A DNA stretch of 64,000 bases from Terrimonas sp. (GTDB taxonomy: Bacteria; Bacteroidota; Bacteroidia; Chitinophagales; Chitinophagaceae), in contig NZ_QCZJ01000009.1 in NCBI RefSeq assembly GCF_003075435.1, positions 1 through 64,000 on the forward strand, read 5' to 3'. Below the pieces are notes generated by a model, which saw nothing but the letters and a program-made list of their open reading frames with translations, was not told the origin of the DNA and did no database searches. This document shows, piece by piece, positions 1 to 64,000 of this stretch. The translations under genes and the position numbers were made by a program. The stretch's first letter is position 1. Each line of letters starts with the position of its first letter.

Positions 1-156
1 TTCTAATTTTAGCTAAGGTTTTTATTGCTAAAATCAGGTGGTATTTTTTTAAAAGTTGTATAGGTATCCAAAAATAGACTTGCATTTTTTAAATCAAGGT
101 TGTGCAACAGCCACGAGACGCTTGCGCCTGATAGGGGGATAAAATAATACATTTAA

Positions 157-423
157 ATGGAAATAATAGCAACTAGATTTTCATTGGGCTGTATAATTTT
201 AAATTTGGCAATACTGGCTTTTGTATTCTTTAAGACACCATATTGTAGTGAATTTTCAGCTTTCTATATAATCTACAAAACCCTATTTTTACTTTGTGCT
301 CAATTCTTTATATATATTTTTTTTAGAAAAAATATTGTTATCGGCTTTTTGGTGTTGTTATGTGTAATTTGGAACATATTCGATTTTATCCATTATTTAA
401 ATTCTGCTTCAAGCTGCTGGTAA
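157..423 (+). CDS. Small hydrophobic membrane protein, possible immunity protein
   Basis: This 88-residue protein matches no family I recognise. About three hydrophobic stretches are visible, at roughly residues 9-26, 33-56 and 60-78, so it should sit in the inner membrane. It is AT-rich compared with its neighbours. The start is an ATG, with a G-rich stretch (AGGGGG) about 20 nt upstream, too far for a normal ribosome binding site. It lies directly before an orphan RHS tail. In polymorphic-toxin loci, small membrane proteins in that position often act as immunity proteins. That role is inferred from position only, and the upstream toxin, if there is one, lies outside the window. Confidence 0.5.
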   Translation: MEIIATRFSLGCIILNLAILAFVFFKTPYCSEFSAFYIIYKTLFLLCAQFFIYIFFRKNIVIGFLVLLCVIWNIFDFIHYLNSASSCW

Positions 424-442
424 CCTACACCAGTAGCTATAG

Positions 443-760
443 GAGGCGCATTATTATCCGTTCGGCGGTACACTTGCCGGCATATCTGCGCAGGCTGCTA
501 ATAAACTAGATAACAGATTTGAGTATAATGGAAAGGAAAAACAACAAAAGGAATTTTCGGATGGTAGTGGATTGGAATGGTATGACTACGGTGCAAGGAT
601 GTATGATAATCAAATAGGAAGGTGGCATGTGATTGATCCATTGAGTGATGTTTCAAAAAGATGGTCGCCTTATAACTATGGGTATAATAACCCAATGAGA
701 TTTATTGATCCTGATGGAATGCTGGCTGTCGGTGGGCGGTTTTGTAAGCGGCAAAAATAG
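443..760 (+). pseudogene. Orphan RHS-repeat core fragment (truncated tail)
   Basis: This open frame reads as the C-terminal core of an RHS/YD-repeat protein. The signatures occur in family order: [49 protein letters not shown] and FIDPDGM. After DPDGM only about 12 residues follow (LAVGG...) before the stop, so there is no recognisable toxin tip. The frame is closed upstream by a TAG at 440-442 and has no ATG at its head. The preceding 20 or so bases look RHS-like in another frame, which suggests a frameshift or a recombination joint. It is best read as a displaced tail cassette or a decayed gene end. The first in-frame alternative start is a TTG at 572. Confidence 0.75.
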
Positions 761-808
761 TGTTTTACCATAAATAATAAGGCGATATCCGGTTGTGGGC
801 CTGGCTAC

Positions 809-1201
809 TTAAACGCGCAACAAATTTTTTAATCTTATAAGATATTTTGTTTCTTCCTTATTGAGCTTTCGTGTTGCTTCCGCAATATGCCGCGCACTGT
901 TGAAAACGCGAACGCGGGTATGTGTATCAATTTCCTGCTGATGGTCATTAAAATAAGCTTCAAAAGCATTGTATGCTTCTTCGGCTGGAATCATGCTGTC
1001 TTCCATCGCTTCAAATTCAAACTCGGTCAGGAATGCCCTGTCACTGCCAAAGCGGTCGGTGCTGTTGTCATAATGTTTCCAGGCAAACTGTATCTCTTTA
1101 TCCAGCTGCGTTTTTTCTTCAGCTCTAACAGTATCATCCGCGGCGGCTATGGCATAAAATAAATCGCCTAATGCTTTATAAAATTTGCGTGAATCTTTCA
1201 T
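809..1201 (-). CDS. TerB-like helical protein
   Basis: This 130-residue protein has no signal peptide and should be cytoplasmic and all-helical. The N-terminal block (residues 1-35: FYKALGDLFYAIAAADDTVRAEEKTQLDKEI) has the pattern of TerB/DjlA-like domains: a helix with an AAADDxVxxEE acidic loop, then another helix. The acidic loop is the usual metal-binding site of the family. The C-terminal part repeats a helical pattern and ends KLNKEETKYLIRLKNLLRV. The family's biochemical role is poorly defined, although it is linked to tellurite resistance and stress. The gene is transcribed alone, away from its neighbours. Assignment is by pattern only. Confidence 0.6.
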   Translation of the reverse strand: MKDSRKFYKALGDLFYAIAAADDTVRAEEKTQLDKEIQFAWKHYDNSTDRFGSDRAFLTEFEFEAMEDSMIPAEEAYNAFEAYFNDHQQEIDTHTRVRVFNSARHIAEATRKLNKEETKYLIRLKNLLRV

Positions 1202-1428
1202 GCATCAATATTAAAATTGTTCCAGGCATTTATCAATGATCTTTATCATGGTGCGGAGTGTTTTTTGTCAATTCCCCATGCCGTATTATTGCCGCTATAT
1301 AATCCGGGGATATCTCAATTTTCCCCCATTCCTCCTATAACATTAATTTAACGCAATAAGCCAAATGCTGGTAGCATTTTGGATATACATCTTACCGTGA
1401 ACTTTATTCTTCATTTAAATCGATTGTT

Positions 1429-1824
1429 ATGAAATGCATAAACGTAAAATCAGTAGTAACTATGGGATTTATGGCTGTTACCCTGCTGATAAGCGCATCT
1501 GTATCTGCGCAGGATAAAATGCAACACAAAACCCCGGAAGAGAAAGCGAAAATGATGAGCGATAAAATGAAAACAGCATTAACGCTTACAGATGAACAAT
1601 ACCAGAAGGTGCAGGTTATAAACCTTGATTTTGCTACCAAATCAAAAGACATCAAAAAAGACGGCGCTGATAAAAGCGCCTGGATGGAAAAAATAAAACC
1701 ACTGGAAGAAGAAAGAAACACTGCCCTGAAAGGAGTATTAACGCCTGAACAATTTACCAAGTACGAATCTTTGAAAGAAGAAATGAAAGGGAAGATGAAA
1801 GACAAACAAAAAGAAAAGTCATAG
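1429..1824 (+). CDS. Secreted Spy/CpxP-like (LTxxQ-type) protein
   Basis: This 131-residue protein has a clear signal peptide (residues 1-27, ending ASVSAQ) and a lysine- and methionine-rich helical mature part. It has two LTxEQ-like motifs: LTLTDEQYQKVQ at about 50-61 and LTPEQFTKYE at about 105-114. Such motifs mark the Spy/CpxP-like periplasmic proteins, which act as ATP-independent chaperones or stress sensors in enterobacteria. Many Bacteroidota encode similar short proteins of unknown function. The gene stands alone and is closed by a strong terminator 25 bp downstream. The ATG at 1429 is used because the signal peptide starts there. Confidence 0.7.
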   Translation: MKCINVKSVVTMGFMAVTLLISASVSAQDKMQHKTPEEKAKMMSDKMKTALTLTDEQYQKVQVINLDFATKSKDIKKDGADKSAWMEKIKPLEEERNTALKGVLTPEQFTKYESLKEEMKGKMKDKQKEKS

Positions 1825-1848
1825 GTTTTGACAGTAAGCGTATAAAAA

Positions 1849-1878
1849 GCGCCCCAATTAAGGGGCGCTTTTTATTTT
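1849..1878 (+). terminator. Rho-independent terminator of the Spy-like gene
   Basis: A perfect 7-bp stem, GCGCCCC (1849-1855) and GGGGCGC (1862-1868), has loop AATTAA and is followed by TTTTTATTTT. The A-run before the stem extends the pairing to about 12 bp. Confidence 0.9.
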
Positions 1879-1960
1879 GTGAAAACAGGAGCGGCGATAT
1901 AAATTTTCAGTATCTTAGGATTGTTGCTGTAACCATTGCTAATGCTAAACGTTGTTAACC

Positions 1961-2881
1961 ATGACCACCAAACCTATGGCGATACTTTTTTTATGTGCTC
2001 TTTGCTGCACACGCGTTTTCTCCCAGGATTATTTTTACAATAACCGCTATTACGACAAAGACTTTCTGTTTGAAATAAATGCTTCTGCCGGTGCAATAAA
2101 TTGCCTTACTGACCTTGGCGGCAGGTCAGGGGATGGTAAAGGCTTTTTGAAAGACCTGAACCTGGTCAATACTAAATTCAGCGGAGGAATAAGCGCCGGG
2201 TTTGTTTACTTATATACGCTGGGTGCAAGGCTTGAATTTAATGCAGGAACTATTACCGCTTCGGATAATATCCTAAAAAGCGATCAGTCAACCGGCGGAA
2301 TAAACCGTTATAAAAGAAATTTGCAATTCTGGAGCAATATCTACGAATTGCTTTTACTGGTTGAGTATTACCCGCTATCGCATTTGCTTTTTAATAATGA
2401 TAAACGTTCCCGGTTTTCACCTTATATAACCGGCGGCATTGGTATATTCCATTTTAATCCGCAGGCGTACTTGCATAATGAAAGCATAAACCTTCAGCCC
2501 TTGCATACAGAAGGACAGGGATTTACTGAATATGGTGATCGTGCTCCGTATAAACTAACACAGGTAAATTTTCCGGTTGGAGCAGGGATAAAATATGAAC
2601 TCTCCCCTTTGTGCAATCTCCGTATTGAAGTGCTCCATCGCATTACCACAACAGATTATCTTGATGATGTAAGTACGCGATATATTGATCCTGCATTATT
2701 TCAAAAATATCTAACGCCCGAGAATGCCAGTCTCGCTATGCAATTGCACGACAGGCAGGGAGAACTTGACCCGTCACATATCACAACTCCGGGTTCCATC
2801 AGGGGAAGAGATAGCAGAAATGATTCGTATTTTACAATACAGTTTAAAGTTGGAATTATTTTAGGAAGAGCGTTGCGCTAA
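1961..2881 (+). CDS. Outer-membrane beta-barrel protein (DUF6089-like)
   Basis: This 306-residue protein has a signal peptide (residues 1-21, ending RVFSQ). It has alternating aromatic/glycine strands typical of small Bacteroidota outer-membrane barrels: FLFEINASAGAINCLTDLGG near the N-terminus, then FSGGISAGFVYLYTLGARLEFNAG and FSPYITGGIGIFHFNP, ending FTIQFKVGIILG. The arrangement resembles DUF6089 proteins of this phylum, whose function is unknown. I chose the ATG at 1961. A TTG nine bases upstream in frame would add three residues and is less likely. It converges on the RhuM-Fic gene, and a 12-bp palindrome AAACTGCAGTTT overlaps the stop codon. Confidence 0.7.
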   Translation: MTTKPMAILFLCALCCTRVFSQDYFYNNRYYDKDFLFEINASAGAINCLTDLGGRSGDGKGFLKDLNLVNTKFSGGISAGFVYLYTLGARLEFNAGTITASDNILKSDQSTGGINRYKRNLQFWSNIYELLLLVEYYPLSHLLFNNDKRSRFSPYITGGIGIFHFNPQAYLHNESINLQPLHTEGQGFTEYGDRAPYKLTQVNFPVGAGIKYELSPLCNLRIEVLHRITTTDYLDDVSTRYIDPALFQKYLTPENASLAMQLHDRQGELDPSHITTPGSIRGRDSRNDSYFTIQFKVGIILGRALR

Positions 2882-2955
2882 ACTGCAGTTTCATATCCGG
2901 CCATTCCTTTTTAGTTTGGGGTCAGTTAATTCTGCCCGGGTTTCGGCTTAGTTCA

Positions 2956-3930
2956 TCAGCGATTGTTAATGAGATTTATAATGAGTTGTATCATTAATTC
3001 TTTATCATCAGGATTGCTTTGCGCTACAAGTAATGCGAGCGCCACTAATCCGTTATCATTTATTTTAAGCTCTCCATTTTGTTTGAACCGGTGTTTGTTT
3101 TTTTCCAGGAACCATATAAACAAAAATGCGCCTATTCTTTTATTGCCATCGCTGAAGGGATGATTTTTGATAACAAAATATAAAAGATGTGCCGCCTGCT
3201 CTTCAATACTTTTGTACAGGTATTCACCACCAAAGGTTTGAACTATATTGCCAAGAATGCCCTTGAAACTTTCGTCTTTTTGATTCCCAAATAATGCAGT
3301 GGCTTCTTTATTTTCTATCAATTGTTGTTTAAGCGTTTCTATTGCCTTTATCGCTTCTGTGTATTGAATTTCATATGTAATGTTTTCATCCAGTCGCTCA
3401 CTGGTGAGCCTGTTACTGTCGAAACGGTTTAGGAGCACGAAACTTTGGGTGTAATTGGCAATGATATCCAGCAGTCCTTTTACTTCCGATGCCGATAACC
3501 CTTTATTTTTTCCTGATTCCTGTATTATACTTACCACCTGTTGTAATTGTTCCAGTCGCTTTTGGTTAACTGCATAACCCTGCACTAAAAAGTCTTTAAG
3601 GCGTTGGGTGGCCCATTGCCGGAATTGCGTGCCTCGTTTGGAGTTGATACGATAGCCAACCGACAAGATTGCATCCAAATTATAAATTAATTGTTTACGT
3701 TTTACCTGTCTTTTCCCTTCCTTTTGAACTTGTAAGTATTCCTTACAAGTTGAATTTTCTTCAATTTCATCTTCCGCATAAATGTTTTTAAGGTGAAGGG
3801 TGATATTTTGCGGTGTTGTTTGAAAAAGTTCAGCCATTTGCTTTTGTGTAAGCCAAGCGGTATCTCCTTCAAACTTAACTTCTATTTGCGTTTGATCGTC
3901 TGGAGATTGATATATAACAATTTCACTCAT
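2956..3930 (-). CDS. RhuM-family protein with C-terminal Fic domain
   Basis: This 324-residue protein has two parts. The N-terminal half, about residues 1-130, is the RhuM (Virulence_RhuM) domain, with TAWLTQKQMAELFQTTPQNITLHLKNIY and LDAILSVGYRINSKRGTQFRQWAT, the family's DNA-binding-like core. The C-terminal half is a Fic/Doc fold with the catalytic motif HPFSDGNKR starting at about His257. Fic proteins usually transfer AMP or another phosphate-containing group to protein side chains. I chose the ATG at 3930 because relatives start MSEIVIYQ. An in-frame ATG at 3948 would add six residues. No antitoxin-like gene is adjacent. Molecular target unknown. Confidence 0.8.
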   Translation of the reverse strand: MSEIVIYQSPDDQTQIEVKFEGDTAWLTQKQMAELFQTTPQNITLHLKNIYAEDEIEENSTCKEYLQVQKEGKRQVKRKQLIYNLDAILSVGYRINSKRGTQFRQWATQRLKDFLVQGYAVNQKRLEQLQQVVSIIQESGKNKGLSASEVKGLLDIIANYTQSFVLLNRFDSNRLTSERLDENITYEIQYTEAIKAIETLKQQLIENKEATALFGNQKDESFKGILGNIVQTFGGEYLYKSIEEQAAHLLYFVIKNHPFSDGNKRIGAFLFIWFLEKNKHRFKQNGELKINDNGLVALALLVAQSNPDDKELMIQLIINLINNR

Positions 3931-4289
3931 CTTATCTTTTTTCAGCATAGGCTGTTGTATATGAATCTATACGTTGAACACACAATGTAAAAAACATAGG
4001 TAAGATTGCCAACCCATGTTTTGCCCTTCAGTGATAAAACATAATTGAAAAACGACCATAAACACCCAAATTTATACCGGGCACTAAAAACAATCCACAA
4101 TGCTTTGATTAATCATTTCTATTTTCTAATATTACGTTCCCTCCCTGAGCAGATGCCTATGACCCCTTTTACAACACATTATCCGCAACTAGAAAACTTT
4201 ATTGCATAAAGCACCTGCCACCCCTGTAAAATCACATCCTGAGTTTTGTGTAAAACCTATCCATTAGTTCATTCATTAAATTCAATTTG
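3931..4289. other. Gene-free stretch before the giant genes
   Basis: About 360 bases hold no plausible reading frame. Visible items are an AT-rich segment near 4110-4130 and a small palindrome GTTTTGTGTAAAAC near 4244-4257. I see no convincing TAnnTTTG promoter box, RNA gene or terminator. The promoter of the 10-kb giant pair presumably lies here. Confidence 0.4.
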
Positions 4290-7200
4290 ATGACACAGGC
4301 GCAATTGTCTGCCATGCTCGAAAGCATTACCGGCCATCTTACCGCCAAAGATGCCGCACAGGAAGAACAACTTCAGCAGGCGAGGTTGAGGGTTGCATCT
4401 TCCCTGCTCAACCAGAAAATTGAAGATACGGGCAGTGAGCAGCTTTTTTATAAAGCCAATCTCTATAGCAGGGACAATATAAAAAGCAGCACACTGCAAA
4501 GTATAGATAACCTGGCTCACCAGCTAATTGGCAATGCCGGGGCAGAGCCAACCGAAAATGTTTTTGTACGCAGCACTCCGGTGTTGAATGCAGCAATTGC
4601 AGGCAGCAAACCCGACTGGGCTGCAGGCGCTTCTCCGGCTGAAAGTTTTGGACCGTTCCTGAATAATGAAGGGCGTGAGATATGGATAGATATTTACCGT
4701 GTAGAAAAGCTGATTACATTATATCTCGGTAACCAACCCATTCTTTTATTTAAAGCTTCGTTCCGCGGCGGCATATTCCTGCCTGCCAATCAACTCTTCA
4801 CCACTTATAATATTGTTGCCGGCAGTGTTTGGATCAATGCAAGGTTTTTGTATGCTTCCGCGGCAGCAGACAGGTTTGTTGGTGTGCAGGTAAAGAAAGG
4901 CAGCCTTAAATTAAGCGCCGCTCCAACACTGCAGAACAACCAGATAACAATTAATCCGGCTGCTGTAATAGAAATGTCGCTGGAGCTGGTGCAGGATGAA
5001 GATGACGGAGCAGCAGAAACTTCTCCTTATGGTAAAGATGCACGTGCTGCCATTTATACGCTTCCTGCAACATGGGCATTTACATGGCAAAACAATAAAG
5101 CGAACGTTACACAGGTTGCTCCTTCTTCCTGTAATATATATGGTCAGGATATTGCTTTCAATTTTACGCCTGCTGCAAGCACTGCCTTCAAATATGTAAA
5201 TGATATGCTGCTGATCCCCTGGAGGGCAAGTGTAAATGAGTTTAGTTTTTTAAAAAATCAAAGCCCTTGGATTTTGCCTGCCGACACCGCGGAGCTGCAA
5301 AAATCATATTGGGCTTTGCCAACCAGCGCAATCAATATAGCCTCGCCGGTTGCCGCTTCCGGCAATGGGTTGGTAATGCTGCAATGTGCAGAAGGACTAC
5401 GCATCAGCTGGACAGGATTGCAGGATGAAGACATCCGTCTTGTTGCCCCCACCATATTAGGCAAGCCAGGTGATATTGCTATTATTGATCTTGAATCAAA
5501 CGGGCTTGGCGCATCACATCATTTACAATTATGGCAGGATAACGAGAACCCCCATGGCACAACCGCTGATCTTTTATTACTGGAAAAAGCGCCGCTTATT
5601 TTTATCAGCAACAGTAAGGCCGCTGTTGAAGTGATCAGCACTTTCTGCGCGGCAGATATACAGGCCGACAGACCGGTAAAAGTGAACGGTGAACCATTCC
5701 CTGTAGAATCTTTATCGTGCTCATTATTATTGAGCGGCGGCAAAAACGGAAGAAGAGTAATGCTGATAGAAGATGATGTGCAGGCTGACCAGGCAGTTAA
5801 TACGAATATAACAGGTGCGGCTCAGCAGGTGCGGTTGTTTTCTATTGCGCTTGAAAATGCTTTGTTCACCGTATCTCCTGTAAAAACATTTATTCTTTTT
5901 GGAGAGTGCGATGATAGTATGACGGATGTGAAGCGCGGAAATTTTATTGTTGTATTTACACTATACAGCTATTTGCCAACCCTGCCTGATCCTTATGTAG
6001 CAAACCTGGGATTATGGAGAAGGGGTGCAGGCAATGACAGGTATAACCGTCTTGCAGGAGCTGCGGGCTTCAGCAGCCTGCTGGTTTGTTTCATAACTTT
6101 TGTTGGGGCTGATGAAGCAACAGATAATGTAAAAGTCAACTTTTACTTTGGCGGCGTTGAGCTGCCCAATGTTATGGATCTTCCGCAGCAAACGCCTGTT
6201 AAAAAAGCGATTAAAGTCTCCGATGCAAAAGCAAGAACTACTATTACAGCGTTAAAGAAACCATTGCGGCAAACAGCCACCGTTGCAAGGTCTCTGTTTG
6301 GTAATTTGCGCACAACAACTAAATTAACAAGCAACCAGTTTTTACCCGAGGTAATAGATGATATACTAACCGGCGAAATCATAAAACAGGAACCACAACT
6401 GAATGTTGATCTGCTCTCAGGGTATAAAGATGGCAATGGAAAAATATATGATGCGAATGCGCTTGCCAAAATGAAGAGAGATATAGAAGATGTATGGGAT
6501 AGCAGCATCGGTGTTCAGCATGAATTTTTTTCTTTGTTAGATGTAAGCAGCAATGCCAACCAGTTGGGTGTAAGCTTTGGAACCAACTGGCAGATCATAA
6601 AAACAGGAAGTGTTCGCGGCAGGGATGGAGAAGTGCATAATATAGATTACAATGCCGCGGCGTATAATACCGCGTTCCCGTTTTTGGTGGAAGGCATGCA
6701 GGTTAAACTGCCATCGCACCGGGTGCGCGCCTTCACATTGCCGTTAATGGCCTGGGAGCCGGAGATAAATCTTACTCCGCCGGATAGTGATAATCCTCCT
6801 GCAAAATTATTAATGGATCCCGATGCAGGCTTTTTATATTATGCTGATGATGGCGGCCCGGCACGTATATGGAATAACAATGCTGCCCCTGTTCCGTTGG
6901 CGCCCATACCGGTTACCAATGGATTGATTGAAGACTTTACATCGCAACCGGGTAATTATACACTGGCAACCTTCACCCTGCCATTTGGCTTAAAAGCCAT
7001 CAGCTATATTTCAAAACATTTTGTTGAACCGCAAAAGCCGGCTATTGAAAATATCCGTCCAAAGTTCAGGAAGAACGAAGAAGATAACACGTATAAACTT
7101 GAGGGCGGTATCCAGGTAAGCCTGCAGGCCGGAAGATTCGGCAAACCCAATCCTGCCAATCCAACGGAGTATGATAGTGATATGTTTCCCGGCTATACCG

Positions 7201-9866
7201 TTCAGGCAAATAACCTGCTGAACTGGTATGGTATTGCTTCTTATGCCAGCAACCTCGGACACAGAGTGACAGAAATTTTTAATAATGAATTTTTATTCGG
7301 ACCATTAAGCCTTTCCTCTCTTTTAAAAGATTCACGCGGCGTGCCTGTTTCCCGTATGGATGTTACGGGATATGGCGCCAGCATATTCAGCAACTGGATA
7401 AGCCCCGGCGCGGCGTTGGCGCAAACCAGCCAGGCACGGTTTGATGTAATGCTTGGCCGCACGGGGCATGAGGTGATACAGGTGAAAAGCATCCTGTATC
7501 CCTGGGGTATACGTGTAGTGCGCACCATTACGGTTTTCCGCACAGGTTCAGGTTATGTGTTCAGAACCGACAGCGGCTGGAAAGCAGAAAGTGACGGCTT
7601 GTTTGATTTTTCATTCAGCTATTTAAAGAAAGGTGTTGACCCATTCGGCCACCTTACAACAAATGACTTTGTGCACATACCCGATGAAGCGAATAATATA
7701 CCCCCGCAATACGAATTCCACACCGGTATCATCAGGGGATTATTCAATGTAAGAAATATCAAAGACGCCCCTTCCGTAACGGAATATAACAGCGAAAATA
7801 TTATTGCAATCAACGAAGATTATGTGAACGGTGTGAAAGGACAGTTATATACAAATACAACCGGCGCTCCTTTGCATGAGCCTGTAAAATGCGGCGGTGT
7901 ATATTTTGATGCTGATGTAGAAATAGAAAATGTAGTGCAGGGGCATGTAAATAAAAGAGTGGTATCAAAACGCATACTCGGTTATGTGCAGGTAGCGCCC
8001 GCCGGCAAACCGCTGACAGCCCAACAATTAAAAGAACTGCTGGATCTGCAAAACGGGAGCATCGGCGGCGATATTGATTGTGTACTCGATATCAATAAAA
8101 GCAACCAGCAAATACGTGCAGCGCGTTTTGATGTAGCGCCTTCAATTGATAAGGCGGGTACCAAGCCGGTATTTGTGGTGGCTGCAAGGGGTAATGTTTT
8201 TCTGCCTAAAGATGGTAGCTGGGCTTTGGTTCAGCATAATGTAGGCACAGGAGAAGTTACGCCGCTGCCAACAGATACAATGGTTCCGCTTATTCGCACA
8301 GGCGCATGGAAAAAAGGAAATGTGGTTGATAGCAATATTCTGCAGAAACAACTTGTTCGTGTGGCGCATCCTATGGAAATATTACGCGACCCTGCTGCTG
8401 ACACACTGAACTTCGGTTACCTGCAATCAACCGCAACGCAAAAAGCCTTATTCCTTACACCGGCCTACGAGCTGAATAATGCTAAAATGCTCAGCAAAAC
8501 GCCGCCTGTTTTTGCTGATGCTTACCGCCTGATGAGCGGGGAAAGTATATTCCCTAATATCGGTAATGCCATAGACAATTTTGGCAAGGCCATGCCTTTG
8601 CTCAACAGCAAAGATGGTAATGGCAACACCTTCCAGGCTTTTACGCAAAGCGTGCTGGAAGACGGAGGAACAAAAGTTTGGGAGTTAATGCAGGTGGAAG
8701 CAGTGAAGGCAGGTGAAGCCGCGATCAGCCAGGGTATGAATATGCTGAAGCAGGGGGCAAATGGCATTCTTGATAAAGCATTGAGGTTTGATGTGCCTTC
8801 TTTTGAAGTGCCGCTGGTTGACACGGAAGCGCTTAGAATATATATTGAATATAAAACGGGTAAAAAGGATGCTCCTGCTAATACTTATGTAGACAGTAAA
8901 CTAAACTTTGATGTAGATTCTTTTGCCAACGATATGGGCAACCAATGGAAGAGCCGCCTGAATAATCTTGCGATGGTGGTTGACCTGGGTGACATGAAAC
9001 GCCTGATGATTATCAAAGGAAATTTTGATGCCGGAAAAGGCAAAGAGAGTAATTATGAAGGCGGACCTGATGGTAATACTGACGGGCTGCCAATGCCGGA
9101 AATAGAATTCAGCGATGCATTACAACCGGTAATTGATATACTGCAGATGCTGGCATCGTTAAGCACCAATGATTATAAAGAAGTGCTGAAAAAAGGATTG
9201 AAGCTTGCCATGAGCAATAGTGGCGAAATATGGCAATATAAATTTGAAGCCAGCAAAGAGATCGCCACCATCCGGTTCCCGCCTACAGATGAACTATACA
9301 ACAGCGCTCAAACACCGCTCAAGCTTGAAGCATCATTAAGCGCCGGCGTATATTTTAATGCTGCATTAAAAGTTACTACAGATCCTTCACAATTGTTGCC
9401 AACAGCAGGAGCATTCCTGCAATTCCACGGCGGTTTGCAGATCATGTGTTATTCCGTTGGTGTTGGATCAATATATGCTATTGGAGCGGTAGATGTAAAA
9501 ATTGCCGCAGATACTAAGGTTGGGCCGAGCCTGCAATTGAAATTTGGTTTTGGGGTATCCATAGTTGTTAGTCTGCCTGTGGTAGGCAATGCGAGCGTAA
9601 GCTTTATGGTAGGTGTGGAAATGTATGCAGATAAAGATAAAGTGGTGCTGGCAGCATTAATGGTATTTAAAGGTCAGGCAAACCTGCTGGGTGGTTTGGT
9701 ATGTGTTGCCATTACTATAGAAGCCAAAGGAATAGTGGTGCGGGAACTGGGCAGTGATAAAACAGACTGCAGCGCCCAGGTAACATTTGCTATAGATATC
9801 AGCATCTTTTTGATTATTGATATCAGCTTCTCCAAAACATGGGGAGAAGACAGGCAGGTGGCGTAG
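4290..9866 (+). CDS. Giant protein of unknown function (1858 aa), first of a pair
   Basis: I do not recognise this family. The protein has no signal peptide, lipobox or type IX sorting domain, so it is predicted cytosolic or exported by a non-classical route. Residues 1-70 are helical and glutamine-rich (AKDAAQEEQLQQARLRVASSLL). Residues 90-700 look like successive beta-rich domains. A short Lys/Arg-rich linker (about 640-690) precedes a middle region with many beta strands. A helical stretch at about 1400-1530 (AFTQSVLEDGG..EAAISQGMNMLKQ) precedes a C-terminal block of about 175 residues made of glycine-rich, alternating hydrophobic strands (FGFGVSIVVSLPVVGNASVS). Translation most likely starts at this ATG, and a TTG lies immediately before it. 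The next gene is also giant, suggesting one complex. GC content and codon use resemble the neighbours. Confidence 0.85.
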   Translation: MTQAQLSAMLESITGHLTAKDAAQEEQLQQARLRVASSLLNQKIEDTGSEQLFYKANLYSRDNIKSSTLQSIDNLAHQLIGNAGAEPTENVFVRSTPVLNAAIAGSKPDWAAGASPAESFGPFLNNEGREIWIDIYRVEKLITLYLGNQPILLFKASFRGGIFLPANQLFTTYNIVAGSVWINARFLYASAAADRFVGVQVKKGSLKLSAAPTLQNNQITINPAAVIEMSLELVQDEDDGAAETSPYGKDARAAIYTLPATWAFTWQNNKANVTQVAPSSCNIYGQDIAFNFTPAASTAFKYVNDMLLIPWRASVNEFSFLKNQSPWILPADTAELQKSYWALPTSAINIASPVAASGNGLVMLQCAEGLRISWTGLQDEDIRLVAPTILGKPGDIAIIDLESNGLGASHHLQLWQDNENPHGTTADLLLLEKAPLIFISNSKAAVEVISTFCAADIQADRPVKVNGEPFPVESLSCSLLLSGGKNGRRVMLIEDDVQADQAVNTNITGAAQQVRLFSIALENALFTVSPVKTFILFGECDDSMTDVKRGNFIVVFTLYSYLPTLPDPYVANLGLWRRGAGNDRYNRLAGAAGFSSLLVCFITFVGADEATDNVKVNFYFGGVELPNVMDLPQQTPVKKAIKVSDAKARTTITALKKPLRQTATVARSLFGNLRTTTKLTSNQFLPEVIDDILTGEIIKQEPQLNVDLLSGYKDGNGKIYDANALAKMKRDIEDVWDSSIGVQHEFFSLLDVSSNANQLGVSFGTNWQIIKTGSVRGRDGEVHNIDYNAAAYNTAFPFLVEGMQVKLPSHRVRAFTLPLMAWEPEINLTPPDSDNPPAKLLMDPDAGFLYYADDGGPARIWNNNAAPVPLAPIPVTNGLIEDFTSQPGNYTLATFTLPFGLKAISYISKHFVEPQKPAIENIRPKFRKNEEDNTYKLEGGIQVSLQAGRFGKPNPANPTEYDSDMFPGYTVQANNLLNWYGIASYASNLGHRVTEIFNNEFLFGPLSLSSLLKDSRGVPVSRMDVTGYGASIFSNWISPGAALAQTSQARFDVMLGRTGHEVIQVKSILYPWGIRVVRTITVFRTGSGYVFRTDSGWKAESDGLFDFSFSYLKKGVDPFGHLTTNDFVHIPDEANNIPPQYEFHTGIIRGLFNVRNIKDAPSVTEYNSENIIAINEDYVNGVKGQLYTNTTGAPLHEPVKCGGVYFDADVEIENVVQGHVNKRVVSKRILGYVQVAPAGKPLTAQQLKELLDLQNGSIGGDIDCVLDINKSNQQIRAARFDVAPSIDKAGTKPVFVVAARGNVFLPKDGSWALVQHNVGTGEVTPLPTDTMVPLIRTGAWKKGNVVDSNILQKQLVRVAHPMEILRDPAADTLNFGYLQSTATQKALFLTPAYELNNAKMLSKTPPVFADAYRLMSGESIFPNIGNAIDNFGKAMPLLNSKDGNGNTFQAFTQSVLEDGGTKVWELMQVEAVKAGEAAISQGMNMLKQGANGILDKALRFDVPSFEVPLVDTEALRIYIEYKTGKKDAPANTYVDSKLNFDVDSFANDMGNQWKSRLNNLAMVVDLGDMKRLMIIKGNFDAGKGKESNYEGGPDGNTDGLPMPEIEFSDALQPVIDILQMLASLSTNDYKEVLKKGLKLAMSNSGEIWQYKFEASKEIATIRFPPTDELYNSAQTPLKLEASLSAGVYFNAALKVTTDPSQLLPTAGAFLQFHGGLQIMCYSVGVGSIYAIGAVDVKIAADTKVGPSLQLKFGFGVSIVVSLPVVGNASVSFMVGVEMYADKDKVVLAALMVFKGQANLLGGLVCVAITIEAKGIVVRELGSDKTDCSAQVTFAIDISIFLIIDISFSKTWGEDRQVA

Positions 9867-9871
9867 GGCGG

Positions 9872-9948
9872 TGGGCAATGGGCTTTGAGCTATCAGCCGT
9901 CAGCTATCAGAAGGTCTTTCATGCCGATCGCCCATAGCTCATTGCCCA
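9872..9948. repeat. Imperfect inverted repeat between the two giant genes
   Basis: TGGGCAATG (9872-9880) pairs with CATTGCCCA (9940-9948). Nested inside it, GAGCTAT (9887-9893) pairs with ATAGCTC (9934-9940). The loop carries two copies of CAGCTATCAG-like words. The element fills most of the 123-bp gap. There is no T-run, so it is not a classical terminator. It resembles the simple-word repeats seen in other gaps of this window. Confidence 0.7.
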
Positions 9949-9989
9949 TAGCCGACGGACTAAATATTAAACGTTGATAATATTATATT

Positions 9990-12900
9990 ATGGAAGCGAA
10001 CAGAAGATATACTACGATGGTTTTCCCTCAGGGATTTGATGGAACAGTATTAAAGCTGAACATCGTGCTTATTCCGCGTAACCGTGATCCTTTTAATAAT
10101 GCAACAGGACTGGCCGCGCCATTTGATACCGCAACAGCTTTTGCTGATATTAACCCTGAGTTTGAATTAAAAGTAGTTAAAGGAATGAGTGAATGGCCTA
10201 TTGGTAATGCGTTGGCTGTTGGCAGAACCCCTGTTAGTATTGGCATTAACGTGAATGCTGCGGGAAATAAAAAAGCTTTGCTTGAAGCGATCAGAACAGA
10301 TTTTGGCGCTAAGATCAATATTACGGATACGGATAAAACACCCAGTGAATTTTATACGGTAAATAAATACCTGCCGGAAACCTACCGCGATTCATTCAAC
10401 TTTACCGGACCGCGTGTGCCTAATGCAAAAACAGATGACAGCTATCACTGCGCCATAAAAAAAGATACCAAGAAGAAAGATGGCTGGAAAAACGATGACG
10501 ACCTGAGCTGGGGTAAAGTATTTGCCTATATACTCCGCCAGCCATTGCTTGCAAAAGCATGCGGTATGGTTTACGAAACACAGTTGGTTATTGATGACGG
10601 CAATAAAGCATTGTTCGAAAAAGGTTGCTATATATATGCTGATATCACCACACCGGAATATAAAAATATACAGGATCAGTTGATGATTACCGCAGATGGC
10701 CCGTTTATTAAGCCGTATGCCGCAAGAATACCCAAATTAAAATTGGGTGATGAAAACAAACGACCTGTATTTGCACCCATTTTATTCCCGGTATTGTTTG
10801 TAAAAGCAGGTGAGCTTGTAGACCCGGAGCCGCCCAAAGCGCCCTGGGATAAAATATTCGCTGAGCTCAATGAATATAATGACGGCTTCTCAAAAATTGT
10901 ACATGCCGGTCAACCTGTAAGCCGTATATGGCTGGCTGAACAACAGGATGGCGCTCCGCCTGTAAAAGATGAAGGCATACGGCTTGCATGGGATGATGAG
11001 CAGATACTGATATGGTATATGCGGCAGTTAGAAGCCAACCCGCAGGAGCCGGGCAAACGTATTGATGCACCGCTTGGCGTATTCGGGTATAAGATTGATG
11101 TACAGGAAGATGCCGTGAATGCCGACTGGAGCAGCCTTAACCTGGTAAGCTGCAAACAGGCATACAGTTTTGGCGGCGTACCGGTAGGTAATGCACCCAA
11201 CCAGCAGCTCGAATTACCCTTCCAGGTTTTTCCCACACAATTGGATAACGATACTACGGCGCCTTTCTGGCTGCCCATGTATTTTACAAGCTGGATAGGC
11301 AAGAGCATGATCTTAAAAGATACCGACGCCATTGCTATTCACCAGAATGATGAAGCAAGGTTGGATAAGGATGATCCCACCCCAACCAAAGCGGTTGACG
11401 CCAATAATATGTTTGATGAAGTGCCTGCGGCTACGCTGCTCCGTTATGGTCACCGTTACCGGTTCAGAGTGCGCATGATGGATATAAGCGGCGGCGGGCC
11501 GGGCATAAGCGAAGATGTATATAACAATGCGCCCGCGCCAACTTCTGAATGGAGCTTTAAAAGATATGTGTCGCCGGCATTATGCCGCATAGAAAAGCCA
11601 TTGGATATACGACTGGTTAAGGCTGATTTTTATAATGAGATCATCACTGAAGGGCAACCTTCGGTATTTGATGCAAATCCGGTTATTAATATTCAACGAC
11701 CACTGCTAAACTACCCTGCTGTTGTATTTACTGATAAATACCAGGCGCTGGGCAGCAACCCTGTACAACTGCTGATACAATCCGCACAGGATCAAAAGCA
11801 GGGAGGAACTACTGATGAGCCCAATGTTGTTCAGCCTGCGATTGCTGATCCTGATGTAACCAAAGTTGAAGTTAAGGTGGAAGTTGAAACGCTGAGGCTT
11901 GATAACCTGGCCAGCGATAGTGGTAAGGAAAATTATATTACACTATACAAAACCACAAGAGATTTCCCGGCGGTAGTCAATGCCGCTGATTTTGAAAATT
12001 CACTTTCGCTGAATGTGGTTTTTCATGATATACCAACACTTAATCTGGGCAGCCTTGATGATCCGTTTAATGACCCTGCATTGAACAAAGCAGCTATCGA
12101 CGCTATGCAGGATATACCATTGCCTTCCGCAAGAAAAATAAGAATGACGATAAGAGCTGTATGTGATGGAAACAATAGCTCGTATTACGGGTTTATTAAC
12201 GAAGGTAATCATGATCTGGACAGCCGCTACGGTAAAACAACCCAATTCCGGTTTTATAAGGAATCTGCTGATGAAAGTAACCTGCTGTTGCCAAAAGCCA
12301 ATGTGCCCGGGCTGAAGGGGTTGTACCTGCAACCCGACCCTGAGTATATACGCAAGGGCGTTGTTGGGCAGTTTTTCTTTTTTAACGCAGAAACAAGCGT
12401 GCAGCCCAATATCATGCAGCGGCTTGCACAGCAACTGGGTGTAAAAGCCAATGGTTTAACGTTGGTATCAGAAAAAGGCGAAAGGGTTGTGTTTGGCTGC
12501 AATAACAAGATACGCCATAGCCTGGCGCCAGATGGCAGCAGCATTACTTTTTCATCCAAAGGAGATTTGTGTAACCACTGGTTGGGTTGCCTGGTATACC
12601 GGATTGACCGCGACTGGAGCTGGGACGCATTGGAAGATGTAGCCTTTACTATCTCCCGGAATAAAAAATTCAGTAAAGATGCGCCGGATGAAGCAGAGGT
12701 GCTGGCAAATATCGGCGATATAGAACTGAAGCATTCGGCTTCGTTCGAGTCATTACAGGCGGACGCTTTTGGTAATGTGAACAGGAGCAGTACCACTATT
12801 ATTTTTATTGACGCGATTGAACCAAAATCTTCTTTACTTACTCCTGGTGGACGACTGCGTTTCCCGGATACAATAGAAGTGCAGTATACCGTCACACCAA

Positions 12901-14426
12901 ATTTTAAACCAGGGCATGGACAGCCTGCAAGTATACAACCAGACCTGATTCTGTTGCCTTCAACCGTTATCCCATCACAGGTGCCTAAAATTGCGAGTGT
13001 AGGATTGGCGTTCTCTCCATATATCAAGGCAGAAAAATATCAATCTACCGAGGCAAGACAAAAATATTTATGGGTTGAACTGGAAGAGCCGGTTGAAAAC
13101 CCGGCTGATACCTTGTTTTGCAGGGTGCTGCATTACGCGCCGGACCAGCTCATCGGTAATAATAAGCAGCTTGCCGAGCTGTTGCGTGAAACAGAAGAAA
13201 ATCCGCCTTTACCCATTGAACCGGAATATATCCGGATGATCACGCCCGGGCAAACAGATGATATGGCCGGACTGAGCGCTATGCAGCCTATGGAAAAAGC
13301 AAGCGATGATGACGATATTCACTACCTGCTGCCTTTGCCACCGGGACTGTATGCTGAAAGCCCTGAACTGTTCGGGTTCTTTACCTACGAGTTCCGCATC
13401 GGCCACGGGCACTGGAGCGACGGCCAGGAAGGAAAAGAAAATTTATGGAGCACCGCGCAGGGGCGTTTCGGACGACCGCTTGAGGTAGCCGGTATGCAAC
13501 ATCCCGTACCAACATTGCTGTGCAATGTAAACAGGGATAAAGACAAAGTATATGTAACCGCGCCGTACGCCAGGGCAGTATATAAGGGAAAGAATGTAAC
13601 CAGCGATCCGCCACGTACACAACTGCATTGCGTATTGTATGCACAGGTGCAGCAGGCAGACCGGCTTGAATACAGGAATATATTGCTGGATGAAAAATTA
13701 ATGACACTGGTAAAACCACCGGCCAGGGGAACTGTGGGCACATTTAATCCCGGCACTTTTACCAATACGGTTGTGTCGTCCATAACCAATATATCAACGG
13801 TATGGACACTGGGCGAAGTGGATGATATAGCAAGAGCCAATGTGGTGCTGAGCAATCTTACTTTAATGAATGAAGTATCGCGGTTGAATGTGAGCGGTGA
13901 ATATGAGAAAAAGATAACAAGGGCTATAACAGATTACAGGAAAGGCAAAGTGGTTAAAATAGATAAAGGCATGGCCTCAACTATATTGCAGGCCTTTGAT
14001 GAGCTGAAGCTGAAAGAGGCTGCGCCGCCTGTAGCCGCCGCAAAATTTACTGATGCTACGCTTGTGGCGGGAGCAATAAAAGCGATTTATAAAGACCTGC
14101 CTAAAACCGCCACCGCTGTCTGGGATAATAAAGAGATCGCGGTGCTGCTTACACAATTGGGTTTACCTGAAGATGCCGCGCTGAGCGTATTGGTGGTAGA
14201 AGTATTCGGTAATATCACCAGCTTCTTTGATCATTTCTTTTCTTTAACGGATGAGCAACTGACCGCCTTGCAGGGTATTGATAATACCCAGTTGATCGCA
14301 TCAACATTGCTGGAAAGAAGACGGAAGAACCGCCAGGCGTTGAATGAAGAACTGGGTAATTACAGGATATTGCGCACATCGCCGCTTACAGAGGTGCCGT
14401 TTGTTTGCTGCCCTACGTGCGGGTGA
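9990..14426 (+). CDS. Giant protein of unknown function (1478 aa), second of a pair
   Basis: No family is recognised and there is no signal peptide or transmembrane segment. The start ATG is well placed and no longer in-frame start exists. The protein looks like a chain of beta-sandwich domains. Residues 1-290 begin RRYTTMVFPQGFDG. Residues about 310-560 contain strand patterns reminiscent of fibronectin-III modules (IRLAWDDEQILIWYMRQ; LRYGHRYRFRVRMMD). Residues about 700-1150 are again beta-rich. The last 200 or so residues are helical (FTDATLVAGAIKAIYKDL) and end with a short cysteine cluster, CCPTCG, that might bind a metal or form disulfides. It follows the first giant gene by 123 bp on the same strand, with no other gene between. 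A joint role is inferred from synteny alone. Confidence 0.85.
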   Translation: MEANRRYTTMVFPQGFDGTVLKLNIVLIPRNRDPFNNATGLAAPFDTATAFADINPEFELKVVKGMSEWPIGNALAVGRTPVSIGINVNAAGNKKALLEAIRTDFGAKINITDTDKTPSEFYTVNKYLPETYRDSFNFTGPRVPNAKTDDSYHCAIKKDTKKKDGWKNDDDLSWGKVFAYILRQPLLAKACGMVYETQLVIDDGNKALFEKGCYIYADITTPEYKNIQDQLMITADGPFIKPYAARIPKLKLGDENKRPVFAPILFPVLFVKAGELVDPEPPKAPWDKIFAELNEYNDGFSKIVHAGQPVSRIWLAEQQDGAPPVKDEGIRLAWDDEQILIWYMRQLEANPQEPGKRIDAPLGVFGYKIDVQEDAVNADWSSLNLVSCKQAYSFGGVPVGNAPNQQLELPFQVFPTQLDNDTTAPFWLPMYFTSWIGKSMILKDTDAIAIHQNDEARLDKDDPTPTKAVDANNMFDEVPAATLLRYGHRYRFRVRMMDISGGGPGISEDVYNNAPAPTSEWSFKRYVSPALCRIEKPLDIRLVKADFYNEIITEGQPSVFDANPVINIQRPLLNYPAVVFTDKYQALGSNPVQLLIQSAQDQKQGGTTDEPNVVQPAIADPDVTKVEVKVEVETLRLDNLASDSGKENYITLYKTTRDFPAVVNAADFENSLSLNVVFHDIPTLNLGSLDDPFNDPALNKAAIDAMQDIPLPSARKIRMTIRAVCDGNNSSYYGFINEGNHDLDSRYGKTTQFRFYKESADESNLLLPKANVPGLKGLYLQPDPEYIRKGVVGQFFFFNAETSVQPNIMQRLAQQLGVKANGLTLVSEKGERVVFGCNNKIRHSLAPDGSSITFSSKGDLCNHWLGCLVYRIDRDWSWDALEDVAFTISRNKKFSKDAPDEAEVLANIGDIELKHSASFESLQADAFGNVNRSSTTIIFIDAIEPKSSLLTPGGRLRFPDTIEVQYTVTPNFKPGHGQPASIQPDLILLPSTVIPSQVPKIASVGLAFSPYIKAEKYQSTEARQKYLWVELEEPVENPADTLFCRVLHYAPDQLIGNNKQLAELLRETEENPPLPIEPEYIRMITPGQTDDMAGLSAMQPMEKASDDDDIHYLLPLPPGLYAESPELFGFFTYEFRIGHGHWSDGQEGKENLWSTAQGRFGRPLEVAGMQHPVPTLLCNVNRDKDKVYVTAPYARAVYKGKNVTSDPPRTQLHCVLYAQVQQADRLEYRNILLDEKLMTLVKPPARGTVGTFNPGTFTNTVVSSITNISTVWTLGEVDDIARANVVLSNLTLMNEVSRLNVSGEYEKKITRAITDYRKGKVVKIDKGMASTILQAFDELKLKEAAPPVAAAKFTDATLVAGAIKAIYKDLPKTATAVWDNKEIAVLLTQLGLPEDAALSVLVVEVFGNITSFFDHFFSLTDEQLTALQGIDNTQLIASTLLERRRKNRQALNEELGNYRILRTSPLTEVPFVCCPTCG

Positions 14427-14451
14427 GGGTATCGCCAGAGGCGATAAGAGG

Positions 14452-14497
14452 GCTATGCGTGGCGAAGACGCCACGCATAGCATGAACGCCACGCATA
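14452..14497. repeat. Strong hairpin with a third copy of the arm
   Basis: A perfect 13-bp stem GCTATGCGTGGCG (14452-14464) and CGCCACGCATAGC (14469-14481) encloses the tetraloop AAGA. A third partial copy of the arm, CGCCACGCATAGG, follows at about 14487-14499 after the spacer ATGAA. It lies 25 bp after the second giant gene, so it may end or stabilise that transcript, although no T-run follows. Confidence 0.8.
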
Positions 14498-14543
14498 GGA
14501 TGAAGACGCATTATCATATATATTCAAACCCATAACACTACAT

Positions 14544-14586
14544 GATAAACCGCGGATAAGCATGCTCACCCGCGGTTATCGTTTTC
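14544..14586. terminator. Probable bidirectional terminator between convergent genes
   Basis: GATAAACCGCGG (14544-14555) pairs with CCGCGGTTATC (14570-14580), with one bulged A. It is followed by GTTTTCTC on the plus strand. It sits between the second giant gene and the convergent cytochrome c gene. The T-run is short, so termination strength is uncertain. Confidence 0.5.
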
Positions 14587-14596
14587 TCATTACCTG

Positions 14597-15526
14597 CTAT
14601 TCATCCACCGCAGGGGTTTTTGCCGCAGGTATCGATTTCAGGTACCGGTATATTGCTTTCAGTTCAAGATCCGTCATACGCTTAAAACTATTCCATGGCA
14701 TTGGGCTTGCAGGATTAATTTTTCCTAACCGCATACGCTCAATAAAAGTTTGCTCCGACCAGCCGAATATACGGCTGCTGCTATCGGGTGTAAGATTAGG
14801 AGAGATCAGGCCTTCTACATTATTTCCCCCTGCCATCAGCGGCCCGGTGAATTTACCGGACAGGTCTCTTTTGGTATGACATCCGGCACAGTTGGTTGTA
14901 CTTGTTACAATATACTCACCATACGCAATACTGCTGTCTGGCTTTATATGCTTCTCTACAGCATGAGATGGTCCAACAGGTTTGATCAAAAATGCTTTCA
15001 CCGTTTTCCCCATCATGCTGTATTCAGGTGAAGGAACCGGCTCGTGAACCGGCTTTTGTGTTCGCAGGTAAGATACCACAGCCGTAAGGTCATCATCACT
15101 CATATTGGCAAAGCCCATAAAATTCAGTACGGCATTTCCGTTGGCATGCACGCCGTAACGGATAACCCTCGCAATCTCTCCGTCTGTTCTTCTTCCCAAA
15201 CCATACACGCTATCAGACGTTAAGTTAGGTGTATAAATTTTCGCGATGCCTACATCAAATAACCTGCCGCCGCTTAATGCGGGTTCAATACCAAGCTCCA
15301 GTAAAGAATCAGCATTTTGTTTGCTGTGGCAATCCGCACAATGTGCCTGGCTGAAAACAATATGCCGCCCCCTGTTGATCACATTACTGTCGCTGCTGGC
15401 GCGCACATCAGGATACGGGGCCTCGAACTTTAAATTCTGGCGCATTGATATAAGTACTACCAGGAGTATAACCAGGATCAAAAGCCCTGATACAAATCTT
15501 TTGGCTATCTTTTTTATTCTTTTCAT
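14597..15526 (-). CDS. Membrane-anchored dihaem cytochrome c
   Basis: This 309-residue protein has a single N-terminal membrane anchor (residues 11-28, FVSGLLILVILLVVLISM) and two c-type haem sites, CADCH at 63-67 and CAGCH at 213-217. Each lies in its own cytochrome c domain. Candidate axial methionines are in NFMGF (about 137) and SPMPW (about 276). It should face the periplasm and carry electrons, but its partner is not in the window. An ATG 45 bases upstream (15571) would add an unlikely extension ahead of the anchor, so the inner ATG was taken. It lies 82 bp downstream of the glycosyltransferase gene on the same strand and may be co-transcribed. Confidence 0.85.
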   Translation of the reverse strand: MKRIKKIAKRFVSGLLILVILLVVLISMRQNLKFEAPYPDVRASSDSNVINRGRHIVFSQAHCADCHSKQNADSLLELGIEPALSGGRLFDVGIAKIYTPNLTSDSVYGLGRRTDGEIARVIRYGVHANGNAVLNFMGFANMSDDDLTAVVSYLRTQKPVHEPVPSPEYSMMGKTVKAFLIKPVGPSHAVEKHIKPDSSIAYGEYIVTSTTNCAGCHTKRDLSGKFTGPLMAGGNNVEGLISPNLTPDSSSRIFGWSEQTFIERMRLGKINPASPMPWNSFKRMTDLELKAIYRYLKSIPAAKTPAVDE

Positions 15527-15608
15527 TGTTATATTTATTACAAAAAAATTTCCAGCTACCCGGCTAAGCATGATTTCCGGGAAGAATAATTGCTTTAAAA
15601 ATGGATTA

Positions 15609-16949
15609 TCAGTAAACCGTTTTAGACAATAGCGATTGCCTGCGTTTTGGTGAGCGGTTGTTCATTAATTCGTCAATGTATTTTTCAATCAGCGCATCTG
15701 TTGCATAGCTGTTCAGCTCTTGTGCAAGCCTTACAACATTTGCTTTATATACCGGGTTTTCAAAAATTTCTTTTACAGCCTTCTTTATCCGGGCGGCTCC
15801 CGGGCGTTCTGTCTTCAGGTTAATACCGTATTTAAAATATCCAACCCTTGCGCATATTTCATTTTTCCCTTCATGCACACCGGCAACCACCATCGGCATT
15901 TTATGCTCAATACCGAGCAGCACACCACCATAACCTCCATTGGTTATAAATACATTGGTATAGGGCATGATGTTTTCAAAAGGAATAAAATCTTCTATAA
16001 TAATATTGGGCGCATTATACTTTGCGCGCAGCGCTTCTGTATTTGCACTGCCGGTTGTGCAAACCACCAGCACATCTTCATCATCTTTAAATGCTTCAAG
16101 CGTAGGTATAATTAATTTTGAAGGATCCTTCTCCACGGTTCCCTGTGTAACCAATACAACTATTTTATATTCCTCCAACCGTTTATCGAACCAGGAAGTT
16201 GCCTGGTTCGATTTGCGATAAGGAAGTACCGCACCGATAAACCTGACACGTTTATCCAAATCACTTCTTTTATAATCAAAAGACGGGCAACCGCTCTGCA
16301 GAACGATGTCTGACTTTTTATAACCTATATCAAATATGCCTGTATTGTTGTGCGCAATGCTGTATTTCTCCAAAGCCTTACGCATGGCACTATCAGCCTT
16401 TCTGAACAAAATTTTTCGGGATAACCATCTTAACCCCTTGTGAAAAATTTTACCTGCACTGGTGTTGGCTGGTATTAATCCAAGCCCATAAGGAGGCAGG
16501 TCACAGGAACTGCCGGGAAAAGGGAAAACCGAAACAGCTATTACCGGAAGCTTCATGCAATCTTTGATATAAGGAATGCCGGGAAAAGCAATATCACAGA
16601 TAACAATATCTGGCGGAAAATTTTGCCGGATCTCGTCAATGTCTTTCATGTATTCTTCCCCGCGTTCAACAAAAACATGAATCATGTCGAAATTTAATTT
16701 TCTGACAGGGTTTCTGATCTTTGCTCTTTCAGGATAATGCGCTTCCATATACGAAATATGGAGGTCTTTTGCGATCCTGAACGGATAGTGCTTCATGCCG
16801 AGACCTGCTATATCATTTGTATATTCTTTTGAAGCGTACCAGCGAACATCATGCCCGCAGGCATCAAGATATTTGGCTATGCCTGTAAGCGGCTTAAAGT
16901 GACCATCTGCAGGAAAACATGCCACCAGAACTTTTAATCTGCCTTGCAT
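15609..16949 (-). CDS. UGT/MGT-type glycosyltransferase (GT1-like)
   Basis: This 446-residue protein has the GT-B fold signatures of macrolide/zeaxanthin-type glycosyltransferases. The N-terminus, VLVACFPADGHFKPLTGIAKYLDACGHDVRWY, is the acceptor-domain Rossmann start with the GH loop. The C-terminal donor-binding region contains IIIEDFIPFENIMPYTNVFITNGGYGGVLLGIEHKMPMVV, matching the NGGxG(S/G)xxEAL-like sugar-nucleotide motif. It likely transfers a sugar from a nucleotide donor to a small molecule or lipid in the cytoplasm. The acceptor cannot be read from sequence. It starts 24 bp after the hypothetical secreted-protein gene and precedes the cytochrome c gene, forming a probable three-gene operon. 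Confidence 0.85.
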   Translation of the reverse strand: MQGRLKVLVACFPADGHFKPLTGIAKYLDACGHDVRWYASKEYTNDIAGLGMKHYPFRIAKDLHISYMEAHYPERAKIRNPVRKLNFDMIHVFVERGEEYMKDIDEIRQNFPPDIVICDIAFPGIPYIKDCMKLPVIAVSVFPFPGSSCDLPPYGLGLIPANTSAGKIFHKGLRWLSRKILFRKADSAMRKALEKYSIAHNNTGIFDIGYKKSDIVLQSGCPSFDYKRSDLDKRVRFIGAVLPYRKSNQATSWFDKRLEEYKIVVLVTQGTVEKDPSKLIIPTLEAFKDDEDVLVVCTTGSANTEALRAKYNAPNIIIEDFIPFENIMPYTNVFITNGGYGGVLLGIEHKMPMVVAGVHEGKNEICARVGYFKYGINLKTERPGAARIKKAVKEIFENPVYKANVVRLAQELNSYATDALIEKYIDELMNNRSPKRRQSLLSKTVY

Positions 16950-16973
16950 TGTAGAATTATTTAAAATATTTAA

Positions 16974-18275
16974 CTACTTCATTAGAATCTCAAACTGTTC
17001 CTGTTTTCCTTTATGATCATTGGTCAGCGCTTCAGCTTCTCTCGTCATACGTATCATTTCATCATACAGGCTTGTCAGTGCCTGTGCAACCCTGGGCTCA
17101 GTATAATTGTAATCAACAAGACTGGCGTTTTTTGCTTTCCCCCAGGGATAAGCGCCTATCATATCATTGAATTCCCCGAAAGCAATTTTTGTATTTGTTT
17201 TGAGCAGGTTCCACAGTATTGTGCGGGTAGCAGCTTCTTTTTCCTGGAAAGCATGCATAATAGTTTGCCTGCATTTCATGAGTTCAGCTAACCCGTTTTT
17301 TTCTCGCTGCGCGGTAAGCGGCAGCGCATCATACTGCTGCTTATACCATTTCTCAATATCGCTGTACACAGTATAATAAAACTCATTTGCCTGCTCAGTT
17401 CCTTTGGCATAAGGAATGGTTGCTTCCTGCATTTGCTGTAAACATTTCGCTATTACCATGTCAATATTCATAGCGGCAGATGTGTTGTTTACATTCTTTT
17501 GTAATTCCTCCGATGTCTTATCATCTCTTTTCACCGGTTGGCTCGTCATATATTTTTTTAATTCTTCCTGCTTCTGTGCATCGGTCATTTTATTATAGGC
17601 TTCCCTGTATTCAGGGTCATTCATCATTCGTTTCATCATGGCGTTTAAGCCTGCGGAAGCACTCATCTGTCCTTCCGGGTTATTCACCACCTGTTCAGCA
17701 GCTTTTTGTGCAGCCTGTTTTCTTTCTGCTTCGCTCATATTCATTACCGCATCCGTGCCTCCCATTTGTTGCACTACCGCATTATTATTGGCGGCAGCTT
17801 TTGCATCAGCAATCATCATTTGCTGATCGTTTCGCTGTGCAGTCAACTGTTGCTGCATCATGTCGCTTAGTTGTTTTTTTCTTAGTGTTACCTTGTCAAT
17901 ATAAGCCTGGTATTTAGCGGCGTTGGTTAGCCTTGCTTCAGGCAAAGAAGGAACGGGTCCCGGCATTTCTTCCCATAGTGGAAACAAATTCATTTCACCA
18001 GCTTTGTGTTCATATCCCGGCTTATAATGCTTTACCAATTCCTGCTGTTCCTGCATTGCCTGCATGACCCATTCCCTGATTTGTCCTGTTGCGTTATCTA
18101 CCTTTTCTCCAAGTATTTTATAATATGATTTTTGTGCTGCCGCATCCTGCTTTGTTGTTTTATATATTGCCAGTATATCATTTAATGTTGCTTCAGATAT
18201 CTTTGATTTGTTTTGCGCTGATGCTGCAATAAAACAAAAGATCAGGCAAACTGTTAGTTTGAATATTTTATACAT
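16974..18275 (-). CDS. Secreted hypothetical protein, Gln/Met/Ala-rich
   Basis: This 433-residue protein has a signal peptide (MYKIFKLTVCLIFCFIAASAQ, cleaved after about residue 21) and an otherwise helical mature chain. It is rich in glutamine, alanine and methionine, with likely coiled-coil stretches such as KKQLSDMMQQQLTAQRNDQQMM and EAERKQAAQKAAEQVV. I recognise no family. The ATG at 18275 was chosen because the signal peptide starts there. An in-frame ATG at 18293 would add six residues. It is the first gene of a minus-strand run with the glycosyltransferase and cytochrome c, and it is divergent from the sensor operon across a 305-323 bp regulatory gap. Confidence 0.7.
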   Translation of the reverse strand: MYKIFKLTVCLIFCFIAASAQNKSKISEATLNDILAIYKTTKQDAAAQKSYYKILGEKVDNATGQIREWVMQAMQEQQELVKHYKPGYEHKAGEMNLFPLWEEMPGPVPSLPEARLTNAAKYQAYIDKVTLRKKQLSDMMQQQLTAQRNDQQMMIADAKAAANNNAVVQQMGGTDAVMNMSEAERKQAAQKAAEQVVNNPEGQMSASAGLNAMMKRMMNDPEYREAYNKMTDAQKQEELKKYMTSQPVKRDDKTSEELQKNVNNTSAAMNIDMVIAKCLQQMQEATIPYAKGTEQANEFYYTVYSDIEKWYKQQYDALPLTAQREKNGLAELMKCRQTIMHAFQEKEAATRTILWNLLKTNTKIAFGEFNDMIGAYPWGKAKNASLVDYNYTEPRVAQALTSLYDEMIRMTREAEALTNDHKGKQEQFEILMK

Positions 18276-18499
18276 ACCGTTTATGATTTGCATTGCAAAG
18301 ATTGATCGCGGTTAAAACCTGGTCAATAGCAGGTGCTGTGAAATGCTTAACTACGTACATCAATTGCTGAGATCGATGTATGAATATTTATTTGAAAATC
18401 TTTTCCGCAGCATACACAAAAAGCAGAATCCTGAAAGTGTACATGGCGTGTACAAACCATAACACACACGCTGTGCGAAATACCCCTACAGGAATAGTT

Positions 18500-18531
18500 G
18501 TATGAATTGAGGATTTTGATGTATGAACTGT
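18500..18531 (+). promoter_or_regulatory. Putative LytTR-type direct-repeat operator upstream of the sensor operon
   Basis: GTATGAATTG (18500-18509) and GTATGAACTG (18521-18530) are spaced 21 bp start to start, two helical turns. On the opposite strand the second reads ACAGTTCAT, which fits the published LytTR pattern [TA][AC][CA]GTTN[AG][TG] at every position. The first reads TCAATTCAT, with one mismatch. The spacing equals 9 bp plus 12, as reported for AgrA/AlgR-family sites. A LytTR regulator is encoded at the end of the downstream operon. The rest of the 18294-18598 gap holds two small palindromes (TACATGC-G-GCATGTA at 18543-18557; TGTACA repeats near 18440) and no gene. Confidence 0.55.
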
Positions 18532-18575
18532 TAAACAAGCCGTACATGCGGCATGTATTTTTAAGTTTGATACAA

Positions 18576-18583
18576 TAGATTTG
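18576..18583 (+). promoter_or_regulatory. Possible -7 promoter element of the sensor operon
   Basis: TAGATTTG fits the Bacteroidota -7 box TAnnTTTG, 16 bp before the TTG start of the receptor gene. No good TTTG box lies about 19 bp upstream, which would suit a promoter needing an activator. The putative LytTR repeats end about 45 bp upstream of this box. Confidence 0.4.
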
Positions 18584-18598
18584 TATTAAACAGAACCC

Positions 18599-21500
18599 TT
18601 GCTCAGGCACATACTTTTATCACTCTTTTTGTTGGTTTGTGTACATACAGATGCACAGCCGGATTTTTTGTTTTCATACCTCGGAATGCAGCATGGACTT
18701 GCAGGTGAATATGTAAGGCAGGTTCAGCAGGATAAAAACGGTTACATGTGGGTGATGACAAGAAGCTGCCTGCAGCGCTACGATGGCATACGGTTCCTGG
18801 ATTTATATACCGGCAGGGGTGTGCTGCCACAAGGTTTTATAAGAGAAATACTGATTGATAAACAAAACAGGCTATGGGTTTCTTTTGAAAATGATATACT
18901 GGGATACCTGGACCCGGTAACATTTAAATGGCATCCGGTAAAGCTTATCCTGGGCAAAGGGCTCGCAGTTCGCGATCCTCATTTTTTTGAATCGAACGAT
19001 GGGAAAATAATATTCGCCTGCACCGGCAAAACTTTTTTAACGTTCAGCGAGGAAAAGCATGAATTTTCGGAGGGCTATAACCTGTTTAAATTACCCGGAG
19101 GGTGGAATTTTATCTCGCTCTGGCAGGATAAAAACCAAAATTACTGGGTCTCCACATACGGAGGACTGGTTAAATATAACTCCTCAAAGAATACCCTTTC
19201 TTATAAAGGGCATAATACTGATGCCGACAGGTATATTGCAATGACAGAGGATCTTACCATGATCCAGAACTTTTTTATTGACCAAAATGAAACAGGCTGG
19301 ATCACTTCATGGCCTGCAACCACCGGGCTTTCTTTTAAAAGCATTGATATAAAAAACGGCAAAACCAGGAAACGGGAACTTGAAATATACGATGGCTTAA
19401 AAGGGGAATATTATACCATTATTAAGCTGCTGCAAATAAAAGGCGCGTTATGGATGTATGGAGATAATCTTTTAGCCTTGTACGACAGTGCGAACAGCAG
19501 GTTTCTGTATGTGCCCAAAAGCGCTCCGGGTAAATTCAGTATTTCATATGATGTTGTTAACCATGTGTACGAAGATCGCGAACACAATATGTGGATTTCA
19601 ACCAACCAGGGATTATACCGGTATACAGCAGCTAATAAACAACTCAGATCTTTCAACAACTATAAGCCGGGCAACAAAGAGACCTTTACTGTAGAAGTAA
19701 CAGATATTCTTGAAACAACCAGTGGTGAAGTTTGGATAAGTACATGGGGTGGCAACGGGATATATACTTACGACACTGCGTTTAAACCTGTATATTCTAA
19801 ACTGCTGAAAGATGATTATGGTAAAAACGCTGCAATGGTGTGGAGCATGGTTCAAATGAACAATGAAGACATTTGGTGGGGCGCGCAGGATGGATGGCTA
19901 TGGAAATATGATGCAGCAAAGAAACATGTGTATAGTTTTCAGCCGGCATTGGCTGCGCAGCATACCATACGCCAGTTAGCCAAAGATGCGCAGGATAATT
20001 TATGGATAGGTGTGCAGGGCGGGCGCATTATAAAATTTAACCCGGCTACCGGTGAATGGCTGTTTGTGCATAAAGCCGGTTCAAGCGTTACCCGGATGAT
20101 CGTTTCACAAAAAAATGAAGTGTGGGTAGCAACGGATTATGACGGTGTGTATTGCATAGAAGCTGCTACGGGTAAAGTAATGAGGCATTATACCGACTCC
20201 CTGCCGCAGGGTAAAAAATTATTAAGCCCGGGCGCAGGTGATTTTCTTGAGTATAACGATAGCATAATGCTGATTGTTTCTGCCGGGTTAGATATACTTA
20301 ATCTCCATACCGATTCCATTCAACACAATTATTCGCAGTATGAAATATTTAACCTGGCAAAAGATGCTGAAGGCCTGGTTTGGGCAAGTACCAATCTTGG
20401 GTTAATGGCTTTTTCGTTGCGTCACGAAAAACCGGTATTGAAATATGATCAGCGTGATGGTTATAGCAATTTCTCTTTTAGTATAGCGGCATCAGGCAGT
20501 ATCAGTAATGGAACGATTGTATTTGGGAATAATCATGGATTTCTTGCATTTAACCCGGAAATGCTGAAGAGGGAAGTTGAAAAAAACATTGCAGGCAAAG
20601 TACTGATCGCTGAAGTATATGTGAATGAAAGCAGCCTGAGGGTAGATTCCATCCTTCAGTTAAAAAGGCTGAAAATTGGCCCGGGAGATGTATCTGTAAA
20701 AGTAAGATATACTACCAATGCTTTTAAAGAACCCTTACCCGTATATTATATGCTGGAAGGTATTGATAAAACATGGAAAGAAGCTTCCGGCAACAGTGAA
20801 GTAATGATGAGTTATTTGCCACCAGGCAAATATTTACTAAAAGCGGGAATAATGGATGAGAACAACCAGGTAGGTTCTGTTACTGAATTGTTCGTTGAAA
20901 TAGCCCCCAGGTTTTACCAGACGGAATGGTTTTATATTTTAATACTGCTTGTAGCGCTGGGCATTTTATTTCTGCTGGATTATTACCGCATGAAACGTAA
21001 AGAAGATGTGCAGCAACTGCGCAGAAATATTGCGAGACAATTGCATGAAGACGTGAGCAGCACACTGGAAAAAGTGAATATCCTTAGTGATATAGCCATC
21101 ATAAAGCATGAAACAGATCCTGTTAAATCGCGGGAGTTTATTGCTGAAATAAAGATGAGAAGTGCAGCGATGGTTTCGGCCATGCAGGATATGCTGTGGG
21201 CTATTGCACCGGAAAATGATAGCATGAAAGAACTGGTAAAGCGCTTTCATAAATATGTGCAGGTAACCAACAACAGGCATAATGTGCAGATAGATTTTGC
21301 AGCAGATGAAAAAGTGAGCAAACTAAAATTGAATATGCAGGTAAGATATGAGCTGTTGCTGCTTTTTAAACGAAGCCTGAAATTTTTAATGAGTGTTGCT
21401 GTAAAAGAGGTGAGGATTTATATAGGGTTTGAAAAAAATATTTTGTATTATATATTTCAATTTGTTAATGAAGCGGGAGACACAAAACAGCTGAATAATT

Positions 21501-21607
21501 TTTTCAGCAGCAAAGACCTGAATGACAGGCTGAAGAAGCTGAACGGAGAAATCACTACAACGGTAAAGGCGCATATCACCGAAATTATTTTCAGAATTAA
21601 CGTATAG
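18599..21607 (+). CDS. Propeller receptor fused to a degenerate histidine kinase
   Basis: This 1002-residue protein has a signal peptide (residues 1-20, ending VHTDAQ). About 700 residues of two-component propeller repeats follow (IREILIDKQNRLWVSF, VYEDREHNMWISTNQGLYRY, IWWGAQDGWLWKYD). Next come a Y_Y_Y domain (about 690-770), one membrane segment (about 777-797) and a HisKA_3-like helix with ARQLHEDVSSTL (His816). The expected C-terminal ATPase domain is present in outline, but the N-box asparagines, the DxGxG motif and the GNGL motif are not visible (LLLLFKRSLKFLMS replaces the N-box). The start is a TTG, because an in-frame stop lies just upstream and the next ATG would remove the signal peptide. 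It is separated by one base from the next kinase gene. Confidence 0.85.
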   Translation: MLRHILLSLFLLVCVHTDAQPDFLFSYLGMQHGLAGEYVRQVQQDKNGYMWVMTRSCLQRYDGIRFLDLYTGRGVLPQGFIREILIDKQNRLWVSFENDILGYLDPVTFKWHPVKLILGKGLAVRDPHFFESNDGKIIFACTGKTFLTFSEEKHEFSEGYNLFKLPGGWNFISLWQDKNQNYWVSTYGGLVKYNSSKNTLSYKGHNTDADRYIAMTEDLTMIQNFFIDQNETGWITSWPATTGLSFKSIDIKNGKTRKRELEIYDGLKGEYYTIIKLLQIKGALWMYGDNLLALYDSANSRFLYVPKSAPGKFSISYDVVNHVYEDREHNMWISTNQGLYRYTAANKQLRSFNNYKPGNKETFTVEVTDILETTSGEVWISTWGGNGIYTYDTAFKPVYSKLLKDDYGKNAAMVWSMVQMNNEDIWWGAQDGWLWKYDAAKKHVYSFQPALAAQHTIRQLAKDAQDNLWIGVQGGRIIKFNPATGEWLFVHKAGSSVTRMIVSQKNEVWVATDYDGVYCIEAATGKVMRHYTDSLPQGKKLLSPGAGDFLEYNDSIMLIVSAGLDILNLHTDSIQHNYSQYEIFNLAKDAEGLVWASTNLGLMAFSLRHEKPVLKYDQRDGYSNFSFSIAASGSISNGTIVFGNNHGFLAFNPEMLKREVEKNIAGKVLIAEVYVNESSLRVDSILQLKRLKIGPGDVSVKVRYTTNAFKEPLPVYYMLEGIDKTWKEASGNSEVMMSYLPPGKYLLKAGIMDENNQVGSVTELFVEIAPRFYQTEWFYILILLVALGILFLLDYYRMKRKEDVQQLRRNIARQLHEDVSSTLEKVNILSDIAIIKHETDPVKSREFIAEIKMRSAAMVSAMQDMLWAIAPENDSMKELVKRFHKYVQVTNNRHNVQIDFAADEKVSKLKLNMQVRYELLLLFKRSLKFLMSVAVKEVRIYIGFEKNILYYIFQFVNEAGDTKQLNNFFSSKDLNDRLKKLNGEITTTVKAHITEIIFRINV

Positions 21608-21608
21608 T

Positions 21609-22664
21609 ATGAAGCTGCATCGCCCTGCATATAATTCAAAAGAATGGCTGATAATGCCGTTTATTTGTTTTGCATTTACATTTATTATCAACAGTATTTA
21701 CTTTGGCAAACTGTATTACAGCAGCGGCTTGTTTTTTATCGGCGCCACCATAATTACTTATGCAGAGCTGATCATAGATTTTCTTATCTGCGGCTATATA
21801 GCGCTTTTGCTTACAAAACGATTCCCTGATATAAAACAAACGGTAAAAAAGCTGGGTTATATGATCGTAAGTTTTGTGCTGCTCAGCTCTTTTCTGAAAT
21901 ACCTGTTATTTAAACTGTATGAGATATTACCTTTTTTTAAAACCGAGCTTAACGAGAACAGGCTGGCCTGGGTTTGTCTTTCCATAGCCATTGCCAATAT
22001 CTTTCTTATTTTTTTGATGGAGGGTATTTCAAGATATGAAGCCTGGCAGCAGAGTGTAAAAGAAACAGAATTGCTCAACACGAATTACAGGCAAACGCAA
22101 TTAAATGCTTTAAAGAGTCATATTACACCACATTTTTTATTCAACAACTTAAATACCTTAAGCAGCCTCATTGAAGAAAATGAAGATATGGCGGAAGACT
22201 TTCTTAATGAAATGACGAAGGTTTATCGCTATATGCTGAAAAATGACAGCGATCAACTGGTTACACTCGATACGGAATTACAATTTCTTCAATCGTATTT
22301 GCATCTGATGGAAAAAAGATTTGGTGAAGGCTTGCGGGTAAATATTGACATAGCCGAAGTATATAAGCAAAAATATATTGTTCCTATGCTGCTGCAGGTT
22401 ATTATTGAAAACGCTTTCAGCCAGAATGCCATCAGCAGGTCAAAACCACTTGAGATCAATATTTTTTCAGAGGACGTGGATGTGTTGTTGGTACAAACCC
22501 TGCGGCGGCCTAAAATATTTTCTACTGACGTGGAAATTGAAACCGGGCTCGACACAATGGTGAAGAAATATAAGCTGCTGGGTAAGCAGCTGGAGGTAAC
22601 AGATACGGCCGGTGATATAAGAAAGATTTTCATACAACTCATTAATGAAAACGTAAAGGCATGA
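21609..22664 (+). CDS. LytS-type membrane kinase with degenerate ATPase domain
   Basis: This 351-residue protein has four membrane segments (about 15-35, 40-68, 84-104, 120-138) and a short coiled linker. A His_kinase (PF06580-type) dimerisation motif follows, HITPHFLFNNLNTLSSL, with the phospho-acceptor at His175. The ATPase domain keeps part of the N-box (IIENAFSQN at 266-273) but has Gln272 where the family has His. Its G-box region reads TGLDTMVKKYKLL without the GxGL motif, and the DxGxG-like loop is absent (LLVQTLRRP). ATP binding is therefore doubtful. It starts 1 bp after the receptor gene and overlaps the next kinase by 4 bp (ATGA), which implies coupled translation. Confidence 0.85.
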   Translation: MKLHRPAYNSKEWLIMPFICFAFTFIINSIYFGKLYYSSGLFFIGATIITYAELIIDFLICGYIALLLTKRFPDIKQTVKKLGYMIVSFVLLSSFLKYLLFKLYEILPFFKTELNENRLAWVCLSIAIANIFLIFLMEGISRYEAWQQSVKETELLNTNYRQTQLNALKSHITPHFLFNNLNTLSSLIEENEDMAEDFLNEMTKVYRYMLKNDSDQLVTLDTELQFLQSYLHLMEKRFGEGLRVNIDIAEVYKQKYIVPMLLQVIIENAFSQNAISRSKPLEINIFSEDVDVLLVQTLRRPKIFSTDVEIETGLDTMVKKYKLLGKQLEVTDTAGDIRKIFIQLINENVKA

Positions 22665-23725
22665 GAAGATTGATCCCTGGGTTTACAAGACTAAAGCAAT
22701 ACAGCTTTTTAACTTCAATGCCTTTTATTATAGCTATGCTTCAGCTGATCATGTTTGAAGACAGGGTTTGGCAGGAGCCTTCTGTCTGGATTTTTTCTTC
22801 ACTGATCATTTTTGTAATGGGGTTTTTCTCAATGGTGGGTCACGTGCAGTATGATAATTGGGTAGAAAAAAAATATCCGCTGTTATCGCAAACACGGCAG
22901 AGAATACTGACGAAATCGCTGATTACCGTATTTGTAATGACGCCATCAGTATATGCTATCTTCCTGCTGTACCACGTATTTCATTTGTTTAATTACAGTA
23001 TACAACCAGATCATTTGTGGCAGGGTGCGCTGGTTGGGCTGAGCGTAAACGTAATATTTGAAACTTTGTATGAGGCCGATTTTGTTTTCAGAAGGGTTAG
23101 AGAAAACACCGCTGAAAACGCTACGTTACAACAGCTTTCGCTAAGGCAGGAATTTGATACGCTTAAAAACCAGGTTAACCCGCATTTTCTTTTTAACTGC
23201 TTTAATACACTTTCATCTCTTATAGGCACTGATAAGCAAAAAGCAGTTCAGTTCCTGGATGAATTAAGCAAGGTTTACCGCAGCCTTTTGCGCAGCAACC
23301 AGGATTCGTTGAGCGTCTTATCGCAGGAGCTGGAATTTATTGAATCCTATTTCGGGCTGTTAAAAACACGGTATGGCGGGGCAGTTAAAATGCGTATCAA
23401 TATCGATAGGCAGTATCTTTCTTACCTTATTCCATCCCTGTCGTTGCAATTACTGGTAGAAAACGCGGTAAAGCATAATACCGTTTCAAAAAAATATCCC
23501 CTTACCATAGAAATTTTTACCTCGGGAGAAAACAAATTAGTGGTGAATAATAACCTGCAGCGTAAGGTTAGCCTTTCTCACTCCAATGGCATGGGCCTGC
23601 AAAATATAAAGGCCAAGTATGAACTTTTGCAATGTCCCGGGTTCCAGGTAATGGATGGTGAAAGGAACTTTACTGTTGTGCTTCCATTAATATGGCGGCC
23701 GGCAGAATCAACACAAAACGTTTAG
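22661..23725 (+). CDS. LytS-type membrane histidine kinase, intact
   Basis: This 354-residue protein has four membrane segments at about 17-33, 42-61, 84-105 and 120-138. The His_kinase motif QVNPHFLFNCFNTLSSL puts the acceptor at His175. The ATPase domain is complete by eye: N-box LLVENAVKHN (264-273), an NNN loop (about 296-298) and G-box NGMGLQNIKAKYELL (309-323). It should autophosphorylate and pass phosphate to the LytTR regulator encoded 91 bp downstream. It is the only one of the three kinases in the operon whose catalytic motifs are all recognisable, so it may drive the other two in trans. Confidence 0.9.
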   Translation: MRRLIPGFTRLKQYSFLTSMPFIIAMLQLIMFEDRVWQEPSVWIFSSLIIFVMGFFSMVGHVQYDNWVEKKYPLLSQTRQRILTKSLITVFVMTPSVYAIFLLYHVFHLFNYSIQPDHLWQGALVGLSVNVIFETLYEADFVFRRVRENTAENATLQQLSLRQEFDTLKNQVNPHFLFNCFNTLSSLIGTDKQKAVQFLDELSKVYRSLLRSNQDSLSVLSQELEFIESYFGLLKTRYGGAVKMRINIDRQYLSYLIPSLSLQLLVENAVKHNTVSKKYPLTIEIFTSGENKLVVNNNLQRKVSLSHSNGMGLQNIKAKYELLQCPGFQVMDGERNFTVVLPLIWRPAESTQNV

Positions 23726-23816
23726 CCGCAATTAATACGGTGTTTGCAACAATACATTACATATCAACCGGAGTATCCTTATTAATTCAATACATTTATT
23801 ATTAAAACACACTACT

Positions 23817-24581
23817 ATGAAAGTACTGATTATTGAAGATGAAGAACTGGCTGTGAGCAAGCTGAAAAAAACACTGGCTGTTATTGATGAAAGCATTGAA
23901 GTTGTTGGCGTTGGCGACAGCATTGAGACTTCGGTAGAGTGGCTGCAGCAAAACCCCGAACCGGACCTGATCCTTATGGATATTGAACTGAGCGATGGGC
24001 AAAGTTTTGAGATATTTAATCTTGCTGAAGTAAAATGCCCTGTTATATTTACTACTTCTTATGATGAATATGCCTTGAAAGCATTTAAGGTTAACAGTGT
24101 TGATTATCTTTTAAAGCCCATCCAAAAAGATGAATTAAAAAACGCAATAGAAAAATTCAAGGCTAATTTTGCCGGGCATCCGCCTGTTGCGGATATTGAT
24201 GGATTGATGCGTGAACTGAAAAGTAAAATTCAACCCAAAGAATTCCGGAAAAGATTCCTGGTAAAAAATGCCAACCGCCTGGTAAGTATTGAGGTAGACG
24301 ATATAGCCTATTTCTATAGCGAAGGCAGGTTTACTTTCTTTAAAACTTTCGACAACAAAAAATTCATTGTTGATTATACCATTGAAGAGCTGGAAGATAT
24401 GCTTGCGCCTGAAAAATTTTTCCGGATAAGCCGCTCATTTTATGTATCCATAAAAAGCATCGACAAAATAGAAGATTATTTCGGCAACCGCCTTATCCTT
24501 CAGTTAAAGCCATCAATAGATAAAGAGTCTATTGTAAGCAGGGAAAAGGTTACAGATTTTAAAGTGTGGATGGGCAAGTAA
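23817..24581 (+). CDS. LytTR-family response regulator
   Basis: This 254-residue protein has a receiver domain (1-120) with acidic residues Glu7/Asp8, phospho-acceptor Asp55 in LILMDIELSDG, Thr79/80 and Lys100 in VDYLLKPI. The C-terminal DNA-binding LytTR domain (about 142-254) contains RFLVKNANRLVSIEVDDIAYFYSEGRFTFFKT and ends FRISRSFYVSIKSIDKIEDYFGNRLIL, both diagnostic. LytTR domains bind pairs of 9-bp direct repeats about 21 bp apart. Such pairs are visible before the receptor gene and before the convergent lipoprotein gene. It is the last gene of the sensor operon. The 91-bp gap before it carries no obvious terminator. Confidence 0.92.
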   Translation: MKVLIIEDEELAVSKLKKTLAVIDESIEVVGVGDSIETSVEWLQQNPEPDLILMDIELSDGQSFEIFNLAEVKCPVIFTTSYDEYALKAFKVNSVDYLLKPIQKDELKNAIEKFKANFAGHPPVADIDGLMRELKSKIQPKEFRKRFLVKNANRLVSIEVDDIAYFYSEGRFTFFKTFDNKKFIVDYTIEELEDMLAPEKFFRISRSFYVSIKSIDKIEDYFGNRLILQLKPSIDKESIVSREKVTDFKVWMGK

Positions 24582-24628
24582 TGATCTCCGAAAATCGGTA
24601 TGAGCGTATGTTTCTAACAACATAAAAA

Positions 24629-24657
24629 AAAGTGATTGTATATGCTACAATCACTTT
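24629..24657. terminator. Bidirectional terminator between LytTR gene and lipoprotein gene
   Basis: A perfect 12-bp stem AAAGTGATTGTA (24629-24640) and TACAATCACTTT (24646-24657) has loop TATGC. A run of A precedes it, which is a U-run for the minus-strand gene. TTTAAAT follows on the plus strand. Confidence 0.85.
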
Positions 24658-24683
24658 AAATAAACCATCCTATAAAAGCCCTG

Positions 24684-25232
24684 TTAAAATTTTTGCAGGA
24701 ACTGCAATGCATTGCCCGTGCCATTCAACCTGAGATATATAGCTTTTGTGCCATTGGCTTCTGTTTTAAGTTCATAGGTATAATTTGTGGTTGCTGTTAT
24801 TTCGCTTTTATCCAGATCCCGGTCTTCCGTTGTCTGCCCGTTTTTGCTTTGCCTGTAATGTGCAGTATGCGCATGTGTGATAATTGTTTTGGACGCTTCG
24901 TTAATTTCAATGGTTCCTTTGGTAAGCGATTGATGATAAGTGCTGAATGTACCTGTTACTGTTTTAGAAGTAAAATACTGCTCATAGGTTCCGTTTGCAT
25001 TAAGCGTAAAAGCAATTGCTATTTCAAATGCATTGCCGAGATAATCAGCCGGGTTCTGGCTCCAGTATTCTGTCATTGAAAAGTTGCCATACATCCAGTT
25101 GCCCTGCATGCCGGAAGATACAGGAGTTCTTGGCCCATTTCCGTAACCGCCCGGGGATGGTTGTACCGGATCTTTCTCACATGTACCAAACAATGATGAC
25201 AGCGCTATTGCTACGATGATAATTTTTTTCAT
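24684..25232 (-). CDS. Putative lipoprotein, lipocalin-like
   Basis: This 182-residue protein starts with a signal sequence MKKIIIVAIALSSLFGTCEKD. The cysteine at residue 18 could be lipidated, although the -3 to -1 residues (FGT) are not ideal. The mature part has strands typical of small lipocalin-like Bacteroidota proteins: MQGNWMYGNFSM, NANGTYEQYFTS, VTGTFSTY and KGTIEINEASKTIITH. The exact family is uncertain. It converges on the LytTR gene. Its upstream region has a -7 box and two LytTR-like repeats, so it is a good candidate target of the neighbouring signalling operon. Confidence 0.7.
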   Translation of the reverse strand: MKKIIIVAIALSSLFGTCEKDPVQPSPGGYGNGPRTPVSSGMQGNWMYGNFSMTEYWSQNPADYLGNAFEIAIAFTLNANGTYEQYFTSKTVTGTFSTYHQSLTKGTIEINEASKTIITHAHTAHYRQSKNGQTTEDRDLDKSEITATTNYTYELKTEANGTKAIYLRLNGTGNALQFLQKF

Positions 25233-25242
25233 AATTTTTTTG

Positions 25243-25250
25243 CAAAAATA
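25243..25250 (-). promoter_or_regulatory. Possible -7 promoter element of the lipoprotein gene
   Basis: Read on the minus strand this is TATTTTTG, fitting TAnnTTTG, 11 bp before the start codon at 25232. The position for a -33 box (about 25270-25273) reads TTTT instead of TTTG. The LytTR-like repeats lie just beyond it, as expected for an activated promoter. Confidence 0.45.
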
Positions 25251-25282
25251 TTCCGGGCAGTATGTATGAAAAATGTAAGTGG

Positions 25283-25313
25283 TTATGAACTGCGCAAACA
25301 GGAGTATGAACTG
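25283..25313 (-). promoter_or_regulatory. Putative LytTR-type direct-repeat operator upstream of the lipoprotein gene
   Basis: TTATGAACTG (25283-25292) and GTATGAACTG (25304-25313) are again 21 bp apart. On the minus strand, the transcribed direction of the lipoprotein gene, they read GCAGTTCAT (one mismatch to the LytTR pattern) and TCAGTTCAT (full match). A weaker GTATGAAAAA lies at 25264. Relative to the -7 box the pair would fall at about -47 to -77, typical for an activator. The rest of the 25233-25510 gap shows no gene. Confidence 0.55.
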
Positions 25314-25510
25314 AGCAATAGTGGATCAATGTTGTTTCCTTAAGATAAATCATCAGCATAAAACTTTTAATAGTCAGCAATGCGAAGACTTATCGAATTG
25401 TTACCAGTATCCGGCAAAACGATATTGAATAATGAATAGTAAATAAATTGAAGATAGCTGTTCACTATTCACAAAACAATGCGAACTGTTATGGTTAACA
25501 CAAAAGTATA

Positions 25511-26542
25511 TTACAGGGAAGCTCTCAGTGTAAGCTTAAATGGTACTTCAATGTGTTTCTTATCACCTGTCAATACAAGTTGGGCTGCCTGTACGCCCAT
25601 TGCATAAAAATCTGTTGAGATGGTTGTAATACCATTAAGAATGATTTTTTTCATAACGGTTTCGTTGTAAGAAATTACGCCAATATCTTTTCCTATTTTT
25701 AACTTCATTGATATCAATCTTTCCACCAGCGCTACAAGATCAGCCTCCATTAAGTTAATATATACTTCGCCGCTGTGAACGGCCTCAGAAGAAATATCAT
25801 GCACTATTTTATGGGTGAAAGCATATTCATGGCAAAACCTGTTGAATCCTTTAATGATCTCCTGCGGGAAATAGCTTTTTTCGGGAAAAATTATTTTGAG
25901 CGTATGATATTTGGCAAGGGGCTTCAGCGCCTGTTCAAGTGCATTGTAAATATCTTTCTCAAAATTTTCATATACGCCTCCGTATTCTCCGTCAACACCC
26001 GGAAGGCTTTTGTCGAGCAATATTAATTTGTGTTTGGGAATAGTATTGATGATGTCATCCGCATTATCTCCTGCTTCTATAAAATGCGGAATGATCACAT
26101 AGTGAGAATAGTCTTCTTTTGCATTTGTAATAAGCTTTTTGAACAGCGCGTAATCGTTATTGTAAATGTAGAAGTCAATGGCAACATTTTCGCCAAGTGT
26201 TTCTACAAAAGCATCGTATACTATTTTTTTGTGAGCGCTCAGCTTGTTAAAGAGTAGCATTACCCGCTGAGACTGCCTGATATTGTCATTCACTATATAA
26301 TAGCCTTTACCGGGCACAGAACCAAGTACCCCCATTTTTTTGAGATGCTTATATCCCTTTTCGGCAGTATCTCTTGATACTTCAAGCTCAAAGCTTAATT
26401 CGTTTATAGAAGGAACGATATCATCTTTCTTCAATTTGCCTGCTTCAATGGCATTGAGTATTGAATTGGTAAGCTGTAAATATTTGGGAGTAGAAGAAAA
26501 CTCATCCACCTGCACATTAGCGAAAAAATTGCTGAACTTCAT
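25511..26542 (-). CDS. GntR-family transcriptional regulator with sugar-binding-type sensor domain
   Basis: This 343-residue protein has an N-terminal GntR winged helix (about 17-85): YLQLTNSILNAIEAGKLKKDDIVPSINELSFELEVSRDTAEKGYKHLKKMGVLGSVPGKGYYI. The C-terminal domain (about 92-340) has a periplasmic-binding-protein/LacI-like fold, with VMLLFNKLSAHKK, HYVIIPHF, HKLILLDKSLPG and IGVISYNETVMKKIILNGITTISTDFYAMGVQAAQLVL. Such regulators of Bacteroidota usually respond to a sugar and control nearby carbohydrate genes. No target is obvious next to it. It is transcribed alone. Confidence 0.88.
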   Translation of the reverse strand: MKFSNFFANVQVDEFSSTPKYLQLTNSILNAIEAGKLKKDDIVPSINELSFELEVSRDTAEKGYKHLKKMGVLGSVPGKGYYIVNDNIRQSQRVMLLFNKLSAHKKIVYDAFVETLGENVAIDFYIYNNDYALFKKLITNAKEDYSHYVIIPHFIEAGDNADDIINTIPKHKLILLDKSLPGVDGEYGGVYENFEKDIYNALEQALKPLAKYHTLKIIFPEKSYFPQEIIKGFNRFCHEYAFTHKIVHDISSEAVHSGEVYINLMEADLVALVERLISMKLKIGKDIGVISYNETVMKKIILNGITTISTDFYAMGVQAAQLVLTGDKKHIEVPFKLTLRASL

Positions 26543-26562
26543 ACGGGCTCAAAATAAAATAG

Positions 26563-26570
26563 CAAATATA
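26563..26570 (-). promoter_or_regulatory. Possible -7 promoter element of the GntR gene
   Basis: The minus strand reads TATATTTG, a match to TAnnTTTG, 20 bp before the ATG at 26542. No clear TTTG lies 19 bp further upstream. Confidence 0.4.
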
Positions 26571-26748
26571 ACTGTATATGGTGTTTATAGTAGTTAAAAA
26601 ATCAGGGATTTTGCTTTTAGAAAAAAACATTTGCGGTTATGTGTCATCTCGAACGAGCAACACGGGAACTTTACTATTATCGTTTTGGCGCGAGTGAGAG
26701 ATATGCCGGGCCTTGGTACTAATGCTCAATATTTGTACTACTGCTGAT

Positions 26749-26926
26749 ACACGGATGATACTGATAAACACCGATACATTCCGTGAATATCCGCTATATC
26801 TGTTTTATCCGTGTTCCATTCTGCGTATTGGGCATGCCCGGCGGGAATGGGTTTGTTACACAAAGAGCCACGAAGGATACACAAAGTTACACAGCGTGTT
26901 TTATTATTCTTTGCGGCTCTTTGTGT
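26749..26926. repeat. Two simple-word inverted repeats in a long gene-free gap
   Basis: ACACGGAT (26749-26756) pairs with ATCCGTGT (26807-26814). A second, stronger pair is ACACAAAGAGCC (26858-26869) with GGCTCTTTGTGT (26915-26926). Inside it, CGAAGGATAC pairs imperfectly with GTATTCTTCG. The gap 26543-27303 has no intact gene. Short frames here on both strands are by-products of the repeat. A CTTTGTGT-word tract also occurs at about 51350-51395. Confidence 0.65.
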
Positions 26927-27075
26927 ATTCTTCGGGTACCTCTGTGAAATAACCAGTGAATAATGCAACCGGTAAGCCGGGACTTATAAGCTGTAACCGG
27001 CATCCTGCCGCGTAGCGGTTACCTGTTTGTAGCTAAATGCTTAAATGTGATATCCCTGTTTAAAAAACATGGTTT

Positions 27076-27288
27076 TTATTCTCCTGATATGTACCCTCCA
27101 TCTTTTAAATCTTCTATTGATGTTATTGGATTTAATATACCCTCCTTCATTAAAAAACACATGTTGGCTATATCAAATACCTGTTTATAATAGTGATCAG
27201 TCAATATAAAACCTTTAACTGCCGACAGTTCAAGAATTTTATTCCTGCTGTCGCCATTGGCGACATTGCTAAAAAAGAAACTCTGAAT
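27076..27288 (-). pseudogene. Unlisted protein-like frame without start codon (gene remnant?)
   Basis: On the minus strand a frame stays open for 70 codons after a TGA at 27289-27291. It reads with protein-like composition: SRNKILELSAVKGFILTD, HYYKQVFDIANMCFLMKE, GILNPITSIEDLKDGG, and it ends at a TAA at 27076-27078. There is no ATG at the head; the first methionine is deep inside. It looks like the C-terminal end of a helical protein, perhaps a truncated gene. The helix-helix ending resembles that of some PIN-like (DUF3368) proteins, but this is weak. Confidence 0.35.
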
Positions 27289-27303
27289 TCAGAAATATAA
27301 TGC

Positions 27304-29562
27304 CTACTTCACCTTCTCATCTAATTCTTCAAGCGTCCACGGATCCCAGCGCCTGCCAACGACGTCTCTTACTTTTTTAATATCATCAACATGCACGGGA
27401 CTGGCTGAATTGCCAAGGTTTGTTCTTATATAACTGAACACTTCCGACAGCCATTGATCTTCACTATTCATCATGGGTGGCATAATGCTAGAGTATTCTT
27501 TACCATCTACTGGGCCTTTCAGTCCGCTCAATACAATGCGTATCAGTTTTTGCGGGTCGCCGTTAACTCTTGGAGAGCCTGCGAGCGGGGGAGCGATCAT
27601 GCCAGAGCTGCCGAACTTCAGTCCCTTGCCATCCGAGCCATGGCAGGAAGAACAAATGGATTTAAAATTCTCCGCACCCTTCAGCACCAATGCTTTATCA
27701 GCTTCATTCAATCCGTCTGTTTTTACCAGTACAGGTTGTGATGTGGTAAGATGACCAATGGTGATCTGTGCCGCCTGGTATACCATACCTGTATGCACTG
27801 AACCTGTTTTTATTGCTGCTTCAAGCATCGGTTTCGCAACTTCGCCTGTACTGTACCGTAAGGATTGAACAAGTTGTGTTTTTACATCTGTATCCGTATC
27901 ATTTACCATTTTTCCTATTGCGGCCATAATATCAGCATCGTTGGTTTTTATCAGTGGCTCACTCAGCCATATTGCCATTTTTCTTATTTCAGGTACGTTA
28001 TCGTTTAATGCAGATAATAATAATGGTTTATCAATAGCATGCAAACCTTCCAGTGTCCATAATGCATGAATTCGTCCTGTAAGTGTTGTGCCGGTTTTCC
28101 AAAACATCAGCTTATCCATAAAACTGCGCTCATTCAAGGCCATTTTTTTAAGCGCGGGTATCGCAGATTGTTCATTTCTTACAATGAGTAGCTTCTGGGC
28201 ATTATCCCTCCACCAGCCATTGGGATGATCAAGATTGGTTACCAGCTCTTCTGCAGATGCTTTAATTAACCGGGGCTTTGTATTATCGGGTGGTATAGCT
28301 TCATGCACAATGCGGTAAATTCTTCCCCTGCCGATATTCTTATCTAAACCAAAACGTTGTATCTGCGGGCGGATATATGATGAAGGTCCTGTCCAGTTGC
28401 CTTCCTGTATAATGCCCCTGTACATATCAGTAATATACATACAGCCGTCAGGGCCTGTGGCAAGGTTCACCGGGCGGAAGTTCATATCTGTTGAAGCGAT
28501 AAATTCCATTTTATCATAAGCGTTCTTAACTACACGCACGCCGTTTTTGGCAAGCACTTTCGCCCGCCTGATCAATCTGCCCACCGGTTCACAGATAAAG
28601 AGATCACCTTTCATGGTTTGCGGAAGCCTGTCGCCACGGTAAATGGTTTGCCCGCATGTTGCAGTAAAATGGTTGAGCGTGCTATCATCTTTCAATCTTT
28701 TTTTACCACCTTCAATATCCGGCGTTGCAATAATTGGCCAGGGGGTATGAAAATCTCCTTCATATTGTGCTTCTTCAAAATCAAGCTCGCCATAGGCAGG
28801 CATCTGTTGAAAGCCAAGTGCTGCTACTTCACCACCGGCAGAGGAAAGAAACAGTCTGCCATAATCATCATTACCCAAGCCCCATTGGCCGCCCGGAACA
28901 TCCACAAGACTATCTACTACCAGCTCCTGTCCGGTCCATTTATAGCGTAATTGACGGCTGGTATATATCCAGTTATCCAGGTTCCAGACCAGTCCGCTGC
29001 GCTGGTGTTCCAGGTTACGGGTATCCGGTATATCGTTGTGGTATACCTGCACTTTTTCATCTGCAACGCCATCGTTATTCGTATCCCTGTAAGTATATAA
29101 ATTGCTTGAATAAGTTTCTGCAACCACCAGCCTGTCATCCAGCGCCAGTATCATGCGCGGCAGTACAAGGCTGTCAATAAAAACAGTACGCTTGTCCATT
29201 TTGCCATCGTTATCGGTATCTTCCAGCCGCACAATGCTGCTGATGGGCAGATTTTCATCAATAGCATTTATATCCTGCATATATGTTTTCATTTGTGCCA
29301 CATACATTGCGCCGTTACCATCCCAGGCTATGGCAACCGGCTCCTGTATCATGGGTTCGCTGGCAACCAGCTCAAGCTTGTATCCTTCGGGCAGATGAAT
29401 GGTTTTCATACTTTCTTCCGGCGATAAGGGCGCGCCTGAAGGGTGAGGATTTACAGCTATTTTAACCGGCAGTTTTTCCGGAATATCCGCAATGTTTTTT
29501 TGAGAGCAACCCAGGGCTGAAAGCAGGCAGAGGAGTAACAATAAATGGAATAACTTCTTCAT
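27304..29562 (-). CDS. Lipoprotein with glucose-dehydrogenase-like propeller, HEAT repeats and cytochrome c
   Basis: This 752-residue protein starts with a lipobox signal peptide (LLSALGC, Cys19). A beta-propeller of the PVC-type membrane-bound dehydrogenase/sorbosone dehydrogenase group follows (about 55-420: GYKLELVASEPMIQEPVAIAWDGNGAMYVAQM; NLATGPDGCMYITDMYRGII). A HEAT-like helical region spans about 440-610, and a C-terminal cytochrome c has CSSCH at 637-641 with SIMPPMM as a likely Met ligand. The substrate is unknown; relatives are thought to oxidise sugars or polyols in the periplasm and hand electrons to the haem. The gene appears monocistronic, with an 8-bp inverted repeat upstream. 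Confidence 0.85.
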   Translation of the reverse strand: MKKLFHLLLLLCLLSALGCSQKNIADIPEKLPVKIAVNPHPSGAPLSPEESMKTIHLPEGYKLELVASEPMIQEPVAIAWDGNGAMYVAQMKTYMQDINAIDENLPISSIVRLEDTDNDGKMDKRTVFIDSLVLPRMILALDDRLVVAETYSSNLYTYRDTNNDGVADEKVQVYHNDIPDTRNLEHQRSGLVWNLDNWIYTSRQLRYKWTGQELVVDSLVDVPGGQWGLGNDDYGRLFLSSAGGEVAALGFQQMPAYGELDFEEAQYEGDFHTPWPIIATPDIEGGKKRLKDDSTLNHFTATCGQTIYRGDRLPQTMKGDLFICEPVGRLIRRAKVLAKNGVRVVKNAYDKMEFIASTDMNFRPVNLATGPDGCMYITDMYRGIIQEGNWTGPSSYIRPQIQRFGLDKNIGRGRIYRIVHEAIPPDNTKPRLIKASAEELVTNLDHPNGWWRDNAQKLLIVRNEQSAIPALKKMALNERSFMDKLMFWKTGTTLTGRIHALWTLEGLHAIDKPLLLSALNDNVPEIRKMAIWLSEPLIKTNDADIMAAIGKMVNDTDTDVKTQLVQSLRYSTGEVAKPMLEAAIKTGSVHTGMVYQAAQITIGHLTTSQPVLVKTDGLNEADKALVLKGAENFKSICSSCHGSDGKGLKFGSSGMIAPPLAGSPRVNGDPQKLIRIVLSGLKGPVDGKEYSSIMPPMMNSEDQWLSEVFSYIRTNLGNSASPVHVDDIKKVRDVVGRRWDPWTLEELDEKVK

Positions 29563-29577
29563 TATAAAAAATTTACA

Positions 29578-29601
29578 ACCTGTGCCGGTATAAGCACAGG
29601 T
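29578..29601. promoter_or_regulatory. Inverted repeat upstream of the propeller-cytochrome gene
   Basis: ACCTGTGC (29578-29585) and GCACAGGT (29594-29601) form a perfect 8-bp inverted repeat with an 8-base centre, 16-39 bp before the start codon of the minus-strand gene. It could be an operator or a leader hairpin. There is no U-run, so it is unlikely to be a terminator. Confidence 0.4.
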
Positions 29602-29693
29602 CGTAAAGAGAAGACAGTAATACCTGTATACCCAATTTTTATTATGATTAACCTGCTTTCATATTTCTTGCACCCTATAACCTTTACCTTTCC

Positions 29694-30728
29694 TCAAATC
29701 AGGCATTCTTCAATTCTTTTCAGCCCTGTTGCTACTGGCAGCTTTTCCCATAGTATTTTATATACTACTTTGGCAATAGGCATATCAGCCTGTATTTCTT
29801 TATTGATATTGTAGATGCTTTTGCTGGCATTATATCCTTCAGCCACCATATTCATTTCAAGCTGAGCAGATAGTACAGAATGTCCCTTGCCTATCATATT
29901 ACCAAATGTTCTGTTGCGGCTGAAGAGGGAGTAGCAGGTTACCAGCAGGTCGCCGAGATATACAGAAGCCGCGTAATTCGGTGATTTTTTATGGTGTGTT
30001 TTATCAGCAGTATGTACGCCTACATCAATATTGCGTATGCCAGCCTTTTTTAAAAATTCCGCCATTTCATCTGCGCAGTTGGCAATAAGAACGCTTAAAA
30101 AATTATCGCCATAGCCTTTGCCGTGTGCAATGCCTGAAGCCACTGCATATATATTTTTTAAAATCGCGGCATATTGAACACCATATATGTCAGTATTAAT
30201 AATTGTATTGATATACGCTGTAGAAAAATGCCTGGCAATATCTTCTGTCGCTTCCGCATTGGTGCCCGAAAATGTCAGATAGGACAGTCGCTCTGCCGCT
30301 ACTTCTTCGGCATGGCAGGGTCCCATAATGGTGAAATAATTATCTATACTGAAATGGTATTCTGATGCCAGGTAATCATTCAGCAATTGGTTATGCTGCG
30401 GAAGCATACCTTTAACAGCAGATATGATTTTTTTCCGTTCAAGGTCTTCTGCCCTGAGTTCATTGAACTGCTGCGCTACAAAAGCCGAAGGAGTAACTAT
30501 TACAATATGATCAGATTGCAGGATTGTATTTGCCGCATCGGTAGTTAACGATAAAAGATTTGTATCAAATGCAACAGAAGTAAGATAATTGGGATTGTGA
30601 TGTCTTTTCAATATATGCTGAAGGGTTTCGTCTCCCCTCACGCACCAGTTAATATGCATTCCATTATCGGTAAGCATTTTTGCCAGGGCTGTTCCCCAGC
30701 TGCCACTACCTATTATACCAAACTGCAT
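29694..30728 (-). CDS. gpsA: Glycerol-3-phosphate dehydrogenase [NAD(P)+]
   Basis: This 344-residue cytosolic enzyme reduces dihydroxyacetone phosphate to sn-glycerol 3-phosphate for phospholipid synthesis. The dinucleotide-binding motif GIIGSGSWGTALAKML is at residues 4-19. The conserved MGPCHAEEVAAE, the catalytic-lysine region YAAILKNIYAVASGIAHGKGYGDN (about 183-206) and the substrate-binding segment GVHTADKTHHKKSPNYAASVYLGDLLVTCYS follow. Length is normal for the family (about 330-340). The upstream adaptor gene on the same strand is 87 bp away, across an inverted repeat, so co-transcription is uncertain. Confidence 0.95.
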   Translation of the reverse strand: MQFGIIGSGSWGTALAKMLTDNGMHINWCVRGDETLQHILKRHHNPNYLTSVAFDTNLLSLTTDAANTILQSDHIVIVTPSAFVAQQFNELRAEDLERKKIISAVKGMLPQHNQLLNDYLASEYHFSIDNYFTIMGPCHAEEVAAERLSYLTFSGTNAEATEDIARHFSTAYINTIINTDIYGVQYAAILKNIYAVASGIAHGKGYGDNFLSVLIANCADEMAEFLKKAGIRNIDVGVHTADKTHHKKSPNYAASVYLGDLLVTCYSLFSRNRTFGNMIGKGHSVLSAQLEMNMVAEGYNASKSIYNINKEIQADMPIAKVVYKILWEKLPVATGLKRIEECLI

Positions 30729-30737
30729 AGTATTTAT

Positions 30738-30797
30738 AGTTTATGGTTTGTGGTTTGTAGTTGAACGCAACGTATCTCTAACCGTAAACCATAAACT
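30738..30797. repeat. Inverted repeat of simple words
   Basis: AGTTTATGGTTT (30738-30749) and AAACCATAAACT (30786-30797) are a perfect 12-bp inverted repeat. Both arms continue as degenerate tandem words (TTTGTGGTTTGTAG; ACAAACCATAAAC). It lies between the RND adaptor gene and gpsA. Confidence 0.75.
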
Positions 30798-30815
30798 ACA
30801 AACCATAAACCTTCC

Positions 30816-32213
30816 TTATTTCTTCACTTCAAACAACTGATCTTTCGGCACAACCTTTACCTTGGTTCCTGATTTAAGCGTTTTGCTAACAATGGTATAT
30901 GGTCCTGTGATCACTTCATCTCCTTCCTGCAAGCCTTCACTTATCTCAATATTATTGATATCCTGTATGCTGGTTTTAACCTGTTTTAATTTAACGGTAT
31001 TATCTTTCTGCAATACAAATACCACTTCAAGCAAATCATCATTGGTGTTAGATGAGCCTGGTGCAGGCGCATTATTATCCGTATTTGTTGTTTCTTTTTT
31101 TACTGCAACGGTTTTTGTTTTGCTGGCAGCGGTATCATTTTTATCGCGGGTGGTTACCGCGTTTATAGGAACAGACAGCACATTGTTATGCGTTCGGGTT
31201 TGTATATCCGCGCTGGCGCTCATGCCTGGTCTGAAGGGGAACTTTCTTGGTTTGGAAGGATCAATAAGGTCAGCATAAGATTCACGTAAAATACGTATAC
31301 GTACTTCATAATTCGTTACATCTGTGCTGCTGCTAAGCGAGGAAGATGTTTGCGTGGCAGCGCCTTTCTGGCTGCTGGCTATTTGTGTAACTACTCCTTT
31401 AAACTTCCTGTTATTATAAGCATCTACCTCTATAACAGAAGTATCGCCGATATTTATTTTCTGCACATCATTTTCTCCAACTTCCACTCTTATTTCAAAT
31501 ACGCTTATATCCGCAATGCGCATCATTTCCGTACCTGCCATCATGGAGTTTCCCACTACTCTTTCACCCTTCTTTACATTCAGCAGCGACACAACACCTG
31601 TCATCGGAGATATTAGTGCGGTTCTGCTCAGGTCTTTGTTGGCTTTTGAAAGATTTGCGGCTGCGCTTTTTACCTGCGCCTCGTTGCTGCGAATGCTTTG
31701 CAATGCTGCGTTGTAATTTGCCTGTGCGCTGTTCAGGTTGTTTTGCGCCTGTTCAAACTCTGATTTTGAAATTACTTTATCCTTCAATAATTTTTCCTGC
31801 CTTTCGTAAGTCGTTTTCGCGAGGTCAAGCGCTGATTTCAATGCTTCTAACTGCGCCTGTGAGTTTGCTACCAAAGATTGCTGACCCGCTACCTGTGCCG
31901 CGGCCTGGTCGCGTTGCGTAGCATATATATCCGCATATATCCGGGCAAGTATCTGCCCTTTTCTCACACTGTCTCCTTCTTCTACATTCAATTCGGTTAT
32001 CTCACCCGAAACGTCGGGGCTTATTTTTACTTCTATCTCAGGATATACTTTACCGCTCGCGGTTACTATTTCCGTGATATTGCGGCGTACTACTTTTTCA
32101 GCGGATACTTTAGTTCCTTCTTCTTTTCCAATTACACCGGCCTTTTTTAAAGCGATTAGCAACACAACCAAAGCAACCAGTATAATTACAATCCAAAGCA
32201 GTTTTTTGTTCAT
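30816..32213 (-). CDS. Efflux periplasmic adaptor (MacA/HlyD-like)
   Basis: This 465-residue membrane-fusion protein has an N-terminal anchor (about 4-22, LLWIVIILVALVVLLIAL). A split biotinyl/lipoyl-like domain follows (VKISPDVSGEITELNVEEGDSVRKGQILARIY). A long alpha-helical hairpin spans about 95-200 (AGQQSLVANSQAQLEALKSALDLAKTTYERQEKLL), then a beta-barrel and a membrane-proximal domain with a polar insert rich in Thr/Lys/Asn (about 370-395). It would bridge an inner-membrane pump to the TolC-type channel encoded just upstream. No permease gene lies in this cluster. It starts 28 bp after the TolC gene, so the two form an operon. Confidence 0.9.
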   Translation of the reverse strand: MNKKLLWIVIILVALVVLLIALKKAGVIGKEEGTKVSAEKVVRRNITEIVTASGKVYPEIEVKISPDVSGEITELNVEEGDSVRKGQILARIYADIYATQRDQAAAQVAGQQSLVANSQAQLEALKSALDLAKTTYERQEKLLKDKVISKSEFEQAQNNLNSAQANYNAALQSIRSNEAQVKSAAANLSKANKDLSRTALISPMTGVVSLLNVKKGERVVGNSMMAGTEMMRIADISVFEIRVEVGENDVQKINIGDTSVIEVDAYNNRKFKGVVTQIASSQKGAATQTSSSLSSSTDVTNYEVRIRILRESYADLIDPSKPRKFPFRPGMSASADIQTRTHNNVLSVPINAVTTRDKNDTAASKTKTVAVKKETTNTDNNAPAPGSSNTNDDLLEVVFVLQKDNTVKLKQVKTSIQDINNIEISEGLQEGDEVITGPYTIVSKTLKSGTKVKVVPKDQLFEVKK

Positions 32214-32241
32214 GAGATATTCTTGTTAAATAAGTTGATGA

Positions 32242-33684
32242 TTATAATTTAATTCCCTGTCCTTTGTAAAACTCCAGTACTTTCATTTTAAACACATAAT
32301 CATATTGCGCTATTAAAGCATTGATTTTAGCCTGGGCTAATGTGTTTTGATTGTTTAACCATTGTATGGTTTGCAATACGCCTATATCGTATCGCTTGGT
32401 AGCATAGTCAAATGCTTTTTGTGCAGACTCAACCGACTTTTTACTTGCATTATATTTCTCAAACGCTCCTAATGCCTGTTGGTATGCATCAAAAATATCC
32501 CGCTTCATATTCAGCTTATCCTGTGTAAGCAGCAACTCCTGGTTTTGTATATTCAGTTTTTGCCGAGAAACATTTGTTCTGGCAGCAAGTCCATTGAAAA
32601 TAGGAATGCTTATGCCAATTCCAATATTCTGATTGAAGTTGTTGTTTACCTGTTTCCACGGAGAGATTTTTCTATACTCGTCAAATATTCTTTGTTTGGC
32701 AATTGAATTAACCGTCTGCGCTCCGGGATCTGTGCCAACTGTTCCTATTACAGGATTTATTTCCACATAATTTCCATGCCCTTCCATAGCCTTGTCATTC
32801 AATAAACTATTTACCGATCCATACAAAGAAATCGTGGGGTATTGCATTCCTACTGCTGCCTGGTAATCTTTTTGGGCAGCCTGCAATCTTAAATCATTCA
32901 CCCTAAACTGGGGTAATGATGTAATAGCCATATCATAAATGGCTGCAGGTGAAACTTCAAGAATATTATCGACCGGAATACTTTCAACAGGAGGAGTATC
33001 AATAACAAAAGCTGTGTCTGCGGGAAGATTTAATGCTGACTTGAGTTGAAGCAATGATAATTCTATTGTTGTTTTTGATTGTATCCAATTGGCGCTGTCA
33101 GTTCCCAACTGTGCTTCAAGCTCAACCGCATTTAGTTCCGGCAATAAGCCAGCATCTACCTGTTTACGTATATTGTCAAACTGGGCCCTCGATTGCTCCA
33201 TGCGGGTTTTATTAATATCCGCCTGTTGAATATTGAACAATACCTGCAGGTACAGGTTGGCAACATTTAATGCAATATCATTCTTAACCTTATCTATCTG
33301 AAGTTCTTCTGCTTTTTCTGTTAACTTATCCGCTGCGGTTGTATTTTTTTTACTGAACCAGTTAAACAAGGTTACATTGCTGTTTAACCCTGCGGTAGTT
33401 TGAAAAAAGGCCTGGTTGGTGTATGTATAATTTACCTGGTCAACCGAACGTCCAAAATTCCAGCCGCCATTAATGGTTGAGTTTAGTGAGGGGTATTGTG
33501 AATATTTACTTTGGATATAGGTTAAATGAGATAGTTGAAATTGAATTGCCTGTTGGCGCACCTGGATATTATTTTCCATGGCATAGCTTATACATCTCCG
33601 CAAGTTCCAGTTATTACCATCCTGTGCTAATGATAGGTTTGCAAATATTATTAACGTAGCCAGGCAAAAAAAGAATTTTCTCAT
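32242..33684 (-). CDS. TolC-family outer-membrane efflux channel
   Basis: This 480-residue protein has a signal peptide (MRKFFFCLATLIIFANLSLAQ) and two OEP repeats: LRRCISYAMENNIQVRQQAIQFQLSHLTY near the start and LTQDKLNMKRDIFDAYQQALGAFEKYNASKKSVESAQKAFDYATKRYDIGVL near the end. These are the paired coiled-coil hairpins of the TolC tunnel. The ATG at 33684 was chosen over a TTG two codons upstream. It is co-transcribed with the downstream adaptor gene, and the pair would make an efflux or type I-like export system with a pump encoded elsewhere. Confidence 0.9.
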   Translation of the reverse strand: MRKFFFCLATLIIFANLSLAQDGNNWNLRRCISYAMENNIQVRQQAIQFQLSHLTYIQSKYSQYPSLNSTINGGWNFGRSVDQVNYTYTNQAFFQTTAGLNSNVTLFNWFSKKNTTAADKLTEKAEELQIDKVKNDIALNVANLYLQVLFNIQQADINKTRMEQSRAQFDNIRKQVDAGLLPELNAVELEAQLGTDSANWIQSKTTIELSLLQLKSALNLPADTAFVIDTPPVESIPVDNILEVSPAAIYDMAITSLPQFRVNDLRLQAAQKDYQAAVGMQYPTISLYGSVNSLLNDKAMEGHGNYVEINPVIGTVGTDPGAQTVNSIAKQRIFDEYRKISPWKQVNNNFNQNIGIGISIPIFNGLAARTNVSRQKLNIQNQELLLTQDKLNMKRDIFDAYQQALGAFEKYNASKKSVESAQKAFDYATKRYDIGVLQTIQWLNNQNTLAQAKINALIAQYDYVFKMKVLEFYKGQGIKL

Positions 33685-33703
33685 GAACAAAATTTATGAT
33701 AGG

Positions 33704-33740
33704 AATAGTATTCGCCAAGTTATCATGAACGAATACTATT
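33704..33740. repeat. Inverted repeat upstream of the TolC gene
   Basis: AATAGTATTCG (33704-33714) and CGAATACTATT (33730-33740) form a perfect 11-bp inverted repeat, and GATA/TATC extend it imperfectly on both sides. It starts 20 bp before the TolC start codon and 46 bp after the stop of the PLP-enzyme gene. It could be an operator or an intergenic hairpin. Confidence 0.5.
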
Positions 33741-33785
33741 ATTATCCTACAAATATTCAACTAAAAAAACATTTGACAAAACCTC

Positions 33786-34946
33786 TTATATAATATTTAA
33801 TGCCTGTTGTAAGTCATTAATAATATATTCAGGTTCCTCCTGACCAACATACAAACGGAGCATGCGTTGAGATTTTTTATTAATATCATAATCCTGCTCT
33901 TGTACAGATGCGCAACCGGGAATGATGAGCGATTCATAGCCTCCCCAGCTTACCGCCATAAGTATATGCTTAAGGTTTTCGCAGAAAGTTACGATATCTT
34001 CAATTTTTTTTACTTTCAGGTGAAAAGAAAGCAGCCCGCATGCGCCACCCATTTGTTTTTTTGCCAGTTCGTATTGGGGGAAACTCTTATCAAACGGGAA
34101 AATAATTTCTTCTACTTTTTCATGTTGTTGTAAAAACGCCAGAACCTTGCCGGTGTTTGCGGTTATTTGCTGAAGCCGCACGGGTAATGTTCTCAGCCCG
34201 CGTATAAGCAGCCAGGCATTAAATGGCGAAATGCCTGTACCGGCAGTGCAAAACTCTGTTTCAAAAATTTTTTTCATCATGGCTGTTGTGCCGGTTAATA
34301 CGCCTGCAACAACATCACTGTGGCCTCCTATGTATTTAGTGGCAGACTGCAGCGCTATATCAATGCCCATGGTAATGGGCTTTTGATATAAAGGGCTGCA
34401 ATAACTATTATCGCAAATGGTTAATATACCTTTTGATTTTGCTATTGCTGCAATAGCGCGCAAATCCTGCAGGTCAAGATACCAGGAGTTTGGCGTTTCA
34501 AGATAAATGATGGTAGTATTGGGTTGAATAGCCTTTTCAAAATTTTCAACAGCGGTTCCGTTTACATAGGTGGTGGTTACGCCAAAATTCGGCAGTATAT
34601 TATTGAATAATTTCTGCGCCCAGGTATAGGGCTTGTTCACGGATACAATATGGTCGCCGGATTTTATATTCGCCATTACCGAAGCATATATAGCAGAAGA
34701 GCCGCTGTTGAAAACGAGACAGTCTTCCGCTTCATCCAGCGCTGCCAGTTTTTTTCGCAGGATGTCTACTGTTGGGTTAAGCCCTCTTGTATAAATATAG
34801 CCTGTATATTCATCTTCAAACAGGCGACGCATGTCATCTACCGTATTAAAAACAAAATTGCTGGTTTGAATAATGGGCGGCGCTACCGCGTTAAAATATT
34901 TTTCGCGTTCTTCTCCAAGTTCATTTATGATGTAAGAGATATCCAT
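33786..34946 (-). CDS. Cys/Met metabolism PLP-dependent enzyme (trans-sulfuration type)
   Basis: This 386-residue enzyme belongs to the cystathionine gamma-synthase/methionine gamma-lyase group of fold-I PLP enzymes. The substrate-loop Tyr motif YTRGLNPTVDILRKKLAALDEAED, the glycine/serine cofactor loop FNSGSSAIYASVMANIKSGDHIV, the aspartate strand ILTICDNSYCSPLYQKP and the Schiff-base lysine in SATKYIGGHSDVVAG (about Lys206) are all present. The exact reaction (synthase, beta- or gamma-lyase) cannot be fixed from sequence. It begins 3 bp after an amino-acid permease gene, which suggests joint uptake and breakdown or conversion of a sulfur amino acid. Confidence 0.88.
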   Translation of the reverse strand: MDISYIINELGEEREKYFNAVAPPIIQTSNFVFNTVDDMRRLFEDEYTGYIYTRGLNPTVDILRKKLAALDEAEDCLVFNSGSSAIYASVMANIKSGDHIVSVNKPYTWAQKLFNNILPNFGVTTTYVNGTAVENFEKAIQPNTTIIYLETPNSWYLDLQDLRAIAAIAKSKGILTICDNSYCSPLYQKPITMGIDIALQSATKYIGGHSDVVAGVLTGTTAMMKKIFETEFCTAGTGISPFNAWLLIRGLRTLPVRLQQITANTGKVLAFLQQHEKVEEIIFPFDKSFPQYELAKKQMGGACGLLSFHLKVKKIEDIVTFCENLKHILMAVSWGGYESLIIPGCASVQEQDYDINKKSQRMLRLYVGQEEPEYIINDLQQALNII

Positions 34947-34949
34947 ATG

Positions 34950-36281
34950 CTATGCTTTCTTTCTGTGATAAAAAATAAAATATACAATGGTTAAAAGGAG
35001 CAAAAGTATTACACCGGTTAATGCAGCCAACGGTTTATCAATAATTACAGCTACCGCAACGCCTGCATACGCTAATACAAATATTGCTGCCAGCAATGGC
35101 GTCCATTTTGTCCAGCCGCCGGAAACGGCTTCTTCATTTTTTCTTCTTTTACGCAGGATAAACAGGGTAGCTGCAGAAGTGCTCATGCCAATGCTGTCTA
35201 AAAAAATGCTGAACCCAAGAATATTATCAACTTCCTTTCCAAAAAAAGTAATAATAATGGTGATAATGGCGAACACTGTTAATCCCCCGGTTAATGCCAG
35301 TGTTTTACTATTGCGCTTAGAGAAAAATGCAGGCAGTACCTGGTCCTGGCTCATGGCATACATTACCCTCGGGTTGCTCATCAGGCTTACATTTACATAA
35401 GCCAGTACGGATAAAAACATCAACCCGTCAAATACTTTGGCGCCGGTTTTACCAAACCATGCTTCACAAAGTAAAGCGCCGATGGCAGAGGCATTCTTCA
35501 TGCGCTCATAACCTATCACCTGCGTATAGGCGAAGTTTATACCCACATACAGCAAAATAGAAATGAATATGCCGGAAATGATGGCTTTAGGAAATATACT
35601 GGTCTGCTGCACTTCACTGCCAAAATTGATGGTTTGCTGGTAGCCGCCATAAGAAAAAAATACAGGTACCAGGCTGATCATATACAGCTTTAACCAGCCG
35701 TGATCTTCTATTTTATATACACTGCTGTTTTCATTATAACCATGGGGTTCTACCATAATACCTTTTAATACACTGGCAATAAGCAGGATCATCACCGCGG
35801 TTTTAACTACGGTAAGTATATTCTGCATACGGCTGCTGGTTTGCAGCCCCATTAAGTTAACCGTATAAAAAAGACATACTGCTATTATTGAAACCGCTAC
35901 GGTAAAACCCTGGCCGGAGGGTTTCCCGAATAATAGATCGCTAACATAATCTGCTCCTATCAGCGCCACAACGCCAAGAGATGCAGCATTGCTTATGAGT
36001 ATTAACGCGTTTACCGTAAACCCTACCGCAGGGTGATAGCATTCCGCGAAAATCTTATAATAGCCCCCCATTACAGGAAGCCGTACGCCTATTTCAGCAT
36101 AGGTTAATGCGCCACACAATGCAACAAGCCCGCCGGTAAGCCATACTGAAAAAAATATAATGGATGAACCTGAAGTTGCAGCTACTTTAGCCGGTGTGCC
36201 AAAAATGCCCATTCCCACAACAAGGCTCACCACTATCATGGTGAGCGAAAAAAAGCCCAATGTTTTACCGGATGATGCCAT
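34950..36281 (-). CDS. APC-family amino acid permease
   Basis: This 443-residue inner-membrane protein has about 12 hydrophobic segments. The first carries the APC hallmark (TMIVVSLVVGMGIFGTPAKVA), including the GxGIF unwound helix motif, and ALTYAEIGVRLPVMGGYYKI is the second conserved block. It likely imports an amino acid by proton or ion symport. The ATG at 36281 (MASSGKTLGFF) was chosen because the longer ATG at 36314 lies inside an intergenic inverted repeat. The PLP-dependent enzyme gene follows at 3 bp, so the two are one operon. Confidence 0.88.
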   Translation of the reverse strand: MASSGKTLGFFSLTMIVVSLVVGMGIFGTPAKVAATSGSSIIFFSVWLTGGLVALCGALTYAEIGVRLPVMGGYYKIFAECYHPAVGFTVNALILISNAASLGVVALIGADYVSDLLFGKPSGQGFTVAVSIIAVCLFYTVNLMGLQTSSRMQNILTVVKTAVMILLIASVLKGIMVEPHGYNENSSVYKIEDHGWLKLYMISLVPVFFSYGGYQQTINFGSEVQQTSIFPKAIISGIFISILLYVGINFAYTQVIGYERMKNASAIGALLCEAWFGKTGAKVFDGLMFLSVLAYVNVSLMSNPRVMYAMSQDQVLPAFFSKRNSKTLALTGGLTVFAIITIIITFFGKEVDNILGFSIFLDSIGMSTSAATLFILRKRRKNEEAVSGGWTKWTPLLAAIFVLAYAGVAVAVIIDKPLAALTGVILLLLLTIVYFIFYHRKKA

Positions 36282-36308
36282 GCTATTATTGTATTTTACG
36301 TATTGCCT

Positions 36309-36369
36309 AACCATTAAGGCATTAAGACCATTAAGATCAAACCTTAATTAACTTAACTTCTTAATGGTT
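36309..36369. repeat. Inverted repeat with CATTAAG words
   Basis: AACCATTAAG (36309-36318) pairs perfectly with CTTAATGGTT (36360-36369). CATTAAG occurs three times in the left half, about 9 bp apart. It separates the GH127 gene from the permease operon. Confidence 0.7.
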
Positions 36370-36379
36370 TAATCACATA

Positions 36380-38338
36380 CTATTCATTTATCCTGATTTT
36401 CTGAATCCTGACCGGCAGCCATACCTGCATATCATTTGTGCCGCGGTTGTTCCAGGTAAAATATGGTATTGCTGTAATGGTTTGTTTGCTGGTAGAAACA
36501 GACAGACCATCATTAGCTACTTTTATAACCGGTGCATCAAAACGAATTACATTTACGCCTCCCAGTAAGGATGGTTCGTAAGCTGTTTCGAAAGTTGTAT
36601 TTTCCGGCAGCATTATATTCCCGGATTGCAATATGTTTTTTTCACCCTCAATGCAGTAAATCAATGGACCATATTGCAATGCCACCCGGTTTGTATTTTG
36701 TTTTATCTGCGGATTGCCTGCTATTTTTCGCACTTTCATCGGTAATCCCATTGTAACAATATCTCCTTTCTTCCAGTTGCGTTTTATTACGGCATAGCCA
36801 TTATCAATCGTATAATCCGCTTTTTCTCCATTAACCATTAAAGTTGGCTGATCATTTTGCTGATCAGCATAATGATACAGGTTGCCCGGCACCGGTGTTG
36901 TTAACCAACCGGGAACGCGTAACCGAAGTTCAAATAATGATTTTTTAGCAGGAGATACAGTAAGCTTTATATTTCCCGTCCAGGGATAGCCTGTTTCCAT
37001 AGCAAGCGCTATTTTATTTTTTCCCTGCTGCACAACGGTATTGCTGCCTATAAACAGGTTAACCCATACTGCGTTGGCTGAGCTGCCATAAATATAGTTG
37101 CCTACAGAACTTACCAGTCTTGCTATATTCGATGGGCAGCAGGCGGTTCCAAACCATTCGCTGCGGCCATATCCCCCGTTTGAAGCCAAAGGGTTACCAT
37201 AAAAAAACCGATCGCCTGAAAGCGATAAACCATCTAATGCTCCGTTATATAAGCTTCTTTCAAGCACATCTATATATTGTGCATTGCCGGAAAGCATATT
37301 CATGCGCTGGTTCCAGAATACCATGCCAACCGATGCACAGGTTTCACAATAAGCGCTTTCATTAGGAAGATCATAAGGATGCCCGAATCCTTCATTTTTT
37401 CCCTGTGCGCCAATACCGCCTGTTATATACATATGGCGGAATACCACATCGTGCCATATAGAGTCCATTGCAGTAATATAACCTGCGTCGTTGGTAACGG
37501 CCGCAACATCCGCGGCGCCGGTATATAAATACATGGCTCTTACTGCATGACCTGTAATTTTTCGTTGATCCTTTACCGGTAGTCCGTCCTGGCAATAATC
37601 AGGATCTTTCCACTGATCCCATATTACACCTTTTCCATTGCCCCTTCCCCGCTGCGCAAGAAACCAATCCGATAATTCCAGGTATTTTTTATTTTTTGTA
37701 TGATGATATAATTTCATCAGTGCCAGCTCAATTTCCTGGTGACCGCTGACCCAGGGGCGGTTTTGCTTACGAAATACAGAATCAATGTGATCTGCAAACC
37801 GGATAGCGGTATTCAGCAGCTTGTCTTTTCCCGTAGTGTTATAGTAGGCTATGCCTGCTTCAATCAAATGCCCGGCGCAGTAATCTTCATGCTTCTCCAT
37901 ATCCGTCCAGCGTTTATTGATGTCCGTTAGTTCGTAGTATGTATTAAGATATCCGTCGGGTAATTGGGCCGCTGCAATTTTATCAATCCATTCATCGGTA
38001 TTTTTTTCCAATGACGCATCAGGATGATTTTTTAAAGCGTAGGCAATGGCTTCAATAGCCTTGTATACGTCTGAATCATCATAGTATATGCCTTCATGTT
38101 TTCCCGAATGCTTTGCAGCTTTTTCAAAATTGCGGATGCGCCCGGTTTTATTTTGCGTATAATTTACACAGGCATCAATAGTAGCAGTAGCAACGGTTTC
38201 CATCTTCGGTTTCCAGAAAGCGTCTGTTATGGTTACGCCGGCATAACTTACAGGATATATTTTTTGTAAGGAGTTTTGGGCGAGAACAAAACCCGATGCT
38301 AATAAAAAAACAGATGTAATAAATATTTTATTTTTCAT
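36380..38338 (-). CDS. GH127 family glycoside hydrolase (beta-L-arabinofuranosidase type)
   Basis: This 652-residue secreted protein has a signal peptide (ending SGFVLAQ). An (alpha/alpha)6-barrel N-terminal part (FWKPKMETVATATIDACVNYT; SDVYKAIEAIAYAL; DGYLNTYY) is followed by beta-sandwich domains. The zinc-cysteine catalytic set known from Bifidobacterium HypBA1 is visible: acid/base Glu316 in NEGFGH, then Glu332 and Cys334 in AYCETCAS, and the Cys400-Cys401 pair in TACCPSN. The first Cys of that pair corresponds to the nucleophile. It likely removes beta-L-arabinofuranose from plant glycans in the periplasm. It is divergent from the SusC/SusD pair and may belong to the same utilization locus. 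Confidence 0.92.
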   Translation of the reverse strand: MKNKIFITSVFLLASGFVLAQNSLQKIYPVSYAGVTITDAFWKPKMETVATATIDACVNYTQNKTGRIRNFEKAAKHSGKHEGIYYDDSDVYKAIEAIAYALKNHPDASLEKNTDEWIDKIAAAQLPDGYLNTYYELTDINKRWTDMEKHEDYCAGHLIEAGIAYYNTTGKDKLLNTAIRFADHIDSVFRKQNRPWVSGHQEIELALMKLYHHTKNKKYLELSDWFLAQRGRGNGKGVIWDQWKDPDYCQDGLPVKDQRKITGHAVRAMYLYTGAADVAAVTNDAGYITAMDSIWHDVVFRHMYITGGIGAQGKNEGFGHPYDLPNESAYCETCASVGMVFWNQRMNMLSGNAQYIDVLERSLYNGALDGLSLSGDRFFYGNPLASNGGYGRSEWFGTACCPSNIARLVSSVGNYIYGSSANAVWVNLFIGSNTVVQQGKNKIALAMETGYPWTGNIKLTVSPAKKSLFELRLRVPGWLTTPVPGNLYHYADQQNDQPTLMVNGEKADYTIDNGYAVIKRNWKKGDIVTMGLPMKVRKIAGNPQIKQNTNRVALQYGPLIYCIEGEKNILQSGNIMLPENTTFETAYEPSLLGGVNVIRFDAPVIKVANDGLSVSTSKQTITAIPYFTWNNRGTNDMQVWLPVRIQKIRINE

Positions 38339-38693
38339 CAGTATGCTTCTTTAACAATTATGGATAGCCTGTATAAAACTTCAATTTACAACAGAAATGT
38401 TTTGGCGGAAGTTTAATTTGTAGCAATATTTATTCAATATTTATCAGTGCAGTAATATTTTTATTTCTTCTTCCGAAAAATTATACAACAGTCCACTATG
38501 GTTTCCTTTACGAAAAACATTCTTTACTACCATCCTGTGGTATACAGGATTGTTAAAAAAAAGATTTTATATACATTTAAGATTACAACCCTGCTCCATT
38601 GAGTAAACTTTAAGAAGTGTAAACATTTTTACTGTGTAAAGTTTCTGAATCCAATATCATTCTGAATATATTCAACACCAATTCAACACCTAT
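38339..38693. other. Divergent regulatory gap between GH127 and SusC genes
   Basis: This gap of 355 bases is AT-rich. I see repeated CAATATTTAT words (about 38420-38445) and GTAAA words around 38605-38640 (AGTAAACTTT, TGTAAACATT, TGTAAAGTTT) that could be operator half-sites. No convincing TAnnTTTG box, RNA gene or small reading frame was found. Confidence 0.4.
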
Positions 38694-41600
38694 ATGATCT
38701 CAAATCGATTGTTTCGTTTACTCCTGCCCAGCGTGGCATTTCTTTTAATCTCTGTTGTTGCTTTAGCCCGGGAATCCAAAAAACCTTTAATACCACCACT
38801 TAATGCATATGATACTGCTGTTGTGAAAGGGGTTGTTATGGGTTCGGGGAATGTGCCATTAGCTAATGCGAGCATTATACCGGAAACCGGAAGGGCGTAT
38901 GTTACTAATGATAAAGGAGAGTTCTCTGTTCCTTTTGTTTTGCCGGTGAAACTGGTAATAACAAGTGTAGGTTACCGCGATACTACTATCACCATTAATG
39001 ATGCCTCAGTTTTTTATACCATCGTTTTAACAAAAGACGATAAAAAAGAACAATTGAGCGAAGTAACAGTAGTAGCGCTTGGTATTTCCAAAAAAACCTC
39101 CGCAGTTGGTTATTCTATTGCCGAAGTTCGTGGTGATGCCGTTCAAACTGCAAAGGAATCCAATTTTGTGAATGCATTGCAGGGTAAGCTTGCCGGTGTG
39201 CAAATTAATACCAACTCTGGCTCAATGGGAGGTTCTACCAAAGTGGTAATAAGAGGAAATAAGTCTATTACCGGTAGCAATAATGCACTATTTGTTGTGG
39301 ATGGTGTATTTATGGGCAATACAGGCACCAACCCCGCTGGTCAGCAAAATGGCGGCGGCGGCTTCGACTACGGTAGCCCGATACAGGATATAAACCCGGA
39401 TGATATTGATCAGATAAGCGTTTTAAAAGGAGCGGCTGCAACTGCACTTTATGGCAGCAGAGGTTCTAATGGCGTTGTGTTAATAACCACTAAGAAAGGG
39501 AGCAGCAAAAAAGGACTTGGTGTTACCTATAATCTGAATGTTCAGATGGACGACGTTTATTACCTGCCTACATATCAAAACAGGTATGGTGGCGGTGGTG
39601 CTAACACAAGTAATGTAAATTTTGTGGCAAGCGGTTTTGATACTTTGTGGCAAAGCACTAACCCAACCTTATTTAAAAATGCACCTACATACAATGATCC
39701 GGTAAAAGGCGGCTATGATTTACTGCCGCAATATGGTGTAGATGAATCATGGGGTCCGGAACTTACAGGACTGCTTATACGCCCATATTATTCTTTTGAT
39801 GAAAACAAGGGTAACCCGTACTTTGGTGTAACCACACCCTGGTCACCTCATCCCAACAATATCAGAGATTTTTATGAAACAGGTACTACGCTTACCAATA
39901 GCATTAGCGTGGGAGGAAGCAATGATAAAGGGGCATTCAGGCTGGCGTATAGTAATTTGAATCAAAACTTCATACTGCCTAACGCTTTACTAAAAAGGAA
40001 TAATATTGGATTTAATGGTAATCACAGGTTAGGCAAAAAGTTGAATATTGTTGCCAGCGTAAATTACTCGGAGAATTTTGGGAGAGCAAGGCCCGGAACA
40101 GGATTTTCCGGATATAATCCAACCCAGTTGTTCACCATGTATGGTCAACGGCAACTGGAAATGGATAAGCTTGCTTACTACCAGTTTCCCGACGGATCGC
40201 AGGTTAGCTGGAACAGAACTTCTCCAACCAATCCCACACCGCTGTTTGCAACCACTCCTTACTGGCATCAGTATAAAAACTATACTACCGATAACCGTAA
40301 ACGCCTGTATGGTCTTGCCGGCTTTGAATTTAAACCGGTTGATTGGATAAATATTTCAGCGAAGGCATTTATGGATCAATATACCACGCTGCAGCAGGAA
40401 AGGGTAGCAAGAGACTACACTACCGGTTCGTACGCCAGATCGACTATTGATCATAGAGAAATAAATTACCAATTACTTGCGTCTGCAAACAGGGATCTTA
40501 ATAGCAAGTTCAACCTTGGCGTTTCTGTGGGAGGTAATATTATGCAACTCAGGGATGGTGTAAATGGAGCCAGCTACGCAGGGTTGACTGTGCCGGGTTT
40601 ATATACCTTAACCAATAATATCGGACGCGTTACCTACTCTGAAAGCCTGGCTCAGAAACGAATAAATTCAATTTTTGGAAATGCTACGCTGGGATATGAT
40701 AATGTTGTTTTTTTCGACATATCCGGAAGAAATGATTGGTCTTCTACACTTCCCAAAGGGAACAACTCTTATTTCTACCCTGCAGCCTCTTTATCTGTAA
40801 TTTTTTCTGAGTGGATTTCATCTGCAAAATGGCTTAGCTTCGGCAAAGTCAGGGCAAGTATGGCTCAAATTGGTAGTGATACTGATCCTTATCGTACCTA
40901 TGTTGCGTATAATGCCCCTGTGATATTTGGAAGCACCGGAAACTCCTATATTCTCAGAAACCCTATTTTAGGTAATAGTGCGTTAAGGCCAGAAATAAGC
41001 AGGGAGTTTGAAACAGGTGTTGAATTAAAGTTTTTCAATAACAGGGTAGGTGTGGATTTCACTTATTATAACAGAATAACCAGGGATTTGATTATTCCTT
41101 TGTCAGTATCACTAACCTCAGGCTATAGTAATTTCTATGCAAATGTGGGTAAATCAAGAAATCGCGGAGTAGAGCTTCAGGTTAGCGGTTCCCCGGTTAG
41201 AAATGAGCATTTCTCCTGGAATATAGTAGTTAACTATGCCGCCAACAGGAGCAAATTACTGTCGCTCAATATTCCAAACAATCCAACGATTGACAGGTAT
41301 ATACTGGCTACAGAAAGAAGAAGAAATACCGTGTCAACAGCAGCCGTTGTCGGTCAGCCACTATTTGTTTTAACAGGAACAGATTATACTTACCTGAATG
41401 GCGAGAAAGTAATAACAGATGCGGGTCTGTATGTAGCTTCAGCCGGAGGAAAGGTAATTGGAAATACGCAGCCTGATTTTGTGGGCGGGGTAACCAATAG
41501 TTTTTCATTCAAAGGATTTACTTTAAGTGCTTTAGTTGATTTCCAGAAAGGTGGCAATTTCTTCTCCTATACCAATATGTACGGACTGTATTCCGGCACA

Positions 41601-41999
41601 TTGGCTGAAACAGTTGAGAATAATGTTAGAGAAACAGGTGTTGACGTATCAGGCGTATTAGCAGATGGAACAAAAAAGACGGTGCATGTAAACGCGCCTT
41701 TCCATTTCAAGAATAACTATGGTATCCGGATAAGTACAGCCAATTTATATGATGCGAGCTATGTTTATTTAAGAGAGTTAAGGTTGGGATATGCATTGCC
41801 AGCAAAAGTGAATCAGTTTCTTCATACCAGTAACGCGAGTATTTCCCTGTATGGAAGAAATTTATGGTTGATCAGCTCCAACGCGCCTAATGTTGATCCT
41901 TCAAATATTTTGAACTCTGATTCAAATGTTATTGGTCTTGAAGGCGGAGCATTGCCGTCTGTGAGGTCTGTCGGCATTAACTTAAACATTAGCTTCTAA
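38694..41999 (+). CDS. SusC/RagA-family TonB-dependent outer-membrane transporter
   Basis: This 1101-residue protein has a signal peptide (about 1-26). A carboxypeptidase-regulatory-like N-terminal domain spans about 43-120 (VVKGVVMGSGNVPLANASIIPETGRAYVTNDKGEFSVPF). The plug domain (about 125-240) has the SusC signatures ALQGKLAGVQINT and VVIRGNKSITGSNNALFVVDG and the DIDQISVLKGAAATALYGSRGSNGVVLITTKKG block. A large beta-barrel ends with a C-terminal aromatic strand (VGINLNISF). It imports oligosaccharides or other large nutrients using TonB energy, with the SusD lipoprotein as lid, whose gene starts 18 bp downstream. The substrate is unknown; the neighbouring GH127 gene hints at arabinose-containing glycan. 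Confidence 0.95.
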   Translation: MISNRLFRLLLPSVAFLLISVVALARESKKPLIPPLNAYDTAVVKGVVMGSGNVPLANASIIPETGRAYVTNDKGEFSVPFVLPVKLVITSVGYRDTTITINDASVFYTIVLTKDDKKEQLSEVTVVALGISKKTSAVGYSIAEVRGDAVQTAKESNFVNALQGKLAGVQINTNSGSMGGSTKVVIRGNKSITGSNNALFVVDGVFMGNTGTNPAGQQNGGGGFDYGSPIQDINPDDIDQISVLKGAAATALYGSRGSNGVVLITTKKGSSKKGLGVTYNLNVQMDDVYYLPTYQNRYGGGGANTSNVNFVASGFDTLWQSTNPTLFKNAPTYNDPVKGGYDLLPQYGVDESWGPELTGLLIRPYYSFDENKGNPYFGVTTPWSPHPNNIRDFYETGTTLTNSISVGGSNDKGAFRLAYSNLNQNFILPNALLKRNNIGFNGNHRLGKKLNIVASVNYSENFGRARPGTGFSGYNPTQLFTMYGQRQLEMDKLAYYQFPDGSQVSWNRTSPTNPTPLFATTPYWHQYKNYTTDNRKRLYGLAGFEFKPVDWINISAKAFMDQYTTLQQERVARDYTTGSYARSTIDHREINYQLLASANRDLNSKFNLGVSVGGNIMQLRDGVNGASYAGLTVPGLYTLTNNIGRVTYSESLAQKRINSIFGNATLGYDNVVFFDISGRNDWSSTLPKGNNSYFYPAASLSVIFSEWISSAKWLSFGKVRASMAQIGSDTDPYRTYVAYNAPVIFGSTGNSYILRNPILGNSALRPEISREFETGVELKFFNNRVGVDFTYYNRITRDLIIPLSVSLTSGYSNFYANVGKSRNRGVELQVSGSPVRNEHFSWNIVVNYAANRSKLLSLNIPNNPTIDRYILATERRRNTVSTAAVVGQPLFVLTGTDYTYLNGEKVITDAGLYVASAGGKVIGNTQPDFVGGVTNSFSFKGFTLSALVDFQKGGNFFSYTNMYGLYSGTLAETVENNVRETGVDVSGVLADGTKKTVHVNAPFHFKNNYGIRISTANLYDASYVYLRELRLGYALPAKVNQFLHTSNASISLYGRNLWLISSNAPNVDPSNILNSDSNVIGLEGGALPSVRSVGINLNISF

Positions 42000-42017
42000 C
42001 CCTTTAAAAACAGAAAT

Positions 42018-43475
42018 ATGAAATCATTATATAAAGTATCATCGTTTTTAATAGTTCTGGTGTATATCCTGGCGCAATTTTCATGTACAAAAGGTTTTGA
42101 AGAAATAAACCAGGATCCCACCAAGCCAACTGCTGTAACCGCAGCTCAGCTGATTACAGGAATTGAAAGAACAGCGTCCGACATTATGTACAGCGGAGCA
42201 GTTAACGATAATGTAGGCATGTTGTATGCGCAATATTTTTCGCAAACACAAACAGAAACACAAAGCCAATATCAGTTGGATGAAGCGGCCAATAATCAAC
42301 TATGGACATCTTACAGCGTGCCGCTTTCTAACATTCAGGAGTTACTGAGAATAAATTCCTTAAATCCTGAGCCGGCTTCCGGCAACCAAAACGCTATCGC
42401 AAAAATTTTAAGCGTATGGATTTACCAGGTGCTTACAGACGCTTATGGTAATGTTCCTTTTAGTGAAGCATTACGTGGCGATCAGCTTTTTCTTACATCG
42501 AAGTATGATGATTCAAAATCAGTTTACGATGGATTAATTACGCTCCTGAATGAGCAAATAGCGGAACTCGATCCAACATTCAGCTCTTTCAGAAGCGGGG
42601 AGTTAATATACCAGGGAGATATAAATAAATGGAAAAAACTTGCCAATGCTTTAAAGATCCGCATTGGGCTTAGAATGGTGAATGCAGACGCTGTAAAGGC
42701 CAAGCAGGTGATTGAAGAAGCAAGCGCCAATACCTTTACCAGTATTGGTGATGAGGCAAAATTCACCTATTTATCTATTGCTCCCGATCAATTTCCATAC
42801 AATGACCAGGATGGAACCAATATCTCCAATGCATATTTTGTTTCTGCTACACTGGTTGATTTTATGAACGAAACAGGCGACCCACGCTTGCCAATGTATG
42901 CAAGGGTTGCTCCTGCTACCGGAACTATTGTAGGAAAACCGTATGGACTTGGCAGCTTCACTAACATTAATGAATACTCAAGAGGTAGCGCGAAAGTATA
43001 CAGTACAACGTTTCCGGGATATATTATGAGCTATGCAGAAGTGCAATTTGCATTGGCAGAAGCCGCTGCACGTGGCTTTAATGTGGGCGGTGATGCCGAA
43101 ACCTTTTATGCCAATGGTATAAAAGCGAGTATGTCTTTTTGGGGAGTAGATGAAACCGCAGCTAATACATTTATTACTAACAACCCCTATGACCAGGCAA
43201 ACTGGAAAAATATAATCGGTACTCAAAAATGGGTAGCGCTGTACAACCAGGGTTTACAGGGCTGGTTTGAAAGAACAAGGCTGAACTTTACAAAACCCAA
43301 CGGTGATCCTTTTTTCAGAATACCTAATACCATACTGGATAATACAGTGACTACCGTTCCTTACAGGATAACTTACCCGCTTGCGGAGCAATCCAACAAC
43401 GCAGAAGCATATAACCAGGCAAAAACGGCTATGGGAGGAGATAATAAGGGTATTAAACTGTGGTGGCAGGAATAA
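42018..43475 (+). CDS. SusD/RagB-family surface lipoprotein (SusD-like_2)
   Basis: This 485-residue protein has a lipoprotein signal (VYILAQFSC, Cys23) followed by the typical N-terminal FEEINQDPTKPT. The helical TPR-like framework shows SNIQELLRINSLNPEP, NAIAKILSVWIYQVLTDAYGNVPFSEAL and WKKLANALKIRIGLRMVNAD. The NPYDQANWKNIIGTQKWVALYNQGLQGWFERTRL block near the end is characteristic of the SusD-like_2 branch. It caps the SusC barrel on the cell surface and binds the nutrient. It is operonic with SusC and ends at a strong terminator. Confidence 0.95.
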   Translation: MKSLYKVSSFLIVLVYILAQFSCTKGFEEINQDPTKPTAVTAAQLITGIERTASDIMYSGAVNDNVGMLYAQYFSQTQTETQSQYQLDEAANNQLWTSYSVPLSNIQELLRINSLNPEPASGNQNAIAKILSVWIYQVLTDAYGNVPFSEALRGDQLFLTSKYDDSKSVYDGLITLLNEQIAELDPTFSSFRSGELIYQGDINKWKKLANALKIRIGLRMVNADAVKAKQVIEEASANTFTSIGDEAKFTYLSIAPDQFPYNDQDGTNISNAYFVSATLVDFMNETGDPRLPMYARVAPATGTIVGKPYGLGSFTNINEYSRGSAKVYSTTFPGYIMSYAEVQFALAEAAARGFNVGGDAETFYANGIKASMSFWGVDETAANTFITNNPYDQANWKNIIGTQKWVALYNQGLQGWFERTRLNFTKPNGDPFFRIPNTILDNTVTTVPYRITYPLAEQSNNAEAYNQAKTAMGGDNKGIKLWWQE

Positions 43476-43497
43476 ATCTTTCTTTTACCAAAAAAAG

Positions 43498-43524
43498 GCT
43501 GATGAGTGATCATCAGCTTTTTTT
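43498..43524. terminator. Bidirectional terminator between SusD and alaS
   Basis: GCTGATGA (43498-43505) and TCATCAGC (43510-43517) form a perfect 8-bp stem with loop GTGA, followed by seven T. Seven A precede the stem, so it can also serve the convergent alaS gene. Confidence 0.92.
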
Positions 43525-43564
43525 GTTGCTCAGGGTTACTCACCTTCCATAGGAAGGCAGCTCT

Positions 43565-46186
43565 TTAAAGCAGCCCTTTCACAACAGTAATCACATCCTT
43601 CAGTTGCGACACGTCCTGACCGCCTGCGGTAGCCAGTGTTTTTTGACCACCGCCGCCGCCTTTTATTAATGGCGCTACATATTCTTTAATTATTTTACCT
43701 GCATCCAGTTGCTTTGCTGCTGCTACCACATCAGACATGCCGATAGCCACATAAGGCTTGCCATCTATATTGGCACAAAGCACAATTACATAATCACGGA
43801 GTTGGTTCTTTACATCAAAGCAGAGTTTTTTTAAAGCTTCTGCGCTGCTTACTTCAATAATATCTCCAATAAAAGTAACACCGTTCACAATCTCGTCTTT
43901 CTGCAGTATTTCATTTCTTATCTGTACCAGTTGTCTTGCTTCAAGACTTTCAATTCTTTTTTGCAGTACCGCTTTTTCGTCCATCAGTTTTTCAATGGCT
44001 TTCAGCGGTTCTTTGGCTTTCAATAGTTCACCAATATTTTTAAACTGGTTTATCTTATCAAAAGTATATTGTATAGCGGCAGGCCCTGTAAGCGCTTCAA
44101 TCCTCCTGACGCCGGCAGCCACTGCCTGTTCGCCGGTAATGGTAAACAGTCCTATCATGCCTGTGTGGCCAATATGTGTGCCGCCGCAAAGCTCAATAGA
44201 ATAAGCGGGGTCAATAACAACCACGCGAACAGTATCTCCGTATTTTTCGCCAAACAATGCCATAGCGCCGAGTTTCAATGCTTCTTCTTTGGGCATTTCA
44301 TTTATTACAACAGGGATGTTCTGCCTTATTTTTTCATTTACCAGCAGTTCAATTTTTCTTAATTCCTCATCGGTAACTTTAGAAAAATGAGAAAAGTCGA
44401 AACGAAGTTCATCAGGTGATACCAGTGAACCTTTCTGGGCCACATGTTTGCCCAATATTTGCCGCAGCGCCGCATGCAACAGGTGCGTTGCTGTATGATT
44501 ATACATGGTATTCAGCCGCTGCTCAAAGTCTACTGCAGCAGTTACAGGCGCTGTTATATCTGCAGGTAACCCTTCTGTGAAATGTATAATGAGGTCGTTC
44601 TCCTTTTTGGTGTTGACTACATTTATCTTTTCTTCACCAAACTGCAAAATACCTTTGTCGCCAACCTGCCCGCCGCTTTCGGCATAAAAAGGTGTTGTTT
44701 CAAGCACTACCTGGAACTGTTGTTTTCCCTTCGCTGTAGCCTTCCTGTATTTTACCACCTGTGTTTCAATCAACAGATCATTATAGCCGACAAAAGAAGT
44801 TTTATCAACCTTGTTTACATCAACCCAGTCTTCGGTATCAATAGTGGTAGCAGCGCGGGAACGGTCTTTCTGCGCTTTCATTTCCAGTTCAAATCCCGGC
44901 TCATCAACCGTAAGCTTATTTTCAACTGCTATTAACCTTGTTAGGTCTATCGGGAAGCCGTAAGTGTCATACAGTTCAAAAGCCTCCCTGCCTGAAATAA
45001 CTGTTTGTGCATTAACCGCCGAAGATTTAATAATATCATCAATTCTTTTCAGTCCCTTTTCCAATGTCCTCAAAAACCCTTCCTCTTCTTCTTTCACTAC
45101 CTTACTCACAAAGTCAACCTGTTTTTCCAATTCGGGAAAAACATCTTCAAACTGCTTTGCCAATAATGGCACCAGTTGAAACAATAGGGGTTGCTTATAA
45201 TGCAGGTACGAATAATAATATCTTACCGCTCTTCTCAATATTCTTCTTATCACATACCCTGCTCCTGTATTGGAAGGCAATTGCCCATCAGCAATGGTAA
45301 AGCTGATAGCTCTTAAATGGTCGGCGATAACCCTGAAAGCAATCGCTTCTTTGCTATCGCTGTGATCATATTTTTTATGGGTGATATTTTCTGTAGCGGA
45401 TATAGTGCCGGTAAAAACATCCGTATCGTAGTTAGATGTTTTTTGCTGAATTACTCTTGCCAGTCTTTCAAATCCCATCCCGGTATCTACATGCTTTGCG
45501 GGCAGTGGTTCAAGGCTGCCGTTTTTTGAGCGGTTAAACTGGATGAATACATTATTCCATATTTCAATCACCTGCGGGTGATCATTGTTCACCAGCATTT
45601 TACCGGATATGGTATTGCGCTCTTCATCAGGCCTGCAATCCACATGAATTTCCGTACAAGGTCCGCAGGGCCCGGTATCGCCCATCTCCCAGAAATTATC
45701 TTTTTTATTGCCCAGCAATATCCTGTCTTCGGCTATATGCTTTTTCCATTCATCGTAGGCTTCCTGGTCTTTGGGGATGCCTTCTTTTTCATCACCCTCA
45801 AAAACGGTAACGTATAAACGATTTTTATCAAGCTTATATATTTCTGTAAGTAATTCCCAGCTCCATGCAATAGCTTCAGCCTTAAAATAATCGCCAAAGC
45901 TCCAGTTACCCAGCATTTCAAACATGGTATGGTGATAGGTATCTACCCCTACTTCTTCCAGGTCATTATGTTTGCCGCTTACGCGCAAACATTTCTGGGT
46001 ATCGGCCACACGGGGAAAAGGAGACTTTTTATTGCCCAGGAAATAGTCTTTAAACTGGTTCATGCCGGCATTGGTAAATAAAAGTGTAGGATCGTTCTTG
46101 ATAACTATAGGGGCCGATGGAACGATCTGGTGCCCTTTCGACTGAAAAAAATCAAGGAAAGCTTTTCTTATCTGGGAAGAGGTCAT
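43565..46186 (-). CDS. alaS: Alanyl-tRNA synthetase
   Basis: This 873-residue cytosolic enzyme charges tRNA-Ala. The class II catalytic core is at the N-terminus (KAFLDFFQSKGHQIVPSAPIV, LLFTNAGMNQFKDYFLG, GDTGPCGPCTEIH). The editing domain carries HTATHLLHAAL (His564, His568) and CGGTHIGHTG (Cys667, His671), the zinc-binding set that removes mischarged Ser and Gly. The C-Ala domain ends with the glycine-rich GGGGGQKTLATAGG motif. Length matches the usual 870-880 residues. The N-terminal MTSSQIRKAFLDFF start is the conventional one. Confidence 0.98.
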   Translation of the reverse strand: MTSSQIRKAFLDFFQSKGHQIVPSAPIVIKNDPTLLFTNAGMNQFKDYFLGNKKSPFPRVADTQKCLRVSGKHNDLEEVGVDTYHHTMFEMLGNWSFGDYFKAEAIAWSWELLTEIYKLDKNRLYVTVFEGDEKEGIPKDQEAYDEWKKHIAEDRILLGNKKDNFWEMGDTGPCGPCTEIHVDCRPDEERNTISGKMLVNNDHPQVIEIWNNVFIQFNRSKNGSLEPLPAKHVDTGMGFERLARVIQQKTSNYDTDVFTGTISATENITHKKYDHSDSKEAIAFRVIADHLRAISFTIADGQLPSNTGAGYVIRRILRRAVRYYYSYLHYKQPLLFQLVPLLAKQFEDVFPELEKQVDFVSKVVKEEEEGFLRTLEKGLKRIDDIIKSSAVNAQTVISGREAFELYDTYGFPIDLTRLIAVENKLTVDEPGFELEMKAQKDRSRAATTIDTEDWVDVNKVDKTSFVGYNDLLIETQVVKYRKATAKGKQQFQVVLETTPFYAESGGQVGDKGILQFGEEKINVVNTKKENDLIIHFTEGLPADITAPVTAAVDFEQRLNTMYNHTATHLLHAALRQILGKHVAQKGSLVSPDELRFDFSHFSKVTDEELRKIELLVNEKIRQNIPVVINEMPKEEALKLGAMALFGEKYGDTVRVVVIDPAYSIELCGGTHIGHTGMIGLFTITGEQAVAAGVRRIEALTGPAAIQYTFDKINQFKNIGELLKAKEPLKAIEKLMDEKAVLQKRIESLEARQLVQIRNEILQKDEIVNGVTFIGDIIEVSSAEALKKLCFDVKNQLRDYVIVLCANIDGKPYVAIGMSDVVAAAKQLDAGKIIKEYVAPLIKGGGGGQKTLATAGGQDVSQLKDVITVVKGLL

Positions 46187-46230
46187 CGCTATACTTTTAT
46201 AATTTTTATACCGTTTGAATGTTTAAATTT

Positions 46231-46238
46231 TATATTTG
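46231..46238 (+). promoter_or_regulatory. Possible -7 promoter element of the M23 peptidase gene
   Basis: TATATTTG fits TAnnTTTG. A TTTG lies at 46214-46217, only 13 bp upstream instead of about 19. The predicted leader to the ATG at 46323 is about 75 nt. Confidence 0.35.
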
Positions 46239-46322
46239 CCTTCCTGCCAAAGCAAGTGTGCGAAGGTAATTAATTTATGGTTGGATTTTTGCGCAAGGCA
46301 AACCGGTTTCAGATATCCTGTA

Positions 46323-47294
46323 ATGAAAAAAATTAAATACTATTATAATACCAATACGCTCCGGTATGAAAAATTAGTGATCCCGCTTAGGGTGAAGCTG
46401 CTGCGCATATTGGGTTTTCTTGCCGCGGCTCTTGTAACAGCATTCATTATAGTTTTTATTGGTTTCCAGGTAATTGATTCTCCAAAAGAAATGCTTATCC
46501 GCCAGGAAAATGAGCGGATAAAGGAAGATTATGTGCTCCTGAACAATAAAATAAAAACCATGGAGGAGCAGATGACGGAGCTGGAAAAGAGAGATAACCA
46601 GGTTTACCGGGAAATATTTGAAGCTAACCCAATCCCTGACAGCGCCAGGGCTAAAACCCTGGAAAAGCAAAAGGAGATCAGGCTTACAGAATCTATGGAG
46701 GATAATGAGCTTGCATATTCAATAGCTGCAACAGTTGATAACCTCATGAACCGTATGAATTTTCAGAAAAAATCTTACAATGACATCGAGGGTATGATAA
46801 AGAACAAGGAAAAGCTATTGGCGGCCACACCTGCCATTCAACCCATCAGCAATAAAGACCTCAGCCGCATGGCGTCAGGCTTTGGATACCGCATCGACCC
46901 GGTATACAAAACCGTTAAAATGCATGCCGGGCTTGATTTTGCGGCGCCGCAGGGAACGCCTATTTACTCAACAGCCGATGGCGTGGTAAAACTTGCCGGT
47001 AATACAGGCAATGGTTATGGTAATTATGTTATTATTAACCATGGCTATGGTTACGAAACCCTGTATGGTCACCAGTATAAAATAAAAGTAAAATCGGGCC
47101 AGCGTGTAAAACGCGGTGAATTAATTGGCTGGGTGGGAAGCACGGGCAAATCAACCGGCCCTCACGTACATTACGAGGTACATAAAAACGGGCGGCATAT
47201 TGATCCTATTTATTTCTTCTATAATGATCTTACACCTGAGCAGTTTGACCGTATACTTAAAATGGCCGCGGCAGGCAATCAAAGTTTTGACTAA
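46323..47294 (+). CDS. M23 family metallopeptidase (membrane-anchored murein endopeptidase)
   Basis: This 323-residue protein has one membrane segment (about 30-50), a periplasmic coiled coil (about 55-100, ENERIKEDYVLLNNKIKTMEEQMTELEKR) and a C-terminal LytM/M23 domain (about 185-300). The zinc ligands are His201 and Asp205 in HAGLDFAAPQG and His283 in HVHYEV, with His281 as catalytic partner. All are present, so the enzyme should be active. It likely cuts peptide cross-links in peptidoglycan. The ATG at 46323 was chosen; an upstream in-frame start at 46236 would bury the membrane anchor behind an unlikely extension. It is divergent from alaS and followed by the MerR gene at 51 bp. Confidence 0.92.
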   Translation: MKKIKYYYNTNTLRYEKLVIPLRVKLLRILGFLAAALVTAFIIVFIGFQVIDSPKEMLIRQENERIKEDYVLLNNKIKTMEEQMTELEKRDNQVYREIFEANPIPDSARAKTLEKQKEIRLTESMEDNELAYSIAATVDNLMNRMNFQKKSYNDIEGMIKNKEKLLAATPAIQPISNKDLSRMASGFGYRIDPVYKTVKMHAGLDFAAPQGTPIYSTADGVVKLAGNTGNGYGNYVIINHGYGYETLYGHQYKIKVKSGQRVKRGELIGWVGSTGKSTGPHVHYEVHKNGRHIDPIYFFYNDLTPEQFDRILKMAAAGNQSFD

Positions 47295-47345
47295 ATGTTA
47301 ATAATTCGCGGCATTATTTTTTCTGCATACCGTTAATTTAGTGGA

Positions 47346-48035
47346 ATGTTTAAGCAGCTGGATTTATTTGCGGGTTTTCCTGATGAGCATCCAAAAAAGG
47401 ATGATAAAAGGGCTGAAGTTGTGCCTGCTTCTATACAGGAGGAAGAGATAACTGCCGGGCAGGATGATATAGCTATTGCAGAAACGGAAGAAATTTTTTT
47501 TGAAGGATCAATTAACGGACCGGGCGAAGGCGATATAGCAGCTGAAGAAGAAACGGATATTTTTTTAGTGGAAGCAACGCCTGTAGCTGATAATATATTA
47601 ACAGAAGAAAGGAAAACGAAAGTTGCTTCAAAACCTGTTAAGGGAAAGCGCGGCAGAAAATCGCTTAAAGAAATGGAGGGAGAATCTGATTTTATCAGTA
47701 TTCCCGAAGATGAAGTGTTGTTTAAAAAACAGTACTACAGTATAGGCGAGGTTTCCGCGATGTTTCAGCTCAACACTTCATTGCTCAGGTATTGGGAAAC
47801 AGAATTTGATATTTTGAAGCCAAGGAAAAACAGGAAAGGCGATCGTCATTTCAGGCCTGAAGACATAAAGAATTTATACCTGATACATCACTTATTACGG
47901 CAAAGAAAATATACTATTGAAGGTGCAAAAGATTATTTGAAAAAAAATAAATCAAAAGCGCAACAAAATTTTGAACTCATACAACGTCTCCAAAAATTGA
48001 AAGGATTTCTACTCGAATTAAAAGCAGGGTTATAA
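47346..48035 (+). CDS. MerR-family transcriptional regulator with acidic N-terminal extension
   Basis: This 229-residue protein has an unusual N-terminal extension of about 125 residues, strongly acidic and low in complexity (residues 20-85), followed by a basic patch KGKRGRKSLKE (99-109) that resembles an AT-hook. The MerR winged helix spans about 130-200: YYSIGEVSAMFQLNTSLLRYWETEFDILKPRKNRKGDRHFRPEDI. It ends in a short helix without an effector-binding domain or metal-binding cysteines. Regulators of this design are common in Bacteroidota next to M23 peptidase genes. It follows the M23 gene in the same direction and may be co-transcribed. Targets are unknown. Confidence 0.85.
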   Translation: MFKQLDLFAGFPDEHPKKDDKRAEVVPASIQEEEITAGQDDIAIAETEEIFFEGSINGPGEGDIAAEEETDIFLVEATPVADNILTEERKTKVASKPVKGKRGRKSLKEMEGESDFISIPEDEVLFKKQYYSIGEVSAMFQLNTSLLRYWETEFDILKPRKNRKGDRHFRPEDIKNLYLIHHLLRQRKYTIEGAKDYLKKNKSKAQQNFELIQRLQKLKGFLLELKAGL

Positions 48036-48209
48036 CAATTGTTTATCAGTTAAATGCTGTTGGATATCAACGTGAAAATATTGCGTTAAATAGAAAATAT
48101 TTAACACGCTGGTATTTTAATTTTAACTGCTAACAAAAGTCAAAGAAAGTAATAAGGGAAAATATTTAAAATCTCTACTCGTTTTTTATAACGCTAATTA
48201 AGAATCACT

Positions 48210-48809
48210 ATGAGTTTTATCCGAATCCTTTTATCATCGTTCGCCATCTTTACCTGTGTTTTTTTACAGGGATTTAAAGATGCAAAGTTTTCTTCTGCGA
48301 AAAATATAAATGATGTTGTCGATACTTCATTTGGCAAAGCAAAGCAGGAAGACATTAAAGCAGCGCCGGGTTCTTACAAAGTTGTTATTAAGAAGAGTGC
48401 TTACGAAATGACGATATATGATGAAGATGGATGGTATGGTACCTACCCGGTAGTATTTGGTAGTAAGAGCCAGGAAGACAAAAAAATGGAAGGCGACAGG
48501 CTTACACCTGAAGGAAGTTTTAAAATTGTTGGAAAGAGAATTCATAAGCAGTGGGGTAAATTTCTTGCGCTTGATTATCCCACAAAAGAAAGTTATGCAA
48601 GATTTAATTCAAGAAAAGCTGCCGGCACCATACCTAAAAAAGCAACCATTGGCGGTGGCGTAGGTATACACGGCACACGTCCTAACGAAGAATGGGTAAT
48701 TGATAAATATATTAACTGGACTGCAGGTTGTATTTCGGTTAGATACAGCGATATGGCAGAGTTATACGATATGCTTCCCATAGGCACGGAAGTGATTATC
48801 GAAAAATAG
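48210..48809 (+). CDS. L,D-transpeptidase (YkuD domain)
   Basis: This 199-residue secreted protein has an N-terminal hydrophobic signal (about 1-21). Its YkuD catalytic domain spans about 54-198, beginning GSYKVVIKKSAYEMTIYDEDGWYGTYPVVFG. The active-site motif is split: HGT at 154-156 and TAGCISVR at 172-179 with nucleophile Cys174. Relatives form 3-3 cross-links in peptidoglycan or attach proteins to it. The gene stands alone between the MerR gene and a terminator, in a stretch rich in cell-wall enzymes (M23, this, amidase). Confidence 0.92.
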   Translation: MSFIRILLSSFAIFTCVFLQGFKDAKFSSAKNINDVVDTSFGKAKQEDIKAAPGSYKVVIKKSAYEMTIYDEDGWYGTYPVVFGSKSQEDKKMEGDRLTPEGSFKIVGKRIHKQWGKFLALDYPTKESYARFNSRKAAGTIPKKATIGGGVGIHGTRPNEEWVIDKYINWTAGCISVRYSDMAELYDMLPIGTEVIIEK

Positions 48810-48841
48810 CTACAGTTACTTTAATGGTGTTTTGATATTTG

Positions 48842-48869
48842 AAAGCCGTCTCTTAAGACGGCTTTTCTG
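48842..48869 (+). terminator. Rho-independent terminator of the L,D-transpeptidase gene
   Basis: AAAGCCGTCT (48842-48851) and AGACGGCTTT (48856-48865) form a 10-bp perfect stem with loop CTTA, followed by TTCTGTTT. Confidence 0.9.
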
Positions 48870-48922
48870 TTTAAAGCTATCGCTCTGTATCATCTTCCAA
48901 AGCACGCCCCGGTAACTATACG

Positions 48923-49253
48923 TAGGGCTTGCTGTTTAACTCCATTTTGGTGATATGCTGATAAAGATCATTGTATATTCATGCTTTGGTTATTAAATTG
49001 CTGCAAGGGTTTTGAATCAAATTTTTCAAAAACCATGCAGCTGTTTCGGCATAATTAAATTTTACGAACCTTTTTTGCCTCCACAGCCGGCGGGCTGCGT
49101 AACCGGAACGCCGCTGCTTTTTGTCTTTTGAAAAAATAAGCTTCGCATTTTTTCAATTTCGCCTTCGGCGAAACCATACAAAAAGAGGCGGCTAACCCGG
49201 TTACTGGTAAAAACTTAAAAAAATAAATGCCGGGAGTTAAACAGCAAGCTCTA
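48923..49253. mobile_element. MITE-like element, copy A (331 bp)
   Basis: The element starts TAGGGCTTGCTG and ends with the inverted complement CAGCAAGCTCTA. The 21-bp terminal inverted repeats (48923-48943 and 49233-49253) differ at one position. It aligns without gaps to 60375-60705 with roughly a dozen substitutions. Inside are further inverted repeats: GAAAAAAT/ATTTTTTC (about 49130-49154), TTCGCC/GGCGAA (about 49158-49172) and GTAACCGG/CCGGTTAC (about 49098-49204). A minus-strand frame of 69 codons spans 49055-49264. No transposase is encoded. Target duplication is unclear. Confidence 0.75.
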
Positions 49254-49676
49254 CTTATGGGCATATATCACGATTGACCAACAGGTATGAAAGGGGTTTG
49301 AAATTCAGATAAAGTTTTTTCTCTCTTCAGTGCCCTGGAATAACTCCGGGCTATATTAACAATACATCAGCTACAAAGCAAGATCATGCAAAGCGTTTAA
49401 ATGTTCATTATAGCTGAGGTGTAATACAAGTACAGCGCAGTTTGAATAAATAAGTATACAGGGCTGTTCCTGGGTCTCCTTCCCTTCAGGAAGGTCGGAT
49501 GGGCTGGCGCTTTTCCCAACCTTCTCTCACTATTGCACGTATATCAACTGAGCCGTTGCAACGATGATCGCAATAACGTACTCTATTATAAGATAGTTCC
49601 GTGCTTGTATAAGTTAGGATGTAGAAACCCCCGCATAGCCTGCCGTGGGGTTTTCTTTTTACCATATCTTCACTGC
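49254..49676. other. Gene-free stretch ending in a terminator-like hairpin
   Basis: No convincing gene was found in these 420 bases after the MITE. A hairpin CCTTCCCTTCAGGAAGG sits near 49480-49496. AAACCCC (49625-49631) pairs with GGGGTTT (49647-49653) and is followed by TCTTTTT, a plausible terminator 17 bp before the amidase gene. That arrangement would suit a small RNA gene upstream of it, but I could not match 4.5S, 6S or tmRNA signatures. Confidence 0.45.
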
Positions 49677-50855
49677 ATGAAGCATATATTGATCGTATTG
49701 TTAACATTTGTTTACCTGCAATCAAGCGCACAGGATTCTACCCGTAAACCAATGATGGTGCAAACCATTGGCAGGTTGCCTTACCTGGAATATGGTTTGG
49801 GAGACGACAGGCTGGGCGGCGCTAAAATGACTTACCTCGATTCTGGTGTTGTAATGCTGGTTGTAGATTCTGCAGATGGAGATTACAGGGTTCAGCTCTC
49901 AAAAAATCATTCCGCGTATATCAGTAAAGAAAATGTAAAACCTGTACCTGAAAAAAGGCCAAGACCATATTATCTTACATCAAACTGGCGCGTATTTGGT
50001 AATGATACTACAGGCTTTGACTATGTAACTATCAATCTTGATGAACGGTTGCCATACAGAAGTATTCAGCAAATTAATCCATCACGTATTGCAATAGATA
50101 TATTCGGTGCAACATCCAACAGCAACTGGATATCCCAGTTTAACTCAGTAAAGGAAATAAAGAATAGTTGGTACGAGCAGATAGAAGATGATGTGATGCG
50201 GGTATTTATTGAATTAAAGCACAGCCAGCATTGGGGGTATAATATTTCTTATGACAGTGTATTTCCCAGGCTTATCATTAAAGTAAAGCGGCAACCCCTG
50301 GTATTAACTTTGAGTAAATTGAAAATTGCTATTGATGCCGGACATGGGGGTACAAACACCGGCGCGTCAGGTAAATCATCGGGCATACTGGAAAAAGACT
50401 ACACATTAAAATTTGCAAATGAACTTAATAAGCTGCTAAAGAAGAATAATGTAAAAACCTTTATGACACGCACTACGGATACTACTTTAGATATGGCAAC
50501 AAGGGTTGAAATGCTGAAAGCCTGGAACCCGGATATTCTCATCAGCATACACTTTAACTCATCAGGCAACGCGCTGATAAAAGGTACGAGTACATATTAC
50601 CGTTATATAGGCTTCCGCAGCCTCTCGCAATCTGTGTTAAAAAGAATGCTGGAACTTAAACTGATAGAAATTGGCAATGTAGGCAGCTTTAATTTTTCGC
50701 TAAATGGCCCCACAGATTATCCCAACTGCCTTGTTGAAGTAGCTTTTCTAAGCAATTTGGATGATGAAAAGAGAATACTAGATCCCAAGTTCAGGGTGGC
50801 TACCGCAAAGAAAATAGTTGATGGTATAAACGACTGGCTTAAGAAAATTAAATAA
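49677..50855 (+). CDS. N-acetylmuramoyl-L-alanine amidase (Amidase_3)
   Basis: This 392-residue protein has a signal peptide (MKHILIVLLTFVYLQSSAQ). The middle AMIN-like beta domain (about 95-205) probably binds the envelope. The C-terminal Amidase_3 domain (about 214-390) has the zinc-site residues His223 (IDAGHGG), Glu239 (GILEKDYTL) and His292 (SIHFNSS) and the catalytic Glu354 (LVEVAFLSN). It cleaves the amide bond between muramic acid and L-alanine. The upstream in-frame extension from 49533 would lack a signal peptide and run through the terminator-like hairpin, so the ATG at 49677 is preferred. The Dabb gene follows at 15 bp. Confidence 0.93.
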   Translation: MKHILIVLLTFVYLQSSAQDSTRKPMMVQTIGRLPYLEYGLGDDRLGGAKMTYLDSGVVMLVVDSADGDYRVQLSKNHSAYISKENVKPVPEKRPRPYYLTSNWRVFGNDTTGFDYVTINLDERLPYRSIQQINPSRIAIDIFGATSNSNWISQFNSVKEIKNSWYEQIEDDVMRVFIELKHSQHWGYNISYDSVFPRLIIKVKRQPLVLTLSKLKIAIDAGHGGTNTGASGKSSGILEKDYTLKFANELNKLLKKNNVKTFMTRTTDTTLDMATRVEMLKAWNPDILISIHFNSSGNALIKGTSTYYRYIGFRSLSQSVLKRMLELKLIEIGNVGSFNFSLNGPTDYPNCLVEVAFLSNLDDEKRILDPKFRVATAKKIVDGINDWLKKIK

Positions 50856-50870
50856 ATTGTAGCCCTTAAT

Positions 50871-51284
50871 ATGAAAAAAATTTCTCGTCGTAAATTCGTT
50901 AATCAAACCACTAAAGCCGCTTTTGCCACTGTTGTGGCCGCCGGCGTGGTATCAAATACTCAGGCTATGATAGAAAAAGGAACATTCATTCATCATGTTT
51001 ATTTCTGGCTTAACAACCCGGAGAGCAAAGAAGATTTTAATCAACTGGTAGCAGGATTAAAAAAATTATCGGCAGTTAAAACCATCGCCTCTTTTCATAT
51101 CGGGAAACCCGCTGATACCAACCGGGATGTTATTGACCGATCTTATTCCGTATCGTGGATGTTATTGTTTAAAAACAAAGCAGACCAGGATAGCTACCAG
51201 GTAGACCCCATACACCTGAAATTTGTGGAGGAATGTAAGCACCTCTGGAAAAAGGTCGTTGTGTATGATTCTGTAGATGTATAA
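50871..51284 (+). CDS. Dabb-domain (stress-responsive A/B barrel) protein
   Basis: This 137-residue protein has a twin-arginine-like signal (SRRKFVNQTTKAAFATVVAAG) and a Dabb domain from about residue 40: FIHHVYFWLNNPESKEDFNQLVAGLKKL, then IASFHIGKPA, YSVSWMLLFKNKADQDSYQVDPIHLKFVEEC. Dabb proteins are small ferredoxin-like dimers, some with enzyme activity and many without known function. It starts 15 bp after the amidase gene and shares its terminator, so it is probably co-transcribed, although a functional link is not evident. Confidence 0.88.
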   Translation: MKKISRRKFVNQTTKAAFATVVAAGVVSNTQAMIEKGTFIHHVYFWLNNPESKEDFNQLVAGLKKLSAVKTIASFHIGKPADTNRDVIDRSYSVSWMLLFKNKADQDSYQVDPIHLKFVEECKHLWKKVVVYDSVDV

Positions 51285-51304
51285 TTATTGTAAAGCTTTT
51301 GGAT

Positions 51305-51330
51305 ATCCCGGCAAACAGCCGGGATTTTTT
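51305..51330 (+). terminator. Rho-independent terminator after the Dabb gene
   Basis: ATCCCGGC (51305-51312) and GCCGGGAT (51318-51325) form a perfect 8-bp stem with loop AAACA and six T. The following 51340-51400 stretch carries repeated CTTTGTGT words. Confidence 0.92.
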
Positions 51331-51499
51331 ATTGTTACCTTTTCAAACGTTTGCCTTTGTGTTTCTTTGTGTAAATCTTTGTGCCGCTTTGCGATAAAAA
51401 ACTATTCCTAAACTTTTATAAAACCAACAGCAGGATAATTATAATGAGTATCCTTCTTCCTTATTTGTCTTTACGCTATTATAACGTTGATTATCCCGT

Positions 51500-52669
51500 A
51501 TGAAAAAATTTATGCTCTTCCTGTTGATTGTATTACCGGGCACACACAATAATTTATCAGCCCAGGTTGCGGCTAAAGATGTGCAACATGTAAAAGTATA
51601 TTATGAACCCGGCATGTATGGAGGCTGGCCTGCAAATAATGGTATATGGATATGGGGCAACGAAATACTGGTTGGTTTTTCAAAAGGATATTATAAAGAT
51701 CTTGGACCAAAACATAATATAGACAGGGATAAGCCTCAATTGCATTTGCTTGCCCGTAGTAAAGATGGCGGTAATACCTGGGTAATAGAAGACCCTGCAA
51801 CAAGAGGATTGGTGCCACACGGGCATTTTATAGCTAAACCAAGAACCGATGTTCCACAACAGAAGGTACAGCCGTTAAAGGAGCCCATTAATTTTCAGCA
51901 CCCGGGTTTTGCGCTTGCTGCTTATTCCAACAGCGATGCGGGAGAATCACGTTATTGGTATTCGTATGATAAAGGGTATAACTGGAACGGTCCGTTTGCC
52001 TTACCCAACTTTGGCACGCCCGGTACAGCGGCGAGAACAGATTATATTATTGACGGGAAAAACGAATGCACACTTTTTATTACTGCTGCCAAATCGAATG
52101 GTAAAGAAGGGAGGGTGATTTGTGTAAAGACAACAGACGGCGGTAAAACATGGTTATTACGCTCACGCATAGGCGGAGAGCCGGAGGGATATGATATTAT
52201 GCCTGCGTCAGTGCGTATATCAAAAAATGAAATCCTGGTAACTACCCGTAAAAAAGAGGGAGATGTTAGTTTGATTCCTGCATGGTATTCATCTGACAAT
52301 GGCAAAAGCTGGAATCAATTGCAAAATGCCTGTGATGATACCGGTATCGGTAATCCTCCTGCTATGATAAGGCTGAAAGATGGGCGCATTTGCCTGGTTT
52401 ATGGCTACAGGTCTGATGCCGAAAGTATTGCAGCCAATACAAAAACAAGCGATATCAGGGCACGCCTTAGCAGTGATAATGGAAAATCATGGAGCAGGGA
52501 ATATATTTTACGCAATGACGGGTCAGGACAGGATGTCGGCTACCCGAGAATAGTACAGCGTCCTGATGGAAAAATTGTGGCGATCTATTATTTTATGGAT
52601 AACAAAACCGGGCGTGAAAGATACATAGGCGCAACGATATGGGATCCGCCTGCGTTTGGTAAAGAATAA
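51500..52669 (+). CDS. Secreted sialidase-like BNR-repeat protein
   Basis: This 389-residue protein has a signal peptide (about 1-21, ending NNLSAQ) and a six-bladed propeller with five Asp-box/BNR motifs: SKDGGNTW (87-94), SYDKGYNW (155-162), TTDGGKTW (211-218), SSDNGKSW (264-271 and 324-331). It fits the exo-alpha-sialidase/neuraminidase-like superfamily. The arginine triad of true sialidases cannot be assigned by eye, so the substrate is open; many relatives act on other sugars. The gene stands alone upstream of a toxin-antitoxin pair. Confidence 0.82.
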   Translation: MKKFMLFLLIVLPGTHNNLSAQVAAKDVQHVKVYYEPGMYGGWPANNGIWIWGNEILVGFSKGYYKDLGPKHNIDRDKPQLHLLARSKDGGNTWVIEDPATRGLVPHGHFIAKPRTDVPQQKVQPLKEPINFQHPGFALAAYSNSDAGESRYWYSYDKGYNWNGPFALPNFGTPGTAARTDYIIDGKNECTLFITAAKSNGKEGRVICVKTTDGGKTWLLRSRIGGEPEGYDIMPASVRISKNEILVTTRKKEGDVSLIPAWYSSDNGKSWNQLQNACDDTGIGNPPAMIRLKDGRICLVYGYRSDAESIAANTKTSDIRARLSSDNGKSWSREYILRNDGSGQDVGYPRIVQRPDGKIVAIYYFMDNKTGRERYIGATIWDPPAFGKE

Positions 52670-52717
52670 TTAAATTTGGTTTGGTGGGAAATAACAGCAA
52701 GGGTGTTAATCAACAGG

Positions 52718-52732
52718 CAAATTTAAAATTTG
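52718..52732. promoter_or_regulatory. Palindromic operator candidate of the toxin-antitoxin pair
   Basis: CAAATTT-A-AAATTTG is a perfect 7-bp inverted repeat with a single central base, 27 bp before the antitoxin ATG. Type II antitoxins commonly repress their own promoter through such palindromes. A partial copy (AAATTTGG) lies about 45 bp upstream. Confidence 0.4.
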
Positions 52733-52758
52733 AGCGTTAAATTGTGTAAAATCAGCGT

Positions 52759-52998
52759 ATGAATACTACAAGCATAAGACAGCAATTGCATAACTATCTT
52801 GAGGTTGCTGATGATAAGAAACTGAAAGCAATATATGTGATGGTAGAAGATGATCTAAAAGAAATCTCTGTAGCCTACACAAATGAATTTAAAGCAGAAC
52901 TTAACCGAAGAGTAGAATACTATTTAAGCGGAGGCAAAATGGTAACACCTGCAGAAATGAATAAAAGGCTTAAGGCAGTTAGAAAAAAGAGAAAATAA
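52759..52998 (+). CDS. Antitoxin of a type II toxin-antitoxin pair
   Basis: This 79-residue protein has an N-terminal helical part (TTSIRQQLHNYLEVADDKKLKAIYVMVEDDL) typical of the addiction-module antitoxins that accompany RelE/ParE toxins in Bacteroidota. Its basic C-terminal tail (NKRLKAVRKKRK) could contact the toxin or DNA. It ends 2 bp before the toxin gene. The antitoxin should bind the toxin and repress the operon; both are inferred from family behaviour and position. Confidence 0.82.
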   Translation: MNTTSIRQQLHNYLEVADDKKLKAIYVMVEDDLKEISVAYTNEFKAELNRRVEYYLSGGKMVTPAEMNKRLKAVRKKRK

Positions 52999-53000
52999 GT

Positions 53001-53309
53001 ATGGCCGACTATGCATTCCTTTTTGTACCTATTGCTGCCAACGAATATGAAGAAGCATTTAGGTGGTATGAAGAAAAAAGTGTAATTGCTGCAGATGGCT
53101 TTATTGTAGCTGTTCAGGAGGCTGTAAATGCAGTATGCACACACCCTGAGAGATATCGAAATACATATAAAAATTTACGAGAATTAACACTAAAAAAATA
53201 TCCATTTAATCTGATATATTATATTGATGAATTGAATAAGCTAATAATTATAGTATCCATATATCATCATAAACGTAACCCACGCAGAAAATACACTAAA
53301 AAACGATAG
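53001..53309 (+). CDS. RelE/ParE-family toxin
   Basis: This 102-residue protein has the RelE/ParE fold: an N-terminal strand (YAFLFVPIAANEYEEAFRWYEE), two helices (GFIVAVQEAVNAVCTHPERY) and C-terminal strands (LRELTLKKYPFNLIYYIDELNKLIIIVSIYHHKRNPRRK). The HxxRNP ending is common in the ParE branch, which poisons DNA gyrase; RelE members cut mRNA. The branch cannot be decided from sequence. It is translated just after the antitoxin gene, and a terminator follows about 50 bp downstream. Confidence 0.88.
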   Translation: MADYAFLFVPIAANEYEEAFRWYEEKSVIAADGFIVAVQEAVNAVCTHPERYRNTYKNLRELTLKKYPFNLIYYIDELNKLIIIVSIYHHKRNPRRKYTKKR

Positions 53310-53358
53310 ATAATAAAATACACGGCATCAAAATATTAGGTATTATGCCAAATAAAAC

Positions 53359-53382
53359 CCCGGCATCAAGCCGGGATTTTTA
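53359..53382. terminator. Bidirectional terminator between toxin gene and RND permease gene
   Basis: CCCGGC (53359-53364) and GCCGGG (53370-53375) form a stem with loop ATCAA. ATTTTTA follows on the plus strand and AAAA precedes it, so both convergent genes can use it. Confidence 0.85.
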
Positions 53383-53407
53383 TTGTGCATCATCTCAAAA
53401 ACTGAAA

Positions 53408-56400
53408 CTAAAACCAACTCTTTATCCATTTTTCATTTGCCGCTGTATCATTGGCTAATTTTCTCTTTCTTCTTGCCACATCAAGCCTGTGCCTGAACAT
53501 GGTTGCAAATACCAGCGGAAGGAAGATGATTGTTAATGGCGGAATGCCCAGCATCGATATCCATTTACCACCATACATATTACGCATCGGGCGCTTCAAA
53601 CGCTCTGCTATCAGGTACATAGCCGGCACAATGATCAGCGTCATAAAGAACGCGAATATCAGGCCAAAGATGATTGTCCATGCCAACGGCTTCCAGAAGC
53701 TGGCACTATCACCACCTAAAAATATATGTGGATCAAAGCTGGAGAATAAGCCCACAAAATCAATATTGAAGCCCACCGCCAATGGTATCAGCCCGAATAT
53801 CGCAGCTAATGCGGTAAGTAATACCGGTATGATACGTGTCTTACCCGCCTCAATAACCGCTTCTCTTGTTTTCATTCCGCGCATTCTCAGCTCATCGGCA
53901 AATTCAATCACCAGTATACCATTTTTCACCACTATACCTGCCAGTCCAACAACGCCTAATCCTGTAAAGGCAACCGAAACATCCATGCCTGTTAAACTAA
54001 AACCAAGCAATACACCAATAATGCTGAAAACAATTTCCATTAAAATAATTACCGGCTTGCTTATGGAGTTGAACTGTAATACCAGTATGAACAAGATCAG
54101 CATCAATGCTATCATCATTGCTTTCATCAGGAATCTTCCTGTTTCAGCCTGTTGTTCTCCTTCACCTGTTTGTTTAATCGTAACGCCTTCCGCAGTGCCT
54201 GTAAATGCATCAATATAGTTTTTGATTTGCGCATTCACCGCGGTGGGTGTATATCCCTGCGATTCCAGCACGTTTGAACGCAGGGTGATGGTACGTTTCT
54301 GATCTTTTCTTTTTACGCTTCCCAACGTAGTAGTATAGTCAACTTTTACCAGCGAGCTGATCGGCACATTTTTGATTGCTCCGCCACTTGCCATATCACG
54401 GAAGGTAATATTCATGTTCAACAGGTCCGAAAGGCTCTTGCGCTGCAATTCATTATTGCGCAGCTGGATCTTGTATTCATCATCACCATCTTTAATTTTT
54501 GAAACCTCGCGGCCAAACAATGCCGTCCTGATTTCCATACCAATCTGCGCAGATGATACGCCTTCTATTAATGCACGCTGCCTGTCTACCGTTAATGTTA
54601 TTTCCGGGTTGGTAAGGTCAACATCCATCTTCAGCTCTTCCACTCCCGGCACCTGTATAGAGTCGAGGTAATTCTTCAACGCAACACCTGTTTTGATCAG
54701 CTTATCAAAATCATCACTCGCTATTTCTATATTAATAGGGGGGTCAGTAGGAGGCCCGCTTGACTCCTGGTCAACAGAAATTTCTGCACCAGGTATTCCC
54801 TTAATGGCTTTACGCACAGAATCGAGTATGGCAGCGGTTGAAGCGCCATGTCGTTTTTCAAATTCAACAAACGATACCTGCACCCTTCCCAGTTCCGGCC
54901 TTGTGCTCCTGTCGCCGCTGTTAGGATCACTGGCGCCTACAGCCACATTAGAAATTACGCTTTCCACTATAGGGTTCTGCTTGCCGTTTTCCATACCGAG
55001 CACTTTTACTACACGCTGCTCCAGATTGCGGGTGATGGAATCCGTATATTCTACATCAGTACCAACAGGCAGCTTAAGATATACATAAATGAAGTTGGGA
55101 TCTGATTTGGGGAAGAACACTACTTTAACGCGCTGGCTGCTTACAGATGCGCCAAATATCATAAAGCTGAATATCAGCAATAGGAATGTGCCTATTAAAA
55201 GATATACAGGCCTCCAGCCTTTCAGCGCCCATTTTAATAATGATTCATAATGCCCCATGATCCAGGGCAGCGCCCTGTTCTGGAAACTGTGAATAATACC
55301 GTCTAACACATAAATATTCAGCAACACGAGCAACACAAGGAACAATATTATATTACCCAGGAACGTGATGCCCATGATGTCGAACAGTATACCAACCACA
55401 ATAGCTATCCAGAAAAACGGTTTCCTGAAAATATCCGACTTCTTTTTCTTGTGTTCTCCTTCGGGATGGTTCATGAAATCTACCGCAAATACCGGGTTCA
55501 TGATGAATGCCACGATCAGCGAGGCCGTCAGCGTAAATATTAGCATTACCGGGAGGTATATCATGAACTTACCTATTAGCCCCGGCCAGAATAATAGCGG
55601 GAAGAATGGCGCCAGCGTAGTAAGTGTACCAGCCAATACAGGAATAAACACTTCTCCCGCGGCCATCATGGCGCTTTTTTCCGAACTGAGCTTACCATTT
55701 GCCTGCACGAAAATGCGGTGTGTATTTTCTATAACAACTATCGCATCATCTACTATTATACCCAATCCAAACAGCAGCGCAAACAATACCATGAAGTTGA
55801 GGGTAACATTCGATCCTATAATAATATCAGCTACAGGTAAAAACCAGAAGGCCACAAACATGCTCAGCGGAACGGACAGCGCCACGAAAAACGCATTGGT
55901 TACTCCCATAAAAAACATCAGGATGACCAATACAAGAATAAACCCGATCACAATAGAGTTAACCAGCTCGTTAAAGGAGTGTCTTGCATTTTTACTTTGG
56001 TCTCCGGTGATGGTTACGTTCAGATCTTTGGGCAATTCATTGCTCCGCATTTCTTCCATCGCTGTTTTTACCTGGTCGGCTGTTTCAATCAGGTTTTCAC
56101 CGGAACGTTTAACGATGTTTAATGTAATTACATTCTTGCCGTCAAGCCGCGCGTAGCTTTCCCTTTCCTTTGTGGTGTCTTTAATTTGTGCAATATCTTT
56201 TAAATATATGGCACCGCCGGTGGGGCCACGCACAACCACTTTTTCAATATCCGCCACTGAACGGAACTGCCCTTTCAGCTGCATTGTTCTTTTTGTATTG
56301 CCTACTTCCAGCAAGCCTCCGGTGATATCCATATTTTCGCGGGCAACAGCATTCGCGATATCATCAAATGTAACATTAGCGCTGCGCATGCGGTAGTTGT

Positions 56401-57007
56401 CAACATTGATCTGGAACTCGCGTTCAGGAGCGCCTACAATATCAACTCTTGTTATCTGTGGTAATTCTTCCAGCCGGTCCTGTATATCATCCGCAAATTT
56501 TTTCAGCTTCATATTATCATAATCGCCGCTGATGTTTACATACATGATCGGTATTTCTGATAGAGCTACTTCCATTACAGAAGGTTCTTCTGTAAGGTCT
56601 GTAGGCAAATCAGTTTTAGCTTTATCTACCGCGTCTTTCACTTTCTGCACCGCCACATCAATATTTTCATTTGCGTCAAACTCTACTACAACAGCAGAAT
56701 AATCCTGGATGGATGTGCTGGTGGTTTTTTGAATTTTAACGCCGGTTATTGCTTTTATCTGTTTCTCTATTGGCTGTGTAACCAGATTCTCTATGTCCTT
56801 TGGAGAATTGCCCACGTATATCGTTTGTACGTATACGGTAGGAATTACCACATCAGGAAACTGCTCTTTGGGTAAAGTAATAAATTGCGTAATGCCAACA
56901 ATGCTCACAAAGAGCATAAGCAGGTAAATAGATGTCTTGTTTTTTATACTCCAGGTAGTAGGTTTAAATTCCTTAAACTTTCCTGTAAAATTTTCTAAAG
57001 CACTCAT
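53408..57007 (-). CDS. RND-family efflux permease (HAE1/AcrB-like)
   Basis: This 1199-residue inner-membrane pump has the RND layout: a first membrane segment (IYLLMLFVSIVGITQFITLP), then a periplasmic porter domain (PEQFPDVVIPTVYVQTIYVGNSPKDIENLVTQPIEKQIKAITGVK). The TM2-6 block carries the charged GLGIIVDDAIVVIENTHR motif, where Asp residues relay protons. A second porter domain and the second block (GLAGIVVKNGILVIEFADELRMRG) follow. It is longer than AcrB (about 1050), with an extra hydrophobic stretch around residues 520-575. It would export drugs, metabolites or lipids with the co-encoded adaptor and TolC channel. Confidence 0.93.
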   Translation of the reverse strand: MSALENFTGKFKEFKPTTWSIKNKTSIYLLMLFVSIVGITQFITLPKEQFPDVVIPTVYVQTIYVGNSPKDIENLVTQPIEKQIKAITGVKIQKTTSTSIQDYSAVVVEFDANENIDVAVQKVKDAVDKAKTDLPTDLTEEPSVMEVALSEIPIMYVNISGDYDNMKLKKFADDIQDRLEELPQITRVDIVGAPEREFQINVDNYRMRSANVTFDDIANAVARENMDITGGLLEVGNTKRTMQLKGQFRSVADIEKVVVRGPTGGAIYLKDIAQIKDTTKERESYARLDGKNVITLNIVKRSGENLIETADQVKTAMEEMRSNELPKDLNVTITGDQSKNARHSFNELVNSIVIGFILVLVILMFFMGVTNAFFVALSVPLSMFVAFWFLPVADIIIGSNVTLNFMVLFALLFGLGIIVDDAIVVIENTHRIFVQANGKLSSEKSAMMAAGEVFIPVLAGTLTTLAPFFPLLFWPGLIGKFMIYLPVMLIFTLTASLIVAFIMNPVFAVDFMNHPEGEHKKKKSDIFRKPFFWIAIVVGILFDIMGITFLGNIILFLVLLVLLNIYVLDGIIHSFQNRALPWIMGHYESLLKWALKGWRPVYLLIGTFLLLIFSFMIFGASVSSQRVKVVFFPKSDPNFIYVYLKLPVGTDVEYTDSITRNLEQRVVKVLGMENGKQNPIVESVISNVAVGASDPNSGDRSTRPELGRVQVSFVEFEKRHGASTAAILDSVRKAIKGIPGAEISVDQESSGPPTDPPINIEIASDDFDKLIKTGVALKNYLDSIQVPGVEELKMDVDLTNPEITLTVDRQRALIEGVSSAQIGMEIRTALFGREVSKIKDGDDEYKIQLRNNELQRKSLSDLLNMNITFRDMASGGAIKNVPISSLVKVDYTTTLGSVKRKDQKRTITLRSNVLESQGYTPTAVNAQIKNYIDAFTGTAEGVTIKQTGEGEQQAETGRFLMKAMMIALMLILFILVLQFNSISKPVIILMEIVFSIIGVLLGFSLTGMDVSVAFTGLGVVGLAGIVVKNGILVIEFADELRMRGMKTREAVIEAGKTRIIPVLLTALAAIFGLIPLAVGFNIDFVGLFSSFDPHIFLGGDSASFWKPLAWTIIFGLIFAFFMTLIIVPAMYLIAERLKRPMRNMYGGKWISMLGIPPLTIIFLPLVFATMFRHRLDVARRKRKLANDTAANEKWIKSWF

Positions 57008-57063
57008 AGTATTGTTCTGTTGATCTCAACAAATAATTGTGAATCTTTCTTGTTTGCAGTCTT

Positions 57064-58224
57064 TTATGCCGCAGAAGGAATAATAGTCTGCCCGTCGTAT
57101 AAGCCCTGCACACCTTCTGTAATGATCTGGTCTCCTGCCTGCACACCTGACTTTATTTCCACTTTATCCTTGTATAACTGCCCGATGGTGATCATCTTTT
57201 TGCGGGCTATCCATTTGTCGTTTTCCTGCACTGCCACCATCACAAATTTTCCTTTATCGTCGTTTTGCATAGCAGCTACAGGCACAGTAATTACATTTTT
57301 AGCGGTATAATCCTGTATCTGTATCATAGCGATCTGGTTAGGACGCAGCGATTTATCGTAAGGCATCTTTGCTTCAATATAGAAGGAGCGGCTGTTAGGG
57401 TCTATCAGCTTACCGGCTACAGAAACCTTTGTATTGATGGTTTTATTAGCTTCAGGAAAATTTATCACGAGCTGGCTGCCTACGTTTACACGCTCCATAT
57501 AATTTTCCGGCACCTGTGCTGTTACTTTTAAATCATCCGTATTAACAATACGGATTTGCTGCCCGCCCATAAACATTTCACCTACCTTAATGTTCACTGT
57601 TTCTGCCACACCACTCATTTCAGCATATACATTTGAAAAGGAGGATTGTTCCTGCACTGTAGCAATTTGCTTTTCAATATTGGCCACATTGTTTTTTGCA
57701 TTCAGCAATTGTACTTCTGTACCAATTTTCTGATCCCACAAATTTTGCTGTCTTTGCAAAAGATCTTTTGCATAAGCCAGCTGGGTGTTCAGCTGGTCAA
57801 TCTGTTTTTGATAAATAACATCATCCAGTTTCAGCAGCAGTTGCCCCTTTCTTATATTATCACCCTGCTTAACGTATACAGCTTTAACAAGTCCGCCCTG
57901 TCCGCGCGGCGCTACATACGCAATATTGGTAGCATCAAGCTTACCCTGCAGGTCAATATAGTGCGTAAAGTTTTCGGGCTCCAGTTTTACTGTAGCAACC
58001 AGCCTGGCGTTCTCCTTTTTTAATGAAGGGTCAAGCTTTATCAATTCTTCTTCCAAGGCCGCAACTTTATCATTCAGCGCTTTTTGTTCAGTTTTTAATT
58101 TTTCAAGCTGGACTTTCTTATCCGCAATGGCTTTATTATCTCCCGGTTTTGAAGTAGAAGCACCACATGCAGCCAGCAATACCATTGCTGCAATAACCGA
58201 AGCAGTTTTAAATGAGTTTTGCAT
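57064..58224 (-). CDS. RND efflux periplasmic adaptor lipoprotein
   Basis: This 386-residue protein has a lipobox (VLLAACGAS, Cys20) and a coiled-coil stretch (KKVQLEKLKTEQKALNDKVAALEEEL). It has the lipoyl half-motif GLVKAVYVKQGDNIRKGQLLLKLDDVIYQKQIDQLN, a hairpin domain, and the beta-barrel/MP part ending GVQAGDQIITEGVQGLYDGQTIIPS. It links the RND permease to the TolC protein. The ATG at 58224 was chosen for its good lipoprotein signal; an ATG at 58245 would add seven residues. It lies 42 bp after the TolC gene and 56 bp before the permease gene. Confidence 0.92.
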   Translation of the reverse strand: MQNSFKTASVIAAMVLLAACGASTSKPGDNKAIADKKVQLEKLKTEQKALNDKVAALEEELIKLDPSLKKENARLVATVKLEPENFTHYIDLQGKLDATNIAYVAPRGQGGLVKAVYVKQGDNIRKGQLLLKLDDVIYQKQIDQLNTQLAYAKDLLQRQQNLWDQKIGTEVQLLNAKNNVANIEKQIATVQEQSSFSNVYAEMSGVAETVNIKVGEMFMGGQQIRIVNTDDLKVTAQVPENYMERVNVGSQLVINFPEANKTINTKVSVAGKLIDPNSRSFYIEAKMPYDKSLRPNQIAMIQIQDYTAKNVITVPVAAMQNDDKGKFVMVAVQENDKWIARKKMITIGQLYKDKVEIKSGVQAGDQIITEGVQGLYDGQTIIPSAA

Positions 58225-58266
58225 ATAATAGTTTTTATAAGTCATTCAATTTTTTTTAAAAGCTGT

Positions 58267-59625
58267 TTATAATTTTCCTGTTGCTTTAATGTAATCAACT
58301 CTTGCTATGATGGCGTTGTACAAAGCATTGATATAATTGGTTTGTGCTGCCTTCATATCCGTTTGTGCCTGTATGATCTCTGTGTTTGAGCCTGTTCCAA
58401 CTTCAAACTTCTTTTTAGTTTGATTAAAAACAGTTTCAGCCAGCTGCATATTTTTCTTTTGATAATCGAGTGTAGACACTGCGGTGCTGAAATTGTTTTT
58501 TGCAGTGGTTATTTCATTATCAATATCATTTTTTAATGCTTCCCGTTGATTGATGCTTTGTTGCAATGACAGGTTAGCCTGTTGGATACGGGCATTGGCA
58601 GAAAAACCGGTAAAGAGTGGAATCTGCAGTTGCAGTGTGATAGCAGAAATGCCAAACCAGTCTCCCTTTCCTAAAAAATCAAATTTATTCCGCTGCGCGT
58701 TTTTATTATAATAGCCATTAAGCGAAAGAGTGGGTAGCTTGGCAAGCTTATACCGTCTTACATCAAACTCTCCCAGCTTAACGCCCAAATCAGCATATTG
58801 AAAATCCTTGCGTTGGCTGTAATCAAAATTGCCGGCATCCAGTAAGCCATCTTTTATTTGTTCATCAGTAATGGTATCAATGAGTATAAGAGCATCTTTA
58901 ACAGGCATACCCATTAAAACTTTCAACCCCAGCATTCCATTCTGAATTTGATTCAACGCACTTATTTTTTCTGTTTGAAGATTAGCGATCTGCACTGTCA
59001 GCTTATCAATATCCAGTTGCTCGGCAAAGCCATTATCAAACATTATTTTAGTGTCGTGCTGCAGTTTATCCAGTAATGAAATGTTGGCATCCAGTAAATC
59101 AATTTGTGTTTTGCCGGCTACCAGCTGGTAATATATTTTGGTAATATTAGCCCTGATGGCTTCTTCTGTTATTGCTTCCTTTGTAGTAGCAAATTCCATA
59201 AGGGTGTTCCTGGCCTTGAGTCCTATAAAAACCTGTCCGTCAAATAACAATTGATTTAGTGATACACCTCCGGTAGCGCCCCACTTTACACCAAAAGCCA
59301 GTTTTTCAAAAGTGCCGGGTTGTCCTCCAAAAAATTCAGCAGGAACAAGGCTTACAGGAAGCTGTGCATTATACACCAGCGAACCGCTGGCGCTGATCTG
59401 CGGATAAGCCCTTCCCGTCACCTCACGGTTAACCTGTTGCTGAATCTGTATATCTATCAATGCGTTTTTTACCTGCATGTTGTTTTTACGTGCATAGTCC
59501 AATGCCTGCTGAAGGGTGAAGGCATGTTCATGCGCAGTATCCTGCTGGGCATATAGCAAAGTGCTGCAGCATACAGCGCATACTGCTATGCCCCATTTAA
59601 CCAATTTCCATTCTTTCAAATTCAT
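58267..59625 (-). CDS. TolC-family outer-membrane channel of the RND pump
   Basis: This 452-residue protein has a signal peptide (about 1-26, ending LLYAQQ) and two OEP repeats: TLQQALDYARKNNMQVKNALIDIQIQQQVNREVTGRAYPQI and the later YQKKNMQLAETVFNQTKKKFEVGTGSNTEIIQAQTDMKAAQTNYINALYNAIIARVDYIKATG. It forms the outer-membrane exit duct. It overlaps the upstream tetR gene by 4 bp (ATGA), so its translation is coupled to the repressor. Confidence 0.92.
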   Translation of the reverse strand: MNLKEWKLVKWGIAVCAVCCSTLLYAQQDTAHEHAFTLQQALDYARKNNMQVKNALIDIQIQQQVNREVTGRAYPQISASGSLVYNAQLPVSLVPAEFFGGQPGTFEKLAFGVKWGATGGVSLNQLLFDGQVFIGLKARNTLMEFATTKEAITEEAIRANITKIYYQLVAGKTQIDLLDANISLLDKLQHDTKIMFDNGFAEQLDIDKLTVQIANLQTEKISALNQIQNGMLGLKVLMGMPVKDALILIDTITDEQIKDGLLDAGNFDYSQRKDFQYADLGVKLGEFDVRRYKLAKLPTLSLNGYYNKNAQRNKFDFLGKGDWFGISAITLQLQIPLFTGFSANARIQQANLSLQQSINQREALKNDIDNEITTAKNNFSTAVSTLDYQKKNMQLAETVFNQTKKKFEVGTGSNTEIIQAQTDMKAAQTNYINALYNAIIARVDYIKATGKL

Positions 59626-60242
59626 ATATGTTTGTTTTGTCGTTGTTGTTGATATTTCTGTATAAGCTTTACGCCTTTAGGCGTAGCAAGCCCGTACAAA
59701 AAATGGATGCTTATCTCTTCCATTATCATATCCAGCTTATGCTTTCCGGGAGGGAAGAAATCAGGGGAGAAGAGCATGAATGTGGTGACAAGCCTGAATC
59801 GTGAAAGGATCTCAACATCGATATCATCACGATATATTTGCAATTCAATTCCTTTCTCAAGATTTTCTTTAATCTGCTTATACAGAAACTTATTCTTATG
59901 ATCACTGATCTTTTGAAAAGCAGCGGGATGGTATTTCTGCAGGTCATACATTACCGTTGGGTTCATTGCTCTCAGCATTTCCTGTACCATCTCTATCGCC
60001 ACAAAAACCTCGTGGATCGGGTTCTCACTTTTCCGCTGGCAGCAGAAGCATTCATCTTCATTCTCTTTTACCACAATAGCGATCACACTGTCAACCAGCG
60101 CATCCTTATCTGTGTAAAACTGGTAAATGGTTTTTTTACTGATGCCAAGCTGTGCAGCAATTTCGTCCATGCTGATGCTGCGAATACCGTACTGTAAAAA
60201 AAGATCATGCGCCTTTTGGGCAATTCGTTCCTGTATCTCCAT
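59622..60242 (-). CDS. TetR/AcrR-family repressor of the efflux operon
   Basis: This 206-residue protein has the TetR helix-turn-helix at about 3-50: ERIAQKAHDLFLQYGIRSISMDEIAAQLGISKKTIYQFYTDKDALV. A C-terminal ligand-binding helical bundle follows. The region DECFCCQRKSEN (about 64-75) has closely spaced cysteines, which is unusual and could sense oxidants or metal. The ATG at 60242 was chosen, since the longer GTG start at 60260 would lie in the -7 box. It is the first gene of the efflux operon and is overlapped by the TolC gene. A palindromic operator covers its promoter, so autorepression is likely. Confidence 0.9.
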   Translation of the reverse strand: MEIQERIAQKAHDLFLQYGIRSISMDEIAAQLGISKKTIYQFYTDKDALVDSVIAIVVKENEDECFCCQRKSENPIHEVFVAIEMVQEMLRAMNPTVMYDLQKYHPAAFQKISDHKNKFLYKQIKENLEKGIELQIYRDDIDVEILSRFRLVTTFMLFSPDFFPPGKHKLDMIMEEISIHFLYGLATPKGVKLIQKYQQQRQNKHI

Positions 60243-60259
60243 AGCTTCAAAATCAGGCA

Positions 60260-60296
60260 CAAAACTATGGAAACTTTATTCGTAACCAAAGTTTCC
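60260..60296 (-). promoter_or_regulatory. Promoter and TetR operator of the efflux operon
   Basis: On the minus strand TTTG (60290-60287), a 19-bp spacer and TAGTTTTG (60267-60260) exactly fit the Bacteroidota TTTG-N19-TAnnTTTG promoter. The spacer and -33 box lie within a perfect inverted repeat GGAAACTTT-N10-AAAGTTTCC (60269-60296), a size typical of TetR operators. Binding would block RNA polymerase. The start codon is 17 bp beyond the -7 box, giving a very short leader. Confidence 0.7.
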
Positions 60297-60374
60297 GTCA
60301 GTTTTTTTTACCGTTTATCTAAAAAATTCAGCTACTAAACGTGAAACTTATCATGAGCGGTATGTGCCGCTATA

Positions 60375-60705
60375 TAGGGCTTGCTGTTTAACTCCATTTT
60401 GGTGATATGCTGATAAAGATCATTGTATATTCATGCTTTGGTTATTAAATTGCTGCAAGGGTTTTGAATCAAATTTTTCAAAAGCCATGCAGCTGTTTCG
60501 CCATAATTAAATTTTACGAACCTTTTTTGCCTCCACAGCCGGCGGGCTGCGTAACCGGAGCGCCACTGCTTTTTGTCTTTTGAAAAAATATGCTTCGCAT
60601 TTTTTCAATTTTGCCTTCGGCGAAACCTGACAAAAAGAGGCTGCTAACCCGGTTACTGGTAAAAACTTAAAAAAATAAATACCGGGAGATAAACAGCAAA
60701 CCCTG
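60375..60705. mobile_element. MITE-like element, copy B (331 bp)
   Basis: This is a second copy in the same orientation, about 96-97% identical to 48923-49253 without gaps. Its left terminal repeat starts TAGGGCTTGCTG. Its right one (60685-60705, ending AAACAGCAAACCCTG) has three or so mismatches to the left, so copy A has the better ends. The flanks (left CCGCTATA, right GATAAAAAG) are unrelated to those of copy A. The minus-strand frame at 60507-60719 is also kept open. It lies between tetR and amtB. Confidence 0.75.
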
Positions 60706-60811
60706 GATAAAAAGAGCATAAGATGCCGGGGAGATTTTAACCCGGGTTTTGAGTGTTATAATTTGATTCAAAAAGTATGTTTCGCGCAACGAAAGCAGCG
60801 GAGAAAGGTTT

Positions 60812-60830
60812 GCAAAGTGAAAAACTTTGC
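60812..60830. repeat. Short hairpin downstream of MITE copy B
   Basis: GCAAAGT (60812-60818) and ACTTTGC (60824-60830) form a 7-bp stem with loop GAAAA. It has no U-run. Function unknown; the rest of 60706-60942 shows nothing else. Confidence 0.4.
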
Positions 60831-60942
60831 TTCCCGGCGAACGGTGCGTGAAAAGCATTCATGATACTTTCAGGAGCTTATTATATCAACCTGTCAATTA
60901 TCATTTTTTATTATAGTGTACAGGCTTTATATCAATTCTTCC

Positions 60943-62262
60943 TTATAGTTTTTCATCATGCTGCGAAACATCCAACCCTTCTTCTTCTTCTTTTTCACTT
61001 ACCCGCATAGGATGTATGAGATCAGTTAATTTAAAAACAACAAAACTCATGGCTAAAGAAAATACCACTACTATAATACAGCCCAGGCATTGCACCAGGA
61101 AGAAATGCGTTCCTCCGTAAAACAATCCGTCAGCGCCTGCAGGATTAATGTCCTTGCTTGCAAAAATGCCGGTGCATATCATACCTGTTATACCGCCCAC
61201 GCCATGGCAGGGAAATACATCCAGTGTATCATCAATGCCTGTTTTGCTTTTCCAATGCACTGCAAGATTTGAAATAATGGCCGATATAAAACCAATAAAG
61301 CAACTTTGCGGAAGCCCTACAAAGCCCGCGGCAGGCGTAATAGCAACAAGCCCAACAACAGCGCCTATACAAAACCCAAGCGCCGAAGGTTTTCTGCCGC
61401 CCCTGGCATCAAAAAATATCCATGATAAACCCGCAGCCGCTGAAGCAACATTGGTATTTGCAAAAGCATCAACCGCCAGGCTGCTTGCGCTTAAGGCAGA
61501 ACCGCCGTTAAAGCCAAACCAGCCAAACCACAGTAACCCGGTTCCCAATAAAACATAGGTTATTCTTGCCGGCTTTACCTCTTCTTTGTTGAGATGCACT
61601 TTTCTTCTCTTCAGTACGATAGCCCCAACCAATGCGGCGCAACCTGCAGAAATATGAACAACGGTACCTCCTGCAAAGTCCAGCACTCCCATCTTTAATA
61701 ATAAGCCCTCCGGGTGCCAGGTCCAGTGTGCTATAGGAGCATAGATCAGCACACTAAAAAGTATCATGAACAAAACGTATGAAGTAAACTTTATCCGCTC
61801 AGCCGTTGCACCAACAACCAGCGCCGGCGCAATAATGGCAAATTTTAACTGAAACAATGCGAACAACAAAAGCGGGATAGTTGGCGCAAAAGTCCAGGGC
61901 GCATGACCGTTTATGCCCTGCATAAACAAGAACGCTGCCGGGTTGCCGATAAAACCGTGAAAGGAATCGCCAAATGCAAGCCCAAAGCCAAATACCAGCC
62001 ATAGTACACTGATCAGCCCGGTAGCAATAAAGCTTTGCAGCATGGTAGAAATAACATTTTTCTTGCTTACCATACCTCCATAAAAAAAGGCAAGCCCCGG
62101 GGTCATTAAAAGTACAAGGGCTGAAGATATCAGCACCCACGACATATCTGCCTGGTTATAAACCCCTGCACCATCAAAATCGCTAACCAGGGGAACAAAA
62201 AGCCCTGCCAGTGAAACAAAACCCAATAAATAAAAAGGAGCAGAGCTGCTGAACTTATTCAT
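60943..62262 (-). CDS. amtB: Ammonium transporter
   Basis: This 439-residue inner-membrane channel conducts ammonia/ammonium. It has about 11 membrane helices and the Amt hallmarks: DMSWVLISSALVLLMTPGLAFFYGGMVSKKN, the gate/substrate region FAPIAHWTWHPEGLL with DFAGGTVVHISAG (conserved Asp and first pore His), and DVFPCHGVGGITGMICTGIFA (second pore His). The C-terminal cytoplasmic tail (SEKEEEEGLDVSQHDEKL) has the conserved GLDxxxHxE(K) that contacts PII proteins. No glnK gene is adjacent. It appears monocistronic. Confidence 0.95.
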   Translation of the reverse strand: MNKFSSSAPFYLLGFVSLAGLFVPLVSDFDGAGVYNQADMSWVLISSALVLLMTPGLAFFYGGMVSKKNVISTMLQSFIATGLISVLWLVFGFGLAFGDSFHGFIGNPAAFLFMQGINGHAPWTFAPTIPLLLFALFQLKFAIIAPALVVGATAERIKFTSYVLFMILFSVLIYAPIAHWTWHPEGLLLKMGVLDFAGGTVVHISAGCAALVGAIVLKRRKVHLNKEEVKPARITYVLLGTGLLWFGWFGFNGGSALSASSLAVDAFANTNVASAAAGLSWIFFDARGGRKPSALGFCIGAVVGLVAITPAAGFVGLPQSCFIGFISAIISNLAVHWKSKTGIDDTLDVFPCHGVGGITGMICTGIFASKDINPAGADGLFYGGTHFFLVQCLGCIIVVVFSLAMSFVVFKLTDLIHPMRVSEKEEEEGLDVSQHDEKL

Positions 62263-62349
62263 AGCCGAGTAAAGTTTTTAAGTGCGGGAAGATAAAGGGT
62301 TTCTGCTTTTCTTTCCTAAAAGAACTGCATCAATTTTGAATAAAAGGAA

Positions 62350-62395
62350 GGCTATGGGCGGTAGCTGACTGCCGAAAGCTGATAGCTTACGGCTC
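62350..62395. repeat. Simple-word repeat at the end of the pgl gene
   Basis: The tract GGCTATGGGCGGTAGCTGAC followed by AAAGCTGATAGCTT (about 62375-62388) uses the same words (GCTATGGGC, AGCTGATAGCT) as the repeat between the giant genes at 9872-9948. It runs into the last codons of pgl. Confidence 0.5.
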
Positions 62396-63118
62396 ACAGC
62401 TTAGCTTCGCTGCTGCAGCCGTATCAGTAAACCAATGCAGTTCGCCTGCTTCAGGTTGTATTACCTGTGAGGGATACAGGTCAGGATCAAATTTTCCTTC
62501 AAGCACTTCTTTAAGCGCATGAGCTTTGCCGGCGCCAAAAGTGAGAAAGGCGATTTTAGCGGCCCTGTTTACTATCGGAGCCGTAAGTGTGATCCTGAAC
62601 ATCTGCTGGGGGGCAAGATAAAATGCTTTAACCCATAACTTCTTTTCATGAATAACCTCTGTACCCGGGAAAAGAGATAGTGTATGCCCGTCATCGCCCA
62701 TACCGGAGAGCACGATGTCAAAGCTTTTACCTGTTTCTTCAAAATAACTGTGTAATATCTTTTCATATGCAGCAGCGGATTGTTCCGGTTCAATATCCGT
62801 TTGCATAATGTGAACATTCTCCTTCAATACCGGCACTTTGCTTAGCAAATGACTATAGGTCATTTTAGCGTTATTGCGGTCATCCGTAAAAGGAACAGCG
62901 CGTTCATCACCCCAAAAAATATGGAGCCTGCTCCAGTCAATGCGTTCATTGTACGGAGCGGTAGCCAGCAGTTCATATAAACGCCTGGGCGAATTGCCCC
63001 CGGTTAATACCAAAGTGCATTTATCCTGCTTTTGTAAAACAGACGCTATAGCTGCTGTTATCCATTCAGCCAGTTCAAGGCTTACAGCTTCGGGATTTTG
63101 TTGTATATGAAGGTGCAT
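62387..63118 (-). CDS. pgl: 6-phosphogluconolactonase
   Basis: This 243-residue cytosolic enzyme hydrolyses 6-phosphogluconolactone in the oxidative pentose phosphate pathway. DevB-type signatures are TLVLTGGNSPRRLYELLA (about 35-52), LHIFWGDERAVPFTDDRNN (about 65-83) and LSGMGDDGHTLSLFPGT (about 136-152). It lies downstream of zwf on the same strand across a 177-bp gap of simple repeats, so the two steps of the pathway are neighbours. The last codons overlap a repeat tract. Confidence 0.95.
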   Translation of the reverse strand: MHLHIQQNPEAVSLELAEWITAAIASVLQKQDKCTLVLTGGNSPRRLYELLATAPYNERIDWSRLHIFWGDERAVPFTDDRNNAKMTYSHLLSKVPVLKENVHIMQTDIEPEQSAAAYEKILHSYFEETGKSFDIVLSGMGDDGHTLSLFPGTEVIHEKKLWVKAFYLAPQQMFRITLTAPIVNRAAKIAFLTFGAGKAHALKEVLEGKFDPDLYPSQVIQPEAGELHWFTDTAAAAKLSCEP

Positions 63119-63120
63119 AG

Positions 63121-63297
63121 TATTAAAGGTGTGAGATTAAAGGTATAAGGCTGAAGGTAGAAGGTTAAAGGTATAAGGAAGCAGGAAGGCCCTCTTGAGC
63201 ATCCCCTGTTTCCACATTCTCATATTCTCACATTCCCATATTTCCCAATTCTCTCCTCCCTCATTTTCAAATTTTCAAATTCCCCCATTTTCAAATT
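63121..63297. repeat. Purine-rich then pyrimidine-rich word repeats between zwf and pgl
   Basis: The left half repeats AAAGGTATAAGG (about 63139-63150 and 63167-63178) with related GAAGGTAGAAGG words. The right half repeats CATTTTCAAATT-type and CACATTCTCATATTC words. The strand switch from purine to pyrimidine could form a long imperfect hairpin. No reading frame looks genuine here. Confidence 0.6.
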
Positions 63298-64000
63298 ATG
63301 CCCCCTCCGGAGTATTCAGCGTAACCCAGTTAAACCCGTCTCTTGCTATCAGCGCTTCCGCGTCTTCAGGTCCCCATGAACCGGGAGCATAATTAGGGAA
63401 ATCAACCGGTTGCCTTGTTTCCCAGGTTTCCTGTATCGGCATAATGATCTTCCATGCTGCTTCTACCTGGTCTGCACGCATAAATAAAGTAGCATTGCCC
63501 TCCATTACATCCAGCAGCAGGGTTTCATACGCTTCAGGCTCATGCTCATCATAAGCGTCGTAATTAAAGGTCATATCAACCGGGCTGAGGATGAGGTTTT
63601 GCCCCGGGCGTTTTGCCTGGAAACGAAGACGGATATCCATTTCCGGCTGAATGCCTATCGTAAGGCGGTTAGGCCGCCAGCTATTGGCTGCTTCCGGAGG
63701 AAACGCATAGTTGGGAGCCGGGCGGAACTGTATGGTAATAAATGTGCTTTTACTATGCATGCGTTTACCCGTGCGCACGTAAAAAGGCACATCCTGCCAG
63801 CGCCAGTTATCTATATAAAATTTCAGCGCTGCAAAAGTTTCAACGTTTGAATGGGGATCAACATTTTTCTCACCTCTGTAACCTGTCACTTTTTCGCCCT
63901 GCATCCAGCCCTCGCTGTACTGACCGCGGACAGCATAATCCTGCACTTCACTATGATCAATCTTACGGATGGCATTCAGTACATCCACCTTTTTATTCCG
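63296..64000 (-). CDS. zwf: Glucose-6-phosphate 1-dehydrogenase, C-terminal part (runs off window)
   Basis: Only the last 234 codons are in the window; the start lies beyond base 64000. The family's C-terminal domain is clear: VLNAIRKID, DYAVRGQYSEG, VETFAALKFYIDNWRWQDVPFYVRTGKRM, the phosphate/structural strand STFITIQFRP, and the late EAYETLLLDVMEGNATLFMRADQVEAAWKI and YAPGSWGPEDAEALIARDGFNW ending. It converts glucose 6-phosphate to the lactone that pgl hydrolyses, producing NADPH. It ends in a Glu-Gly-Ala tail directly beside the repeat tract. Confidence 0.97.
   Translation of the reverse strand, partial: RNKKVDVLNAIRKIDHSEVQDYAVRGQYSEGWMQGEKVTGYRGEKNVDPHSNVETFAALKFYIDNWRWQDVPFYVRTGKRMHSKSTFITIQFRPAPNYAFPPEAANSWRPNRLTIGIQPEMDIRLRFQAKRPGQNLILSPVDMTFNYDAYDEHEPEAYETLLLDVMEGNATLFMRADQVEAAWKIIMPIQETWETRQPVDFPNYAPGSWGPEDAEALIARDGFNWVTLNTPEGA

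What the first reader, a model, noticed from the sequence alone, without database searches (positions are those of the whole stretch)
4290..14426. Two consecutive giant genes of unknown family
A 1858-aa and a 1478-aa protein are encoded back to back. Neither shows a recognisable domain, signal peptide, lipobox or type IX sorting signal. Both look like chains of beta-rich domains with short helical ends. Together they take up 10 kb and nothing else shares the block. Large paired non-secreted proteins of this kind could form a big complex, but no function is evident. This is the strongest candidate in the window for an undescribed system.
Basis: partly seen in the sequence, partly recalled or inferred. 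Interest (0 to 1): 0.75.

Follow-up and report, generated by a model that had tools for sequence, protein, structure and literature searches.

The report
Undescribed two-gene giant protein unit
Two very large neighbouring bacterial genes, matching no known protein family, turn out to be a tightly linked pair that has been passed as a unit between distantly related bacteria, so they probably build one large unknown protein complex.

Summary
P1 (4290-9866, 1858 aa) and P2 (9990-14426, 1478 aa) are constrained genes (dN/dS 0.03-0.08) without a credible match in Pfam, NCBIfam, PHROGs, PADLOC or PDB sequences. The unit also occurs in other families and classes of the phylum and on plasmids of Chloroflexota and Alphaproteobacteria; wherever both genes share a contig the order is P1, P2, and no recurring third gene was found. 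P1 and P2 trees share 23 of 27 splits and place pairs together against taxonomy. A distant clade ('type B': Actinomycetota, Alpha-/Betaproteobacteria, same phylum as the window) keeps the two-gene layout: its second protein is homologous to P2, the C-terminal part of its first to that of P1. P1's N-terminal half diverges fastest; its C-terminal half and P2 are the core; P2 ends in a conserved cysteine tail. Best reading: two obligate subunits of one large beta-rich complex, an accessory, horizontally moving system; binding and function are inferred. Both AlphaFold runs failed (pLDDT 34 and 30), so fold and role stay open.

The parts
4290..9866 (+). P1, giant first gene, 1858 aa
4290..6239 (+). 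P1 N-terminal half (residues 1-650), the fastest-evolving part; proposed recognition part (inferred)
   Evidence: median identity to the window copy 0.32 over 28 relatives, against 0.49 for residues 740-1858 over 29
6507..9863 (+). P1 C-terminal half (residues 740-1858), conserved core
   Evidence: the linker at about residues 650-740 varies in length and is Pro-rich in some relatives
9297..9863 (+). P1 C-terminal beta-like domain (residues 1670-1858); shared with the type-B first proteins; most type-A copies end in RQ(I/V/L)(A/S)
   Evidence: hhalign local 92.7%, E 4.2e-7; 60 column shuffles at most 1.4%, reversed 4.2%; end motif in 23 of 30 P1 rows
9867..9989 (+). P1-P2 spacer (123 bp) with a strong hairpin; in 19 other carriers it runs from a 4-nt overlap to 539 bp, 14 of them at most 57 bp
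9990..14426 (+). P2, giant second gene, 1478 aa
10485..11528 (+). P2 segment (residues 166-513) homologous to the type-B second proteins
   Evidence: hhalign 97.1%, E 7.6e-11 over 314 columns
13725..14126 (+). P2 variable linker (about residues 1246-1379), missing or short in many relatives
14127..14423 (+). P2 C-terminal tail with consensus LGxYRILRTSPLTEVPxxCC and a conserved terminal cysteine
   Evidence: cysteine in the last 16 residues of 28 of 30 P2 rows; the other two are one with an extension behind the motif (G193) and one cut by a contig end (G208)

Best explanation
P1 and P2 are two obligate subunits of one large beta-rich protein complex, made from a self-sufficient two-gene unit that moves between bacteria as accessory DNA. 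SHOWN: both are constrained coding genes; they are retained together in fixed order and their trees agree; no recurring third gene was found beside them; P1's C-terminal half and P2 are the conserved core and P1's N-terminal half diverges fastest; a deep second clade keeps the same two-gene layout with homologous parts in both genes. INFERRED: that they form one transcription unit; that the two proteins bind each other, probably through the conserved P1 C-terminal half and P2; that the fast-evolving P1 N-terminal half faces the partner, ligand or cell the complex recognises; that the conserved cysteine tail of P2 anchors, crosslinks or caps the assembly. INFERRED and weaker: that the complex acts at or beyond the cell envelope in interactions with other organisms or surfaces, reaching there by Tat in part of type B and by lysis or an unknown route in type A.
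For: P2 in 14 of 14 P1 carriers of the family; P1 in 17 of 19 further P2 carriers. Same order and strand on plasmids of Chloroflexota and Alphaproteobacteria, with short or overlapping spacers in many carriers. P1 and P2 trees share 23 of 27 splits against a mean of 0.22 and a maximum of 3 for 1000 label permutations; pairwise identities correlate at r = 0.958 over 435 pairs. Pair transfer: a genome of another class (G768) sits beside G193 of the window's family in both trees, and family members G172 and G208 sit with family f18. Constraint: dN/dS 0.03-0.08. No third gene over 44 pieces from 40 loci: the largest non-pair cluster reached 7 loci. Type-B homology in P2 and in P1's C-terminus. Tat-like signal in 7 of 12 type-B first proteins.
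Against: No physical interaction, expression or structure is shown; the AlphaFold models were uninformative. Two genes can be linked for a shared pathway without binding each other. P1 itself has no export signal that I could see, so an envelope or outside role rests on distant relatives only. Homology of P1 to the type-B first proteins is significant only in the C-terminal part: other tiles reached at most 3.5% and full-length profiles missed it (1.6%). Some spacers are long (up to 539 bp), so one transcript is not certain in every carrier. Neighbours under 60 aa or beyond BLAST reach would have been missed.
Confidence: 0.6

Rival explanations
1. A two-component toxin or antagonism system resembling large toxin complexes: big proteins without signal peptides that assemble inside, are released, and act on another cell.
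For: Size, lack of a visible signal peptide, patchy distribution, plasmid carriage and pair transfer fit; the fast-evolving P1 N-terminal half could be a recognition part.
Against: No Pfam toxin domain in any scanned member; no variable toxic C-terminus (P1's C-terminal half and P2's tail are conserved); no recurring neighbour that could be an immunity gene or third component.
Confidence: 0.2
2. An intracellular structural or storage complex (scaffold, shell or compartment) with no role outside the cell.
For: No Tat-like pattern in 21 P1 rows and no hydrophobic N-terminus in the window's P1 and P2; strong purifying selection.
Against: 7 of 12 type-B first proteins carry a Tat-like signal; the patchy, transferred distribution is unusual for housekeeping scaffolds; P1 has hydrophobic stretches near its end that could touch membranes, which no predictor here decided.
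Confidence: 0.2
3. Cargo of a contractile injection system encoded elsewhere in the genome.
For: Phage sheath family PF04984 found at E <= 0.001 in 8 of 14 carriers against 60 of 230 others (Fisher one-sided p 0.017; over the family's cut-off 5 of 14 against 31 of 230, p 0.039).
Against: Unlinked in the own genome (sheath on C1, pair on C9); genome size and kinship not controlled; 6 of 14 carriers have no sheath hit; no recurring neighbour at all beside the pair.
Confidence: 0.07
4. Distant members of the DUF6603 kind of giant beta-rich proteins.
For: The ends of P1 and of five of the 12 DUF6603 stretches share a strand-strand-TWG pattern seen by eye; the type-B C-terminus against that subgroup scores 30.5 where 100 shuffles reach at most 25.1, and P1's 25.9 against at most 24.7.
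Against: hhalign probability about 1-11% only, and against the other DUF6603 subgroup the scores lie within the shuffles; no Pfam hit for DUF6603; none in the window's genome; no similarity over the rest of P1 or to P2.
Confidence: 0.1

Closest known systems
DUF6603 (PF20248) proteins
   Same: Giant proteins of unknown function with strand-like repetitive ends, also patchy in this bacterial family (13 of 117 genomes); faint C-terminal resemblance.
   Different: No significant sequence or profile match; whether they have an obligate partner gene was not examined.
Insecticidal-type toxin complexes (recalled, not fetched)
   Same: Large, multi-subunit, no signal peptide, patchy (recalled).
   Different: No Pfam model matched any scanned member credibly; two genes only, no toxin-like variable end.
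Two-partner secretion systems (review PMC5422565 seen only in a search listing with the start of its abstract)
   Same: Two-gene units with a giant partner.
   Different: Defining parts (recalled: a secretion barrel and an exoprotein with signal peptide and TPS domain) have no match here.

Membership tests
DUF6603 (PF20248) | match to the Pfam model over its cut-off | tested here: not met
   0 families for P1 up to E 10; 0 hits in the own genome
DUF6603 (PF20248) | profile-profile similarity | tested here: inconclusive
   probability about 1-11%; one of two subgroups above all 100 shuffles, the other not
Type IX secreted proteins / lipoproteins | N-terminal export signal or lipobox, C-terminal sorting domain | tested here: not met
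   N-terminal hydrophobicity of the window copies; no Pfam or NCBIfam hit; no dedicated signal predictor was available
Polymorphic toxin systems | variable C-terminal toxin region with an adjacent immunity gene | tested here: not met
   conserved C-terminal parts; no recurring neighbour
Toxin complexes (Tc) | match to the family's Pfam domains | tested here: not met
   whole-Pfam scans; that the library holds Tc models is recalled
Toxin complexes (Tc) | fold | not testable with these tools
   structure predictions failed
Contractile injection system component | encoded in a cluster with sheath, tube and baseplate genes | tested here: not met
   no recurring neighbour; sheath unlinked in the own genome
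Known anti-phage defence systems | match to a PADLOC model | tested here: not met
   0 hits for P1 and P2 up to E 1

The most novel reading that the evidence does not exclude
A previously undescribed class of self-contained two-subunit giant protein machine, built from two genes only, present in at least four bacterial phyla in at least two ancient clades (one with Tat-like exported first subunits, some over 3000 aa), and spread as an intact pair, including on plasmids.
Probability: 0.55. Interest if true: 0.82.

Novelty: categorically new. Interest (0 to 1): 0.7.

Why it matters
A 10-kb gene pair is costly, yet it is under strong purifying selection, appears to move between phyla as a unit and is invisible to the family libraries searched. 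That makes it a clean target: two genes, no accessory parts found, and named cultured carriers of both genes (Agriterribacter humi, Paraflavitalea pollutisoli, Flavisolibacter nicotianae, Microvirga terrae), so whether it is a complex and where it sits in the cell can be tested directly. If it is a machine, it is a new kind of large bacterial assembly; if not, it still defines two large families behind 'hypothetical proteins'.

Tried and rejected
Family libraries and PDB sequence searches with single proteins and with profiles: no credible match. AlphaFold of P2 residues 100-1245 (9 rows) and P1 residues 730-1857 (8 rows): mean pLDDT 34.4 and 30.1, so no fold search was run. Phage origin: six pattern-based scans of IMG/VR confirmed no relative; P1 and P2 had no match in the phage records (type B was not searched there). 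P1 homologous to P2: no. Internal repeats: the profile self-comparison listed none (for P1 only the silent run). A third component: none found; some lineage-level neighbours only, such as a cluster of 940-960-aa proteins beside 3 type-B pairs (RCC1 repeats shown for one). DUF6603: not established (one search used only the 4 of 12 rows that happened to lie in the right strand, so the main comparisons were repeated with all 12). Sister genomes without the pair (G123, G239): a search with the DNA right of the pair found only short dispersed matches, so no empty site could be shown. Literature: searches listed nothing on this pair; only listings and starts of abstracts were seen and no paper was opened; the library lacks preprints and most subscription journals.
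Full report
WHAT IS THERE. The window is the first 64 kb of a 208,657-base contig (C9) of a genome whose nearest named relatives in the search are Chitinophagaceae (MAG ACE_BAC13 94%, Sphingobacteriales 44-15 84%, Agriterribacter humi 76% best-segment identity to P2). P1 runs from the ATG at 4290 to 9866 (1858 aa) and P2 from 9990 to 14426 (1478 aa), on the same strand, 123 bp apart. Ten comparisons with five close relatives gave dN/dS 0.03-0.08 in the eight where it could be computed; the two others (P2 of L031 and L032) were saturated, and three of the eight have dS above 2. These are whole-gene values; segments were not tested apart.

NO KNOWN FAMILY. Pfam, NCBIfam and PHROGs scans up to E 10 and PADLOC up to E 1 gave nothing beyond chance (best: Pfam 0.11 below its cut-off, PHROG 0.044); PDB sequences neither (best 0.21), nor profiles of 21 P1 and 23 P2 relatives. 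Scanning each of these relatives against Pfam gave no family in more than one member; the only strong one was FG-GAP in one P2 relative (E 2.6e-9). The table does not name the member; I take it to be G193, the one whose tail carries an extension.

A LINKED PAIR. P1 was found in 14 of 244 genomes of the family (13 of 101 genera), P2 in all 14 of those. In 12 of the 14 both lie on one contig, P1 before P2 on the same strand; G095 and G120 have them on different contigs, and in G095 the start of P2 follows P1 at the contig's end. G162 has two pairs (contigs C4 and C12). With P2 in the order, 11 of 396 genomes matched, six of them from another family. With the P2 profile in the phylum, 18 of 395 matched: ten strongly (type A) and eight weakly (type B, below). 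P1's profile was then searched in 23 of these genomes and four plasmid records: 17 of 27 matched. The ten misses are the eight type-B genomes, G340 (P2 starts at the contig's first base) and the Microvirga sp. VF16 record (a 20% P2 fragment).

ACROSS PHYLA, WITHOUT A THIRD GENE. Plasmid records of Candidatus Chlorohelix allophototropha (Chloroflexota), Microvirga terrae and Tistrella mobilis (Alphaproteobacteria) carry both genes in the same order, annotated only as hypothetical proteins; the Tistrella P1 has a disrupted frame. Spacers in 19 carriers outside the window's close kin run from a 4-nt overlap to 539 bp, 14 of them at most 57 bp. All-against-all BLASTP of predicted neighbours (ORFs of 60 aa or more) over 44 pieces from 40 loci found only the giant genes recurring widely; the largest other cluster (about 960-1180 aa, not identified) reached 7 loci (the first survey, agrees). 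Six scans of IMG/VR confirmed no relative; P1 and P2 had no match in 50,697 phage records.

ONE UNIT IN EVOLUTION. Trees of 30 P1 and 30 P2 proteins share 23 of 27 splits (1000 label permutations: mean 0.22, maximum 3), and pairwise identities correlate at r = 0.958 over 435 pairs. Both trees put a genome of another class (G768) beside G193 of the window's family, and family members G172 and G208 with G482 of family f18, which I read as transfer of the intact pair. Long branches (Tistrella, Microvirga, G162b) are placed unsurely, and the P1 tree is a quick one without bootstrap. Within P1, residues 1-650 have a median identity to the window copy of 0.32 (28 relatives) against 0.49 for residues 740-1858 and 0.49 for the P2 core (29 relatives each). 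P2 ends in a tail with consensus LGxYRILRTSPLTEVPxxCC; a cysteine lies in the last 16 residues of 28 of 30 P2 proteins; the other two are G193, whose motif is followed by an extension, and G208, cut by a contig end. P1 ends in RQ(I/V/L)(A/S) in 23 of 30.

A SECOND, DEEP CLADE. The eight weak P2 hits belong to proteins of up to about 1450 aa that follow another large gene: a giant ORF of 1467-1719 aa in six genomes, and its cut end at a contig border in G916 and G913 (alignments). The second protein is homologous to P2 (hhalign 97.1%, E 7.6e-11, 314 columns). Full-length comparison of the first proteins was negative (1.6%), but their C-terminal 300 residues match at 94.3% (E 1e-7), against at most 2.5% in 60 column shuffles and 9.6% for the reversed profile; P1 segments away from the C-terminus and P2 segments gave 0.1-0.4%. 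Tiling found no other significant segment (next best 3.5%). I tried several segment lengths, so these E-values are somewhat optimistic. tblastn with one type-B pair found the second gene in 11 plasmid records, 10 of which also matched the first gene: Streptomyces, Rhizobium, Cupriavidus, Diaphorobacter, Sinorhizobium. The first-gene search also reached Agrobacterium, Ruegeria and others. In Sinorhizobium, Agrobacterium, one Rhizobium and Ruegeria the first protein is 3039-3311 aa and is followed by another large gene. Seven of 12 type-B first proteins examined start with a Tat-like twin-arginine stretch (pattern plus inspection, no predictor), and in Sinorhizobium a tatA-like gene follows the pair. 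Five of the 12 lack it; some annotated starts may be wrong. Pfam found no credible domain in the type-B giants scanned, only coiled-coil-type matches below cut-off.

MECHANISM. The evidence supports two partner proteins that need each other. The simplest mechanism is a heteromeric complex: P1's C-terminal half plus P2 as the conserved body, P1's fast-changing N-terminal half as the part that meets the outside partner, and P2's cysteine tail as an anchor or crosslink. That they bind, where they act and what they do is inference. The Tat-like signals in part of type B make an envelope or extracellular role somewhat more likely than a purely cytoplasmic one. A weak association with contractile-sheath genes (8 of 14 carriers against 60 of 230 others, p 0.017) is unlinked in the own genome, not corrected for genome size or kinship, and was the only association of this kind tested.

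COMPARISON WITH THE KNOWN. DUF6603, which I recalled as a possible relative, was tested: no Pfam match and hhalign probabilities of about 1-11%, with one subgroup slightly above all shuffles and the other not; this is not membership. Toxin complexes, two-partner secretion, polymorphic toxins, injection systems and listed defence systems each fail at least one defining sequence feature as far as tested. Because both structure predictions failed, a known fold hidden behind divergent sequence cannot be excluded; this is the main caveat to calling it categorically new.

Noticed in passing
window 14432-14481: A roughly 50-bp dispersed repeat directly after the P2 stop: 8 further matches in the own genome at 79-96% identity and several in other genomes of the genus.
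   Followed up: partly
window 9867-9989: The P1-P2 spacer folds into a strong hairpin (-43.9 kcal/mol, z -3.83); it is 123-228 bp in the window and its five close relatives, but at most 57 bp in 14 of 19 other carriers, so it may hold an inserted palindromic repeat.
   Followed up: partly
window 2956-3948: Gene upstream of the pair fuses a RhuM-family domain with a Fic domain.
   Followed up: no
L092 6017-11452: P2 of genome G193 continues roughly 390 aa beyond the usual cysteine tail, probably with the FG-GAP repeats found in one P2 relative: a natural C-terminal fusion.
   Followed up: no
L182 10122-24596, L196 3091-18725, L195 8200-22874, L183 8239-21188: First proteins of 3039-3311 aa on Rhizobiales and Ruegeria plasmids; their second proteins form a separate BLAST cluster, perhaps a third clade.
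   Followed up: partly
L146 15012-17834, L147 1385-4267, L148 1307-4153: A related 940-960-aa protein lies divergently beside three type-B pairs (cluster; RCC1 repeats shown for the L147 copy).
   Followed up: no
L144 24916-33479: The Tistrella pair lies about 5.7 kb from a very large non-ribosomal peptide synthetase gene, and both the Tistrella and the Chlorohelix pairs have a catalase gene nearby.
   Followed up: no
L150 9347-13750: The first gene of the type-B pair in G813 loses similarity to its relatives near the end, as if its frame were disrupted there.
   Followed up: no
genomes G001, G003, G101 and others (L198-L209): DUF6603 proteins occur in 13 of 117 sampled genomes of this family, in open frames up to about 3230 aa, themselves of unknown function.
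   Followed up: partly
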